This document shows positions 1-41,177 of a stretch of 41,177 nucleotides of DNA, piece after piece. The stretch spans positions 1 to 41,177 of the IMG/VR virus record IMGVR_UViG_3300020451_000410. One strand, given 5' to 3'. The position numbers and the translations under genes were made by a program. The notes beneath the pieces were generated by a model. The model searched no databases, was not told where the DNA came from, and was given only the letters and a program-made list of their open reading frames with translations. Positions within the stretch are counted from its first letter, which is position 1, and every line of letters starts with the position of its first letter. This stretch comes from a virus.

Positions 1-77
1 TTAAGAGAATTTGATGCGTAATTGTAGTAATTTAGTTAGAAGTAGGGTTTTTAGCGGTTTAGAATGGGTTCTCTTTA

Positions 78-160
78 GCGATATTCAATTTTCTTGATTG
101 AAAGTGGTTAACACATTTACTCTCTTATCTTCTCGAGAATTAGTGAGTAATGAATATCGC
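78..160. repeat. Inverted repeat, possible RNA stem
   Basis: GCGATATTCA at 78-87 is exactly complementary to TGAATATCGC at 151-160. TTACTC at 117-122 pairs with GAGTAA at 145-150, directly next to the outer arm. The arrangement would give a two-storey stem in RNA from either strand. I do not recognise the element. Confidence 0.4.
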
Positions 161-268
161 ATCTCCCCCGCTGTCGCTCCTCCGATGCTCTTGATTATCT
201 ATTCTCAGATTCGAGAGTGGAGAGAGGTTGGTGATTTGTTTAGATTGCATTTCTAAATTTATGTATAT

Positions 269-297
269 ATTTTACCATACTTTTTAAAATTTTGCAA
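269..297 (-). promoter_or_regulatory. Candidate leftward sigma70 promoter
   Basis: On the minus strand, TTGCAA (292-297) and TAAAAT (269-274) are separated by 17 bp. Each hexamer has one or two departures from consensus, and the upstream element shared by the strong promoters of this window is absent. It would transcribe the inverted-repeat region leftward from about position 262. In such AT-rich DNA a match like this can occur by chance. Confidence 0.3.
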
Positions 298-429
298 GAT
301 TTGTTTTTCGTAGGGGTGTAAGTGGCTGGGTTGCAGTAAGATTTTGGTACGAAAAAATAAATAATTTTTTGAAGAACCGATGTTTTTTAACGAGATATAG
401 AAGTCTGTCGTGCCAATATGACCTATGGT

Positions 430-654
430 CTATATCCAATTCTTAGGTCTACGCTTCAAATGTCTGGTTTCTTCCCTCGTAATTTTTTGTTGTCTTTTAA
501 CCGCGGCTGCTTTTAGACGCTTTCTTTTCTGATTAGGTTTTTCGTAATATTCTCTTTTTCTTACCTCTTGGACAATGCCTGCATTCATACACTTTTTACG
601 GAAAATCCTGAGTGCTCTTTCAAAAGGCATATTCTTAGAGTTAACGCTTGGCAT
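430..654 (-). CDS. rpsU: Ribosomal protein bS21
   Basis: This is a 74-residue small-subunit ribosomal protein S21 homologue, full length for the family. It shows the family signature: [12 protein letters not shown] at residues 11-22, then a [10 protein letters not shown] block and a lysine/arginine-rich [12 protein letters not shown] helix. In bacteria bS21 sits near the anti-Shine-Dalgarno end of 16S rRNA and helps initiation; phage copies are thought to exchange onto host ribosomes. The start follows AGGA by 7 bases and overlaps the upstream gene by 14 bases, so the two are probably translationally coupled. Both read from the leftward promoter at 821-860. A few extra residues extend beyond the usual arginine-rich C-terminus. 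Confidence 0.93.
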
Positions 655-814
655 CTGTTATCCTGTTAAATGTGTAGCCTTTCTTTCTCATATAGTGCAC
701 TTTTGACCGAATTGATTGCGCAGTACGACCTAGTTGTCCAGCAACTATGCTCATTGGAACTTTGTTATAGTTCTCGCGTAAATATTTTAATTCTTCCTCA
801 GTCCAAGTTCTCAT
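641..814 (-). CDS. Small Myb/SANT-like DNA-binding protein
   Basis: A 57-residue protein starting [12 protein letters not shown]. The pattern WTEEE, a hydrophobic first helix, then [19 protein letters not shown] and a final KKGY matches a single Myb/SANT-type helix-turn-helix. The same layout recurs in the proteins at 10725 and 19183, so this is one member of a small paralogous family. The ATG at 814 lies exactly where transcription from the TTGACA-17-TATAAT promoter should begin, so the message is predicted to be leaderless. An in-frame ATG at 829 exists but would fall in the promoter's discriminator region, and the frame open up to 1039 crosses the promoter and is unlikely to be translated. 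Regulation of the phage or host is a guess. Confidence 0.75.
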
Positions 815-820
815 ATTTAT

Positions 821-860
821 ATTATACATAATTTCACATTGATTGTCAAGAACTATTTTT
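821..860 (-). promoter_or_regulatory. Leftward sigma70 promoter with 17-bp element
   Basis: Read on the minus strand: the 17-mer AAAAATAGTTCTTGACA occupies 860-844, with -35 TTGACA at 849-844, a 17-bp spacer, and -10 TATAAT at 826-821. Predicted +1 is position 814, which is also the A of the ATG of the next gene. It is divergent from the promoter at 880-908; the two -35 boxes are about 30 bp apart. Confidence 0.88.
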
Positions 861-879
861 GTTGTGTTGTCAATATTTC

Positions 880-908
880 TTGACTTCGCGCTTAAATAGT
901 AGTATAAT
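880..908 (+). promoter_or_regulatory. Rightward sigma70 promoter
   Basis: TTGACT (880-885), 17-bp spacer, TATAAT (903-908), followed by ATA as in the other promoters of this set. The upstream element is diverged (ATATTTC instead of ATAGTTC). It drives the gene at 944, whose start has its own ribosome binding site. Confidence 0.8.
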
Positions 909-943
909 ATATACTGAATGAAAAAATAAAAGGAGAAAACAGC

Positions 944-1231
944 GTGATAATACGAGGCAGTATGCAGTATAGCCCTAGTGGCAGAAAAAGAAAGACAAAT
1001 GCTTGGAAAAGAACAAAAGCTAAAAAGAGTAGTAATCAAATGACCAAAACCTTCAAACCAGTTGAAAATGTTAGGAAAGAAATTCCTAGTATGAAAACGA
1101 GTAAATATTCGACGCCTGTTGATAATTCTTGGAAGGTAGAAGAAAGTAAGAAATTCACCGTAGCACCTGCATATAACAAGGGTGCTTATCAGGTTATACC
1201 ACCTTCAGACATAAAACACATAGGAAAATAA
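944..1231 (+). CDS. Basic protein of unknown function
   Basis: A 95-residue protein, strongly basic in its first half (SGRKRKTNAWKRTKAKK at about residues 12-28) and more mixed toward the C-terminus. There is no membrane segment or catalytic motif. The GTG start at 944 is chosen because AAGGAG ends 8 bases upstream; an ATG at 962 is an alternative giving MQYSPSGRKRK as N-terminus. It is the first gene after the rightward promoter at 880-908, so it is probably expressed early. The basic tail suggests nucleic-acid binding, but I do not recognise a family. Confidence 0.7.
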   Translation: MIIRGSMQYSPSGRKRKTNAWKRTKAKKSSNQMTKTFKPVENVRKEIPSMKTSKYSTPVDNSWKVEESKKFTVAPAYNKGAYQVIPPSDIKHIGK

Positions 1232-1232
1232 C

Positions 1233-1379
1233 ATGGAATTATTCGGATTTAATGAATACCAATGGCTTGTGATAGCGATTGCATCGGGAGGTATCTTTTT
1301 CTCAGTTGGTAAACGAATTGGTATTTCAGATACACTCGACTATATGCGTAAACATGGGCATATAGACTTTGATGATTAA
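1233..1379 (+). CDS. Small single-pass membrane protein
   Basis: A 48-residue protein starting MELFGFNEYQW. Residues 11-24 (WLVIAIASGGIFFS) form a likely transmembrane helix, followed by a charged tail ending DYMRKHGHIDFDD. The ATG lies one base after the previous stop. The gene is shorter than common annotation cut-offs, but its tight fit between neighbours supports it. Its TAA stop overlaps the first bases of the next promoter's 17-bp element. Function unknown; a role in the membrane is all that can be said. Confidence 0.6.
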   Translation: MELFGFNEYQWLVIAIASGGIFFSVGKRIGISDTLDYMRKHGHIDFDD

Positions 1380-1417
1380 AAATAGTTCTTGACATGGAGT
1401 TCAGAATTTGGTATAAT
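1378..1417 (+). promoter_or_regulatory. Sigma70 promoter for hsp20 and lysis genes
   Basis: 17-mer AAAAATAGTTCTTGACA at 1378-1394, 17-bp spacer, TATAAT at 1412-1417. The base after the -10 box differs from the other nine promoters (AAC instead of ATA). Predicted +1 is near 1424, giving a leader of about 84 nt. Confidence 0.88.
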
Positions 1418-1424
1418 AACGAAG

Positions 1425-1491
1425 TAAGTGAAAAATTCGCTTATATAATTAACCGCGTACCGAAAGGGCGCAAAGTGTGACCGAAAGGCAC
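1425..1491 (+). promoter_or_regulatory. Hairpin-rich 5' leader of hsp20
   Basis: Three hairpins can be drawn in the leader. The first is TAAGTG (1425-1430) with CGCTTA (1438-1443). The second and third each contain the identical core ACCGAAAGG (1459-1467 and 1480-1488): a closing stem of three bases or so (GCG/CGC at 1455-1457 and 1469-1471; GTG/CAC at 1477-1479 and 1489-1491), a bulged A, two C-G pairs and a GAAA tetraloop. The AGGAG of hsp20 follows at 1495-1499 and is not obviously hidden in a stem. The role could be RNA stability, protein binding or temperature response; none is demonstrated. Confidence 0.6.
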
Positions 1492-1507
1492 TACAGGAGA
1501 AAATACT

Positions 1508-1894
1508 ATGGTAGCACAACAACTACATAGAGAAATACTTAAAAACTTTTGGCTAGGACATAATCCAGCTTGGTTTGACCAAATGGATAACAACTACCCA
1601 AGATATAATATAGTGGAGGGCAAAAGTGGATTTAAACTCGAAATCGCTGTGCCCGGTTGGAGTAAAAAACAACTATCCGTAATTCAAAAAGATAATGAAT
1701 TGCGAATAAAAGGCGTTAAAGACAGCGAAGGAGGTGATAATTATCTTCATCGAGGACTAAGCGGAAAGTCATTCGACAAAACCTTTGTCCTTAATTCCGA
1801 CCTTAAAGTAGGCACCATCAAATTAAAAGATGGTATGCTCACAGTCAATATCACGAGAGACAAAAGTAAAGAAGTCGAGTTCGAGATAGACTAA
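1508..1894 (+). CDS. hsp20: Small heat shock protein, Hsp20 family
   Basis: 128 residues, with an alpha-crystallin domain covering about residues 30-128. The beta-strand pattern is clear: YNIVEGKSGFKLEIAVPGW, then LSVIQKDNELRIKG, a loop, then FDKTFVLNSDLKV and IKLKDGMLTVNI. Small heat shock proteins are ATP-independent holdases that keep unfolding proteins soluble. The C-terminus KEVEFEID lacks the usual I-x-I/V anchoring motif, so its oligomers may differ from those of host proteins. Hsp20 genes are common in marine T4-type phages. ATG follows AGGAG by 8 bases. It lies directly upstream of the lysis genes, separated by a hairpin at 1902-1924. Confidence 0.9.
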   Translation: MVAQQLHREILKNFWLGHNPAWFDQMDNNYPRYNIVEGKSGFKLEIAVPGWSKKQLSVIQKDNELRIKGVKDSEGGDNYLHRGLSGKSFDKTFVLNSDLKVGTIKLKDGMLTVNITRDKSKEVEFEID

Positions 1895-1901
1895 GAATAG
1901 C

Positions 1902-1924
1902 GGGGGTGCAACCCACCCCCTCTT
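1902..1924 (+). terminator. Probable weak rho-independent terminator
   Basis: GGGGGTG (1902-1908) pairs perfectly with CACCCCC (1914-1920) around a 5-base loop. It is followed by TCTTTCC, a poor T-tract, so read-through into the endolysin gene is likely. It would lower lysis-gene expression relative to hsp20. Confidence 0.6.
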
Positions 1925-1945
1925 TCCCTCCACAGAGGAAAAAAT

Positions 1946-2371
1946 ATGCAAACATCAAAAACAGGAATAGATTTAATAAAGCACTTTGAAGGGTGCGAGT
2001 TATATGCTTACAAATGCCCAGCTGGTGTTTGGACAATAGGCTATGGACACACAAAAGGTGTTGAGCCAGGTATGCAAATAACTGACGAAGACGCTCATAA
2101 TATGCTAGTAGAAGAATTAGTAGAGTATGAAAGTTATATAAATAAATTAGTCACAGTAGGCTTAAACCAAAACCAATTTGATGCAATGGTGTCATGGGTT
2201 TATAATTTAGGTAGTGCTAACTTACAAGCGAGTACTCTTTTGAAAGTATTAAATGCAGGACAGTATGGAGAAGTTCCAGCCCAAATGCTTAGATGGAATA
2301 AAGCAGGGGGCAAAGTGCTTGAAGGTCTAACAAGACGCAGACAAGCAGAGGCAGATTTGTTTGCCGCATGA
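1946..2371 (+). CDS. Endolysin, phage lysozyme (GH24)
   Basis: A 141-residue glycoside hydrolase family 24 lysozyme, cleaving the MurNAc-GlcNAc bond of peptidoglycan. The catalytic triad pattern E-8-C-5-T is exact: E15 in FEG, C24 and T30 in GVWTIGYGHT. This is the lambdoid (P21/P22-like) version, with Cys in place of Asp. The C-terminal half has the usual FDAMVSWVYNLG and LTRRRQAEADLF motifs. There is no N-terminal signal-anchor, so it should need a holin for release. The ATG follows AGAGGA. Its stop overlaps the next gene by 4 bases (ATGA). Confidence 0.95.
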   Translation: MQTSKTGIDLIKHFEGCELYAYKCPAGVWTIGYGHTKGVEPGMQITDEDAHNMLVEELVEYESYINKLVTVGLNQNQFDAMVSWVYNLGSANLQASTLLKVLNAGQYGEVPAQMLRWNKAGGKVLEGLTRRRQAEADLFAA

Positions 2372-2652
2372 AAGCCTTCTTTCAGCAACTTAATTACTAC
2401 TTGGCTAAAGTATATATGCCCATATGGAAAGCGATAGTATGGCTTTACGAATGGATATATTATAAACTATTTCCGAGATATAAGTTGACTGTTAGTTATA
2501 ATGCGATATTCGGAGATGCGGACGACAAAGATTATATAGTAGCTAAGTTTCACAAAAAACAGGAAAAATTCCTGAAGTTTGTAACTGACGATGGCGAATT
2601 AGTAGAAATTCGAGGAGCAGAAGGACTTAACTATAGGATAGAAGAATTATGA
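2368..2652 (+). CDS. Unknown protein in the lysis cassette
   Basis: 94 residues. The N-terminal 35 are rich in aromatic and bulky residues (KVYMPIWKAIVWLYEWIYYKLF) and may lie in or on the membrane; the remainder is soluble, with a YIVAKFHKKQEKFLKFV stretch. It overlaps the endolysin stop and the spanin start by 4 bases each, so it belongs to the lysis operon. It could be an atypical holin or antiholin, but it lacks the usual small multi-span layout and I cannot assign it. Confidence 0.6.
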   Translation: MKAFFQQLNYYLAKVYMPIWKAIVWLYEWIYYKLFPRYKLTVSYNAIFGDADDKDYIVAKFHKKQEKFLKFVTDDGELVEIRGAEGLNYRIEEL

Positions 2653-3044
2653 ATCAATTTTTAATAGGACTTATTTTAGTGCTAGGATTAGGTGGATATT
2701 TTCTTTACCAAGAGAATATTACTTTAAAAGCCAATAACCTAGCTTTAGAGGGCGCAATTGCAGTTCAAGAAGAAGCAATGGAAACAATGAAGCAAGACTT
2801 CACCCTACAAACCGAGCAGTTAAATGCAATGACAATGAAAAGTCAAGCTGCTCAAAGAGAATTAAATCGTTATACTCAGTTTATACAAAACTATGAGTTA
2901 ACAGCAAAGATACTGGCAGACCCAGTAGAAATGCAGAGGAAAATAAATAATGGTACAAAACACATCATGGAAGACATTGAGAAGCTCAGCGATACTGTTG
3001 ACAATCTTGATGATGGGCTCCAGCTGCAGCCTAATTCCAACTAA
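2649..3044 (+). CDS. Inner-membrane spanin (Rz-like)
   Basis: 131 residues with an N-terminal signal-anchor (FLIGLILVLGLGGYFLY, about residues 4-20) and then a long helical, glutamine/glutamate-rich periplasmic part (residues 25-115). This is the layout of an i-spanin, which with an outer-membrane lipoprotein fuses the two membranes at lysis. The last 95 bases overlap, in another frame, the lipoprotein gene at 2950, as in classical Rz/Rz1 pairs. Assignment rests on topology and gene order, since spanins share little sequence. Confidence 0.8.
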   Translation: MNQFLIGLILVLGLGGYFLYQENITLKANNLALEGAIAVQEEAMETMKQDFTLQTEQLNAMTMKSQAAQRELNRYTQFIQNYELTAKILADPVEMQRKINNGTKHIMEDIEKLSDTVDNLDDGLQLQPNSN

Positions 3045-3339
3045 ACAAATAGAAGTGACAGCCAAACCAATGGAGAGAACTATTGTTCAACCCATTATGC
3101 CGCGTGAAATATCTTTAAAAGACGTGAAATGGCTGACAGTAACCCCAGATAACTGGGAAGAACAGCTAGCCATTATAGAAGCCCAAGAGGGAGAGTTAGT
3201 ATTTTTAGCATTATCCATACCAGATTATGAGTTAATGGCATATAATATGCAAGAATTAAAAAGATACATTACAGAACTCAAAGATGTAGTAGTTTACTAC
3301 AGAGAAGTTACGACCAATGATAAAACAAATACCGATTAA
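2950..3339 (+). CDS. Outer-membrane spanin lipoprotein (Rz1-like)
   Basis: 129 residues beginning with a positively charged N-terminus and a hydrophobic segment, SAILLTILMMGSSC, which ends in a lipobox-like cysteine at residue 26. It would be lipidated and sent to the outer membrane. It starts inside the i-spanin gene in a different frame, the embedded arrangement typical of Rz/Rz1. At about 104 residues the mature protein is long for an o-spanin and is not especially proline-rich, so part of it may do something else. Confidence 0.72.
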   Translation: MVQNTSWKTLRSSAILLTILMMGSSCSLIPTKQIEVTAKPMERTIVQPIMPREISLKDVKWLTVTPDNWEEQLAIIEAQEGELVFLALSIPDYELMAYNMQELKRYITELKDVVVYYREVTTNDKTNTD

Positions 3340-3973
3340 GAATGTTAAAATACTCTCCAGATTAGATAAATTTGCAGAGGAACTAAGGCGTATGCCCCAC
3401 TCATTTAGGGCAATGCCAAAAGCTGACTTAACTTTTAAAAAGTTAAAAGAACACATGGCAGATGCGGATTTTGTAGGATATCCTAAGTCGCACAACTACC
3501 AAGATTATAGTGGTCAAGTTGCTAAATTACTACCTGGCCAGCAAGTAAGAAGATTAAGAACGGAGAAGCATTGGTTTCTTCAGTTATTTAAAGCAGGTAT
3601 GGACGAAGAACTATACCAAAGAAATGGCCAGTGGTATTTCGATACAGTAACAGTTATGCCTCCTCGTTGGGGACATACAGGCTGGCATAATTGTAAGAAT
3701 AAACCAAGAAGATTTATTAGATTTATTCATAATGAAGGAAGTGGTTATTCTATTATGGTGAATGGCAAAAAGCAAGTAACCATTAAAGACCAGCGTAGGG
3801 TTCATGGCGCAGGTTGTTGGACTTGTATTGAAGGAGTTCACCCAGCTGACGGAAGTGCTTGGTTTGCTGATACAAACACAGGTGCTAGTCCTAGAACAGT
3901 AATTGACATGAGCCTACCAGAACGCTATCAAGAAGATATTGATGGTGCAATAAAACTTATAACCACTTACTAA
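3317..3973 (+). CDS. Unknown protein, possibly an oxygenase-like beta-helix fold
   Basis: 218 residues. The central part, RWGHTGWHNCKNKPRRFIRF (about residues 115-135) followed by HNEGSGYSIMVNGK and, later, ADTNTGASPRTVIDMSL, recalls phage proteins of the 2-oxoglutarate/cupin type that carry a GWHTN-like motif. No confident metal triad is visible, so activity is not claimed. It overlaps the end of the o-spanin gene by 23 bases and is followed by another unknown gene and a glycosyltransferase. A link with the oxygenase cluster downstream is plausible but unproven. Confidence 0.6.
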   Translation: MIKQIPIKNVKILSRLDKFAEELRRMPHSFRAMPKADLTFKKLKEHMADADFVGYPKSHNYQDYSGQVAKLLPGQQVRRLRTEKHWFLQLFKAGMDEELYQRNGQWYFDTVTVMPPRWGHTGWHNCKNKPRRFIRFIHNEGSGYSIMVNGKKQVTIKDQRRVHGAGCWTCIEGVHPADGSAWFADTNTGASPRTVIDMSLPERYQEDIDGAIKLITTY

Positions 3974-3976
3974 TGA

Positions 3977-4519
3977 ATGAATTACAAACCATTTAATGAA
4001 CTTGCAGATATTGCATTAAAATACATGAATCCAGCTAATGACTGGAGATTTATTCACGCCGACACATATATGTTCTACAACATATCTAATCAATCCACCT
4101 ATAACAACAGTATTCCAGCATGGAAACACTATCAACAAGTATTATTTAAAGAAATTAGACTACAAATAAACAAACCTGAAGCTCTAATTAGTAATCTTAT
4201 GTTGGTTAAATGCACCCCATATACAGTAGTTCACCCACTCCCTACAGATTCAGGACTTATAACATTAAAGTCTAATAAAATGTACGCGGCTATTAGAAAC
4301 GAAAAAAGTAGAAAAAACAGTTATAGACAAATGTATTTACATTCTCCAAACTTATTTAAGTGGGGAGATACAGAGAGCTTTGGATTTTATGTTAATGAAC
4401 AAGAAAAACCTATATATCCAGGCGGAAGAATACTACAACTTTATCCAAAAGATGGAAGCCTATTTTGGTATTACAAAATAGATGCGGCGTACACTAGAAG
4501 GGCGGAACCAATAGTATGA
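3977..4519 (+). CDS. Unknown protein
   Basis: 180 residues, mixed alpha/beta composition, many tyrosines and asparagines, no membrane segment and no motif I can name. It starts 3 bases after the previous stop and overlaps the glycosyltransferase gene by 4 bases (ATGA), so it is part of the same unit and probably translated at a similar level. Confidence 0.6.
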   Translation: MNYKPFNELADIALKYMNPANDWRFIHADTYMFYNISNQSTYNNSIPAWKHYQQVLFKEIRLQINKPEALISNLMLVKCTPYTVVHPLPTDSGLITLKSNKMYAAIRNEKSRKNSYRQMYLHSPNLFKWGDTESFGFYVNEQEKPIYPGGRILQLYPKDGSLFWYYKIDAAYTRRAEPIV

Positions 4520-5301
4520 AAATACATAAACATACAGCGTTAAAAGAGTGGGATAAAGAGCCTATAAAAATATTTGTAGGAACTTCAGAAACAGAAGATA
4601 AATGGATAGAAAGAATACTAGCATACACATTACATAGTAATACGAATAGAAAACTAGAGATTACTTGGCTGCGACCTAGTATGTTTCCTGATTGGAATAT
4701 AACTGGGTGGGGAACACCTTTTACTTGTTTCCGATACGCTATTCCTGAAATGTGCAACTTTGAAGGAAGAGCCATTTATATAGACTGCGACCAAATGAAC
4801 TTTAGAGATATAGCACATCTTTGGGAAATAGACCTAGAGGGCGCAGCTTTTGGAATGGTTTGGGACACTTTAAACAAAAACCCAAAAGAGTTCGACGGAA
4901 CTGAGTACGAAAGAGGCTGGTATAGTGATAGTGTAATTTTGATGGATTGTGAAAAAGCACAAGAATACCTTGACCCAATAGAAGATATAGCAGAATGTAC
5001 TTGGGGGTATAAAAATATATTCCAACAAGTAATTCAAAGTCCTTACCAAGAGAAAGCAACTATGATAAAAAGATTAGATGCTAGATGGAACAGTTTTGAT
5101 GGGTGCGTAACAGACGACCCTTGTGAACATAGAGGAAAGCAAAAACACTATGATATAGATGATATTTGGCAATTACATTTTACATCATTAAGTAGTCAAC
5201 CTTGGCACCCCAAGTATTCTCCTCATGGGAAAGCTCCTTATGCAAGAGAAGATATATCCCAAAGATTATGGGAGATTGCTTATAAAGTTGCAGACATATG
5301 A
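4516..5301 (+). CDS. Glycosyltransferase, GT-A fold
   Basis: 261 residues. An N-terminal strand KIFVGTS, a hydrophobic strand AIYIDCD with the metal-binding DxD motif at residues 90-92, and a later YSDSVILMDCEKA segment fit a GT8-like nucleotide-sugar transferase. The motif binds the metal and the nucleotide diphosphate of the donor sugar. Donor and acceptor are unknown; possible targets include virion proteins, lipopolysaccharide or DNA. It overlaps by 4 bases with an unknown gene before it and with an oxygenase gene after it, suggesting a shared modification pathway. That link is inference. Confidence 0.75.
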   Translation: MKIHKHTALKEWDKEPIKIFVGTSETEDKWIERILAYTLHSNTNRKLEITWLRPSMFPDWNITGWGTPFTCFRYAIPEMCNFEGRAIYIDCDQMNFRDIAHLWEIDLEGAAFGMVWDTLNKNPKEFDGTEYERGWYSDSVILMDCEKAQEYLDPIEDIAECTWGYKNIFQQVIQSPYQEKATMIKRLDARWNSFDGCVTDDPCEHRGKQKHYDIDDIWQLHFTSLSSQPWHPKYSPHGKAPYAREDISQRLWEIAYKVADI

Positions 5302-5855
5302 TGTTTGAGAAACTTACAGTACCATTACCACAAGAACTATTTGATATCTGTAATAATACTTTTAATACTCATATAGGAACAGAGGGTTTTACAGGAAAGG
5401 GGCTAGATCATGAGTTTAGAAAGACTGAATGTAGATATATACAGAGAGCTAAAAGACAGGGACAACCTCAACCGAGAGGTATACAACTCATGGAAGAGTT
5501 TATAAACGAACAAGGTTATAATCTTACCCCAGAGATACTGCAAATTGCTAGATATCATGTAGGGAACTTTTATAAGTGGCATACTGATGGAAGTGGGCGA
5601 GGATATAGAAAATTATCAATGTCTTGCTTACTTAATGACAGTAGTGAATTTGATGGTGGAGAGTTTCAAGTCCGAGCATTAGGACAAAAATCAGTAATCC
5701 CATTAGAGAAAAGAGAAGTTTTAGTATTTCAACCAGACTTAGAACACCAAGTTCTTCCTGTAATGAGAGGACAAAGAGATAGTTTAGTAGTATGGTTTCT
5801 AGAAAAGCCAGAGTTAAAAAATACCAAGTGGAGTAAAAGCTCCTATGAAGTTTAG
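5298..5855 (+). CDS. 2-oxoglutarate/Fe(II) oxygenase, prolyl-hydroxylase type
   Basis: 185 residues. The Fe(II) triad is visible: H95 and D97 in FYKWHTDG and H150 in LEHQV, with R160 (RGQRDSL) placed to bind 2-oxoglutarate. The FDGGEF turn after the first strand pair is typical of the prolyl-4-hydroxylase/PKHD-type family. Such enzymes hydroxylate proline or lysine side chains, or nucleobases, using O2 and 2-oxoglutarate. It starts by ATGA overlap with the glycosyltransferase and ends overlapping a second oxygenase of the same fold. The substrate is not known. Confidence 0.87.
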   Translation: MMFEKLTVPLPQELFDICNNTFNTHIGTEGFTGKGLDHEFRKTECRYIQRAKRQGQPQPRGIQLMEEFINEQGYNLTPEILQIARYHVGNFYKWHTDGSGRGYRKLSMSCLLNDSSEFDGGEFQVRALGQKSVIPLEKREVLVFQPDLEHQVLPVMRGQRDSLVVWFLEKPELKNTKWSKSSYEV

Positions 5856-6267
5856 AAAAATAAAGAAGTTTTTAGAAGATTGGGAACTAGAACAGCTCAT
5901 TAGTAGTATTGGTAAAATTGATGAAGTAGAAGCACGACAAGAATGTACTGACTTCGTTATCCCTAAAACTGTAGAAGTAAAATTATTAAATTTAGTATTT
6001 CCTTCGAGAATATCATGTGCAATACAAATTTATAAGCCAGGAACGTATTTTAGTCCACATCGTGACCAACTTCGTTCTAAAATTAGAACACACAGTATGT
6101 CAATACTCTTGAATAATTCGTTTGAGGGTGGAGAGTTATACATTGAGGGCGACCCTGCAAGATTAGAAAAGGGTGACTGTGCGTTATTTTCGCCCGAAGA
6201 TTTGCATTATGTAGAAGGAGTTTATGAAGGCAAGAGATTGGTCTTGTCAGCATGGGGAGTTAAATGA
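5845..6267 (+). CDS. 2-oxoglutarate/Fe(II) oxygenase, compact
   Basis: 140 residues, a shorter relative of the preceding enzyme. Metal ligands H72 and D74 (SPHRDQ) and H121 (DLHYV), with R131 as the likely 2-oxoglutarate arginine, are all present, as is the FEGGELYI turn at about 93-100. It keeps little beyond the catalytic double-stranded beta-helix. It overlaps the genes on both sides by 4-11 bases, so three oxygenases would be made from one message. Substrate unknown. Confidence 0.85.
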   Translation: MKFRKIKKFLEDWELEQLISSIGKIDEVEARQECTDFVIPKTVEVKLLNLVFPSRISCAIQIYKPGTYFSPHRDQLRSKIRTHSMSILLNNSFEGGELYIEGDPARLEKGDCALFSPEDLHYVEGVYEGKRLVLSAWGVK

Positions 6268-6959
6268 GGTTAGAAGAATTATTACCTATGTCATTAGAGC
6301 AGTTTAATGACGAATACAGACAGAAGAAGTTTTTAGTAGTAAAATCAAAAGATAATATATTTAAAGACTATTTTAGCTGGAGAGAAGCAGACGCTTATTT
6401 AAATTCTTATGGATTAAATGGTTGGGATAGATTCCCACAATGTCAAATAATAGATTACAAAACAGGTAAGAAGTATTGTCATAGAAAAGCACAATACAAG
6501 TTACAAAAAGAAGATATATTTAAGAAGTGGAAAGAGGGCAGTACATTTGTTCTCTCATTGAGTGAGTTCCTGAATAGAAGATTATGGGAACAATGTCAAC
6601 ACTTCGAGGAGTTCTATGGTAGAGGCCAGGCAAATATCTATATGTCTAGTAAGAAAGACGCAAGATGTTTTCCAACCCATGCCGATACCACAGAAAATTT
6701 CCTGTTCCATGTAAGAGGCAAAGTTCGTTGGTATATCATGAATGAGTACGAACATGAATGTATTCCTCAAAAGGCAACAGTAAATAAACAGATAGACTTG
6801 AGTGAAGGAGATTTATTATATCTTCCTAGCAAGCTCTATCATAGGGTAGATACCCTAGGCCCAAGAATATCAATTTCTTTTCATTTCCATGCTCCTGAAA
6901 AACAAGGGCAGACTTGGAGAGAAGAATGGTTGGACTGGATTGGAGATATAAATGGCTGA
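6264..6959 (+). CDS. JmjC/cupin_4-type oxygenase, ribosomal-oxygenase-like
   Basis: 231 residues. The JmjC-type core contains FPTHADTTENFLFHVRGK with ligands H139 and D141, then LSEGDLLYLPSKLYHRV with the third ligand H193, and RISISFHF after it. The phrase 'GD-LYLP---H-V' is typical of the cupin_4 family, which includes bacterial YcfD/RoxA, a hydroxylase of ribosomal protein uL16. Phage members could act on ribosomal or other proteins; the target here is unknown. It follows two other oxygenases in one operon and overlaps the holin-like gene by 8 bases. Confidence 0.8.
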   Translation: MRLEELLPMSLEQFNDEYRQKKFLVVKSKDNIFKDYFSWREADAYLNSYGLNGWDRFPQCQIIDYKTGKKYCHRKAQYKLQKEDIFKKWKEGSTFVLSLSEFLNRRLWEQCQHFEEFYGRGQANIYMSSKKDARCFPTHADTTENFLFHVRGKVRWYIMNEYEHECIPQKATVNKQIDLSEGDLLYLPSKLYHRVDTLGPRISISFHFHAPEKQGQTWREEWLDWIGDING

Positions 6960-7323
6960 CGAGCGATTTAGTGGCGATATGTCACGAAACGAAGTTGAGA
7001 TAGACCTTAATAAGTTTATGGAAATGGTCAAGGAAATAGGCGAACTTAAGCAGACTATCATGGAGTTGGAAAACGAAAAGGAACCAGATAATCCATATCA
7101 AAAGTGGATTTGGTTATCTAACATGATAGACTCTTGGCGTATATTCCCAAGAATGTTTTTATCAGTTTATATATTCTTACTTTACTATGCAACAATGTGG
7201 TTTATGGCATTGCCAGACCCATCACTAGAGCAATCAGGACTAATCTCTGTGATTGTAGGTGCAGGTGCTGCATGGTTTGGCTTATACGCTGGAACAGCGA
7301 AAGATAAGATAAACAGTAAGTAG
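6952..7323 (+). CDS. Two-span membrane protein, holin candidate
   Basis: 123 residues: a soluble, acidic, probably coiled-coil N-terminus (residues 12-45), one hydrophobic segment FLSVYIFLLYYATMWFMAL (about 68-87) and a second, glycine/alanine-rich one, ISVIVGAGAAWFGLYAGT (about 99-116). The short periplasmic-size loop between them and the charged tail fit a holin or a related membrane protein of phages. It lies some 4 kb from the endolysin and spanins but ends the same transcription unit, just before the next promoter. Function is inferred from topology. Confidence 0.65.
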   Translation: MADERFSGDMSRNEVEIDLNKFMEMVKEIGELKQTIMELENEKEPDNPYQKWIWLSNMIDSWRIFPRMFLSVYIFLLYYATMWFMALPDPSLEQSGLISVIVGAGAAWFGLYAGTAKDKINSK

Positions 7324-7338
7324 TTATTAAACGAACTT

Positions 7339-7378
7339 AAAAATAGTTCTTGACACGACTTCAAATTTTATGTATAAT
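7339..7378 (+). promoter_or_regulatory. Sigma70 promoter upstream of structured RNA
   Basis: 17-mer AAAAATAGTTCTTGACA at 7339-7355, 17-bp spacer, TATAATATA from 7373. Predicted +1 is near 7385. No reading frame follows for over 200 bases; the transcript first covers the structured RNA at 7434-7600. Confidence 0.88.
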
Positions 7379-7433
7379 ATACATAATAGAAAAATTTAAG
7401 TATAAATGAAATAAATTATACTTTAAGCAGTTT

Positions 7434-7600
7434 GGAGCTACCTACAGGACAAGTGAACGGAAGACTGAGGAAAGAGCAACCTAATATATGTAAAAGCGTG
7501 TGAACGCTATAGAAGTAATTAACACAGCAAAATAGAAAATAGGTTAACGACTCGGTACAACGTACCTGCCCCATGAGGGATTGTAGGTAGCTCCTCTTTT
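7434..7600 (+). ncRNA. Structured non-coding RNA, class unknown
   Basis: A perfect 13-bp long-range stem joins 7434-7446 (GGAGCTACCTACA) to 7582-7594 (TGTAGGTAGCTCC), plus one G-U pair. Inside it are ACTGAG/CTCGGT (7464-7469 with 7551-7556), AACCTA/TAGGTT (7478-7483 with 7540-7545), an AGCGT-GTGA-ACGCT hairpin with a GNRA loop (7495-7508), a GGTAC-AAC-GTACC hairpin (7554-7566, an alternative to the CTCGGT pairing) and CCC-ATGA-GGG (7570-7579). The 3' arm is followed by TCTTTTT, so the closing stem may also act as a terminator. It sits behind a consensus promoter with no coding frame. I cannot match it to RNase P, tmRNA or a known riboswitch. Confidence 0.75.
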
Positions 7601-7613
7601 TATGGAGAAGATT

Positions 7614-7853
7614 ATGGCAGATGAGGTCATAAGAGAAAACATGGTAGAAGCAAGTGGTATACGAGCATACGAAATTGATGGTATGAAAGTGACCATGCCA
7701 GCAGATTGGGACGACGACCAAAAACAAAAATGGTTAGAGAAAGCGCGTGACGATATGCATTTGCGTAGAAATTTAAAGATGATTAGAAAAGGCGGTAAAG
7801 AAACTTTACTAGGTAGAGCATTTAGAAAACATGGAGATGACAATGCAGACTAG
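7614..7853 (+). CDS. Unknown small protein
   Basis: 79 residues, acidic N-terminus and basic C-terminus (RRNLKMIRKGGKE), no membrane segment. The ATG at 7614 (MADEVIREN) is preferred to one at 7602 because GGAG lies 7 bases before it. It is the first gene downstream of the structured RNA, and the T-tract of that RNA ends only 14 bases before the start, so its expression may depend on read-through. No family recognised. Confidence 0.6.
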   Translation: MADEVIRENMVEASGIRAYEIDGMKVTMPADWDDDQKQKWLEKARDDMHLRRNLKMIRKGGKETLLGRAFRKHGDDNAD

Positions 7854-8055
7854 TATGGAGAATATTATCGGCGTACTGGACGATACAATGGACACAATGC
7901 ACAAAAGTGAAGTGTTGAGGAATAATCTTATGCAGCAGCAGATAGAAATTGAAAAACAGATATCTGTGCTTGAAGGACAACTTCAACGACAAAAGGAGTA
8001 TCTCGCCAAAATAGAAGGTGGGATTGATGTATTAGACGAACTATCTAAGAAATAG
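7843..8055 (+). CDS. Small coiled-coil protein
   Basis: 70 residues, almost entirely predicted helix with a heptad-like pattern (MQQQIEIEKQISVLEGQL). The start at 7843 is chosen because GGAG lies about 7 bases upstream; in-frame ATGs at 7831 and 7837 are possible. It overlaps the previous gene by 11 bases. Function unknown. Confidence 0.6.
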   Translation: MQTSMENIIGVLDDTMDTMHKSEVLRNNLMQQQIEIEKQISVLEGQLQRQKEYLAKIEGGIDVLDELSKK

Positions 8056-8057
8056 TC

Positions 8058-8723
8058 GTGATTTATATAATTGACGACTTCTATCCTAATCCTGACGAAG
8101 TCAGAGAGAAGGCGCTCTCGTTTGAGTATAAAAGAGGTGAGTCAAAAATTGATGGTAAGGTATTACACCCAGGCCATCGACATCTAACCGACAACTCCAA
8201 TGATAGATGGGTATTAAAAAATAGACAATACCTAAAGAATCGTTGGGCTAGTATTGTAGGGACTCGCCCATGGTATTGGGAGAAAATGACAAGTAATTGT
8301 GCATTTAACTTAGGCTTTGATGATAGAGAAAATAGATTTAGCTGGGTACATTCTGATAATGCTATTCAGCGCAAACATCTAAAGAATATACGGATGTGGG
8401 CGTGTGTTATATATTTAACACCAAATCCACCACCAAAGACAGGTACTTTATTACTAGAGAATCCAAAAGGAAGTATCTATGATAATGAATACAAAGAGGG
8501 TGAAAAAGACAAGTATTATCCGCCTATTAGAAATTGCTATTGGGACAACCCTGTAGCCTTTAATCCTGAATGGAAAGTTCACGCAGTTGTAGGAAATCGT
8601 TATAACAGATGTGTTATGTATGACGCCCATATGCTCCATGCTCCAGAAGATGCGGGATTTGGAACAACAAAGGAAACAGGAAGATTAACACAGATAGGAT
8701 TTTGGTTTAGTGAGCGAGTATAA
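8058..8723 (+). CDS. DUF6445-like 2-oxoglutarate oxygenase
   Basis: 221 residues starting at a GTG two bases after the previous stop. The N-terminal IDDFYPNPDEVREKAL, central SWVHSDN (H98, D100), YLTPNPPPKTGTLLLENP, and HAPEDAGFG with H194 followed by R209 in TGRLTQIGFW fit the DUF6445 family, predicted Fe(II)/2-oxoglutarate enzymes found in marine bacteria and phages. In several bacteria such genes lie near natural-product halogenases, but the reaction is not known to me. Overlaps the next gene by 14 bases. Confidence 0.78.
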   Translation: MIYIIDDFYPNPDEVREKALSFEYKRGESKIDGKVLHPGHRHLTDNSNDRWVLKNRQYLKNRWASIVGTRPWYWEKMTSNCAFNLGFDDRENRFSWVHSDNAIQRKHLKNIRMWACVIYLTPNPPPKTGTLLLENPKGSIYDNEYKEGEKDKYYPPIRNCYWDNPVAFNPEWKVHAVVGNRYNRCVMYDAHMLHAPEDAGFGTTKETGRLTQIGFWFSERV

Positions 8724-9003
8724 ATTTAATGAAGATGTAGCACTTGACGTTGTCAAGCGATACATAGATGAAACATATAGTAAACATTACGCTAGTGGAA
8801 AGATTCAGGCAACTGAGTTCATTTTCGATAGTGAACATGGAGAAGGTTTTTGTATTGGGAATATAATGAAATACGCCCAAAGATATGGAAAGAAAGAAGG
8901 CAAGAACCCTGCGGATTTATTAAAGATTATTCACTACGCCATTATGTTGTATGGCAAAGACCATACACTCCTTTTAGACGGAGAAGATTATGGCAGTAAG
9001 TAG
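8710..9003 (+). CDS. DUF3310-like phage protein
   Basis: 97 residues, GTG start overlapping the oxygenase gene. The segment IQATEFI...FCIGNIMKYAQRYGKK and KNPADLLKIIHYAIML matches the DUF3310 family, widespread in phages and sometimes labelled 'nucleotide kinase' after a neighbouring domain. No kinase P-loop is present here, so that name is not supported. The small helical protein probably works in nucleotide or DNA metabolism, but the role is unknown. Confidence 0.7.
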   Translation: MSEYKFNEDVALDVVKRYIDETYSKHYASGKIQATEFIFDSEHGEGFCIGNIMKYAQRYGKKEGKNPADLLKIIHYAIMLYGKDHTLLLDGEDYGSK

Positions 9004-9718
9004 AGGGGTAAAAGCCAAAGCCCATGAGAAACTAGATGGTGCAAATGTACAAAAAGTAATAAACTTACTTGGTACAGACGAGCCTATAACAAAGAAAGAG
9101 GCTTGCGAGATTCTGAATATAAGGTATAACACGACCAGACTTCAGAGAATAATAGATGAACATACTGAGGTTTGGGAGTACAAAGAAAAACGTAAAAACC
9201 AAAACAAAGGTAAAGGGGCAACCCGAGACGAAATAAAAACAGTTATAGAGTACTATCTTGATGGAGATAATGTCTCAGAGATAGCTACTAGGACATATCG
9301 TTCTAACGCATTTGTAAAAGCAATAATAGAGAGAACAGGAATTCCACAGAAACTTTCTAAGGAAGAACACTCTAAATGTTATAGACACAAATTTCAAATG
9401 CTACCAGAAGAGTGTGTTTCTGATAGTTTTCAGGAAGGTGAGAAAGTATGGTCTGTAAAAGACAATGCTATGGCCTTAATTAAAAGAGAACAAACTGTTG
9501 AGTATATGAACTCAATGCCAGGTTATATGAAACCTGTAGTAAATTACGAAGAAAAGTATGGTGCAAAAGGATATTCTTTATATGTCCTAACCCCATGTGA
9601 CCTTAGTAACTCACTATTTCCTTGGATGGACGGCAATAAAGTTGGATATCACTCCTTTGCGTTGGCTTACGATATAGGAAGTCTTAAGCACTTGGAGCAA
9701 TATGGAGTCAACATATAA
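8990..9718 (+). CDS. Putative helix-turn-helix regulator
   Basis: 242 residues. Two candidate helix-turn-helix units are visible near the N-terminus: ITKKEACEILNIRYNTTRL (about residues 33-51) and ATRDEIKTVIEYYLDGDNVS followed by EIATRTYRSNAFVKAIIERTG (about 78-118). The C-terminal half is a separate domain with no motif I know. Proteins of this layout occur in T4-type marine phages and are presumed DNA-binding. It overlaps its neighbours by 14 and 17 bases. Confidence 0.6.
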   Translation: MAVSRGVKAKAHEKLDGANVQKVINLLGTDEPITKKEACEILNIRYNTTRLQRIIDEHTEVWEYKEKRKNQNKGKGATRDEIKTVIEYYLDGDNVSEIATRTYRSNAFVKAIIERTGIPQKLSKEEHSKCYRHKFQMLPEECVSDSFQEGEKVWSVKDNAMALIKREQTVEYMNSMPGYMKPVVNYEEKYGAKGYSLYVLTPCDLSNSLFPWMDGNKVGYHSFALAYDIGSLKHLEQYGVNI

Positions 9719-9971
9719 TTTATTACTCGCGGCATGGTTATCCACATGGTTAATTTGCCAATGGAGAGTATTTATACCTAGTATGTTAATATTAGGGAAA
9801 ATGGATAGGAACCACATATCATATAGATATTGGCCAGCTACATGGCTAATTTTTGCTGTGTTGAGTTTTATAACAACCCCAATTATGTTATTTACTGTAT
9901 TTTCAGATTACTATAGAGATAGGTTTATAAAAATATATGTTAATAGCATAATACACATAAATAGCGAATGA
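9702..9971 (+). CDS. Two-span membrane protein
   Basis: 89 residues with two hydrophobic stretches, LLLAAWLSTWLICQW (about 7-21) plus VFIPSMLIL, and WLIFAVLSFITTPIMLFTVF (about 48-67). Short charged segments separate them. No similarity recognised; an inner-membrane location is the only supported statement. It overlaps both neighbours (17 and 4 bases). Confidence 0.6.
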   Translation: MESTYNLLLAAWLSTWLICQWRVFIPSMLILGKMDRNHISYRYWPATWLIFAVLSFITTPIMLFTVFSDYYRDRFIKIYVNSIIHINSE

Positions 9972-10165
9972 GAACACTAATAAAAGAAGCTCTGAAGAAA
10001 AAATATGAAGGCGTGATAGCAGAGTGTCATGCAAATATAGAAATATATATGCGAAATTCCGTAGGAATTGGCGAACACCCTGATATCATTTTGGCAATAG
10101 ACCAACAATTAGCATTGATGGTCGAGGCAAGAGATAAACTTGCTGAATTAGACACATTTAAATGA
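9968..10165 (+). CDS. Unknown small helical protein
   Basis: 65 residues, largely helical (LIKEALKKKYEGVIAEC, then IDQQLALMVEARDKLAEL). ATGA overlaps on both sides tie it to the flanking genes. Many phages carry a gene of this kind, but no function is known to me. Confidence 0.6.
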   Translation: MRTLIKEALKKKYEGVIAECHANIEIYMRNSVGIGEHPDIILAIDQQLALMVEARDKLAELDTFK

Positions 10166-10329
10166 GTAAACACAGCATTGCAGAATGTACAAAAAAGTTA
10201 GTTGTTTTATTAGACAAACTAAATAATATAAATGAAAGCGACCCTATGTATAGACATAAGGTAGCAGACGCTAAAATGTTAGCACAGGAGTTAAGTCGTG
10301 AATCAGACTTTTTGCATAGATATAAATGA
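10162..10329 (+). CDS. Unknown small protein
   Basis: 55 residues (MSKHSIAECTKKLVVLL...), helical, mildly charged. It starts by a 4-base ATGA overlap with the gene before and overlaps the sulfotransferase-like gene by 32 bases in another frame. The region between 10165 and 10298 would otherwise be empty, which supports it as real. Confidence 0.5.
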   Translation: MSKHSIAECTKKLVVLLDKLNNINESDPMYRHKVADAKMLAQELSRESDFLHRYK

Positions 10330-10657
10330 TGCAAAAATAGCAGTAGTTCGGAATCCATATGAAAGGATTATTTCTTTATATAGAGGAAGCTGGAATTGGA
10401 TAGGAATTTTAGATTGGGTACAAAAGTACCAATTAAAGCCACAATGCGAGTTATATAAAGACTATGACTATGTAATATGTCTAGAATCATGGGAAGACGA
10501 TTGTAATGTGTTAGGAATTACCCCTGACAAAAATAGCATGGAAATGCTTAAGAAAAAATATTCAGAGGACTATAGAAGGTGGTATGGGCGAACCCTACTA
10601 AAGATAGTAGCACCACTAGTAAAGCCAGATCTTGATACCTACGGGTACAGGTTTTAA
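10298..10657 (+). CDS. Short sulfotransferase-like protein
   Basis: 119 residues from a GTG with AGGAG 6-10 bases upstream. The segment IAVVRNPYERIISLYRGSW matches the 3'-phosphate-binding motif of the Sulfotransfer_2 family (VVRNPYERxxSxY), and the YGYRF ending is also typical. The N-terminal 5'-phosphosulfate loop (normally KxGxTT/S) is missing: only 13 residues precede the motif. The protein is therefore about half the usual length and may be a degenerate or partner-dependent enzyme. Its stop codon overlaps the next promoter element. Confidence 0.62.
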   Translation: MNQTFCIDINDAKIAVVRNPYERIISLYRGSWNWIGILDWVQKYQLKPQCELYKDYDYVICLESWEDDCNVLGITPDKNSMEMLKKKYSEDYRRWYGRTLLKIVAPLVKPDLDTYGYRF

Positions 10658-10696
10658 AAAATAGTTCTTGACATCGCGTTTGTTTCTCTATATAAT
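10657..10696 (+). promoter_or_regulatory. Sigma70 promoter
   Basis: 17-mer AAAAATAGTTCTTGACA at 10657-10673, 17-bp spacer, TATAATATA from 10691. Predicted +1 is near 10703; the leader of about 22 nt contains GAGAGAGG before the ATG at 10725. The preceding stop codon TAA (10655-10657) shares its last base with the element. Confidence 0.88.
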
Positions 10697-10724
10697 ATAG
10701 TTATAAATTAAAAAAGAGAGAGGC

Positions 10725-11174
10725 ATGAGCGATAGATTTTATCAACAGATGAGGGACGCAACAGGGTGGTGCCCTGGCATGCCAGAACATCTTAAAAAAC
10801 AAAGGAGAAGAAAAGTGGCTTGGACAGATGAAGCAAAGGCTCAAGCAGTAGAGATGTATACTGCAGAAGAACCAACTCCAGAAAATAGTATGGAAGTTGT
10901 CAAAGAAATTGCTGCCGAATTAGGTGAGAGCCCAAATGGTGTCAGAATGATTTTGACAAGAGCTGGTGTCTATGTTAAGAAAACTCCTGCAACCAAATCC
11001 ACTTCAAGTGGAGGCGGCGGTGGAGGCGGCAGAGTATCTGTTGCTGACGCTCAACAAGCAGTTAGAGATGCGATATCTGACGCTGGTAAGGAAGCAGATG
11101 ATGCGATTATCAGTAAGTTAACAGGTAAAGCAGCTAATTACTTTGCAGGTATTATTAACGAACTAAACGGTTAA
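10725..11174 (+). CDS. Myb-like DNA-binding protein with glycine linker
   Basis: 149 residues in two parts. Residues 30-85 contain VAWTDEAKAQAVEMY, then EVVKEIAAELGESPNGVRMILTRAGVYV, a Myb/SANT-like helix-turn-helix closely resembling the fourth repeat of the protein at 19183 (both end in R-x-x-M-L-T-R-x-G-V/L). A run of seven glycines (about 96-102) then leads to a helical C-terminal domain of about 45 residues. It has its own promoter and is followed by a terminator, so it is a monocistronic, probably strongly expressed gene. Likely a DNA-binding or architectural protein. Confidence 0.7.
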   Translation: MSDRFYQQMRDATGWCPGMPEHLKKQRRRKVAWTDEAKAQAVEMYTAEEPTPENSMEVVKEIAAELGESPNGVRMILTRAGVYVKKTPATKSTSSGGGGGGGRVSVADAQQAVRDAISDAGKEADDAIISKLTGKAANYFAGIINELNG

Positions 11175-11187
11175 CTACCCCTAAATC

Positions 11188-11218
11188 CGCTAGGTGCGTA
11201 AGTGCCTAGCGTATTTTT
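11188..11218 (+). terminator. Rho-independent terminator
   Basis: CGCTAGG (11188-11194) pairs with CCTAGCG (11205-11211) around a 10-base loop, followed by TATTTTT. It ends the single-gene unit at 10725-11174. A weak promoter-like sequence (TAGAAT at 11264-11269, no good -35 box) follows before the next gene; I do not list it separately. Confidence 0.85.
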
Positions 11219-11293
11219 ACGCCTTTAGTAATGACCTCAGAAGTTTAACCATTGGGTTCTTGGTAGAATACAATTTTAACCTAAAAGGAACTC

Positions 11294-11566
11294 ATGAAGA
11301 AAGATGAATTTATTAAGCAAGTCAACAGAGCTGGCGATGCGATAATAACTTATCGAAGTCAGAACAGTCGTAGACTAAAGTACAACGTCTGTACGCTTGA
11401 CTTTGACAATAAATATATACAATCAAAGAGAAATAGGGCAAAACCTAATGCTAGTCAAGTATTATTGTTTTGCTGGGATACCGATTCCTACAGGCTACTT
11501 ACGCCTGCCAATGTGACTTCCATAGTTCCTTTATCAGCGATACTAAAAAATGATAGAGTTACATGA
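11294..11566 (+). CDS. WYL_2/SH3-barrel-like small protein
   Basis: 90 residues. The pattern AIITYRSQNSRRLKYNVCTLDF, followed by VLLFCWDTDSYRLLTPANVTSI, resembles the small WYL_2 or Sm-like beta-barrel proteins of phages, which may bind nucleic acid or nucleotides. AAGGAACTC precedes the ATG. It overlaps the next gene by 17 bases. The family assignment is tentative. Confidence 0.5.
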   Translation: MKKDEFIKQVNRAGDAIITYRSQNSRRLKYNVCTLDFDNKYIQSKRNRAKPNASQVLLFCWDTDSYRLLTPANVTSIVPLSAILKNDRVT

Positions 11567-11852
11567 AGCCCCAGCTCTCTATGAGAAGTTAATACATTAT
11601 AACGAAGATAGACACGAAAAAATCTATCTATCAATCAATACATTCAGAGATGTAGAATATCTCTCGATTAGAAAATACTATCAGGACTTTGACGAACAAT
11701 GGAAGCCTTCAAAGGAAGGAGTAAGTATGCCGTTAGATTTTGATAACAGTAAAGCTTTATTCGAAGGACTAGTTGAGATACTATCTATTTCTGAAGTAAA
11801 AGGAATATTAGAAAACCATTTTAAAGAGATACTAGATGAAATTTATCAATAG
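11550..11852 (+). CDS. PC4-like ssDNA-binding protein (putative)
   Basis: 100 residues. RDVEYLSIRKYYQDFDEQWKP followed by SKEGVSMPLD resembles the PC4/Sub1 core (strand, D/SIRKYY, K-P-x-KKGI-L), a fold that binds single-stranded DNA and in bacteria occurs in a family of YdbC-type proteins. A helical C-terminus follows. Such proteins can aid transcription or replication. It sits between a WYL_2-like gene and an SGNH hydrolase gene and overlaps both. Resemblance is by eye only. Confidence 0.5.
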   Translation: MIELHEAPALYEKLIHYNEDRHEKIYLSINTFRDVEYLSIRKYYQDFDEQWKPSKEGVSMPLDFDNSKALFEGLVEILSISEVKGILENHFKEILDEIYQ

Positions 11853-12612
11853 ATTTAAACGCCAAAAAGGAAGACAAATTCATTTCTTTGGCGATAGTCA
11901 TATGCTAGGATATGAAGTTGACCATGACCGTGTTCTCGGTCGCAATACTTACAAAGAGAAAAAACAATGGATAGAAAAATATGGTTTGCATAAAGCCATA
12001 CTTCTATGGAATCAGAAAATGGGAAGGGCAACAAAGATGTCCGTATATAATTACGTTCAACAACGCCAACCTGATAGTTATACTATGGTAGGATTTCCAG
12101 ATTCAAAATTAACTGCCTGGCCCGCTATGATGTTTGATTATATGAACTTACGCATGATAGATGATTGGCATAAGGGGTTTTTAAATTCTGGTGACTTAGT
12201 AGCAATTGGTATATCAAGACCTACTAGAACTTACAAATTAGATGAATTAGGAAATTTTGATTATAGATTTGAAGATTTAGATGGAACCCATCAAATGATG
12301 ACAGATGCGCAGTATGCAGCTGAGTGGTCTTTAAGTGCTAGAGCTATTATGGATTTCCTAGAAAACAGAAGTATAGATTATAAGTTTATTAGTCACTTTG
12401 ATATATTTGATGATAGTGTAGAACACATACATAATATTACTTTTCCTAAAAATGCAGTATATACTCAATTATTTATGGACACTCATGCTGAAGTTATGGA
12501 AAAATCAGTTCCTAAACCATTTTATGAGTTTGGAGGAGAAAACGGGTTCTACCACAGAGATGTACAAGCACATAAAGAATATGCAGCATACCTCAAAAAT
12601 TACTTGACATAG
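11836..12612 (+). CDS. SGNH-type hydrolase
   Basis: 258 residues. HFFGDSHMLG near residues 16-25 is a GDS(x) block I with the nucleophile S21; the C-terminal YHRDVQAHKEYA supplies the D-x-x-H pair of block V. SGNH hydrolases act as esterases or deacylases, often on sugars, and some relatives are O-acetyltransferases. No signal peptide is evident. Its TAG stop falls just after the -35 box of the next promoter, so the promoter is embedded in its 3' end. A second protein of this type is at 17329. Confidence 0.7.
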   Translation: MKFINRFKRQKGRQIHFFGDSHMLGYEVDHDRVLGRNTYKEKKQWIEKYGLHKAILLWNQKMGRATKMSVYNYVQQRQPDSYTMVGFPDSKLTAWPAMMFDYMNLRMIDDWHKGFLNSGDLVAIGISRPTRTYKLDELGNFDYRFEDLDGTHQMMTDAQYAAEWSLSARAIMDFLENRSIDYKFISHFDIFDDSVEHIHNITFPKNAVYTQLFMDTHAEVMEKSVPKPFYEFGGENGFYHRDVQAHKEYAAYLKNYLT

Positions 12613-12632
12613 CCTCAAATTTTTAGTATAAT
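12604..12632 (+). promoter_or_regulatory. Sigma70 promoter giving a leaderless mRNA
   Basis: TTGACA (12604-12609), 17-bp spacer, TATAATATA from 12627. The upstream element is a variant (AAAAATTACTTGACA, two bases shorter). Predicted +1 is 12639, the A of the ATG of the next gene. The promoter overlaps the last three codons of the SGNH gene. Confidence 0.85.
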
Positions 12633-12638
12633 ATACTT

Positions 12639-13208
12639 ATGAATATTTTTATACTTGACGAAGATTTAGATAAGTGTGCCGAGTATCATGTCGATAAACA
12701 TATCGTCAAGATGCCACTCGAGGCAGGACAGATGCTGTGCACAGTACATTGGACACAAAAATATGCAGGATACATACCACACAGAAAACTCACATCAGAA
12801 GAATGGGCATCAGTTTCCATTCAAAAAAAGAATGACCCGAGGGATTTCCCTTACCTTCCTACTATGTACAATCACCCTTGTACCATCTGGGCTAGGAGTT
12901 CACAGTCAAACTATGACTGGCTCTACTGTTATGCCCTTGCGTTGGGAGATGAATACACCTATCGATATGGCAAGGTGCATAAATCTGTCGAGATGGTCTT
13001 ATCTTTACCCGAAATTCAACTCCCCGATATTGGACTTACACCATTTGCCCAAGCAATGCCTGATGATTGCAAGCGAGAGTGTGCAGTCGAAGCCTACCGA
13101 GAGTTCTACCACAAAGATAAAGCTGTCTTTGCCGACTGGAAATACAGAGATAAGCCACACTGGTGGGACGAACAAAACGCAGATTATGAGAACAGGATAA
13201 GCAGATAA
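12639..13208 (+). CDS. Conserved phage protein of unknown function
   Basis: 189 residues beginning MNIFILDEDLDKCAEYHVDK and continuing HIVKMPLEAGQMLCTVHW. This N-terminus is typical of a family seen in many T4-type and other marine phages; some members are labelled pyrimidine-dimer glycosylase-like, but I cannot confirm that here. Conserved histidines, tyrosines and tryptophans (MYNHPCTIWARSS) suggest an enzyme. The ATG coincides with the predicted transcription start, so the mRNA should be leaderless. Its TAA stop ends at the first base of the next promoter element. The 174-codon overlapping frame at 12676-13200 is a shadow. Confidence 0.8.
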   Translation: MNIFILDEDLDKCAEYHVDKHIVKMPLEAGQMLCTVHWTQKYAGYIPHRKLTSEEWASVSIQKKNDPRDFPYLPTMYNHPCTIWARSSQSNYDWLYCYALALGDEYTYRYGKVHKSVEMVLSLPEIQLPDIGLTPFAQAMPDDCKRECAVEAYREFYHKDKAVFADWKYRDKPHWWDEQNADYENRISR

Positions 13209-13247
13209 AAAATAGTTCTTGACATCGCCTTATTTTTTTAGTATAAT
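13208..13247 (+). promoter_or_regulatory. Sigma70 promoter giving a leaderless ligase mRNA
   Basis: 17-mer AAAAATAGTTCTTGACA at 13208-13224, 17-bp spacer, TATAATATA from 13242. Predicted +1 is 13254, exactly the A of the ligase ATG. Confidence 0.88.
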
Positions 13248-13253
13248 ATATGT

Positions 13254-14195
13254 ATGAATAAAGATATAAGAGCATATTTAACGAAATGTCGCGAGTCATA
13301 TTTTAATGGTCGCCCTCTCATACCAGATGAAGTGTATGATAGGCTTGTTGAAAATATAAATACAGATGAAGTGGGTTCAGCTACGGACAGTCGTTTCAAG
13401 CACCCCTTCCCTATGTATTCCCTTCAAAAAGTCTTTGCAAACGAAGACAAAGCCCCCGATTATGGCACAGATGCAGTTGTAACTACACCTAAATTAGATG
13501 GTGCAGCGGTATCGCTTACATATATGGACGGCATCTTACATCAAGCACTTACTAGAGGAGATGGTAAAGCAGGCCTTGATATTACTGATAAAGTAAAACA
13601 TATAGTGCCACAAGTACTAGATAAATATGTATTTAGTGGTTGTTTTCAAATTACAGGTGAAGTCTGCGCTCCAAAAACGATACCTAATGCTAGAAACTAT
13701 GCAGCTGGTGCGTTAAATTTAAAAGATGTAAAAGAGTTTAAACAAAGGGAATTAACTTTCGTAACTTATGGAGTACAACCTTATATTGGACAGCGTTGGT
13801 TAGAAGATATGAAGTTCTTAGATAATTGGTTTAATGTAGTATCTCTAGGAAATTGGGATATATTTCCGCAAGACGGAGTAGTATTTAGAGTAGATAGATA
13901 TACTGCATTTGATAAACTAGGACATACTTCGCATCACCCAAGAGGAGCATATGCTTACAAAACAAGAGAAGCAGGCGTAGTAACTGAATTACTAGATGTT
14001 GAATGGCAAGTAGGTAAATCAGGTATTATAGCTCCAGTTGCTATCTTAGCTCCAATCACTATTGGAGAAGCAGTTGTACAACGAGCTACTTTACACAACT
14101 ATGGTTTTATAGAAGAATTAGGACTAGAAATTGGTTGTAAAGTAGAAGTTATTAGAAGTGGGGAAATTATCCCTAAAGTAGTAAGGAGAGTATAA
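13254..14195 (+). CDS. ligA: NAD-dependent DNA ligase, catalytic (N-terminal) half
   Basis: 313 residues with the front part of bacterial LigA: a shortened NMN-binding Ia segment (YFNGRPLIPDEVYDRL, 16-31), the nucleotidyltransferase domain with the adenylated lysine in KLDG (K80), GEVCAP (135-140), DGVVFRVD (207-214) and AYKT (234-237), and then the OB-fold (ELLDVEWQVGKSGIIAPVA to IRSGEIIPKV). It stops where the zinc finger should begin. The missing zinc finger, helix-hairpin-helix and BRCT domains are encoded separately at 18425. Together they would total 564 residues, against roughly 670 in typical LigA. It joins DNA nicks using NAD+. Leaderless start; ends one base into the next gene. Confidence 0.92.
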   Translation: MNKDIRAYLTKCRESYFNGRPLIPDEVYDRLVENINTDEVGSATDSRFKHPFPMYSLQKVFANEDKAPDYGTDAVVTTPKLDGAAVSLTYMDGILHQALTRGDGKAGLDITDKVKHIVPQVLDKYVFSGCFQITGEVCAPKTIPNARNYAAGALNLKDVKEFKQRELTFVTYGVQPYIGQRWLEDMKFLDNWFNVVSLGNWDIFPQDGVVFRVDRYTAFDKLGHTSHHPRGAYAYKTREAGVVTELLDVEWQVGKSGIIAPVAILAPITIGEAVVQRATLHNYGFIEELGLEIGCKVEVIRSGEIIPKVVRRV

Positions 14196-14380
14196 TGCTA
14201 CTATATTTAGAATCACAGTTAAGCAATGCATACAGAGTTTATCTTATGCACATTCCTGAAGGACAAAAAGCAATGGAGTTTGAAGACTTCAGAACAGAAA
14301 TGGAAAATGATGAAGAAACATTCGAAGTTTTATTAGCAGAATTTGAGAGGTTACCAGATGAACAAAGAAATACCCACTAA
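14195..14380 (+). CDS. Unknown small acidic protein
   Basis: 61 residues, acidic (EDFRTEMENDEETFEVLLAE), helical, with no recognised motif. The ATG shares its first base with the ligase stop codon region (TAATG). It overlaps the membrane protein gene downstream by 23 bases. Its position directly behind the ligase half may be chance. Confidence 0.55.
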   Translation: MLLYLESQLSNAYRVYLMHIPEGQKAMEFEDFRTEMENDEETFEVLLAEFERLPDEQRNTH

Positions 14381-14660
14381 GAAGGAGTTACAAGGCTCTA
14401 ATCGGTGGTATAAATCTGCCACACCTAAACAAGATTTATCTTGGTATATAAAGTGGGCGTCATCTTTTACCTTACTAAGCGCAATGATGTTAAGAGGTGC
14501 ACAAATTCTACCCACATATGACTTAACACTATCTTTTATAGGTTGTGTAGGCTGGTTATATGTAGGAATATTATGGAAGGATAGAGCATTAGTTTTATTA
14601 AACACCGCTGCGTCACTAATCCTAGGCATAGGATTATTGCGTGTTATTGCAGGAGTTTAA
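14358..14660 (+). CDS. Multi-span membrane protein
   Basis: 100 residues. After a polar N-terminus, hydrophobic stretches follow at about SWYIKWASSFTLLSAMML, LTLSFIGCVGWLYVGILW and ALVLLNTAASLILGIGLL, suggesting three membrane helices. The start at 14358 (MNKEIPTKKEL) is chosen because GAGAGG lies about 8 bases upstream; a TTG at 14343 is possible. Small proteins like this are frequent in marine T4-type phages but uncharacterised. Confidence 0.62.
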   Translation: MNKEIPTKKELQGSNRWYKSATPKQDLSWYIKWASSFTLLSAMMLRGAQILPTYDLTLSFIGCVGWLYVGILWKDRALVLLNTAASLILGIGLLRVIAGV

Positions 14661-15033
14661 TCCATTGGCCTCCGTCGGTAAGTATAACGAAACTTATTTC
14701 GCCAACCACCCCCAAGAAAAAGATAGAGAGGGTGTTCTATACGGCGTTGTATTAGTAAATAAAGAAACTTACCAAAGAGAAGTAATAAAAGTTGGCATTG
14801 CAGCTGGAAAAGATTGGCGTCATGTTATAAAGAGAAGTAGAGGATTTCAAGGATACGATCTAAGAATACAGCGTACTTGGTCTTCAACTCTTTATGAGGT
14901 CTTTTGTATGGAACAAAAACTCCATGCAAAGTACCAACACGATAGATTAGAACCAGAACACAAGTTTGGTGGACATACAGAATGTTTTAAACCGACTAGT
15001 GATATATTGAAGGATTTTCCAAAGAAATGGTAA
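14641..15033 (+). CDS. GIY-YIG/T5orf172-like protein (putative endonuclease)
   Basis: About 130 residues. GVLYGVVLVNKETYQREVIKVGIA, a later conserved glutamate in YEVFCMEQKLHAKY and the ending GGHTECF recall the GIY-YIG-type T5orf172/MUG113 domain: a Y-x-V start, KVGI strand, basic helix and catalytic E. Such proteins nick or cut DNA. The start is uncertain: GTG at 14641, or TTG at 14665 that follows AGGAG by 9 bases. It lies between the ligase halves. The family assignment is moderate. Confidence 0.55.
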   Translation: MLLQEFNPLASVGKYNETYFANHPQEKDREGVLYGVVLVNKETYQREVIKVGIAAGKDWRHVIKRSRGFQGYDLRIQRTWSSTLYEVFCMEQKLHAKYQHDRLEPEHKFGGHTECFKPTSDILKDFPKKW

Positions 15034-15353
15034 AATTTAATTACAAACCAATGCCTGATGAGGTAACTGTTAAGAAAAGCAATATTGCAGGACTAGGAAT
15101 ATTTGCATTAGAGCCACTATACCACCACTATATTTTAGGGGTCACGCATCATTTTGTAGATTGGGAATTTATGGAAGAAACACACGAATATATTAGAACT
15201 CCACTTGGCGGGTTCTTAAATCATAGTGATACACCTAATTGTGTATTAGTTCCGTGCGACCCAGGAATGTATACCTTAATGACTTTGAGAAACATTAGCC
15301 CAGGAGAAGAACTTACAGTATTATATACTTTGGAGCAAGATGACCACCTCTAA
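15027..15353 (+). CDS. SET-domain protein (putative lysine methyltransferase)
   Basis: 108 residues forming a minimal SET domain. The hallmarks are in order: VKKSNIAGLGIFA (15-27) for S-adenosylmethionine binding, GGFLNHSDTPNC (61-72) with the knot-forming NHS and PNC, and ISPGEELTVLY (90-100) with the catalytic tyrosine Y100. There is no cysteine-rich pre- or post-SET, as in many bacterial and viral examples. Such enzymes methylate lysines in proteins. Its phage or host target is unknown. It overlaps its neighbours by 7 and 14 bases. Confidence 0.85.
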   Translation: MVKFNYKPMPDEVTVKKSNIAGLGIFALEPLYHHYILGVTHHFVDWEFMEETHEYIRTPLGGFLNHSDTPNCVLVPCDPGMYTLMTLRNISPGEELTVLYTLEQDDHL

Positions 15354-15987
15354 AACCCCACCGGGTCCAGCGTTTACGCTAGAAGAACCCCAACTTTCTA
15401 CTAAAATGGATATAATTAAAGTAGGTTTTACTTGGTTTGCAGTTTTACCTAATTTTTGGGGGAAAGAATGGTGTGAAAGATGTATTGATTCAGTAGATAA
15501 TTGGAATCTTACTGACGTCCAAGCGGGTCTTTACAATGGTTGGCCTACTGGTAGACAAAAGAGAAATATAGGTACATTTAATAAACATTATAAAGATACC
15601 TACTATGGAGTAAGCGGGTCTTGGATTAGACTTAATGACGCAATCGAGAAATTTAATGAAGTAACATATAAGTTCAATTTAGAAGAACAATCTAGTTGCT
15701 TTTTGAACCAATATCACGAAGGTTATGTTCTTGATTGGCATAAAGACAACGACGAGTCAGTTGAAGATTTATTCAAAAGGAGGCCGAGTGCTAGAATATC
15801 AGTCAGTATCTTTTTGAATGAAGACTTTGAAGGCGGTGAGTTTGAATTACAAGGAATAAACAAATTCCCTGCTAAAACAGGAACAGCAATAATATTTCCC
15901 TCTGCGCAAGTACATAGAGGGTGTCAAATAAGAAAAGGAACAAAATATAATTTAACATATTGGAGAAAGGGTTGGAGTGTTAGTTAA
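15340..15987 (+). CDS. 2-oxoglutarate/Fe(II) oxygenase
   Basis: 215 residues. The catalytic domain lies in the second half: CFLNQYHEGYVLDWHKDND gives ligands H134 and D136, SVSIFLNEDFEGGEFEL is the typical strand-turn-strand, and IIFPSAQVHRG supplies H192. The 2-oxoglutarate-binding basic residue could be R198 or K202. The N-terminus (TWFAVLPNFWGKEWCERCI) resembles the entry helix of PKHD-type hydroxylases. GGAG lies 5 bases before the ATG. It is next to a SET protein and a carbamoyltransferase. Substrate unknown. Confidence 0.82.
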   Translation: MTTSKTPPGPAFTLEEPQLSTKMDIIKVGFTWFAVLPNFWGKEWCERCIDSVDNWNLTDVQAGLYNGWPTGRQKRNIGTFNKHYKDTYYGVSGSWIRLNDAIEKFNEVTYKFNLEEQSSCFLNQYHEGYVLDWHKDNDESVEDLFKRRPSARISVSIFLNEDFEGGEFELQGINKFPAKTGTAIIFPSAQVHRGCQIRKGTKYNLTYWRKGWSVS

Positions 15988-17332
15988 AGGAATATCAGAA
16001 GGTTTTCACGACGCATCAGTAGCATTAGTTGATGATGAAGGAGTCGTATGGGCTAAACACGCAGAGAGAACAACAAGAAAAAAGAATGATAGAACAAACC
16101 CAGTATCTCTCAGAAATGTTGACGCCGATATATCCGTTTTTTACGAAAATGTACCGCTAAAGAACGAAAGACGTATAGCACATTCACAAGTCCCTGTTTC
16201 AACAAAAATTTTCGAAGATTGTGATTATCACTCAAATCATCACGAAAGCCACGCAGCAGGAGCGTATTATAGTTCACCTTTTACCGAAGACACGGTAATC
16301 CTCGTGATTGATGCGATTGGAGAATGGAATACTTGCAGTATTTGGCAAGTAAATGGTAAAATTTTCAAAAAAGTTTATGAAAAAAATTATCCATATAGTA
16401 TTGGCCTGTTCTACTCAGCAATCACCAAGCGTATTGGTTTGAAGCCAAACGAAGATGAATATATAACTATGGGAATGGCGGCATATGGAGAAGTATGTGT
16501 TGATATGCAGTATTGCTTTAATGAGTGGGCAAATTGGCACAAAGGCTTTAGTTTAAACGATTTTAAAGGTTGTCACCCTTATGATATCGCCGCAAGTGCC
16601 CAAGCACACGCAGAGTTAGAAATCGAAAAGTTAGTAGGCTTAGCAGCTAACTGGGGAACAAATTTATGCTATGCAGGTGGAGTCGCACTCAACTGTGTAG
16701 CCAATAGTAAGATACTACACCACTATTTTAAGAATGTTTGGATTTATCCAAATCCAGGCGATGCTGGTAGTAGTTTAGGTGCGGCACTATGGAAGAAGAA
16801 ACAACATATAAAATACAGTCCCTATCTAGGCACAAACATTGAGAATGAACAAAACCCTAGATTGATAGTGGATTGGTTACTGAAAAAGAAGGTAGTTGGT
16901 ATAGCCAACGGGAGAGCAGAATATGGACCGCGTGCTTTGGGTAATCGGAGTTTGCTGGGTGACGTTCGTTATGATATTAAACATACAGTTAATAGAATCA
17001 AAAAACGTCAGCAGTTTAGACCGTTTGCACCTGCAATATTGTCAGAATTTGCTGAAGAATACTTCGATGGAATAACAAATCCTTATATGCAGTATGTATC
17101 AAAGGCAAAACATGAGTACAATAGTGTAATTCATGTAGATGGCACAAGTAGAGTGCAGACAGTAGAGCCTGATAACCCTAGCATATTGCGACCGATACTC
17201 GAAGAATATTATGAAAAAACTGGAGTGCCTATGTTGTTAAATACAAGTTTAAATATAAAAGGACAACCCATTGTAGATACATGGGAAGACGCACTTCAGT
17301 TTCAAAAAATGTATGGAGTAAAAGTATTTTGA
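15977..17332 (+). CDS. Carbamoyltransferase, NodU/TobZ family
   Basis: 451 residues from a GTG overlapping the oxygenase gene. The N-terminal Kae1-like part has GISEGFHDASVALVDD and the metal-binding HHESHAAGAYYSSPF, then VILVIDAIGEWNT and ITMGMAAYGE. The C-terminal part has RAEYGPRALGNRSLLGD and NRIKKRQQFRPFAPAIL, the YrdC-like carbamoyl-AMP module. These enzymes transfer a carbamoyl group from carbamoyl phosphate to hydroxyls of sugars and similar molecules. It is roughly 100 residues shorter than common NodU/TobZ proteins; such genes occur in marine phages. It ends TTGA, overlapping the SGNH gene. Confidence 0.9.
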   Translation: MLVKGISEGFHDASVALVDDEGVVWAKHAERTTRKKNDRTNPVSLRNVDADISVFYENVPLKNERRIAHSQVPVSTKIFEDCDYHSNHHESHAAGAYYSSPFTEDTVILVIDAIGEWNTCSIWQVNGKIFKKVYEKNYPYSIGLFYSAITKRIGLKPNEDEYITMGMAAYGEVCVDMQYCFNEWANWHKGFSLNDFKGCHPYDIAASAQAHAELEIEKLVGLAANWGTNLCYAGGVALNCVANSKILHHYFKNVWIYPNPGDAGSSLGAALWKKKQHIKYSPYLGTNIENEQNPRLIVDWLLKKKVVGIANGRAEYGPRALGNRSLLGDVRYDIKHTVNRIKKRQQFRPFAPAILSEFAEEYFDGITNPYMQYVSKAKHEYNSVIHVDGTSRVQTVEPDNPSILRPILEEYYEKTGVPMLLNTSLNIKGQPIVDTWEDALQFQKMYGVKVF

Positions 17333-18237
17333 GTAGTAAAATTTTATGGGTAGGTTGTAGTTTCGTAAATGGAATGGAACTACCCGACAAGAAAGTACAA
17401 AGATTTAGTGCTAGAGTTTGTAAGAACTTTGGACAGTTAGAATGGAATGAAGGAAAGGTTGGCGCGGGTAATGATTATATTCAGCGTTATGTTCTTAACT
17501 CCATTCTACAAAATAAATTACATTATAGCATAGGAGCTCAAAAAGAAGAGCACCTAGATAATGTAAGAATACATAAGTACACTTCTAACGGAAAGCCAGG
17601 AGAGTACAAACAGAGGTTTCAAAAACATAGAGAATACTGTGGAGTTGGAACACCAAAATTAGTAGTGTGTATGTGGTCTGGAATTAACAGAACAGAATTA
17701 CTAAGACAATCCAATATTACAGATGATTGGAGTTGGGTTGTAAATACATGGGGTAAGTTTGGATTAGACCCAAAAACTTTAACAGCTAAGCCCTGGAGTC
17801 AGCCTTATGTTGACCCAATGCTGGGTAAAGAGAATACAAATTATATGAGAGGGTATATGAAAACAGTACTCAATGCACACATGAACTTACGGAAAACAGT
17901 TAATCAGATGTTATCCGTTAAGTATTTTTTAGAGCAAAAAGGAATAAAGCAGCTACATTATCTATTTTCACATGGACAATATAGACCTTTATTACCTACT
18001 TTAGATTGGGAAGTTAGTGAAAACACCAACAACTGGTGGGAGTCATTGGATTTAAACAGAGAGCAAATTGTGTCTGAGTTGCCTTTTTTAGAATCAGAAG
18101 GATTCTATGATTTATGTCTCCGTAAAAAGTTACCAATCGGGCCTAAAGACCACCCGCTAATAGAAGGTCATGAAATGATGGCACAGCGAATAATACAGGA
18201 TATTAAAGATAATGAAATTGATAAAGAATTTAATTAA
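17329..18237 (+). CDS. SGNH-like hydrolase
   Basis: 302 residues if started at TTG 17329 (4-base TTGA overlap with the previous stop, GGAG 10 bases upstream). KILWVGCSFVNGMELP near the N-terminus carries the block I serine (S11); GAGNDYIQRYV, then KLVVCMWSGINRTEL resemble blocks II and III; DHPLIEGHEMMA near the end supplies the D-x-x-H-like pair. Such proteins are common in marine phages, next to glycan-related genes. Its substrate is not known. With the carbamoyltransferase it may modify a sugar. Longer starts (ATG 17281) would overlap the neighbour by 52 bases. Confidence 0.65.
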   Translation: MSSKILWVGCSFVNGMELPDKKVQRFSARVCKNFGQLEWNEGKVGAGNDYIQRYVLNSILQNKLHYSIGAQKEEHLDNVRIHKYTSNGKPGEYKQRFQKHREYCGVGTPKLVVCMWSGINRTELLRQSNITDDWSWVVNTWGKFGLDPKTLTAKPWSQPYVDPMLGKENTNYMRGYMKTVLNAHMNLRKTVNQMLSVKYFLEQKGIKQLHYLFSHGQYRPLLPTLDWEVSENTNNWWESLDLNREQIVSELPFLESEGFYDLCLRKKLPIGPKDHPLIEGHEMMAQRIIQDIKDNEIDKEFN

Positions 18238-18364
18238 GAAAATCAAAACTATGTGGTTTGAGTGGCAGTTACAAAGAAATTATACACCAGACACCTATGT
18301 ATATGAAGATGATGAAATTTTCGAACCCATTGATGAAAGTCAGGAATCAAAAAATAGTTCTTGA
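18212..18364 (+). CDS. Unknown small protein ending inside a promoter
   Basis: 50 residues (MKLIKNLIKKIKTMWFEW...), basic at the N-terminus and acidic toward the C-terminus (YEDDEIFEPIDESQE). It overlaps the SGNH gene by 26 bases. Its stop codon is the TGA inside the TTGACA -35 box of the next promoter, and its last residues (KNSS) are encoded by the promoter's upstream element. It is short and could be chance, but no other feature fills this gap. Confidence 0.45.
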   Translation: MKLIKNLIKKIKTMWFEWQLQRNYTPDTYVYEDDEIFEPIDESQESKNSS

Positions 18365-18389
18365 CAAGAGGTTAAATTTCATCTATAAT
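18350..18389 (+). promoter_or_regulatory. Sigma70 promoter for the ligase C-terminal half
   Basis: 17-mer AAAAATAGTTCTTGACA at 18350-18366, 17-bp spacer, TATAATATA from 18384. Predicted +1 is near 18396, with a leader of about 29 nt containing AGAGAGA before the ATG at 18425. It can therefore transcribe the second ligase half independently of the first. Confidence 0.88.
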
Positions 18390-18424
18390 ATACAATATAA
18401 ATAAAAAAAGAGAGACAAATCGAA

Positions 18425-19180
18425 ATGAGCGAAATTTTACCACCAATTGCTTGTCCTTCCTGTGAGGGAAATGTAGAGTTTGTTAATGACATTCTTTACT
18501 GCCTTAACAAGTTGTGTCCAGCACAATGGAGTAAAAAACTAGAACATTTCGGCAAGTCTCTAAAAATAAAAGGACTCGGCCCTGCTACCATTCGGAAGTT
18601 AGAAGTCGAGGACTATCCAGAATTGTATGAGCTAACTGTAGAGGATATTTCCGACAGACTAGGCTCGGAGAAAATGGCAACTAAGTTAGTAACTGAAATT
18701 GAGAAGTCAAAATCAGTTGATTTGCAAACATTGTTGCCATCTTTCTCAATTCCACTTTTTGGTCGGTCAGCTTCTCAAAAATTATGCGAGAAAATTTCGA
18801 CACTCGAAGAAATTTCAGAGAAAAGTTGTACCGAAGCGGGTATCGGCCCTAAAGCAACAAGCAACCTATTAAACTGGTTAGATAACGAATTTTATCTAAA
18901 TGAGTATGATAAAAACTTGCCTTTCTCTTTTGCTTCTACTAAAGTTGTAAAACGAGAAACAGTAGGCACAGTCTGTATATCAGGTAGACTCAATTCATAT
19001 CCCACCAAGGCTCGTGCTGCGGAAGTTCTGGAACAACACGGCTTTGCCGTAAAAAATAGTCTGACAAAGGACTGCACTCATTTAATCAATGAGTCAGGAA
19101 TTGAGTCAGCCAAAACGCAGACTGCTCGAGAACGAGGAGTCATTATAATAAATAACATTTTAGATTTAATTGGAGAATAA
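18425..19180 (+). CDS. NAD-dependent DNA ligase, C-terminal half (Zn finger, HhH, BRCT)
   Basis: 251 residues that correspond to the back end of LigA. A four-cysteine zinc finger opens it (C10, C13, C26, C31: CPSC...CLNKLC), followed by HFGKSLKIKGLGPATIRKL and further helix-hairpin-helix elements (SFSIPLFGRSASQKL, EAGIGPKATSNL) to about residue 165, and a BRCT domain from about 178 (VGTVCISGRLNSYPTKARA...HLI...). It lacks any nucleotidyltransferase. It should bind nicked DNA and clamp around it together with the catalytic half at 13254. Its own promoter suggests a separately made subunit. Confidence 0.9.
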   Translation: MSEILPPIACPSCEGNVEFVNDILYCLNKLCPAQWSKKLEHFGKSLKIKGLGPATIRKLEVEDYPELYELTVEDISDRLGSEKMATKLVTEIEKSKSVDLQTLLPSFSIPLFGRSASQKLCEKISTLEEISEKSCTEAGIGPKATSNLLNWLDNEFYLNEYDKNLPFSFASTKVVKRETVGTVCISGRLNSYPTKARAAEVLEQHGFAVKNSLTKDCTHLINESGIESAKTQTARERGVIIINNILDLIGE

Positions 19181-19182
19181 AA

Positions 19183-19902
19183 ATGGCATTACCTAAATGG
19201 ACAGATGAGAGAACATCAGCTCTCGAGAACTTTGTAGGTTCTGAAAGCCCAGTTACTCAAGCTATGGTAGCAGACGCTGCTGAAGAGTTAGAAACTTCTG
19301 TAAGAAGTGTTAGCTCTAAGCTTAGAAAAATGGGCTATGATGTTGAACTAGCTTCTTCTAACAACACTAAATCTTTTAGTGATGCACAAGAAGCAACATT
19401 ATCAGCATTTGTAACTGACAATAGTGGTCAGTACACATATGCTGAAATCGCAAGTAACTTTGAAGGTGGAGCATTTAGTGCAAAATCAATTCAAGGTAAA
19501 ATCCTTTCTATGCAACTTACAGAGCATGTTAAACCTGCTCCTAAAGTTGAGTCTGTTAAAACTTATTCAGACGAAGAAGAATCAACATTTATCGGAATGG
19601 TAAATGATGGTGCTTTCATAGAGCAAATTGCTGAATCTCTAGGTAAGAGTGTAAACTCTATCAGAGGTAAAGCGCTTTCTTTACTTAGAGCGGGCGAAAT
19701 AAACGCTATTCCTAAGCAGGAAGTAACAAAAGGGTCTGGCAAAGCTGATCCTTTAGCTGACTTAGAGATTGACGACATGACTGTCGAAGCAATCGCTGAC
19801 AATATCGGTAAAACTGTAAGAGGTGTTAAAACCATGCTTACAAGACGTGGTTTAGTTTGTGCTGACTACGACGGTTCAGCTAGAAAAGAAAGAGTTCAGT
19901 AA
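19183..19902 (+). CDS. Four-repeat Myb/SANT-like DNA-binding protein
   Basis: 239 residues built from four related units: 5-55 (KWTDERTSALENFV...SVRSVSSKLRKMGYDVE), 62-113 (KSFSDAQEATLSAFV...SAKSIQGKILSMQL), 126-175 (KTYSDEEESTFIGMV...SVNSIRGKALSLLRAG) and 190-230 (MTVEAIADNIGKTVRGVKTMLTRRGL). Each has an aromatic or hydrophobic start, an acidic helix and a recognition-like S/T-V-x-S-I/V-x-x-K helix. The same unit is found singly at 641 and 10725. Probably an abundant DNA-binding protein or regulator. GGAG precedes the ATG; a terminator follows. Confidence 0.78.
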   Translation: MALPKWTDERTSALENFVGSESPVTQAMVADAAEELETSVRSVSSKLRKMGYDVELASSNNTKSFSDAQEATLSAFVTDNSGQYTYAEIASNFEGGAFSAKSIQGKILSMQLTEHVKPAPKVESVKTYSDEEESTFIGMVNDGAFIEQIAESLGKSVNSIRGKALSLLRAGEINAIPKQEVTKGSGKADPLADLEIDDMTVEAIADNIGKTVRGVKTMLTRRGLVCADYDGSARKERVQ

Positions 19903-19925
19903 GAACATTCTATTTGTCAAGATGG

Positions 19926-19951
19926 TAGGGGAGGAAACTCCCCTGCTTTTT
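19926..19951 (+). terminator. Rho-independent terminator
   Basis: AGGGGAG (19927-19933), GAAA loop, CTCCCCT (19938-19944), then GCTTTTTC. Perfect 7-bp stem with a stable tetraloop. It separates the DNA-binding protein gene from the helicase; since no new promoter is seen before the helicase, partial read-through is expected. Confidence 0.88.
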
Positions 19952-19964
19952 CTTGGGAGAGATA

Positions 19965-21326
19965 ATGACAGTAGAAAGTGCTTTATTAAAACAACTTTTA
20001 TCGCAAGGAGATTTCGATACTTGGAATCGCTTACAGCAACACTATTTACCTGAAGGCGAGTACCAAAAGATTTGGAAAATCGTGGACAAACACGTCCATA
20101 AATTCCATGCGCTCCCTACTTTTGAAGATTTAAAATACGAAATTAGGAGCAGAGAACTTCAAGAGAAAATTTTTGCGATAGAGGCTGTGGAGACAGATGT
20201 CCCAGCTTACGAACTACTAGAATATCTCAAAGATTCATTCACTCAGAGTGAAATCTTATCCAAGATTGAAAATTATTTAGACGAAACAATTTCCGTTGCA
20301 GATGCAAAGGAAAATATTGACTATCTCCAAGAGATGGTCGTACAAGTTCAGGATAGAGTAAACACAGCTGATGATGCCGACACAATGGACTCAGTTGAAT
20401 TATTTGATTCTGAAGAAGATTTAGCTAAGTATCTACCACTTGGTCTTAATCAAGACTATGATATAAGCTATCAATTCTCTCCCAAAGACTTGGTCATTGT
20501 GGGGGCGCAACGAGGTCACGGAAAGTCATTCACTTGTTGTAATATGGCAGTAAATGCTGTTGAACAAGGACGTTCTGTACTTTATTTCACAATCGAGATG
20601 GACCAGCGACCAATTCTGCAAAGAATGGCAGCTATGTCTACAGGAATCCCATTAGGCAGACTTATAAAACGAAACCTCTATGAAAAAGAGTGGAATCGTA
20701 TTGCCCAATGGTGGGCAGACCGTTTTGATGGCGGTCACGATGTTCTTGCTCAACATAATGTTAGTGAGGACTTCGATAAATTCCATTATGAACTATCTCG
20801 TAAGTGTGAATTGAAGAAAGAAGCTCAGTTGGACGTATTCTACGACCCTAGCTTAACATTGGCTAAAATTATTAGCACAGTTAGGCAAAAGAAAGTAGAA
20901 TATCCTGATTTGGGCATGGTAATAGTGGATTACCTTAACCAAGTACGTCGTCACAATGCTCCAAGTCGTTCTGGTCAGTACGAATGGACTGAACAGATTG
21001 AAATATCTAAGGGACTGAAGTCTCTAGCGCAAGACCAACAAGTTTTGGTCGTGTCCGCTTTCCAAACTAACCCTAAAGGTGAGGTAAGATTCTCTAAAGG
21101 TATCGAAGATGCTGTAGATGCGTCTTATACTCTTGAACATTGGGGTAAAGAGGAGAACGCAATCAAATTCAAATGTAATAAGATGCGTAGCGGTGAGATG
21201 AAGTCCTTTATTTCAGAAATAGACTGGGAAACATTAAAAATCGGACCACAAACAGCAATGGACCCCGATGAAAAAGCCGATTTAAAGGAGCAAATGAATA
21301 CAGGGGAGGACTATAATGATCTTTAA
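19965..21326 (+). CDS. DnaB-like replicative DNA helicase
   Basis: 453 residues. An N-terminal helical domain (about 1-150) is followed by a RecA-type motor: Walker A GAQRGHGKSF at 180-189, LYFTIEM, and Walker B MVIVDYLNQV, then VLVVSAFQTN. This is the SF4/DnaB helicase that unwinds duplex DNA at the fork and works with the primase at 23935. It is close in size to DnaB and T4 gp41 proteins. The ATG at 19965 is preferred to a TTG four codons earlier because GGGAGA is properly spaced. It overlaps the next gene by 11 bases. Confidence 0.92.
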   Translation: MTVESALLKQLLSQGDFDTWNRLQQHYLPEGEYQKIWKIVDKHVHKFHALPTFEDLKYEIRSRELQEKIFAIEAVETDVPAYELLEYLKDSFTQSEILSKIENYLDETISVADAKENIDYLQEMVVQVQDRVNTADDADTMDSVELFDSEEDLAKYLPLGLNQDYDISYQFSPKDLVIVGAQRGHGKSFTCCNMAVNAVEQGRSVLYFTIEMDQRPILQRMAAMSTGIPLGRLIKRNLYEKEWNRIAQWWADRFDGGHDVLAQHNVSEDFDKFHYELSRKCELKKEAQLDVFYDPSLTLAKIISTVRQKKVEYPDLGMVIVDYLNQVRRHNAPSRSGQYEWTEQIEISKGLKSLAQDQQVLVVSAFQTNPKGEVRFSKGIEDAVDASYTLEHWGKEENAIKFKCNKMRSGEMKSFISEIDWETLKIGPQTAMDPDEKADLKEQMNTGEDYNDL

Positions 21327-22065
21327 TAGTCAAGTCAGAGATTTCCAACAAGGAATATTTGCATTTGATATAGATGACAAGTTCTTTACCTACTTTCCGA
21401 ATAGTTGGCAAACAAAGGCAGGCGCCGAAGGCTGGCTTTTACATCAACGCAACAGGATTTACCTGCGACTATATGTGTTCATAGATTCAGTTCTAGAACG
21501 ACACTATTCAGGTAAGATAGGGTTTAAAGACCCAGTTGTAATATGGTCAAATATAGAAAAAGGCCATTTTAATATACACCCTGGCACTAACAGAGTAGTA
21601 TTAAAAATGCTTTTACCTGAAGTTAGAATGGTTGGTTGGGTTGTTGACCCAAGTTGCTATAATCGAAAGGAGTATAAAGGTATTTTTAATAACATTCAAC
21701 CTATAAAGAGAGGCAAAGATAATAATAAAAAGATTCTTTGGCAAGCTTTGCATAGGACGGGTAGAGACGACCCCAAGTCTCAAAGAGAAGCTGAAGACCA
21801 GTATGATTTCTCTATGACTTCTGACATATATTTAGGAAACGAGTTATATGATACAAAAGATAGAAAAAGAAACTGGGAATATATGCAGAAACAGTATGGT
21901 TTTTCTTGTTATATTGGGGATAAATTTATTTACGATATAGGCACACCATCAGCTAAGTATGATTTTGATACTACAGCTGGTATATATCAAGCCTTTTTAC
22001 ATCATTTCTTTGATTTTCCTTTAGAGAGATGGGATAAACTTTATTTTAGGAGAATTGATGATTGA
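21316..22065 (+). CDS. Unknown protein
   Basis: 249 residues, rich in aromatic residues, no membrane segment. The N-terminus (FQQGIFAFDIDDKFFTYFP) looks like beta-strands; later KLYF and ILWQALHRTGRDDPKSQ stretches give no recognisable motif. It overlaps the helicase and the MazG gene and so belongs to the replication unit. Function unknown. Confidence 0.6.
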   Translation: MIFNSQVRDFQQGIFAFDIDDKFFTYFPNSWQTKAGAEGWLLHQRNRIYLRLYVFIDSVLERHYSGKIGFKDPVVIWSNIEKGHFNIHPGTNRVVLKMLLPEVRMVGWVVDPSCYNRKEYKGIFNNIQPIKRGKDNNKKILWQALHRTGRDDPKSQREAEDQYDFSMTSDIYLGNELYDTKDRKRNWEYMQKQYGFSCYIGDKFIYDIGTPSAKYDFDTTAGIYQAFLHHFFDFPLERWDKLYFRRIDD

Positions 22066-22306
22066 TTATAATACACACTTACTAATTGTTGCAATGGAGG
22101 AAGCTGGAGAGTTTATTCAGGCTTGTTCCAAAGTATATAGACATAATGGAGGCGAACACGAAGTAAAATGTTTGTCAGAAGAAGTTGGAGATGTACAAGC
22201 ACTAATAAACTTATTAACTGAGAAAGGGCTAATAGATTTAAATATAGCTAATAATAAAAGAATAGCAAGAGAATATAAATTGAGAGAACAAGATGAAAGC
22301 AGGTAA
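22058..22306 (+). CDS. mazG: MazG-like nucleotide pyrophosphohydrolase
   Basis: 82 residues, a single all-alpha MazG-type domain. The Mg2+-binding motifs are visible: EEAGE (E14, E15, E18) and EEVGD (41-45). These enzymes hydrolyse (d)NTPs to monophosphates; phage MazG proteins have been suggested to affect ppGpp or to adjust the dNTP pool to the phage's base composition. The ATG at 22058 has AGGAG 5 bases upstream. It overlaps its neighbours by 8 and 14 bases. Confidence 0.8.
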   Translation: MIDYNTHLLIVAMEEAGEFIQACSKVYRHNGGEHEVKCLSEEVGDVQALINLLTEKGLIDLNIANNKRIAREYKLREQDESR

Positions 22307-22655
22307 AATTTGGGGACAAACAGAACTAGTCCATGCAAATGGAGTTCTAGAGTTTCACAGAATAGAATACAAAGCAGGGTTTAAATGTTCCGAACACCTG
22401 CATGAATTTAAATGGAACGGATTTTATGTCGAAAGTGGTAAAATGTTAATTAGAGTCTGGCAAAATGATTATGACTTAGTTGATGAAACAATATTAGGCC
22501 CAGGCGACTTTACACAAGTTAAGCCAGGAGTAATACATCAATTTGAGGGAATAGAGCCAGGAGTAGCATTTGAACTATATTGGGCAGAATTTAATCACAA
22601 CGATATACAAAGGAGGACAGTCGGTGGCGAAAATTGGAAAAGTAACAAAGGTTAA
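22293..22655 (+). CDS. Cupin-domain protein
   Basis: 120 residues forming one conserved beta-barrel. Motif 1 is around CSEHLHEFKWNGFYVESGK (H-x-H and E) and motif 2 around GDFTQVKPGVIHQFEG (P-x-G-x-x-H). Three histidines and a possible glutamate could bind a metal. Small cupins may be isomerases, dioxygenases or simply sugar/ligand-binding proteins. No substrate can be deduced from the neighbours. Overlaps MazG and the next gene. Confidence 0.78.
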   Translation: MKAGKIWGQTELVHANGVLEFHRIEYKAGFKCSEHLHEFKWNGFYVESGKMLIRVWQNDYDLVDETILGPGDFTQVKPGVIHQFEGIEPGVAFELYWAEFNHNDIQRRTVGGENWKSNKG

Positions 22656-22923
22656 TCCAGTCGCAAAACACTCCAGAAATAAGAGTGGCGCTGGTGCACA
22701 TAAGTCCAAAAAAGACTATGACAGGAAACAAATAAAAGCAATGGATAAAGCAGATAGAGTAATAACAGGGATAGAACTCCCAGAAGAATCAATAGCAAGT
22801 AAATTAGATAGACTCGTACTGCTTGAAAATATGCAAGAACATTGTAATAATCCTAGTATTTGGTTTTCCTATGAGGAAGAAATTCAACTAATAAAAAAGG
22901 AGTTACAAGATGTTGATTTTTGA
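22624..22923 (+). CDS. Unknown basic protein
   Basis: 99 residues from a GTG with AGGAGG about 7 bases upstream. The first 40 residues are strongly basic (KHSRNKSGAGAHKSKKDYDRK), the rest helical and acidic. The tail may bind nucleic acid or a protein partner. I do not recognise a family. Overlaps the cupin gene by 32 bases and the deformylase gene by 14. Confidence 0.6.
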   Translation: MAKIGKVTKVNPVAKHSRNKSGAGAHKSKKDYDRKQIKAMDKADRVITGIELPEESIASKLDRLVLLENMQEHCNNPSIWFSYEEEIQLIKKELQDVDF

Positions 22924-23344
22924 TAAGAAAATATTAAGAAAAAAGTCTTTGCCATGGAAGGGCACAGATGAAGAATTAGAAAAGTTAGTAGACGACATGG
23001 GCGAGACTATGGAAGCAAATAAAGGTATAGGTATATCTGCAATACAGATAGGAGTACCTGTACGAGTATTTTTAGCAGAATACAAGTTGTTTGTAAATCC
23101 ACAAGTAAAAAATCTAAGTCCTTATAAAAAGAAACATTGGGAACAATGTTTAAGTTGTCCAAATCTAAATGTTAGAACTAGTAGACACCATTCTATTACC
23201 ATGAAATATGACACGATTGAAAATGGTGAGTGGGTGAATAAAGAAGAAACATTTAAGGATTGGAGTGCAGTTGTAGTTCAACATGAATACGACCACTTAA
23301 ACGGATTTTTAATTGAAGATAGAGGGAAGTGTTATCGTGGCTAG
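22910..23344 (+). CDS. def: Peptide deformylase
   Basis: 144 residues with all three deformylase motifs: I, GIGISAIQIG (39-48); II, EQCLS with metal ligand C80; III, QHEYDHLNG with ligands H125 and H129 and catalytic E126. The enzyme removes the formyl group from the first methionine of new proteins at the ribosome exit. Marine phages often carry a short form with little C-terminal extension, as here. It pairs logically with bS21 as a translation-related gene, though the two lie in different operons. Overlaps its neighbours by 14 and 8 bases. Confidence 0.93.
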   Translation: MLIFDKKILRKKSLPWKGTDEELEKLVDDMGETMEANKGIGISAIQIGVPVRVFLAEYKLFVNPQVKNLSPYKKKHWEQCLSCPNLNVRTSRHHSITMKYDTIENGEWVNKEETFKDWSAVVVQHEYDHLNGFLIEDRGKCYRG

Positions 23345-23894
23345 TGATAGAATAAGTAGAGAAACTGCAGAAGTAATACCGTTACCACCACATACGTGGT
23401 ATATAAGGACTGTAAAGTGGGTTTTAGACCAACCTAAAGTTAAAGAAAATATTACAAGTGTTCCTTTGAATGAGCCTCTGCTTAAGTCTTTAAAAGAGCA
23501 TGGCATGAAAGCACCTGTACTATGTATGCCCAACTGGTATCCAATCGCTGGAAGTCAGAGAATGAGGGCTATGTACGAGATAGTTAATAACCCACAAGCA
23601 ACTGATAGAGATTTAGCAATCGGTGACCAAGAAATAAGAGTTTGTCGTATCAATAAAGAATATTGGCTCTTATGGTATTTATGGGGAGATAAACTATTTA
23701 GAGATAAAGCGGTAGCTGTGTATTTTCAGATGTTAGAATTAGTCTGGAAGTCACGTTACTATGAAGATGATACAGACCCAAGTGGTGTAAAAATGACAGA
23801 TTTTGAAAAATTAGGAGACGAGTTAGAATGGAAACACAAAAGTACACTTGGAATTGAAAGAATTAAATCAATGGAAAGAAAAAATAATACTTGA
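23337..23894 (+). CDS. ParB/sulfiredoxin-like protein
   Basis: 185 residues from a GTG (RBS AGAGGGA). The segment VPLNEPLLKSLKEHGMKAPVLCM, followed by YPIAGSQRMRAMYEI, matches the ParB N-terminal domain (strand, helix, G-x-x-R-x-x-A box), a fold that binds CTP or acts as a nuclease or kinase in phage proteins. A C-terminal part has no known motif. Its TGA stop lies inside the TTGACA of the next promoter. Role unknown, possibly DNA modification or regulation. Confidence 0.7.
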   Translation: MASDRISRETAEVIPLPPHTWYIRTVKWVLDQPKVKENITSVPLNEPLLKSLKEHGMKAPVLCMPNWYPIAGSQRMRAMYEIVNNPQATDRDLAIGDQEIRVCRINKEYWLLWYLWGDKLFRDKAVAVYFQMLELVWKSRYYEDDTDPSGVKMTDFEKLGDELEWKHKSTLGIERIKSMERKNNT

Positions 23895-23919
23895 CACAAG
23901 GTTAAATTTCTTGTATAAT
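23880..23919 (+). promoter_or_regulatory. Sigma70 promoter for primase/polymerase unit
   Basis: AAAAATAATACTTGACA at 23880-23896 (two differences from the common 17-mer), 17-bp spacer, TATAATATA from 23914. Predicted +1 is near 23926, leaving a leader of only about 9 nt without a ribosome binding site before the ATG at 23935. Confidence 0.87.
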
Positions 23920-23934
23920 ATATAATATAGAAAA

Positions 23935-24777
23935 ATGATAGCAATAGATTTATTAACGGAAAAGCAAATACCATTTACTGTCAAAGGGCAGGACGCTATC
24001 ATATCATGCCTAAATCCTGAGCATGATGATACTAACCCAAGTCTTAGAGTAGACAAAGTAACAGGCATGATGCACTGTTTCTCATGTGGGTTTAAAGGTA
24101 ACCTATTTACACACTTCGGTGCACCAGAGAGTCCACTAGAAGTAAAGATACACAGAATTAAAGAAAAGATTGCAAAAACCAAATCAGAAACCGTAGGTAT
24201 TCAACTCCCAGAAGACCGCATAGAATGGAAAGGTGGTCCGTATAGAAACATATCTGAGAAAACTCTTAAGATATGGCAAGCCTTCACTTGGAATGTTCCA
24301 AAGTTTGAAGGACGGATTATCTTTCCCATTCGCGACCTAACAGGTAGAACGGTTGCACTCTTAGGGAGAATGATTGCTGGAGGCGTAGGAGCAGATAAGT
24401 ATTATATTTACCCAAGCGGGGTAAAGATGCCGTTTACACCAGCAAAAGTAAAACCAATAAACAATAGAGTAATATTGGTAGAAGGAATTTTTGATTGTCT
24501 CAATTTATGGGACAATGGTTTGAAAAACACAGTTTGCTGTTTCGGAACACAACAAATGGACTGGTACAAACTATCCCTGCTCAAACTACAAGGAGTGCAG
24601 GGAATTGATATTATGTTTGATGGCGACGAAGCAGGTCAAAAAGCAGCAGAACAAATTAAAACAATAGCTGAGAAGATGGAACTCTCAGTACAAAAAATTA
24701 CTTTGAGAGATGGAGCAGACCCAGGAGGTATGACTCCACACCAAATAAGCAAAGTAAAGGAACGATTATATGGATAG
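23935..24777 (+). CDS. DNA primase (CHC2 zinc finger and Toprim)
   Basis: 280 residues. The CHC2-type zinc finger uses C25, H30, C48 and C51 (SCLNPEH...CFSCG). The Toprim domain has VILVEGIFDCL with E183 and IMFDGDEAGQKAA with D229 and D231, which bind the catalytic metals. It makes RNA primers for lagging-strand synthesis and should act with the DnaB-like helicase at 19965. It is about half the length of host DnaG because the helicase-binding C-terminus is absent; small primases of this kind are common in phages. Nearly leaderless message. Overlaps the next gene by 8 bases. Confidence 0.92.
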   Translation: MIAIDLLTEKQIPFTVKGQDAIISCLNPEHDDTNPSLRVDKVTGMMHCFSCGFKGNLFTHFGAPESPLEVKIHRIKEKIAKTKSETVGIQLPEDRIEWKGGPYRNISEKTLKIWQAFTWNVPKFEGRIIFPIRDLTGRTVALLGRMIAGGVGADKYYIYPSGVKMPFTPAKVKPINNRVILVEGIFDCLNLWDNGLKNTVCCFGTQQMDWYKLSLLKLQGVQGIDIMFDGDEAGQKAAEQIKTIAEKMELSVQKITLRDGADPGGMTPHQISKVKERLYG

Positions 24778-25303
24778 TGAAAAGTTACAAAAAGCAATCT
24801 TTGGATTGCATACTCGTAGATTTGGCACAACTGCCGAGATTATGATTAAGAAGATAATAAATGCAACGGATAGCGATCAGTTATCATTCGACTTATTTGA
24901 TAAAGTTGATAGTAATAGAATCGAAGTTAAATTTTCACGAGTACAAAAGAAAGCAGAATTGAAGATAACGGACAGTAATTTGTTCAAAGCTTTACAATGC
25001 GAAGCCAACCGTGATATTATGTATCATGAATGGCAAGATTACGACTGGGATAGTAATATTCAACAAGTCAAAAAAGAATTTTTTGATATTCTTTTTTACG
25101 GAGTATTTTTTAAAGATATGATACTAATATTCAAGGTAAAAGCCGAAGAAATTGGAAACAATATGAGATACTCCGATAAGCAACATAGCGGTAATACAGG
25201 TGAGGGACAGTTTCATTTAAACCCCCAAACTTTTAAATATCATCTGGATAACCATTTATACAAAACATTAACTTATGGAGAATTATTAGAATGGCTGAAG
25301 TAG
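24770..25303 (+). CDS. Unknown protein, possible PD-(D/E)XK-type fold
   Basis: 177 residues between primase and polymerase. RRFGTTAEIMIKKIINATDS, then FDLFD...NRIEVKFSRV (about residues 41-59), looks like the helix plus D...E-x-K core of restriction-like nucleases, but the match is short. The centre (WQDYDWDSNIQQVKKEFFDILFYGVFF) is aromatic-rich. If a nuclease, it could process replication or recombination intermediates. Overlaps both neighbours (8 and 13 bases). Uncertain. Confidence 0.5.
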   Translation: MDSEKLQKAIFGLHTRRFGTTAEIMIKKIINATDSDQLSFDLFDKVDSNRIEVKFSRVQKKAELKITDSNLFKALQCEANRDIMYHEWQDYDWDSNIQQVKKEFFDILFYGVFFKDMILIFKVKAEEIGNNMRYSDKQHSGNTGEGQFHLNPQTFKYHLDNHLYKTLTYGELLEWLK

Positions 25304-27552
25304 CACTTATAGAAACTAAGCCGTCAAGTACAAACTTTGATAAATATTTCGAGTTTGAATTTGACCGTTTTGCACTATGTTCTGATAGTTCAGTACAGAA
25401 AGTTCTAAAGAAAGATGTTGATTTAGAGTTAGATACTGATAGTTATTCTTGGATAATTTTAGTAGGTGCAGAAGCATTTAAACAGTATACTAGAAAGACA
25501 TCAGTTACAGAATACAATGGTAAGATAATAGACGAGAAGTTTCTCGCACTTATTAACCCTGCTATTATTAAATTTAAACCTGAAGCTAAGAAATCCTTTG
25601 AAGAAGCTGTAGAAAGTATCTCAGGATATGTTAGTGGAGAACTGAAAATTGAAAAACTATCGGAAGATAAATGTTATGGCATACAAGACAAAGAAACAGC
25701 AATGGACTTTTTACAACAGGCTTTGGACGCCCCTAGACCTTACATCGCTCTTGACTCAGAAACGAGTGCGTTATATTGTAGGGACGGCTATATGCTTGGA
25801 TTTTCTATGTCTTATGAGCCTGATCACGGTGTATATGTTGACTGCGACATAATTGATGAAGAAGTCGAAGCAAAAATGCAGGAACTGTTCAACAAAAAGA
25901 CAGTAGTATTTCACAATGCGAAGTTCGATTTACAATGGTTTATATATCATTTTAACTTCGAGTTTCCAAACTTCGAAGATACAATGCTTATGCATTATAT
26001 GTTTGATGAAAACCCTGGTACTCACGGTCTAAAACAACTAGCGATGAATCATACTCCTTACGGAGATTATGAGAAACCACTAGAAGACTGGGGTATAGAG
26101 TACCGAAGAAAACATGGCATACTAAAAGAAGCTTTTAGTTATGACTTGATACCTTTTGATGTAATGAAAGACTATGCGGCAATGGACGCAGTAGTAACAT
26201 TTCTATTATATGAAAAGATGAGAGCTGCAATTGAGAAGAACTCTAGACTCTTATGGGTTTATGAGAATATTCTTCTTGAAGGTTGCAACTTTCTAAGACA
26301 AGTTGAAAATAATGGAGTACCTTTCGACCGAGCGCGACTAGAGTTTGCGCAAGGTGTAATGCAGGAAGATATAGAGAAAGCAGTTGCAGAACTATACGAA
26401 TTTCCTGAAGTGAGACTTTTTGAGAAAGGACAGGGTAAAGATTTTAACCCTAACTCTACAGTTCAACTTCGTTCCCTTTTGTTTGATTATATCAATCTAA
26501 CCCCAACGGGTAAGAAAACGGGCACAGGTGCTCATAGTACTGATGCGGAAGTCTTAGGACAACTTGCAGAAGAACACGCAGTACCTAAACATATTCTCGA
26601 AATACGACAGAAGAATAAAATAAAGAATACCTATCTTGATAAGATTATTCCTAATCTTGATAGAGATAGTAGACTTCGTACAGGTTTTAACCTGCACGGC
26701 ACTACTTCAGGTAGACTTTCTTCTAGTGGTAAATTGAATATGCAACAGTTGCCTAGAGATAATCCAACTGTTAAAGGTTGTATTAAAGCAAGAGAAGGAC
26801 ATAAAATCGTCTCTATGGACTTAACAACGGCAGAAGTGTATGTTGCTGCTGTTTTGGCGAAAGACGTAGGACTGCAACAGGTATTCAAAGATGGAGGCAA
26901 CTTCCATTCGAGTATCGCAAAGCAAGTCTTTAAACTACCATGTGAAGTTGACCAGGTAGACGAGCTTTACGGAGCTCAGCGTCAACAGGCGAAAGCTGTT
27001 ACATTCGGAATAATGTACGGCGCCGGGCCTGCAAAAATTTCATGGCAAGTTTCGAAGGACTCTGGTAAAGAGTTCTCAATGCAAGAAGCACAGAGAGTTA
27101 TACGAGAATATTTCCAATCATTCCCTAATCTGAAAAAGTGGTTAGACGAGTGCGGGGCTTTTATTAAGTCCAATGCATTTATCTATTCACAGTTCGGAAG
27201 GAAGCGTAGGCTTCCCAATGCTAAATCACGAGATAAAGGTATTGCGTCTCACGAAGTAAGGTCTGGTATTAACTTTCTTGTCCAATCAGTCGCATCAGAC
27301 ATAAACCTATTGGGTGCGATTGACATGCAACACTACATCAATAGAAACGGAATGAACTCCAAAATTTTCGGACTTGTGCATGATTCCATTCTGGCAGAAG
27401 TACCCGAAGATGAGATGGAGGTCTATTGTACTAACCTGAAATCCTTTGTCCAAAAAGATAGAGGCTTTTCAATACCCGGCTGCCCTGTGGGTTGCGACTT
27501 CGAAGTAGGAGAAGATTACTCATTCGGTAAGTGGGATAAATTTTATAAATAA
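25291..27552 (+). CDS. polA: Family A DNA polymerase with 3'-5' exonuclease
   Basis: 753 residues. Exonuclease motifs: ALDSETSA (D155, E157), FHNAKFD (207-213), YAAMDAV (D299). Polymerase motif A is SMDLTTAEVYVAA (D510, E515), motif B RQQAKAVTFGIMYG (K568, F572, Y576) and motif C FGLVHDSILAEV. F572 corresponds to Phe762 of E. coli Pol I. Motif C has Ser where many enzymes have Glu. There is no 5'-nuclease domain; that activity is encoded at 40066. The first 145 residues are extra; ILVGAEAFKQYT...NGKII...INPAIIKF weakly recalls uracil-DNA glycosylases. This is the replicative polymerase. Confidence 0.95.
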   Translation: MAEVALIETKPSSTNFDKYFEFEFDRFALCSDSSVQKVLKKDVDLELDTDSYSWIILVGAEAFKQYTRKTSVTEYNGKIIDEKFLALINPAIIKFKPEAKKSFEEAVESISGYVSGELKIEKLSEDKCYGIQDKETAMDFLQQALDAPRPYIALDSETSALYCRDGYMLGFSMSYEPDHGVYVDCDIIDEEVEAKMQELFNKKTVVFHNAKFDLQWFIYHFNFEFPNFEDTMLMHYMFDENPGTHGLKQLAMNHTPYGDYEKPLEDWGIEYRRKHGILKEAFSYDLIPFDVMKDYAAMDAVVTFLLYEKMRAAIEKNSRLLWVYENILLEGCNFLRQVENNGVPFDRARLEFAQGVMQEDIEKAVAELYEFPEVRLFEKGQGKDFNPNSTVQLRSLLFDYINLTPTGKKTGTGAHSTDAEVLGQLAEEHAVPKHILEIRQKNKIKNTYLDKIIPNLDRDSRLRTGFNLHGTTSGRLSSSGKLNMQQLPRDNPTVKGCIKAREGHKIVSMDLTTAEVYVAAVLAKDVGLQQVFKDGGNFHSSIAKQVFKLPCEVDQVDELYGAQRQQAKAVTFGIMYGAGPAKISWQVSKDSGKEFSMQEAQRVIREYFQSFPNLKKWLDECGAFIKSNAFIYSQFGRKRRLPNAKSRDKGIASHEVRSGINFLVQSVASDINLLGAIDMQHYINRNGMNSKIFGLVHDSILAEVPEDEMEVYCTNLKSFVQKDRGFSIPGCPVGCDFEVGEDYSFGKWDKFYK

Positions 27553-27554
27553 AA

Positions 27555-27713
27555 ATGGAACGCATAAAACAAACAGCTGGTTGTTTGTACAGAACTTTTC
27601 GCGTTAATAAAAATAACCTAAAAGTCTACACAGTAGATGAATGGGCAACATTTATATTAGCAATTTTTGTGTTCGGTACAATGTATGTCAGCTTAGCAAA
27701 TATAGGATTATAA
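27555..27713 (+). CDS. Small single-pass membrane protein
   Basis: 52 residues. A basic N-terminal part (MERIKQTAGCLYRTFRVNK) is followed by one transmembrane helix, ATFILAIFVFGTMYVSLA (about 31-48). The ATG is two bases after the polymerase stop, and the gene fills the space to the next start. Function unknown. Confidence 0.55.
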   Translation: MERIKQTAGCLYRTFRVNKNNLKVYTVDEWATFILAIFVFGTMYVSLANIGL

Positions 27714-27723
27714 GGTAATGGAA

Positions 27724-28377
27724 ATGTTAAAAGGTAAAAAAGTAGCCGTAACAGGCCATACGAGCGGTATTGGTAAAGAAATTTATGATTACTGTATGTT
27801 TCACGGCGCAGAAGTGCGTGGTTATAGTAGGAGCAATGGCTTCAATCTATCAGATAGCGATGGAGACCATATTATTAACAATATTCTTCATTGGGACGCT
27901 GATATATTTTTTAATCATGCGTGGGTACCTCGAATACAGAACAAACTATTAAAAATTCTACATACACAATGGAAAAGTCGGGATAATAAAGTAATTATCA
28001 ATACGGGTTCAGCTACCTGTTATTTTAGTATAGGTGCAGACATATACGAAAGTGATAAAGCAGAACTCCGAGATTATTGTATTGCTTCGGCCCATGACTA
28101 TCCTTACAAAAATAAATGTCGTATTCATAATGTAAGTATGGGTTGGACTAACTCAGGAATACTAGATGGGGTTGAGGATAAAGAAGATTTTATTTCTCCC
28201 TATGAAGCTGCGTTAATTTTAATTAACTTAGTACAGCCTCAAAACTATGTTGTTTCTGAGATTTGTGTCAACGCACTCTTTAAGCCCATGAAAGACATGG
28301 TAGCAGTTAAGAATAAGGCAACAGCAAACGTTCTTGCGTCCTTACAGGGCAAAAGAACTGGAGGGCAAGGGGCGTAA
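27724..28377 (+). CDS. Short-chain dehydrogenase/reductase-like protein
   Basis: 217 residues with an SDR Rossmann fold. VAVTGHTSGIGKEI near the N-terminus is the dinucleotide-binding TGxxxGIG motif. The usual NNAG is replaced by FNHAW, a serine lies in NTGSATCYF, and YESDK gives the catalytic Y-x-x-x-K. It could oxidise or reduce a sugar, lipid or nucleotide-sugar hydroxyl. The start at 27724 has AGG 8 bases upstream; ATG 27718 is an alternative. The stop codon lies in the loop of the following terminator. Confidence 0.75.
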   Translation: MLKGKKVAVTGHTSGIGKEIYDYCMFHGAEVRGYSRSNGFNLSDSDGDHIINNILHWDADIFFNHAWVPRIQNKLLKILHTQWKSRDNKVIINTGSATCYFSIGADIYESDKAELRDYCIASAHDYPYKNKCRIHNVSMGWTNSGILDGVEDKEDFISPYEAALILINLVQPQNYVVSEICVNALFKPMKDMVAVKNKATANVLASLQGKRTGGQGA

Positions 28378-28391
28378 GCCCCCTGCTTTTT
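28368..28391 (+). terminator. Rho-independent terminator
   Basis: GGGGC (28369-28373), GTAA loop, GCCCC (28378-28382), then CTGCTTTTTA. The loop contains the TAA stop of the SDR gene. No clear promoter follows, so the genes from 28395 on must depend on read-through or an unrecognised promoter. Confidence 0.82.
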
Positions 28392-28394
28392 ATT

Positions 28395-29210
28395 ATGAGT
28401 ATAAAAGACCCAGTAGAAATAAATGTAAGTTTAGATGTTAATAAAACACTAAAAAGTACAGAAGAAATGGCGAAAGCAATAGAAAAGGCTGACCCAAGAA
28501 CTAATACATATATGCCTCTTAGTGCAGGTATTGAGTCAACTGCTGCATTAGTTTATGCGGCAAAAGACCCAAATTTACACGCATTCTGTGTGCATTGGTA
28601 TGAGCAACGATATGGAATGTTTGCAGACGCAATGGCGTTTTACACACAGAAACAAGCAGAATACTTTAACTTACCGTATGGTAATGATATGAGTATGCTT
28701 TCTTTGTTGCCACATACTAAAGAAGTACCAATTATAGTTAGTGGATTAAGTGCGTTTATGTCAGTAGTCACAGGACAACCTGGTGGCTTTAAATTAAAAT
28801 ATTTCATGATGGGAGCAAATTCAGAAGATGATATGCGTATGCGCTTACAGTTTAGAGAGTATAGAAAAATTTGTGCAACCTACTTAAGTGATTCGCTAGA
28901 CGGCTCGGGAGTTAAATTAGATGCAGTACGAGAAGTACCACAAATTATAAATCCTTTAGATTTCTTAACAAAAGCAGAATTATATGCTTTGATAGTAAGA
29001 GAAGCACCAGAAATGCTAGATTTAATATGGACTTGTTTTAACCCACAAGGAACTTTAAAGGAAAATGGCAAAATAGTAGGATATGTACCTTGCGGTAAAT
29101 GTTACAAGTGCATGGAATTAGAACAGGCTAAAAGAACAGCCGCAGATGCAGTATTCAGGCTACAGGAAGGAGAAAAGTACTTTAGTCGCATATTGAAGGA
29201 TATGGAATGA
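28395..29210 (+). CDS. QueC-like PP-loop ATPase
   Basis: 271 residues. The PP-loop reads LSAGIESTAAL at about 42-52, differing from the usual SGGxDS. The C-terminal zinc site TCFN...PCGKCYKCMELE matches the four-cysteine site of QueC, which makes preQ0 (7-cyano-7-deazaguanine) from CDG. In phages preQ0 can be used to modify DNA or tRNA. The other enzymes of that pathway (FolE, QueD, QueE, DpdA-like) are not in this window. The altered loop (A for G, E for D) leaves room for a different amidation or adenylation reaction. No ribosome binding site is obvious. Confidence 0.72.
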   Translation: MSIKDPVEINVSLDVNKTLKSTEEMAKAIEKADPRTNTYMPLSAGIESTAALVYAAKDPNLHAFCVHWYEQRYGMFADAMAFYTQKQAEYFNLPYGNDMSMLSLLPHTKEVPIIVSGLSAFMSVVTGQPGGFKLKYFMMGANSEDDMRMRLQFREYRKICATYLSDSLDGSGVKLDAVREVPQIINPLDFLTKAELYALIVREAPEMLDLIWTCFNPQGTLKENGKIVGYVPCGKCYKCMELEQAKRTAADAVFRLQEGEKYFSRILKDME

Positions 29211-29806
29211 CACCCTTTATACAAAAAGATTTTTTATCACCGCAAGAATGTAACACGATTATGCGGTATCACCAACTCCTTATCAATCAAGGAGAGAAAC
29301 CAATAACCCAGAAGAATGGAACATTTTGGGCAAAAATGGGAGACCCCTATTTAGACGCATTAGGATTAGAATATTCTGGAAAAGCGGGCAGAAGATTAGA
29401 GAAAAAAGTAAGTTTAAGTTATAGTTATCTTAAGAAATCAACAAAAGGTTGTGCTATGAATTGGCATAGAAACCGATATGAATGTGAATATGTAGTATAT
29501 ATTCAAATAAGTGATAACCATTGGCCAATTTACTTTTTAAAAGACCAAGACAATCCTTATATAGAAGGAGAACAAGACACAGCAGATGAACTTATTGCTA
29601 TGCAAGGAGACGCCATATTCTTTAAAGGCGCAGAACACACTCACGCTCGTAGATACTTAAAAGATATGTTTTCTACAGGATTATCTTTAAATTATGTAGA
29701 TAAAGATGGATACTTAGATACAAAAGATGAAAGAAGTAGCTATGGGGACAACTATAAAACTTTTAAAGAGTACACTCGACATGGAGCATGGGAAATTGAA
29801 TCGTAG
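29207..29806 (+). CDS. Divergent oxygenase-like protein
   Basis: 199 residues. FIQKDFLSPQECNTIMRYHQLL at the N-terminus and AMNWHRNRYECEYVVYIQIS, then MQGDAIFFKGAEHTHARRYL resemble a prolyl-hydroxylase-type 2-oxoglutarate oxygenase. H87 and H144 or H146 could be iron ligands, but the expected aspartate two residues after the first histidine is Asn (N89). It may be inactive, may use another ligand, or may bind a halide in place of the carboxylate as in 2-oxoglutarate halogenases (where the residue is Gly or Ala). ATGA overlap with the QueC-like gene. Confidence 0.6.
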   Translation: MTPFIQKDFLSPQECNTIMRYHQLLINQGEKPITQKNGTFWAKMGDPYLDALGLEYSGKAGRRLEKKVSLSYSYLKKSTKGCAMNWHRNRYECEYVVYIQISDNHWPIYFLKDQDNPYIEGEQDTADELIAMQGDAIFFKGAEHTHARRYLKDMFSTGLSLNYVDKDGYLDTKDERSSYGDNYKTFKEYTRHGAWEIES

Positions 29807-30392
29807 ACTCATTGGAAAACATGAGTACGAAAGTGGCTATACAAAGATAGCCTGTCATTATGACGAACTAACAAAAGAAGAATATACTACAATACTAAGA
29901 AATAGAATACAAGCATTTGTAGTAGAAAATAAACGAATTATGAATCCAGTAGATGAACTGGATAAACACTCATACTTTCTCTGGATTAACAATCCTAGTG
30001 GGGAAATGATTGGTAATGTAAGGATTATTCCTAACCATCATTCTTATAAAATAGACCCCATAAGAAAATATGTTATATGGGATAGGGCATGGATAAATGA
30101 CCCTACAGTATCATTATTTCCAATACCGCAGTTTGCAGATGCAAATGCGTATATTTGGACTCCTGAATGGGTAAGCAGGGTGAATGGTTGCAGTAATGCT
30201 ATAATGGATATGTATGAAGAAACACACTCAATATTGATGTTTTTTCAGAAATATATGCCAGGACTGAGATATATAGAAAGTAAGCCCGATGAGTGGGGAT
30301 ATGACGGATTTAAGTGGGTATATGAAGAAATGCCCTTAGAGGAAGCAGCACCTATCATAAGGAAGTTTATTGAAAAGGAAACATCAAACTAA
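29781..30392 (+). CDS. GNAT-like N-acetyltransferase
   Basis: About 203 residues. ILRNRIQAFVVENKRIMNPVDE, then HSYFLWINNPSGEMIGNVRII resembles the ElaA/autoinducer-synthase-like branch of the GNAT fold (LR--VFVVEQ--P--E-D...H). The C-terminal half (YIESKPDEWGYDGFKWVYEEM) is less typical. Such enzymes usually move an acetyl group from acetyl-CoA to an amine. The start is unsure; 29781 limits the overlap with the upstream gene to 26 bases, while in-frame ATGs at 29727 and 29742 would lengthen it. Confidence 0.6.
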   Translation: MEHGKLNRRLIGKHEYESGYTKIACHYDELTKEEYTTILRNRIQAFVVENKRIMNPVDELDKHSYFLWINNPSGEMIGNVRIIPNHHSYKIDPIRKYVIWDRAWINDPTVSLFPIPQFADANAYIWTPEWVSRVNGCSNAIMDMYEETHSILMFFQKYMPGLRYIESKPDEWGYDGFKWVYEEMPLEEAAPIIRKFIEKETSN

Positions 30393-30945
30393 AATACGAA
30401 CAAGACAACGTTCTCAAAGAAGACTTTGGGCACTAAAAAGACGCAAAATGCAAGAAGAAAGAGTAAATTGTAAGGAAGATTTAGTCTTCCCTATTTATGT
30501 TATACATAGTGATAATGTTGAGTTAATTGACGGCATACTATGGATTGACGACCAAGTACTAGATGATAAAAATATGCTTGGTACGACTCTAGGGCGTCGT
30601 AGGATTCAAACTCCTATGAAAAGCATTTATCCTCTAAGATACATGATAGAAGACGAAGTTGGACTCATGCGTCATAGGGGGAAGACTTTTATTGATAATC
30701 ATGGTAGAGTTTTTAATTATGAAAAAACGGAAACCTGTAAAATACATTATCATAAAATTCTTAAAAGAGAAAAGAAAACATCAGCTACAGTATTGTGGCT
30801 AAAAGATTGTCCTTTTCCTTTCGCAGAGAAAAGTCCGCCTAATGTAGAATTAACATGGGCAGGAGTATTATATCGAGAGGGTATACCTTGGAAAATATAT
30901 GATTTCTCAACTGAAAGACAGAAATCGACATGGAGAAAAATATGA
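30370..30945 (+). CDS. Unknown protein with basic N-terminus
   Basis: 191 residues from a TTG with AAGGA 6 bases upstream. The first 30 residues are very basic (KRKHQTKIRTRQRSQRRLW), then a beta-rich body (FPIYVIHSDNVELIDGILWI) follows. I recognise no motif. The basic tail suggests DNA or RNA binding. Overlaps the GNAT gene by 23 bases and the glutaredoxin gene by 4. Confidence 0.6.
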   Translation: MKRKHQTKIRTRQRSQRRLWALKRRKMQEERVNCKEDLVFPIYVIHSDNVELIDGILWIDDQVLDDKNMLGTTLGRRRIQTPMKSIYPLRYMIEDEVGLMRHRGKTFIDNHGRVFNYEKTETCKIHYHKILKREKKTSATVLWLKDCPFPFAEKSPPNVELTWAGVLYREGIPWKIYDFSTERQKSTWRKI

Positions 30946-31184
30946 ATATACAGATATATGGAAAGCCAAACTGCCCGTTTTGTGATAAGGCAAAATTTAT
31001 TTCACAAGCATTTATTCAGGAAACACATCATACTTATGAATATAAACAGTTAGGAAATGATTTTGATATGCAATTTGTTGCACAAAACTTCCCTACTGCT
31101 CGTACGTTTCCACAAATTGTAATTGATGGAGAAAATATCGGTGGATACACCGAATTGGAGGCATTTTTAAGTGGATATAAATAA
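30942..31184 (+). CDS. grx: Glutaredoxin
   Basis: 80 residues, the normal length for a small glutaredoxin. The active site is CPFC (C11, C14) after a beta-strand IQIYGKPN, with TFPQIVIDG (cis-proline loop) and GGYTELEAF (glutathione-binding) later. It is a likely electron donor for the ribonucleotide reductase that begins at 40904. The start at 30942 has GGAG upstream and a 4-base overlap with the previous gene. Confidence 0.92.
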   Translation: MNIQIYGKPNCPFCDKAKFISQAFIQETHHTYEYKQLGNDFDMQFVAQNFPTARTFPQIVIDGENIGGYTELEAFLSGYK

Positions 31185-31485
31185 AATAGTAGATAAATTG
31201 AACGAAGGAATTGTATTACTAGAATATACAAGTCTTGTTTCGGGCAATCAAAAGTCAAGAGAAATGACTTTAAATCACCAGTATATACCTGAACCCCACA
31301 GGGTGTTTAAAGACGGTTGGAAACAGCAAGACATCAATGACAAGTTAATTTGTTATGATGTTGAATTTGGAAAATGGGACGATATTGATAAAGATACTAT
31401 CCTTAGTTGGAAAGTTGTAGATATAGAAAAAGATTTCAAGAAAAAACAGAAAGAATTAACAGAACTAAACCACGACGGTGATTAA
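31171..31485 (+). CDS. WYL_2-like (DUF2693-type) small protein
   Basis: 104 residues from a GTG overlapping glutaredoxin by 14 bases. MDINKIVDKLNEGIVLLEYT followed by KSREMTLNHQYIP resembles the phage WYL_2/Sm-like barrel, in which L--G-V-V-FT-...R-M--TLN--LIP is typical. The C-terminus is acidic and lysine-rich. Function unknown; relatives are frequent in T4-type marine phages. Confidence 0.55.
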   Translation: MDINKIVDKLNEGIVLLEYTSLVSGNQKSREMTLNHQYIPEPHRVFKDGWKQQDINDKLICYDVEFGKWDDIDKDTILSWKVVDIEKDFKKKQKELTELNHDGD

Positions 31486-32994
31486 ATGTGTGGTTTTGTA
31501 GGCACAACTAATAAGCCCTTATGTAAGCTAATGCTTCAAAAACAGGAGCACCGTGGCCCAGACGGTATGTCTTTCTGGGAGAACGATAAGTTCGCTTTTG
31601 GTCATGCCCTTCTGGACATTACAGGAGCAAAACAAATGCAACCTGTAAAAACTCCAAAAGGAAACATAATTATGTTTAATGGAGAAATGTATGATAGTAG
31701 AGAAAAGAACGATACAGTATGGTTGGGCAAAATGCTCGACAAATATGGTGTTTCTGTACTAGAATGGACAGATTGGCATGGCTCAATAGCATGGCTTAAT
31801 CTAGAAAAGAACGAATTAGTCTTAATACGAGACCAATTTGGAACAAAGCCTCTATGGTGGGGATTTGATGGCAAAACTTTTGAATTTAGTACAAGTTGTA
31901 AATCTTTTTTACATAAAGAGTTAGAAACTAATGAAAGAAAGTTTGGCTCTATGGGAGATGAATGTATTTGGAAAGGCTACCACAAAGTAGAGGCGGGTGG
32001 TTTTTTAACATTTGATTTAAATAATAAATATAAACTAAATAGAAGAAATTTATGGAATTGGCTTACATTTCATAAAGAAGAAATAGACGCAGAAGAATTT
32101 AGAGAAAGAACAAAAGAGTCTATTTTAAAAGTAGCAAACTATGGCAATTCTACTAATAAACACGCTATATTTCTTAGTGGTGGTTTTGATAGTACATTAG
32201 TTGCTAGTATATGCCGTGAAAGTACTAAGGATATCACGCTTTTCACTTGCGGTTATACAAACGAAAAAGGAAATACTCATGAACATTGGGGTTTCCAAAA
32301 TGAAAGTAAAATGGCTCTACAAAGTGCCGAATTATGGGGTAGACCTGTAGTAAAAGTAGACTTAGGTAGAGACGAAAGAATATCATTAGGAAAAACTTGG
32401 TTAGCAGGAACACATTACGCATGGTCAGACCATAATAGACAAGCTCCTAGATATAAATTGGCTAAAGCAGCTGCAGAATATGGGTGTAAAGTTGTACTAA
32501 CAGGAGATAGTGGAGACGAGCTATACTCAGGGTATTTACACCACGATAAAAGATTTGATGAACAATACTGCTTAGCAATGATGGAACAAGCAAAAGACTG
32601 GAGATGGTTTCCTTCTGATGTATTTGAGTATTCTGACCCTATGGCAAATAGTCTTTTTATAGATTTACTTACTACATCAGAGCAGAATATTCTTGCTACT
32701 GACCAAACAGTAGGGTTATTTGGTATGGAGTCTAGAATTCCTTTACTTACACAAAGGTATGTTCATTATAATATGAAAATACCAACAAAAACAAGATTTA
32801 AACAATTACCACAGTACCAAAAAGGTACAACAAAGTACTTAATGAGAGAAGTTATGAAAGAGTACTTACCTGACCATGTAGTAAATAGAAAGAATAAAAC
32901 AGGGTGGAGCAGTCCATGGGATAATAACCACCCACAACAAGCAATGCGTTGGAGAGACGAAGATTTAGAATTGCTAAGGAGATTGGGCGCATGA
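31486..32994 (+). CDS. asnB: Asparagine synthase, glutamine-hydrolysing type
   Basis: 502 residues with both domains of the AsnB family. The class II glutaminase has the N-terminal nucleophile Cys2 (MCGFVG), EHRGPDG and IMFNGEMYDS. The synthetase has the PP-loop LSGGFDSTL and TGDSGDELYSGY, ending KNKTGWSSPW. It makes an amide from a carboxylate with glutamine and ATP. Phage homologues may amidate aspartate, or a sugar or other acid as in WbpS-like proteins, so the true acceptor is open. Start directly follows the previous stop (TAAATG). Confidence 0.9.
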   Translation: MCGFVGTTNKPLCKLMLQKQEHRGPDGMSFWENDKFAFGHALLDITGAKQMQPVKTPKGNIIMFNGEMYDSREKNDTVWLGKMLDKYGVSVLEWTDWHGSIAWLNLEKNELVLIRDQFGTKPLWWGFDGKTFEFSTSCKSFLHKELETNERKFGSMGDECIWKGYHKVEAGGFLTFDLNNKYKLNRRNLWNWLTFHKEEIDAEEFRERTKESILKVANYGNSTNKHAIFLSGGFDSTLVASICRESTKDITLFTCGYTNEKGNTHEHWGFQNESKMALQSAELWGRPVVKVDLGRDERISLGKTWLAGTHYAWSDHNRQAPRYKLAKAAAEYGCKVVLTGDSGDELYSGYLHHDKRFDEQYCLAMMEQAKDWRWFPSDVFEYSDPMANSLFIDLLTTSEQNILATDQTVGLFGMESRIPLLTQRYVHYNMKIPTKTRFKQLPQYQKGTTKYLMREVMKEYLPDHVVNRKNKTGWSSPWDNNHPQQAMRWRDEDLELLRRLGA

Positions 32995-33461
32995 GAAACG
33001 CATATGATTATTACCCAACACCTGAGTGGTGTTATAAAAATTTACCTATAGACTGGAGTCAGTTTAAGACTGCATTAGAACCTTGCAAAGGAGATGGTAG
33101 AATAGTGTCATTTTTAGAAAATCAAGGAATAGAAACAAATTGGTGTGAAATACAAGAGGGCAAAGATTTCTTTGACCATGACGGAGAGTATGATTTAATC
33201 TTTACTAACCCTCCGTTCTCAATAGCGGAAGAATTCATAGAACACGCATTGAGTATGTCCACTACAGTAATAATGTTATTAAGAATAAATTTTTTAGGAA
33301 GTCAAAAAAGATATGCCTTTTGGCAACAGTTTGCACCTGATGGATTATTTATTCTTAGTAAAAGACCGTCATTTACAGGTAAAGGCACAGATGCAACAGA
33401 CTATGCGTGGTTTGTATGGAGTGATATAAAAGAGCTACAAGGACTCCATTGGATAAAATGA
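32991..33461 (+). CDS. DNA N6-adenine methyltransferase-like protein
   Basis: 156 residues. LEPCKGDGRIVSFL is the S-adenosylmethionine-binding motif I, and DLIFTNPPFSIAEEFI has the catalytic NPPF motif IV. There is no separate target-recognition domain, so it is a minimal enzyme like other phage 'Dam-like' proteins. It could protect phage DNA against restriction. ATGA overlaps on both sides. Confidence 0.82.
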   Translation: MRNAYDYYPTPEWCYKNLPIDWSQFKTALEPCKGDGRIVSFLENQGIETNWCEIQEGKDFFDHDGEYDLIFTNPPFSIAEEFIEHALSMSTTVIMLLRINFLGSQKRYAFWQQFAPDGLFILSKRPSFTGKGTDATDYAWFVWSDIKELQGLHWIK

Positions 33462-33625
33462 AAAAGTTATGGACAATTTGGAAGTATGCAATCGGTAGTT
33501 TTTCAGACGAACAAACTGAAGAATATGATGATGTTGTAGCGATAGCAAGAACAATCTTAGTAGGATTAAACGTTGTGTGCGCTTTGTTTATTATAGCAAA
33601 TATAATTGTTGGTTGGATTAGATGA
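33458..33625 (+). CDS. Small single-pass membrane protein
   Basis: 55 residues. A soluble, acidic N-terminal part (SFSDEQTEEYDD) is followed by a transmembrane helix, ILVGLNVVCALFIIANIIVGW (about 33-53). It has ATGA overlaps with both the methyltransferase and the helicase genes, which is strong support for a real gene despite its size. Function unknown. Confidence 0.65.
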   Translation: MKKLWTIWKYAIGSFSDEQTEEYDDVVAIARTILVGLNVVCALFIIANIIVGWIR

Positions 33626-34902
33626 AGGCAGTAATAAGTAACAGAATACAGTTGCAAGGCGATGCTGTTTTACTTGAAAATCTTGAGAGGGAACTAACTT
33701 ATAGTTTACCTCCTCGTATGCCGCAAGACCCACCTATGATAATAAAGACAATTCGCCCATTGCGAGAAGGTTTGGTTTCCATACCAGTCGGAAGATTGGA
33801 CTTGATACCAGAAGAATATGAAATTATCGACAAACGCGTACAAGCGCCGATAGTGTTTCCTGAATTTAAGTTCGAGTTACGTGCGTCCCAGCAAGTGGTT
33901 TATGACTCAATCGAAGATAATAGTATAATTAACGCTTGGGTAAGTTGGGGAAAGACATTTACAGGTTTGGCAATAGCCTCAAAACTTGGACAGAAAACAT
34001 TAGTAGTAACACACACAACAAACTTGAGGAATCAATGGGAAAAGGAAGTAAAAAAGTGTTTCGGCCTGCAACCTGGGCGAATAGGAAGCGGGGAGTTCAA
34101 CACTTCGTCCCCGATAGTCGTTGGGAACATTCAGAGTTTATACCGCAAGATAGAGGAGATAAAACATTTATTCGGGACAGTCGTTTTGGACGAGATGCAC
34201 CACGTTTCGAGTCCGACATTTACCCGAATAATAGACGAAATGCCTGCGAGATACAAGATAGGACTAACAGGGACACTAGAGAGGAAGGACGGCAGACATG
34301 TAGTATTCAGGGATTACTTTGGAAATCATGTACTTAAACCACCAAAAGAAAATTACATGACACCTAGTGTAGATGTGATTAAATCTGAAGTACGATTTCT
34401 AGACGGTTCGTTTACACCTTGGGCGGAAAGAATCAATCATCTAGCAACTAATGAAGAATATGTGCATAGTGTAGCAATGATTGCATCAAAGTATGCCGCA
34501 GAGGGTCATAAAGTTTTAGTAGTATCTGATAGAGTTGCATTTCTAAAAGTATGTCAACGATTGGTTGGAGATAATTCTGTATGTATTACAGGAGAAATGG
34601 ACTTTCAAGAAAGAGAAGATACTATGAGGAGAATAGGTGCAGATAAGAATATTTTATTTGGTACACAGTCTATTTTCTCAGAAGGAATTAGTTTAGATTC
34701 TCTGAGTTGTTTAGTACTTGGTACGCCAGTAAATAATGAACCTCTTCTCACACAGTTAATTGGTAGAGTTATAAGGAAAAAAGAAGGAAAAATCCAACCA
34801 AAAGTAGTAGATATCCATTTAAAAGGTAAGACGGCAGCTAGACAGGCTAACGCGCGAATGGGATATTATGTTAAACAAGATTACAAGATAAGCATTAAGT
34901 AA
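33622..34902 (+). CDS. uvsW: SF2 helicase, UvsW-like
   Basis: 426 residues. A small N-terminal domain (about 1-85) precedes two helicase domains. Motif I is unusual: AWVSWGKT (105-112) keeps GKT but not the typical A-x-T-G-x loop. Motif II is DEMHH (190-194), motif III-like LTGTLERKDG, motif V TQSIFSEGISLDSL, motif VI QLIGRVIRKKEG. T4 UvsW unwinds branched DNA and R-loops and triggers the switch from origin- to recombination-dependent replication. Here it precedes SSB and the gp46/gp47-like nuclease, which fits recombination. The ATP site should be checked for activity. Confidence 0.85.
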   Translation: MKAVISNRIQLQGDAVLLENLERELTYSLPPRMPQDPPMIIKTIRPLREGLVSIPVGRLDLIPEEYEIIDKRVQAPIVFPEFKFELRASQQVVYDSIEDNSIINAWVSWGKTFTGLAIASKLGQKTLVVTHTTNLRNQWEKEVKKCFGLQPGRIGSGEFNTSSPIVVGNIQSLYRKIEEIKHLFGTVVLDEMHHVSSPTFTRIIDEMPARYKIGLTGTLERKDGRHVVFRDYFGNHVLKPPKENYMTPSVDVIKSEVRFLDGSFTPWAERINHLATNEEYVHSVAMIASKYAAEGHKVLVVSDRVAFLKVCQRLVGDNSVCITGEMDFQEREDTMRRIGADKNILFGTQSIFSEGISLDSLSCLVLGTPVNNEPLLTQLIGRVIRKKEGKIQPKVVDIHLKGKTAARQANARMGYYVKQDYKISIK

Positions 34903-34932
34903 TCAGAAAATTATTTGAATTAAATACATGAA

Positions 34933-34972
34933 AAAAATAGTTCTTGACAAGTCCTCAAAAAATTGGTATAAT
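34933..34972 (+). promoter_or_regulatory. Sigma70 promoter for ssb/recombination unit
   Basis: 17-mer AAAAATAGTTCTTGACA at 34933-34949, 17-bp spacer, TATAATATA from 34967. Predicted +1 is near 34979, just inside the proposed ATG (34975) of the next gene, a geometry that leaves that start in doubt. It lies 30 bp after the helicase stop. Confidence 0.87.
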
Positions 34973-34974
34973 AT

Positions 34975-35361
34975 ATGATATATTTTGACTGGAAGAAGAT
35001 TCTGGAAGCGACTAATGGCAATGTTGGTGACATCATAACCATTATGAGAATTATAACTTTTAGAATTACCCCAAAAAATTATTACGATAAGACTTTTAAG
35101 TTTTACGAAAAGAACTTTCACGGTAGCTCATTCTTGGTTAACCCAAAGGATTTGCTAGAGAAAGGGCGTGCCTTTAGTGATAAAGAGGTTGCGGAGTATG
35201 TAGGTGTTGCATCATTCCGAAATTCTTACGAGTACGCAAAAACAAAAGACACCACATTAGACCTCATTTTCTGTCAAGTTAGTGAGGACACGATTAACCA
35301 AAACAGACTGCTCGAGATTAGAGATGGAAAGGTTCATTTCAAATACGAGGAGACACAATAA
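34975..35361 (+). CDS. Unknown phage protein upstream of SSB
   Basis: 128 residues from ATG 34975, or 105 from ATG 35044. MIYFDWKKILEATNGN, then FHGSSFLVNPKDLLEKGRAF and DKEVAEYVGVASFRNSYEYA look like a conserved helical phage protein, but I know no function. The first ATG begins only 3 bases after the TATAAT box, before the predicted transcription start, so either transcription starts unusually early or the shorter form is made. Codon content in the first 23 codons looks coding. The next gene follows after 11 bases with AAGGAG. Confidence 0.6.
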   Translation: MIYFDWKKILEATNGNVGDIITIMRIITFRITPKNYYDKTFKFYEKNFHGSSFLVNPKDLLEKGRAFSDKEVAEYVGVASFRNSYEYAKTKDTTLDLIFCQVSEDTINQNRLLEIRDGKVHFKYEETQ

Positions 35362-35372
35362 GGAGAATTATT

Positions 35373-35999
35373 ATGGCAATAGGCTTTAATACAACTAAGG
35401 GCTCTGCCCAAAAGTCCAAAATTGAAACTTACAATTTTGGCAATAAGGAAGATCATCACATTAGATTAGTTGGTGACCTTCTACCGAGATATGTCTACTG
35501 GATAAAAGGCGAGAACAACAAAAACATTCCTATGGAGTGTTTGTCTTTCGATAGAAACTCCGAGACATTCAACAATATCGAGCATGACCATGTTCGAGAT
35601 TTTTACCCTGACTTAAAATGCGGTTGGGCTTATGCAGTCCAGGGGATTGACTACTCTGACAAAACTGTCAAGGTTGTTAATCTAAAAAGGAAACTTTTTG
35701 ACCAAATTTTAGTAGCTATGGAAGAATTAGGAAATCCTACTGACGTAGAAACTGGTTGGGATATATTCTTCAAGAGATTGAAGACTGGCCCACAAGTGTT
35801 TAATGTTGAGTATCAACTGCAAATGCTTAAGTGTAAGCCAAGAGCATTAGAGGATTGGGAACAAGAACTCATAGCAGAACTTAAGTCTATGGACGACGTG
35901 CTTCCTAGACCTACACCTGATGCTCAGTTAGAACTACTTAAGAAAGTTCAAGGTGCAGATTCTAACGAAACTGTAGACGAGGAGTTTGACGTATCATGA
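35373..35999 (+). CDS. ssb: Single-stranded DNA-binding protein, T4 gp32-like
   Basis: 208 residues. The layout fits phage SSBs: a short flexible N-terminus, an OB-fold-like core (HIRLVGDLLPRYVYWIKG, then VKVVNLKRKLFDQILVAMEEL and GPQVFNVEYQLQMLKCKP) and an acidic C-terminal tail (SNETVDEEFDVS) for binding partner proteins. The gp32-type zinc ligands are not clear. It coats ssDNA at forks and recombination intermediates. AAGGAG precedes the ATG, and it has its own promoter one gene upstream, consistent with high expression. Overlaps peroxiredoxin by 4 bases. Confidence 0.78.
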   Translation: MAIGFNTTKGSAQKSKIETYNFGNKEDHHIRLVGDLLPRYVYWIKGENNKNIPMECLSFDRNSETFNNIEHDHVRDFYPDLKCGWAYAVQGIDYSDKTVKVVNLKRKLFDQILVAMEELGNPTDVETGWDIFFKRLKTGPQVFNVEYQLQMLKCKPRALEDWEQELIAELKSMDDVLPRPTPDAQLELLKKVQGADSNETVDEEFDVS

Positions 36000-36505
36000 T
36001 TGGAGTAGGACAAAAGTTTCCTGAATTTGAATTACAGGGAGTAAATGAAAATAATGAATTCGGAGTCATTGCAGACCACGATATTCAAGGTTGGGCAGTA
36101 ATATACTTTTACCCAAAAGATTTTACTTTTATTTGTCCAACAGAAATTGCAGGTTTCGATACTTTAGTTGATGATGATGTTACTGTAATAGGTATATCTG
36201 GAGACAACGAGCATTGCAAACACGCATGGAGAGAAGTTAACGGTGGCATTAGAGATATTGACCATTGGTTAGCGGCTGACTGTGGACTCTATTTAGCAGA
36301 AGAACTAGGAATAGTTGATGAAGCTGAAGGAGTTGCTCTGAGAGCCACTTACATATTAGACGACATGGGTACTATCCAGCACGTCTCAGTAAATGGACTT
36401 GATACAGGTAGAAATCATGAGGAGATAGCAAGAACACTTGCGTCTCTACAAGAGGAAGGACTCACAGGTTGCAACTGGCAACCAGGAGACGACTACGTCG
36501 CATGA
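35996..36505 (+). CDS. Peroxiredoxin, AhpC/TSA family
   Basis: 169 residues, a 2-Cys peroxiredoxin. YPKDFTFICPTEIAGF carries the catalytic P-x-x-x-T-x-x-C (T44, C47). GCNWQPGDDYV at the C-terminus carries the resolving cysteine C159. It reduces hydrogen peroxide and organic peroxides with a thiol donor, possibly a thioredoxin/glutaredoxin system. Peroxiredoxins are uncommon in phages. It is tightly overlapped (ATGA on both sides) between SSB and the recombination nuclease, so it is co-expressed with replication genes. Confidence 0.93.
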   Translation: MIGVGQKFPEFELQGVNENNEFGVIADHDIQGWAVIYFYPKDFTFICPTEIAGFDTLVDDDVTVIGISGDNEHCKHAWREVNGGIRDIDHWLAADCGLYLAEELGIVDEAEGVALRATYILDDMGTIQHVSVNGLDTGRNHEEIARTLASLQEEGLTGCNWQPGDDYVA

Positions 36506-37449
36506 TTTTATTTACAGCAGACTGGCACATAAAATTAGGTCAAAAGAATGTTCCTACTGATTGGGCAATCAATCGGTATCAGATGTTCTTTGAACAAATT
36601 ACTGAGCTAGAAAAAGACTGTGAACTACATATCATTGGTGGGGACTTATTTGATAGAGTCCCCTCAATGGACGAACTTACTCTTTACTTTGACTTTATAA
36701 GAGGAGTAACAATTCCTACTATTATTTATGACGGAAATCATGAAGCTACTAGGAAAAACAAGACTTTCTTTACTAATTTAAAGAAAGCAACCTCAGATGT
36801 TAACGCATTGGTAGAGGTTATAGATGAAACCTATATAGAAGATGATTGGGCTATATTACCCTATGCTGACTTATACAAGAAAAATAGTATAGAATCGATA
36901 GACGCCCATATTCTATTTACTCATGTGCGTGGTGAAATACCTCCTCATGTAGTACCAGAGGTGGATTTAGATAGGTTTGACAAGTTTCATACAGTTTTTG
37001 CTGGAGACTTACATGCTCACGAGAATACTCAAAGAAACATAGTATATCCTGGCAGCCCTATGACTACATCATTTCACAGAAATAGAGTAAAGACAGGTGC
37101 TTTACTTATTGATGATAATTGGTCTTGGGTATGGCATGAACTTGACTTACCGCAGTTAATTAGAAAGACTGTATCAGACCCAGACGATATGGTACAGACT
37201 GAATTTGACCACACAATCTATGAACTCGAAGGAGATGTTCAAGATTTGGCAAAAATTAAGAACTCAGAACTATTAGATAAAAAAGTTGTAAAACGACAGG
37301 TAGAAGCTACATTGAATCTTACTTCGGAAATGTCTATTAGTGATGAACTTGTAGTATATTTACAAGATATACTAAATTTAGATGATGATAAGATTAAAGC
37401 AATTATAGGAGTGTACAATGATTATTCTACAGAAGTTAGCTTGGGATAA
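36502..37449 (+). CDS. Recombination nuclease subunit, gp47/SbcD-like
   Basis: 315 residues of a calcineurin-type metallophosphoesterase. The metal-binding motifs are in order: ILFTADWHIKLG (D-x-H), IIGGDLFDR (GD), IIYDGNHEA (GNHE), ILFTHVRGE and VFAGDLHAHEN (GD-H-H). This is the nuclease partner of the SbcC/gp46 protein encoded next. In T4 the gp46/gp47 complex resects double-strand ends for recombination-dependent replication. ATGA overlap with peroxiredoxin and a 32-base overlap with gp46. Confidence 0.92.
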   Translation: MILFTADWHIKLGQKNVPTDWAINRYQMFFEQITELEKDCELHIIGGDLFDRVPSMDELTLYFDFIRGVTIPTIIYDGNHEATRKNKTFFTNLKKATSDVNALVEVIDETYIEDDWAILPYADLYKKNSIESIDAHILFTHVRGEIPPHVVPEVDLDRFDKFHTVFAGDLHAHENTQRNIVYPGSPMTTSFHRNRVKTGALLIDDNWSWVWHELDLPQLIRKTVSDPDDMVQTEFDHTIYELEGDVQDLAKIKNSELLDKKVVKRQVEATLNLTSEMSISDELVVYLQDILNLDDDKIKAIIGVYNDYSTEVSLG

Positions 37450-39232
37450 TTGTTTCTCCTATGGGAAAGGCAATGAAGTTAATCTAGCAGAATCAACTTT
37501 AACACAACTTGTTGGAACAAATGGAGTAGGTAAATCATCTATTCCACTTATTCTTGAAGAAGTTTTATTTAACAAGAATAGTAAGAATGTAAAGAAAGCC
37601 GATATTGCTAATAGATATGTTAATCAAGGTTATGATATTAGTCTTGACTTTACTGTGGACACAGATAGTTATAATATATCAGTTAGCAGACGAGCTACTT
37701 TAAAATGCAAACTTACTAAGAATGGTGAAGATATAAGTAGTCATACTGCTAGTAATACTTACAAAACATTGGGAGAGGTTTTAGGTATTGACTTCAAAAC
37801 CTTTACCCAGCTTGTTTATCAGAATACTAATACGAGTTTACAGTTCTTAACTGCAACAGATACAAATAGAAAGAAATTCCTAATTGATTTATTAAAACTT
37901 GATGATTATGTTGCGTTCTTCGAGACCTTCAAAGAAGGTGTGCGAGTTGCAACTCAAGGGGTAACTGCGCTAAATGCAAAAACCGACACGATAGTTAAAT
38001 GGTTAGATGACAACAAATTGGAGACTACTGACATATTATCGAAAATGGATTTACCAAAAATCTCGGAAAAAGATGAGAAAACTTTGCGTCAGTTACAATT
38101 AGACTTTGAAAATATCTCCGAAAAAAATAAAAAAATAAATTTTAATAATAATCTGTTAGAACAGTTAAAATCAATTGATATTAACTCTTTAAGAAGTGAT
38201 TTACAATTGTATCCTGAGGAGAAAGATATCAAAAATCATGTTGGTGCTATTAGTGCTTGGAAACAAGAACTTTCTCATGAAACAAATATGAGAAGTAAAT
38301 ATGAACAGTTAAAAAACGCTGAAACACAAGAATGTCCTACTTGTGAGCAACCAATAGACATGGACTTCGTTATGGAACACTATAACGAACACAATGAAAG
38401 AGCAGAACAATGTAGTAAATTTGTTAGGCAAGAACAGGACAAGCTAGAGAAACTAGAAGATGAAAATAAAATATATAGGAAAGCAGCCAGAGGAATCAAA
38501 GAGTGGGAACAACTCTTCAACTCTATTGACTCTGGACTCCCAACGGAAACAAGCGATCCAGAAAGAATCCAAGAAGCTATCGACGCGCTTCAAGAGAAAG
38601 TTCAGTTGGCTCGTACCGAGTTGGAAGAAGTAGCAAGTGAAAATGAAAAAAGAGAAAGACACAATACAAGAATTGAAATTATTACAGAGCAAACTGAACA
38701 GTTTGAGATGGAGCTGGGTGAAATTACAGACAAGCTCAGCAGTATTGAGGATAAACTTTCGATACTCGAGATACTTAAAAAGGCGTTTAGTACAAACGGG
38801 TTACTTGCCTACAAAATCGAATCCCTTGTTAAAGAACTAGAAAGTTTAACAAACGAGTATTTGGCAGAGTTTAGTGATGGTAGATTTAGTATCAATTTCG
38901 TAGTAGAAAATGATAAGCTGAATGTAGAAGTTACTGATACAGGCAAACAAATTGACATACTAGCATTATCTAGTGGAGAACTCGCAAGAGTTAATATTGC
39001 GACACTAGTTGCAATACGAAAACTAATGACATCTATTAGTAGAAGTCAAATCAATGTGCTATTCCTCGATGAGGTTAATCAGGCACTTGATGAACAAGGA
39101 AAGGAGAAAATCGTAGAGATACTCCTTAAAGAAGAAAACTTAAATACTTATCTAGTTTCTCATGGTTGGACACACCCATTATTAGAGAAAATAGAAATTA
39201 TTAAGGAAGATAATATATCTCATTTGGAATAA
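37418..39232 (+). CDS. Recombination ATPase subunit, gp46/SbcC-like
   Basis: 604 residues of the SMC/Rad50 type. Walker A is VGTNGVGKSS at about 32-41. Two coiled-coil arms flank a zinc hook, QECPTCEQPID (about 307-317). The C-terminal part has the signature LSSGELARVNIA, Walker B INVLFLDEVNQALDE and the H-loop LVSHGW. It works with the gp47-like protein to process DNA ends. It is similar in length to T4 gp46 and much shorter than SbcC. GGAG lies 7 bases before the ATG. Confidence 0.94.
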   Translation: MIILQKLAWDNCFSYGKGNEVNLAESTLTQLVGTNGVGKSSIPLILEEVLFNKNSKNVKKADIANRYVNQGYDISLDFTVDTDSYNISVSRRATLKCKLTKNGEDISSHTASNTYKTLGEVLGIDFKTFTQLVYQNTNTSLQFLTATDTNRKKFLIDLLKLDDYVAFFETFKEGVRVATQGVTALNAKTDTIVKWLDDNKLETTDILSKMDLPKISEKDEKTLRQLQLDFENISEKNKKINFNNNLLEQLKSIDINSLRSDLQLYPEEKDIKNHVGAISAWKQELSHETNMRSKYEQLKNAETQECPTCEQPIDMDFVMEHYNEHNERAEQCSKFVRQEQDKLEKLEDENKIYRKAARGIKEWEQLFNSIDSGLPTETSDPERIQEAIDALQEKVQLARTELEEVASENEKRERHNTRIEIITEQTEQFEMELGEITDKLSSIEDKLSILEILKKAFSTNGLLAYKIESLVKELESLTNEYLAEFSDGRFSINFVVENDKLNVEVTDTGKQIDILALSSGELARVNIATLVAIRKLMTSISRSQINVLFLDEVNQALDEQGKEKIVEILLKEENLNTYLVSHGWTHPLLEKIEIIKEDNISHLE

Positions 39233-39233
39233 C

Positions 39234-39413
39234 ATGAAAGATGGAGATACTTTTTGGTTACACATATGCCCTTACAAACCTGAGTTTAGACAGTATATAC
39301 CAGTTGGTTCAACCTGTAAAACTTGCGATTGGGAAGAGCTTAGCAACCATGAAAAAGCAATAATAAGACAACAAGAACATAGAGACAGAATGGAAGAAGA
39401 TTATGACTACTGA
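39234..39413 (+). CDS. Unknown small cysteine-containing protein
   Basis: 59 residues (MKDGDTFWLHICPYKPEF...). Cysteines in HICPY and GSTCKTCDW, with histidines nearby, could form a small zinc site. The C-terminal half is a charged helix. The ATG is one base after the gp46 stop, and the gene overlaps the acyl carrier protein start by 11 bases. Function unknown. Confidence 0.6.
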   Translation: MKDGDTFWLHICPYKPEFRQYIPVGSTCKTCDWEELSNHEKAIIRQQEHRDRMEEDYDY

Positions 39414-39639
39414 CATAGAGATAGTATTAAGTACTATAGAAAATCAACTAAACTTGCCAAGAGGTACAGTTAAACCTGGAGGAGATTTAGTTGCAGACTA
39501 TGGAGCTGACTCTCTAGATATGGTAGAACTAGCAATGACTCTGGAGGACTTACTAGATATAGAAGTTCCCGATGATGCAGTCAAAGACCTAAAGCTTCAT
39601 GATGTTGATAATTTAATTAAATTTGTAAAAGCACAGTAA
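39403..39639 (+). CDS. acpP: Acyl carrier protein
   Basis: 78 residues, full length and strongly acidic like bacterial AcpP. YGADSLDMVELAMTLED contains the DSL motif; S37 is the site for 4'-phosphopantetheine. It should carry acyl or other carboxylic groups as thioesters, after modification by a host AcpS. A carrier protein in a phage, placed between the gp46-like ATPase and a nuclease, is unusual. It may redirect fatty-acid synthesis, or serve one of the tailoring enzymes encoded upstream. GGAAGAAG precedes the ATG. Confidence 0.93.
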   Translation: MTTDIEIVLSTIENQLNLPRGTVKPGGDLVADYGADSLDMVELAMTLEDLLDIEVPDDAVKDLKLHDVDNLIKFVKAQ

Positions 39640-40109
39640 TGGTTAACAGCAGACAGAAAGGTCATAAGGCCGAGTTACTTGTTGCCAATATGTTGACGCG
39701 TTGGACAAATCTACCCTTTGAGCAAACTCCTGGCTCTGGTAGTGGAAAAATAAAAGGAGACCTGTGGTTGAAACACCACATAAATAAGTTTCTAATTGAA
39801 GTAAAATTTTATAAAGATGACGCAGTATCTACTAAAGTTTTTACTAATAAAAGTAATAATTTTGTGCAATGGTGGGCTAAAACAAAGCAACAAGCAGAGG
39901 ATAGTAACCTAGAACCTGTCTTGTTCTTTAAGGCAAACCATGCACAATTTTTTGTATCAACAATACGAAAACCAAAACAGCTAGACTATATGTACATCTC
40001 TTGGTTAGGTGCATATATTTGTCTCGCTGAAAAATGGTTGGAGAAAGAAAAACAGGAATGGACAGATGGCGAAAGAATTTACGAGCCTTGGAGCAAAGCC
40101 GACTCCTAA
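39639..40109 (+). CDS. PD-(D/E)XK nuclease, Holliday-junction-resolvase-like
   Basis: 156 residues. SRQKGHKAELLVANML (helix with conserved E), GSGSGKIKGDLWL (catalytic D) and FLIEVKFYKDD (E-x-K) are the elements of an archaeal-Hjc/VRR-like or phage resolvase-type PD-(D/E)XK nuclease. It may cut recombination or replication junctions, fitting its place between the end-resection and flap-nuclease genes. Starts in the stop region of the ACP gene (TAATG). Overlaps the next gene by 44 bases in another frame. Confidence 0.75.
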   Translation: MVNSRQKGHKAELLVANMLTRWTNLPFEQTPGSGSGKIKGDLWLKHHINKFLIEVKFYKDDAVSTKVFTNKSNNFVQWWAKTKQQAEDSNLEPVLFFKANHAQFFVSTIRKPKQLDYMYISWLGAYICLAEKWLEKEKQEWTDGERIYEPWSKADS

Positions 40110-40914
40110 TGGGAATCTGCTTATAGTTGATGGTCTCAACTTAGCTTTTAGGTGGAAACACCAGAAAAAAGAATTCTTCAAAGTAGAATATGTAAGGACA
40201 ATAGAAAGTCTTGCTAAATCATATGACTGCGGAGAAATCGTAGTACTTGGCGATGGTGGTAGTGATTATAGAAAAACTATAGACTCAGAGTACAAAGCAA
40301 ACCGTAAAGAACGGTATGCAGACCAAACAGAAGAAGAAAAACAAGAGTTTCTAAACTTTCTAGGAGAGTTTCAGAAAACAGTAGACTTATGTAATGAAAA
40401 AGGTTATCTCACTATGAAATTCAAAGGTGTAGAGGCTGATGACATTGCAGCAGTCATATGTCTCAATAGAGAGGAAATCGGTATAGAGGATATTTGGCTA
40501 GTGAGCTCAGATAAAGACTGGGATTTGCTAGTAAACGAGAACATATCACGGTTCTCTACCGTAACAAGAAAAGAGACAACAATGGATAATTGGGACGAAC
40601 ATTATGACTTTCACCCAGATATGTACTTAACTTTTAAGTGCTTAACTGGAGATAAAGGAGATAACGTCCCTGGAGTAAACGGAATTGGCCCAAAACGTGC
40701 TAGTAGTCTTATTGCAACACATGGTGATGTATTTGACTTAATGAGTCAGTTGCCAATTGATAGTAAGTATAAATTCATGCAAAACTTAAACGAGTTTGGA
40801 AGTGATAATCTTGCTAAAAATGTGGAACTGATGGATTTAACATATGACCCTGACGCACAAGTACTTGGGAAAGAACAGGAAATTATAGGATTAGTGAAAA
40901 ATTATGTCAGTTAA
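40066..40914 (+). CDS. 5'-3' exonuclease/flap endonuclease (T4 RNase H-like)
   Basis: 282 residues of the FEN family. LLIVDGLNLAFRW supplies the first metal aspartate, KANRK is the clamp-region basic motif, VEADDIAA and WLVSSDKDWDLLV add further acidic ligands, and GDKGDNVPGVNGIGPKRAS is the last metal site with helix-3-turn-helix. It removes RNA primers and flaps, the role of the missing 5'-nuclease domain of the phage polymerase. Start at 40066 (AGGA 8 bases upstream) is preferred to 40009, which would overlap the resolvase by 101 bases. Confidence 0.9.
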   Translation: MAKEFTSLGAKPTPNGNLLIVDGLNLAFRWKHQKKEFFKVEYVRTIESLAKSYDCGEIVVLGDGGSDYRKTIDSEYKANRKERYADQTEEEKQEFLNFLGEFQKTVDLCNEKGYLTMKFKGVEADDIAAVICLNREEIGIEDIWLVSSDKDWDLLVNENISRFSTVTRKETTMDNWDEHYDFHPDMYLTFKCLTGDKGDNVPGVNGIGPKRASSLIATHGDVFDLMSQLPIDSKYKFMQNLNEFGSDNLAKNVELMDLTYDPDAQVLGKEQEIIGLVKNYVS

Positions 40915-41177
40915 AATAGATTATAGTAAAGATTCTATGCTTGATGAGTTTGCAATAACAACTTTAAAGGATAGATATATGATACCAGGAGAAGAATCTC
41001 CACAAGAAGCATTTGCTAGAGCTGCTATGGCTTTTGCAGATGATGACGCTCATGCACAAAGGTTGTATGATTATGTCAGTAAACTATGGTTTATGTTCTC
41101 GACTCCCGTTCTATCAAACGGTGGAACTACTCGAGGACTACCCATTAGTTGTTTTTTAAATTATGTAGATGACAGCA
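40904..41177 (+). CDS. nrdA: Ribonucleotide reductase large subunit, partial
   Basis: The first 91 codons of a gene that continues beyond the window. SPQEAFARAAMAFADDD, FSTPVLSNGGT, then GLPISCFLNYVDDS are typical of a class I (or related) reductase alpha subunit; the cysteine in PISCF is one of the active-site redox pair. It converts ribonucleotides to deoxyribonucleotides for phage DNA synthesis. It overlaps the exonuclease gene by 11 bases. The absence of an N-terminal ATP-cone in the first residues suggests a shortened allosteric region. Confidence 0.88.
   Translation, partial: MSVKIDYSKDSMLDEFAITTLKDRYMIPGEESPQEAFARAAMAFADDDAHAQRLYDYVSKLWFMFSTPVLSNGGTTRGLPISCFLNYVDDS

Follow-up and report, generated by a model that had tools for sequence, protein, structure and literature searches.

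A conserved, structured non-coding RNA family behind a consensus promoter in uncultured marine phages

The DNA analyzed here, called the window throughout, is a viral stretch of 41,177 nucleotides (IMG/VR record IMGVR_UViG_3300020451_000410, positions 1 to 41,177), the DNA polymerase of which shows 45–46% identity to those of T5-like phages. The window also holds possible auxiliary genes (15977–17332, 22910–23344, 30930–31184, 31486–32994, 35996–36505, and 39403–39639), among them a carbamoyltransferase with a PHROG match and, as judged by eye from the translations, a peptide deformylase, a glutaredoxin, an asparagine synthase-like protein, a peroxiredoxin, and an acyl carrier protein. The locus under study lies between the genes for a small membrane protein and a small basic protein. 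It starts with a sigma70-type promoter and a short 5' hairpin, after which the stem P1 closes a junction carrying a long arm and the side hairpin P5. From base to tip, the long arm is built of the helices AG/CU and ACN/NGU, P2, P3, and the P4 pseudoknot, which is of the H-type. The features are as follows.

6952..7323, plus strand: small membrane protein preceding the locus (context only); PHROG 10198, at least 575 relatives in IMG/VR
7350..7378, plus strand: sigma70-type promoter TTGACA-17-TATAAT, 12/12 match; the upstream AAAAATAGTTC is common to other promoters of the same phage
7398..7423, plus strand: P0, 5' hairpin just past the expected transcription start in class A homologues; predicted from the fold, with other stem sequences in L008, L129, and L133 by eye
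7434..7446, plus strand: P1 5' strand, 13-bp closing stem; 10/12 pairs with changes on both sides in the 12-sequence alignment, and paired in 23–24 of 24 relatives nearly throughout
7452..7459, plus strand: conserved AGUGAAC(N); AG pairs with 7566–7567, ACG pairs with 7561–7563, and UGA forms an internal loop
7464..7469, plus strand: P2 5' strand, in both alignments; many relatives have a pyrimidine–pyrimidine internal loop here
7478..7483, plus strand: P3 5' strand, in both alignments; 100% paired in the 12-sequence alignment
7495..7508, plus strand: P4 hairpin AGCG-UGUGAA-CGCU, containing the pseudoknot 5' strand UGU (7499–7501) and the strongly conserved GAACGC
7522..7524, plus strand: pseudoknot 3' strand ACA, partner of 7499–7501, with covarying variants
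7540..7545, plus strand: P3 3' strand, in both alignments
7551..7556, plus strand: P2 3' strand, in both alignments
7561..7567, plus strand: CGU-AC-CU, 3' partner of 7452–7459, in the 24-sequence alignment
7569..7579, plus strand: P5 side hairpin CCC..GGG, in both alignments; variable in length among relatives
7582..7594, plus strand: P1 3' strand, in both alignments
7595..7601, plus strand: U-run TCTTTTT at the base of P1, a possible RNA 3' end, judged by the U-run counts in relatives
7614..7853, plus strand: gene for the small basic protein, which counts 79 aa when begun here; always downstream of the RNA and conserved in all relatives

The structured RNA thus spans 7434–7594, approximately 160 nt. 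A preliminary description, made from the sequence of the window alone, had placed here a perfect 13-bp stem, two nested stems, a hairpin at 7495–7508, and a trailing TCTTTTT behind a full-consensus promoter. All of these coordinates were correct, the promoter matched the consensus at 12 of 12 positions, and the closing stem was Watson–Crick at 13 of 13 pairs. The hairpin at 7495–7508 had been described as having a GTGA loop; its position holds, but the loop reads UGUGAA. Three elements were missing from that description, namely the pseudoknot 7499–7501/7522–7524, the helix 7457–7459/7561–7563 with its three pairs within the junction closed by P1, and the 5' hairpin 7398–7423. The folding energy of the region was lower than that of dinucleotide shuffles (z −3.1 for 7425–7605 and z −3.6 for 7385–7605), and the 13-bp closing stem, by itself worth approximately −23 kcal/mol, appeared in none of 5000 mononucleotide shuffles.

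The search for homologues yielded 26 distinct ones, all on marine IMG/VR contigs. The first relatives were found by searching with the downstream protein, and further ones using DNA patterns of the conserved unpaired letters together with a profile of that protein. A structure-based hand alignment was made of 24 distinct RNAs, which have a median pairwise identity of 45% and 26% identity in the most distant pair. The remaining two, L262 and L304, were found through their neighboring genes and possess the same helices with new sequences, including pseudoknots of 7 bp (L262) and 4 bp (L304) assigned by eye. A covariance model built from 12 homologues scored the other relatives searched at E values from 1e-14 to 2e-4, leaving L262 unscored, and gave a single strong match per contig.

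The hand alignment had been adjusted to the structure, so the less biased test of covariation was a MAFFT alignment of the 12 sequences made blind to structure. In this alignment, 90.6% of the cells were paired, compared with at most 45.6% in slid registers, and changes on both sides of a pair were counted in 63 cells covering 18 pairs (22.9 on average in shuffles and no more than 16 in slid registers). Across the 24 hand-aligned RNAs, P1 showed two to five pair types, and ACN/NGU, P2, and P3 covaried. When placed on the tree of the 79-aa protein, these RNAs required at least 115 replacements of one Watson–Crick pair by another, 66 of them in P1. The last pair of the helix 7457–7459/7561–7563 is A-U in 14, U-G in 6, G-C in 2, and U-A in 2 of the 24 aligned RNAs and C-G in L262. 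The pseudoknot UGU/ACA is replaced by UCU/AGA in L147 and by CCU/AGG in the L181 and L185 group, while L262 has AUAUACA/UGUAUAU and a P4 changed to AGAGC/GCUCU. The tolerance of G-U pairs in P1 and the junction helix speaks for an RNA, as opposed to a DNA element. Among the unpaired letters, GUGAAC, GAACGC, and AAGU-A-UAA are conserved. The purine-rich unpaired stretches that had been proposed as binding sites turned out to be unconserved, GAGGAAAGAG reading GAGAATCCG in L003.

Every reading frame is interrupted within the RNA in each of the 24 homologues, in line with the preliminary description of the window, and the compensatory changes it had named as confirmation were found in abundance, including in the 13-bp stem. 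Together, covariation and the lack of an open frame confirm that the consensus promoter is followed by a phage RNA that is structured and does not code for protein, and it is nearly certain that the family of 7434–7594 is real and conserved. The opposing view, that an AT-rich spacer folds here by chance and has no function, is refuted by the covariation; the homologue search left no point in its support, and we give it next to no credence.

The preliminary description could not match the RNA to a class known to it, and this was borne out against the whole of Rfam 15, which contained no match at the gathering score and none for the locus at E values up to 10. Nine further loci likewise had no Rfam match at the RNA when E values up to 5 were allowed, and the window contained no tRNA or tmRNA. 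A blast of the RNA against phage records returned only AT-rich chance matches. On four cultivated T5-like (Demerecviridae) phages, the covariance model gave a best E value of 0.26, which is at chance level. The RNA pattern had one match in bacterial genomes, a chance match in Arthrobacter. The exact pattern GAGGAAAGAGCAACC was present in 103 stretches; after the follow-up filter, near-identical copies of the window RNA were all that remained. No described equivalent was found in the literature outside subscription papers. Bacterial RNase P RNA was considered on account of GAGGAAAG and AGAAA..GG and was ruled out, the motifs being unconserved: GAGGAAAG occurs in the window sequence only (L003, L005, L008, and others differ), and the RNase P trait of CR-I GAGGAAAGU pairing with CR-V as P4 was not found. 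Reading the RNA revealed no tandem repeats, the trait of the RNA antitoxin in type III toxin–antitoxin systems, where they precede the gene for a toxin of that kind; the protein downstream of the present RNA had no Pfam or PHROG match above noise.

Several known RNAs nevertheless invite comparison. The structured RNAs manA, wcaG, PhotoRC-II, and Ocean-V are known mainly from marine metagenomes, and the first three, in or near phage operons and reported in cyanophage too, were proposed to be cis-regulatory (Weinberg et al. 2010, PMC2864571). The present RNA resembles these four as a structured RNA of marine metagenomes, but it has no Rfam match, other downstream genes, and a terminal U-run of its own. 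The pseudoknot in the phage T4 gene 32 leader lies upstream of the gene for a nucleic-acid-binding protein and serves as a model of autoregulation. Here, in contrast, the pseudoknot sits within a closed domain of 160 nt, genes may intervene between the RNA and the protein, and the binding of the RNA by the small basic protein is putative. The put antitermination RNA of HK022 is likewise nascent, structured, and close behind a phage promoter but differs from the present RNA in size, closing stem, and U-run. In being compact, 150–400 nt long, and paired at its ends, the RNA is like the phi29 packaging RNA, 6S RNA, and bacterial RNase P RNA, none of which reached an Rfam score at the locus.

The gene for the basic protein lies downstream of the RNA in all 26 homologues. 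Searches of Pfam, PHROG, and PDB gave nothing above noise for the protein, which also had no relative in cultivated phages or bacterial genomes and a poor predicted structure (mean pLDDT 56). Four layouts are seen at one place, all of them behind the same membrane protein.

Class A (window): promoter, RNA, 79-aa gene
Class B (L127, L175, L181, L185, L203, L209, L262): promoter, leaderless ORF of 48–50 aa, RNA, 79-aa gene
Class B variant L213: RNA, lipoprotein-like gene, 79-aa gene
Class B variant L194: RNA, short ORF, NifU-like gene, further small ORF, 79-aa gene
Class C (L188–L193): no RNA; zinc-ribbon-like ORF, 197-aa ORF, shorter form of the 79-aa gene

The intervening gene at L194:3449–3835 reads by eye as a NifU-like iron–sulfur scaffold. 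In L188–L193, the place of the RNA is taken by relatives of two window genes (12639–13208 and 22570–22923), as if modules were exchanged at a hotspot. The at least 575 IMG/VR relatives of the membrane protein have very different genes behind them. The model search of 78 of these relatives, many of them near-duplicates and some truncated, found 73 without the RNA; the RNA was present in five (four scored by the model, and L262), each with the 79-aa gene. As class C has a shorter protein and lacks the RNA, the protein can in some cases do without it. The RNA is always accompanied by the 79-aa gene, yet the intervening genes and class C indicate that it goes with the operon without being that gene's strict leader.

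The RNA is located at the start of the operon, either immediately 3' of the promoter or within approximately 220 nt of it, and in the relatives read a similar promoter precedes it directly or stands before the short ORF. The promoter element of the RNA locus recurs elsewhere in the window. At 12604–12641, 13219–13256, 849 (minus strand), and 34944–34977, promoters have an ATG 3–10 nt after the TATAAT box, so that the mRNAs would be leaderless or nearly so. A second promoter with a structured leader is seen at 1389–1507, ahead of a small heat-shock-like protein gene (ORF 1508–1894). This leader (z −3.3 compared with shuffles) forms three hairpins, and CCGAAAGG caps two of these; it may represent an RNA thermometer or else a second RNA element.

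P1 is followed at its base by at least four U in 20 of the 24 relatives, compared with 7 of the 59 gene starts of the window; the count of 20 comprises 17 found by script and three obtained when the last U of P1 is included. The run is absent in L136, L137, L139, and L262 and weak in L209. This position of the U-run suggests that the 3' end of the RNA may be formed there. The U-run, ribosome-binding site, and start context seen behind the RNA are repeated in the window at 8968–8994 (CTCCTTTTAGACGGAGAAGATTATGGC).

The preliminary description had left a choice between a free RNA and a cis-acting leader or attenuator of the gene at 7614. Of this, the translational leader is weakened, since other genes separate the RNA from the 7614 homologue in L213 and L194 and the gene occurs in one clade that lacks the RNA. 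Support was likewise missing for a conserved Shine–Dalgarno switch: pairing of the Shine–Dalgarno sequence with the closing stem in an alternative fold exceeded shuffles in only 5 of the 24 relatives and was unconserved. The U-run at the base of P1 together with this unconserved pairing favors partial termination with read-through. The attenuator and the free RNA are close rivals of the mechanism that we favor. A cis-acting transcription attenuator or riboswitch-like leader, in which the folded domain sets termination at P1 and the U-run for the whole operon and the free RNA has no function, would agree with the constant position at the operon start, the stem followed directly by the U-run in 20 of 24, and the strict co-occurrence with the downstream protein gene; the genes inserted in L213 and L194 would still lie behind such an attenuator. 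However, P1 is too stable for easy switching, no conserved antiterminator or alternative pairing of P1 was found by eye, and sequestration of the Shine–Dalgarno sequence is as rare as stated above, so that we consider this explanation somewhat unlikely.

An RNA acting in trans, independently of the operon, for instance as a decoy or sponge for a host protein with the basic protein as a mere neighbor, would account for the own promoter and 5' hairpin of class A, the compact pseudoknotted fold with its conserved unpaired letters, the retention of this fold despite the genes inserted behind it, and the one strong match per contig. It appears rather unlikely to us, as the RNA was never found outside this operon, although the searches were partly biased by sequence. 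An RNA that, in the manner of the HK022 put RNAs, acts as a processive antiterminator on the polymerase transcribing it would fit two observations: the constant link is the one with the promoter, not the one with the following gene, and the operon that the RNA opens is made of small genes. Against it stand the U-run at the closing stem of the RNA itself, the other promoters of the same phage that have no such RNA, and the size of the put RNA, which is less than half that of the present one. We regard antitermination as improbable.

The reading that we favor, tentatively, is that of a new phage RNA family in which partial termination is combined with a protein-binding core, the basic protein being the most likely partner. 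Transcription would start at the RNA's own strong promoter and, in some relatives, first cross the leaderless ORF of 48–50 aa seen in their layout. P1 and the U-run would act as an inefficient terminator, with some transcripts ending as a free RNA of approximately 215 nt and the remaining ones running into the operon headed by the small basic protein. The compact core, with its conserved internal loops and H-type pseudoknot, may then bind a protein. This is the weakest step, for which the basic protein of the same operon is the most likely partner judging by linkage. The outcome would be a ribonucleoprotein or a feedback loop on the operon. The covariation, the lack of an open frame, the U-run, and the basic protein gene downstream in 26 of 26 all argue for this mechanism. 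It should be noted that a terminator loop of approximately 135 nt is unusual, that the U-run is short or absent in the five relatives named above, that L188–L193 have the shorter protein and no RNA there, and that the basic protein, with its poorly predicted structure, has no recognised RNA-binding domain.

Well-supported new viral RNA families are rare. The RNA described here covaries at nearly all of its pairs, contains a pseudoknot, and has a likely partner gene, which makes it directly testable. It is possible, if doubtful, that the pseudoknotted RNA and the small basic protein form an undescribed phage ribonucleoprotein, a module at a hotspot behind a widespread membrane-protein gene that would be used in takeover by uncultured marine phages with T5-like replication genes. 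As the family shows, large folded RNAs outside the present coverage of Rfam exist in uncultured marine phages.

Follow-up and report, generated by a model that had tools for sequence, protein, structure and literature searches.

An AcpP-like acyl carrier protein within a T5-like recombination operon as probable accessory phage cargo

The 41,177-base virus record from IMG/VR analyzed here, referred to in its entirety as the window, encodes an acyl carrier protein (ACP) in the midst of recombination and nuclease genes, raising the question of whether the protein serves the recombination machinery or is carried at this position for another function. A first-pass annotation had suggested that the ACP may partner the gp46-like ATPase, in a way similar to MukB and AcpP, or may redirect acyl groups to a tailoring pathway. 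The genes run in the order SSB, peroxiredoxin, gp47-like, gp46-like, 59-aa ORF, ACP, PDDEXK nuclease, 5'-3' exonuclease and the start of ribonucleotide reductase, an order that we take to recall the T5 D12-D13-D14-D15 block. The features flanking and including the ACP gene are as follows.

35996–36505, + strand: peroxiredoxin (AhpC/TSA; PF00578, E 3e-23), between SSB and gp47
36505–37449, + strand: gp47/SbcD-like (T5 D12-type) nuclease (PHROG 100, E 2e-44)
37418–39232, + strand: gp46/SbcC-like (T5 D13-type) recombination ATPase with a CPTC zinc-hook motif (PHROG 77, E 3e-89)
39234–39413, + strand: 59-aa ORF with a CxxC motif, directly upstream of the ACP
39403–39639, + strand: acyl carrier protein, AcpP-like, 78 aa with an ATG start and phosphopantetheine Ser37
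39639–40109, + strand: PDDEXK nuclease/RusA-like resolvase (PF24608, E 9e-21; PHROG 244)
40066–40914, + strand: 5'-3' exonuclease, T5 D15-type (PF02739, PF01367)

The first 11 nt of the ACP gene lie within the 59-aa ORF and its stop shares 1 nt, at 39639, with the start of the PDDEXK nuclease gene, so the ACP is probably translated with the operon. These overlaps agree with the initial description of an ACP overlapping its neighbors between gp46-like and nuclease genes, except that the immediate upstream neighbor is the 59-aa ORF and not gp46. The 59-aa ORF had no match in Pfam, PHROGs or NCBIfam, and is missing from several ACP-bearing relatives and from all ACP-less relatives examined. The window gp46 is 36% identical to that of T5-like Vibrio phages.

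ORF 39403–39639 encodes an intact ACP with a carrier site and a predicted ACP fold, bearing out the earlier reading of a complete ACP with a DSL phosphopantetheine site. The protein matches PF00550 above the Pfam cut-off (E 6.8e-9; 36.3 bits versus 20.8) and contains the motif GADSLD at residues 34–39, within which lies the phosphopantetheine serine, Ser37. Its best match among the NCBIfam ACP models (E 1.5e-15) falls under the curated cut-offs, and its score for TIGR00517, the housekeeping AcpP equivalog, is 55.1 bits against a cut-off of 70.45; the window ACP may therefore be specialized. Solved ACPs were also matched by sequence (best E 6e-11). An AF2 model built from 27 phage sequences predicts a four-helix ACP fold (pLDDT 85), with helices at residues 3–15, 37–51, 59–62 and 68–77 and Ser37 as the first residue of helix II; in Foldseek this predicted structure aligned with AcpP of E. 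coli and H. pylori at 1.1–1.9 Å, mostly at 34–39% identity.

Across the 27 aligned phage ACP sequences, in which homologs are 29–72% identical to the window ACP, residues G34–D39 (GADSLD), E48 and D57 are invariant. The C-terminal helix of the window clade departs from that of AcpP and bears its own LKLHDVDNLIKYI motif. The ACP keeps its carrier site while being more variable than its neighbors (gp46 is 81–90% identical in the same close phages). Pairwise dN/dS values, computed where possible against six relatives and among them, range from 0.09 to 0.34, exceeding those of the adjoining nuclease yet remaining clearly below 1. Because homologs occupy the same place in related phages and dN/dS lies in this range, the gene is not a chance ORF, and on this sequence evidence it is under purifying selection.

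To place the ACP among relatives, several hundred IMG/VR loci were gathered by scans with the ACP, gp46, a GNAT-fold protein (described below) and a DUF gene, and the slot between gp46 and the PDDEXK nuclease was scored in a subset of these, comprising 114 distinct gp46 sequences once duplicates were removed. The slot held an ACP in 30/114, was readable without one in 70/114 and could not be judged in 14/114; among the 100 distinct relatives with a readable slot, 30 therefore carry the ACP and 70 have the slot empty or occupied by other ORFs. The nuclease lies directly 3' of gp46 in some ACP-less phages, for example L037; in others the intervening ORF usually encodes a glutaredoxin (PF00462), and more rarely a cytochrome c, DoxX, AAA kinase-like or cytidylyltransferase-like protein. 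The glutaredoxin-like gene of the window is placed elsewhere (30930–31184). Because ACP-less relatives have this position empty or filled with unrelated ORFs, it behaves as a cargo slot, and the pattern suggests an exchangeable cargo site within a core operon. The four rarer types of slot gene named above come from ACP-less loci L215, L222, L225, L242, L251, L253 and L266. Separately, the peroxiredoxin gene (35996–36505) is absent from L034, L035, L044 and others, marking a second variable cargo position.

The proposal that the ACP acts as a MukB–AcpP-like cofactor of the adjacent SbcC/Rad50-like gp46 ATPase draws on the overlap of genes in one operon, on the MukB precedent (PMC8602292) and on gene adjacency, which the first-pass annotation had singled out and which is indeed constant within the ACP-bearing clade. 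Beyond that clade the adjacency gives way: a MukB-type dependence would have the ATPase always accompanied by this ACP, whereas gp46 stands without a linked ACP in the 70 of 100 relatives described above and unrelated cargo occupies the same slot. In a tree of six concatenated proteins ACP presence needs two changes, and ACP-less L037, L269 and L229 fall among ACP-bearing phages, with an SH-aLRT value of 91 for the joining branch. Forcing the ACP-bearing phages into one clade cost 24 log-likelihood units but was not rejected (AU p 0.12), so that nested loss of the ACP is likely, not proven; a tree of gp46 only did not resolve the branching. The ACP-less lineages lying among ACP-bearing ones or closer to the window are L037, L269/L042, L229 and L322/G037. 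In the L269/L042 contig (IMGVR_UViG_3300021364_002464), gp46 is spread over two frames and was recovered as two tblastn pieces, reflecting a sequencing error or a real break.

The closest ACP-less phage, L322/G037, encodes gp46 and has no ACP domain anywhere in its 102,910-bp record. Its helicase, SSB, DNA polymerase and gp46 (86%, 92%, 87% and 79% identical to the window, respectively) are closer to the window proteins than are their counterparts in ACP-bearing G032 or G033, and for most of its remaining genes, too, similarity to the window equals or exceeds that of the G032 and G033 genes. Of the gp46 columns that at least 93% of ACP-bearing phages have in common, L322 and L037 both depart from the consensus at a single one, N69; this residue lies outside the coiled coil, in which no column is changed in both, so no coiled-coil change tracks the ACP. 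Because ACP-less relatives keep gp46 without a matching change, gp46 shows no sign of needing the phage ACP, with the caveat that the same pattern would be expected if gp46 relied on AcpP from the host. In addition, phage gp46 is of the SbcC/Rad50 type with a zinc hook, whereas the AcpP site on MukB is the joint (PMC8602292). With none of the distribution, the tree and the gp46 columns lending support, we regard a gp46 cofactor role for this ACP as highly improbable.

Three further genes of the window are also missing from G037: the 59-aa ORF, a 177-aa ORF (24770–25303) and the ORF at 8058–8723. These were the only candidates for a gene lost jointly with the ACP, and none stands out, since each is absent from an ACP-bearing record or present in another ACP-less phage. 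Elsewhere in the window, genes for a NodU-like carbamoyltransferase (15977–17332), an asparagine-synthase-like amidotransferase (31486–32994) and a QueC-like protein (28395–29210) are kept in ACP-bearing and ACP-less relatives alike. By eye, ORFs 13254–14195 and 18425–19180 resemble the N-terminal (adenylation) and C-terminal (zinc finger/HhH/BRCT-like) parts, respectively, of an NAD-dependent DNA ligase; they lie approximately 4.2 kb apart, with the carbamoyltransferase and other genes between them, and are conserved in relatives at 60–80% and 65–86%, respectively.

Turning to what the ACP may do, the carrier site itself is informative. Apo- and holo-AcpP stimulate the ATPase of MukB to the same extent (PMC8602292), and a purely structural partner would thus not obviously demand an invariant GADSLD; this argument is supportive only, because constraint on helix II might by itself maintain the DSL. 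An invariant phosphopantetheine site and an associated GNAT are compatible with acyl-group handling for some pathway. Domains of a PPTase (PF01648), AMP-ligase (PF00501), PlsC (PF01553) or ketosynthase (PF00109) were found in none of 11 records, most of them ACP-bearing; several of these records are fragments, which makes the absence weak evidence. With this proviso the idea that the phage has a fatty-acid or NRPS-like pathway of its own was rejected, and, given the lack of these enzymes in the phage records, we infer that the host supplies both phosphopantetheine and acyl chain.

We propose that the window encodes a functional-type, AcpP-like ACP that is probably accessory cargo, with its charging left to AcpS and acylation enzymes of the host, and that would divert or supply acyl groups during infection. 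Its position between gp46 and the nuclease would provide expression with the operon and translational coupling, and would entail no role in recombination. Host AcpS would add phosphopantetheine to the phage ACP, host fatty-acid enzymes would load it with an acyl chain, and the acyl groups diverted or supplied by the loaded protein could then enter host lipid metabolism or reach a phage acyltransferase, for which the GNAT-fold protein encoded at 29787–30392 is a candidate. Possibly, the ACP could instead be a host-takeover mimic that competes with AcpP for SpoT, IscS, SecA or lipid A regulators, altering the stringent response, Fe-S biogenesis or envelope control. AcpP binds SpoT, IscS, SecA and MukB (PMC8602292), and helix II of the phage protein is acidic, as in AcpP, with E48 and D57 invariant; however, the C-terminal helix of the window clade differs from that of AcpP and sequence alone reveals no host target, and we consider such mimicry unlikely.

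For an ACP that acts as accessory cargo and carries acyl groups, one candidate recipient within the window is the following.

29787–30392, + strand: GNAT-fold protein, ElaA/LasI/TofI/FeeM-like by AF2 model (start codon uncertain; the ORF opens at 29727)

FeeL/FeeM, LuxI and OlsB-type enzymes join an acyl chain from an ACP to an amine, and the phage ACP might likewise be the dedicated acyl donor of this GNAT, yielding an N-acyl amino acid, a molecule resembling an acyl-homoserine lactone, or a modified target in host or phage. Among ACP-bearing contigs covering both regions, a close GNAT member (E < 1e-60) is present in 17/17; among ACP-less contigs covering the GNAT region it is present in 0/24, with a weak match in 7/24 and none in 17/24 (loci L231, L232 and L234 were left out of this count because their GNAT region may fall outside the locus). 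Presence is, however, clustered on the tree, and the association could thus come from common descent alone. The fold evidence is similarly divided. The GNAT model, of moderate confidence (pLDDT 68; other GNAT models 37–50), gave VIA-align Z scores of 11.8 for PA0115, 10.8–10.9 for LasI, TofI and ElaA, and 9.9 for FeeM; LasI, TofI and FeeM use acyl-ACP, whereas PA0115 and ElaA belong to the CoA-type GNATs. PF13444 and TIGR03694 each touch 7 of the 22 family members, with all matches below cut-off (E 0.004–0.1), so that no LuxI/FeeM family-level match was obtained, and the GNAT family profile finds PA0115 at E 6e-4. The best fold and sequence matches point just as much to CoA-type GNATs like ElaA and PA0115. 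No bacterial relatives of the GNAT were recovered in a genome-contig scan with short, limiting patterns, and no annotated phage matched it.

ACP-less L322 bears on this pairing in both directions. It keeps a member of the GNAT family (E 3e-50) in a record devoid of ACP, so a strict ACP–GNAT dependence does not hold up. This GNAT carries R40L and F44L at positions that are invariant in the 22 other members; the weak GNAT homologs of ACP-less phages retain the R and F, and the change, confined to one lineage, may be chance. The two genes also lie 9 kb apart. We treat the ACP–GNAT pair as a lead and not a result: a dedicated donor role is possible but doubtful, and that during infection the ACP cooperates with a LuxI/FeeM-like acyltransferase to produce an N-acylated small molecule or an acylated target is less likely still. 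If true, the latter would represent a phage-made acyl signal or modification.

The ACP is carried by a group of marine phages, and comparison with about 100 relatives suggests that it is a rather unremarkable accessory gene there. The case illustrates how a suggestive neighborhood can mislead, as the position is a cargo site in a core operon that holds glutaredoxin, cytochrome c or DoxX in relatives. Since this clade offers ACP-bearing phages alongside close ACP-less ones, together with a candidate GNAT partner, it would also make phage ACP function testable; our literature search, in part narrow, returned no paper on the mechanism of a phage ACP.

Compared with known systems, the phage ACP shares with AcpP of E. 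coli and H. pylori the PF00550 domain, GADSLD motif, acidic helix II and (as predicted) four-helix fold, but is only about 34–39% identical in most fold alignments, has no fatty-acid genes around it and, in the window clade, has a loop before the last helix that is two residues longer and a distinct helix IV motif. It resembles the MukB–AcpP system of E. coli in that an ACP occurs alongside an SMC/Rad50-family ATPase, the phage genes for the two being neighbors, but differs in that phage gp46 shows no sign of depending on the ACP across relatives; MukB, moreover, uses the host housekeeping AcpP and not the product of a linked gene. Like the FeeL–FeeM and LuxI acyl-ACP systems, the phage genome encodes an ACP and a GNAT with a LasI/TofI/FeeM-like fold; unlike them, its two genes are distant from each other, the GNAT has no family-level sequence match, and the GNAT persists without an ACP in one relative. 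Phage-encoded ACPs are already known, and those of Erythrobacter phage vB_EliS-R6L (PMC5463345) and Vibrio phage R16F (PMC10152775) are annotated as auxiliary metabolic genes; these and PHROG 5934, an ACP family, share with the window the pattern of a single ACP gene per phage genome. No match to the window ACP in the phage collection reaches 60% identity, and what is unusual here is the location, a cargo slot within a T5-like recombination operon.
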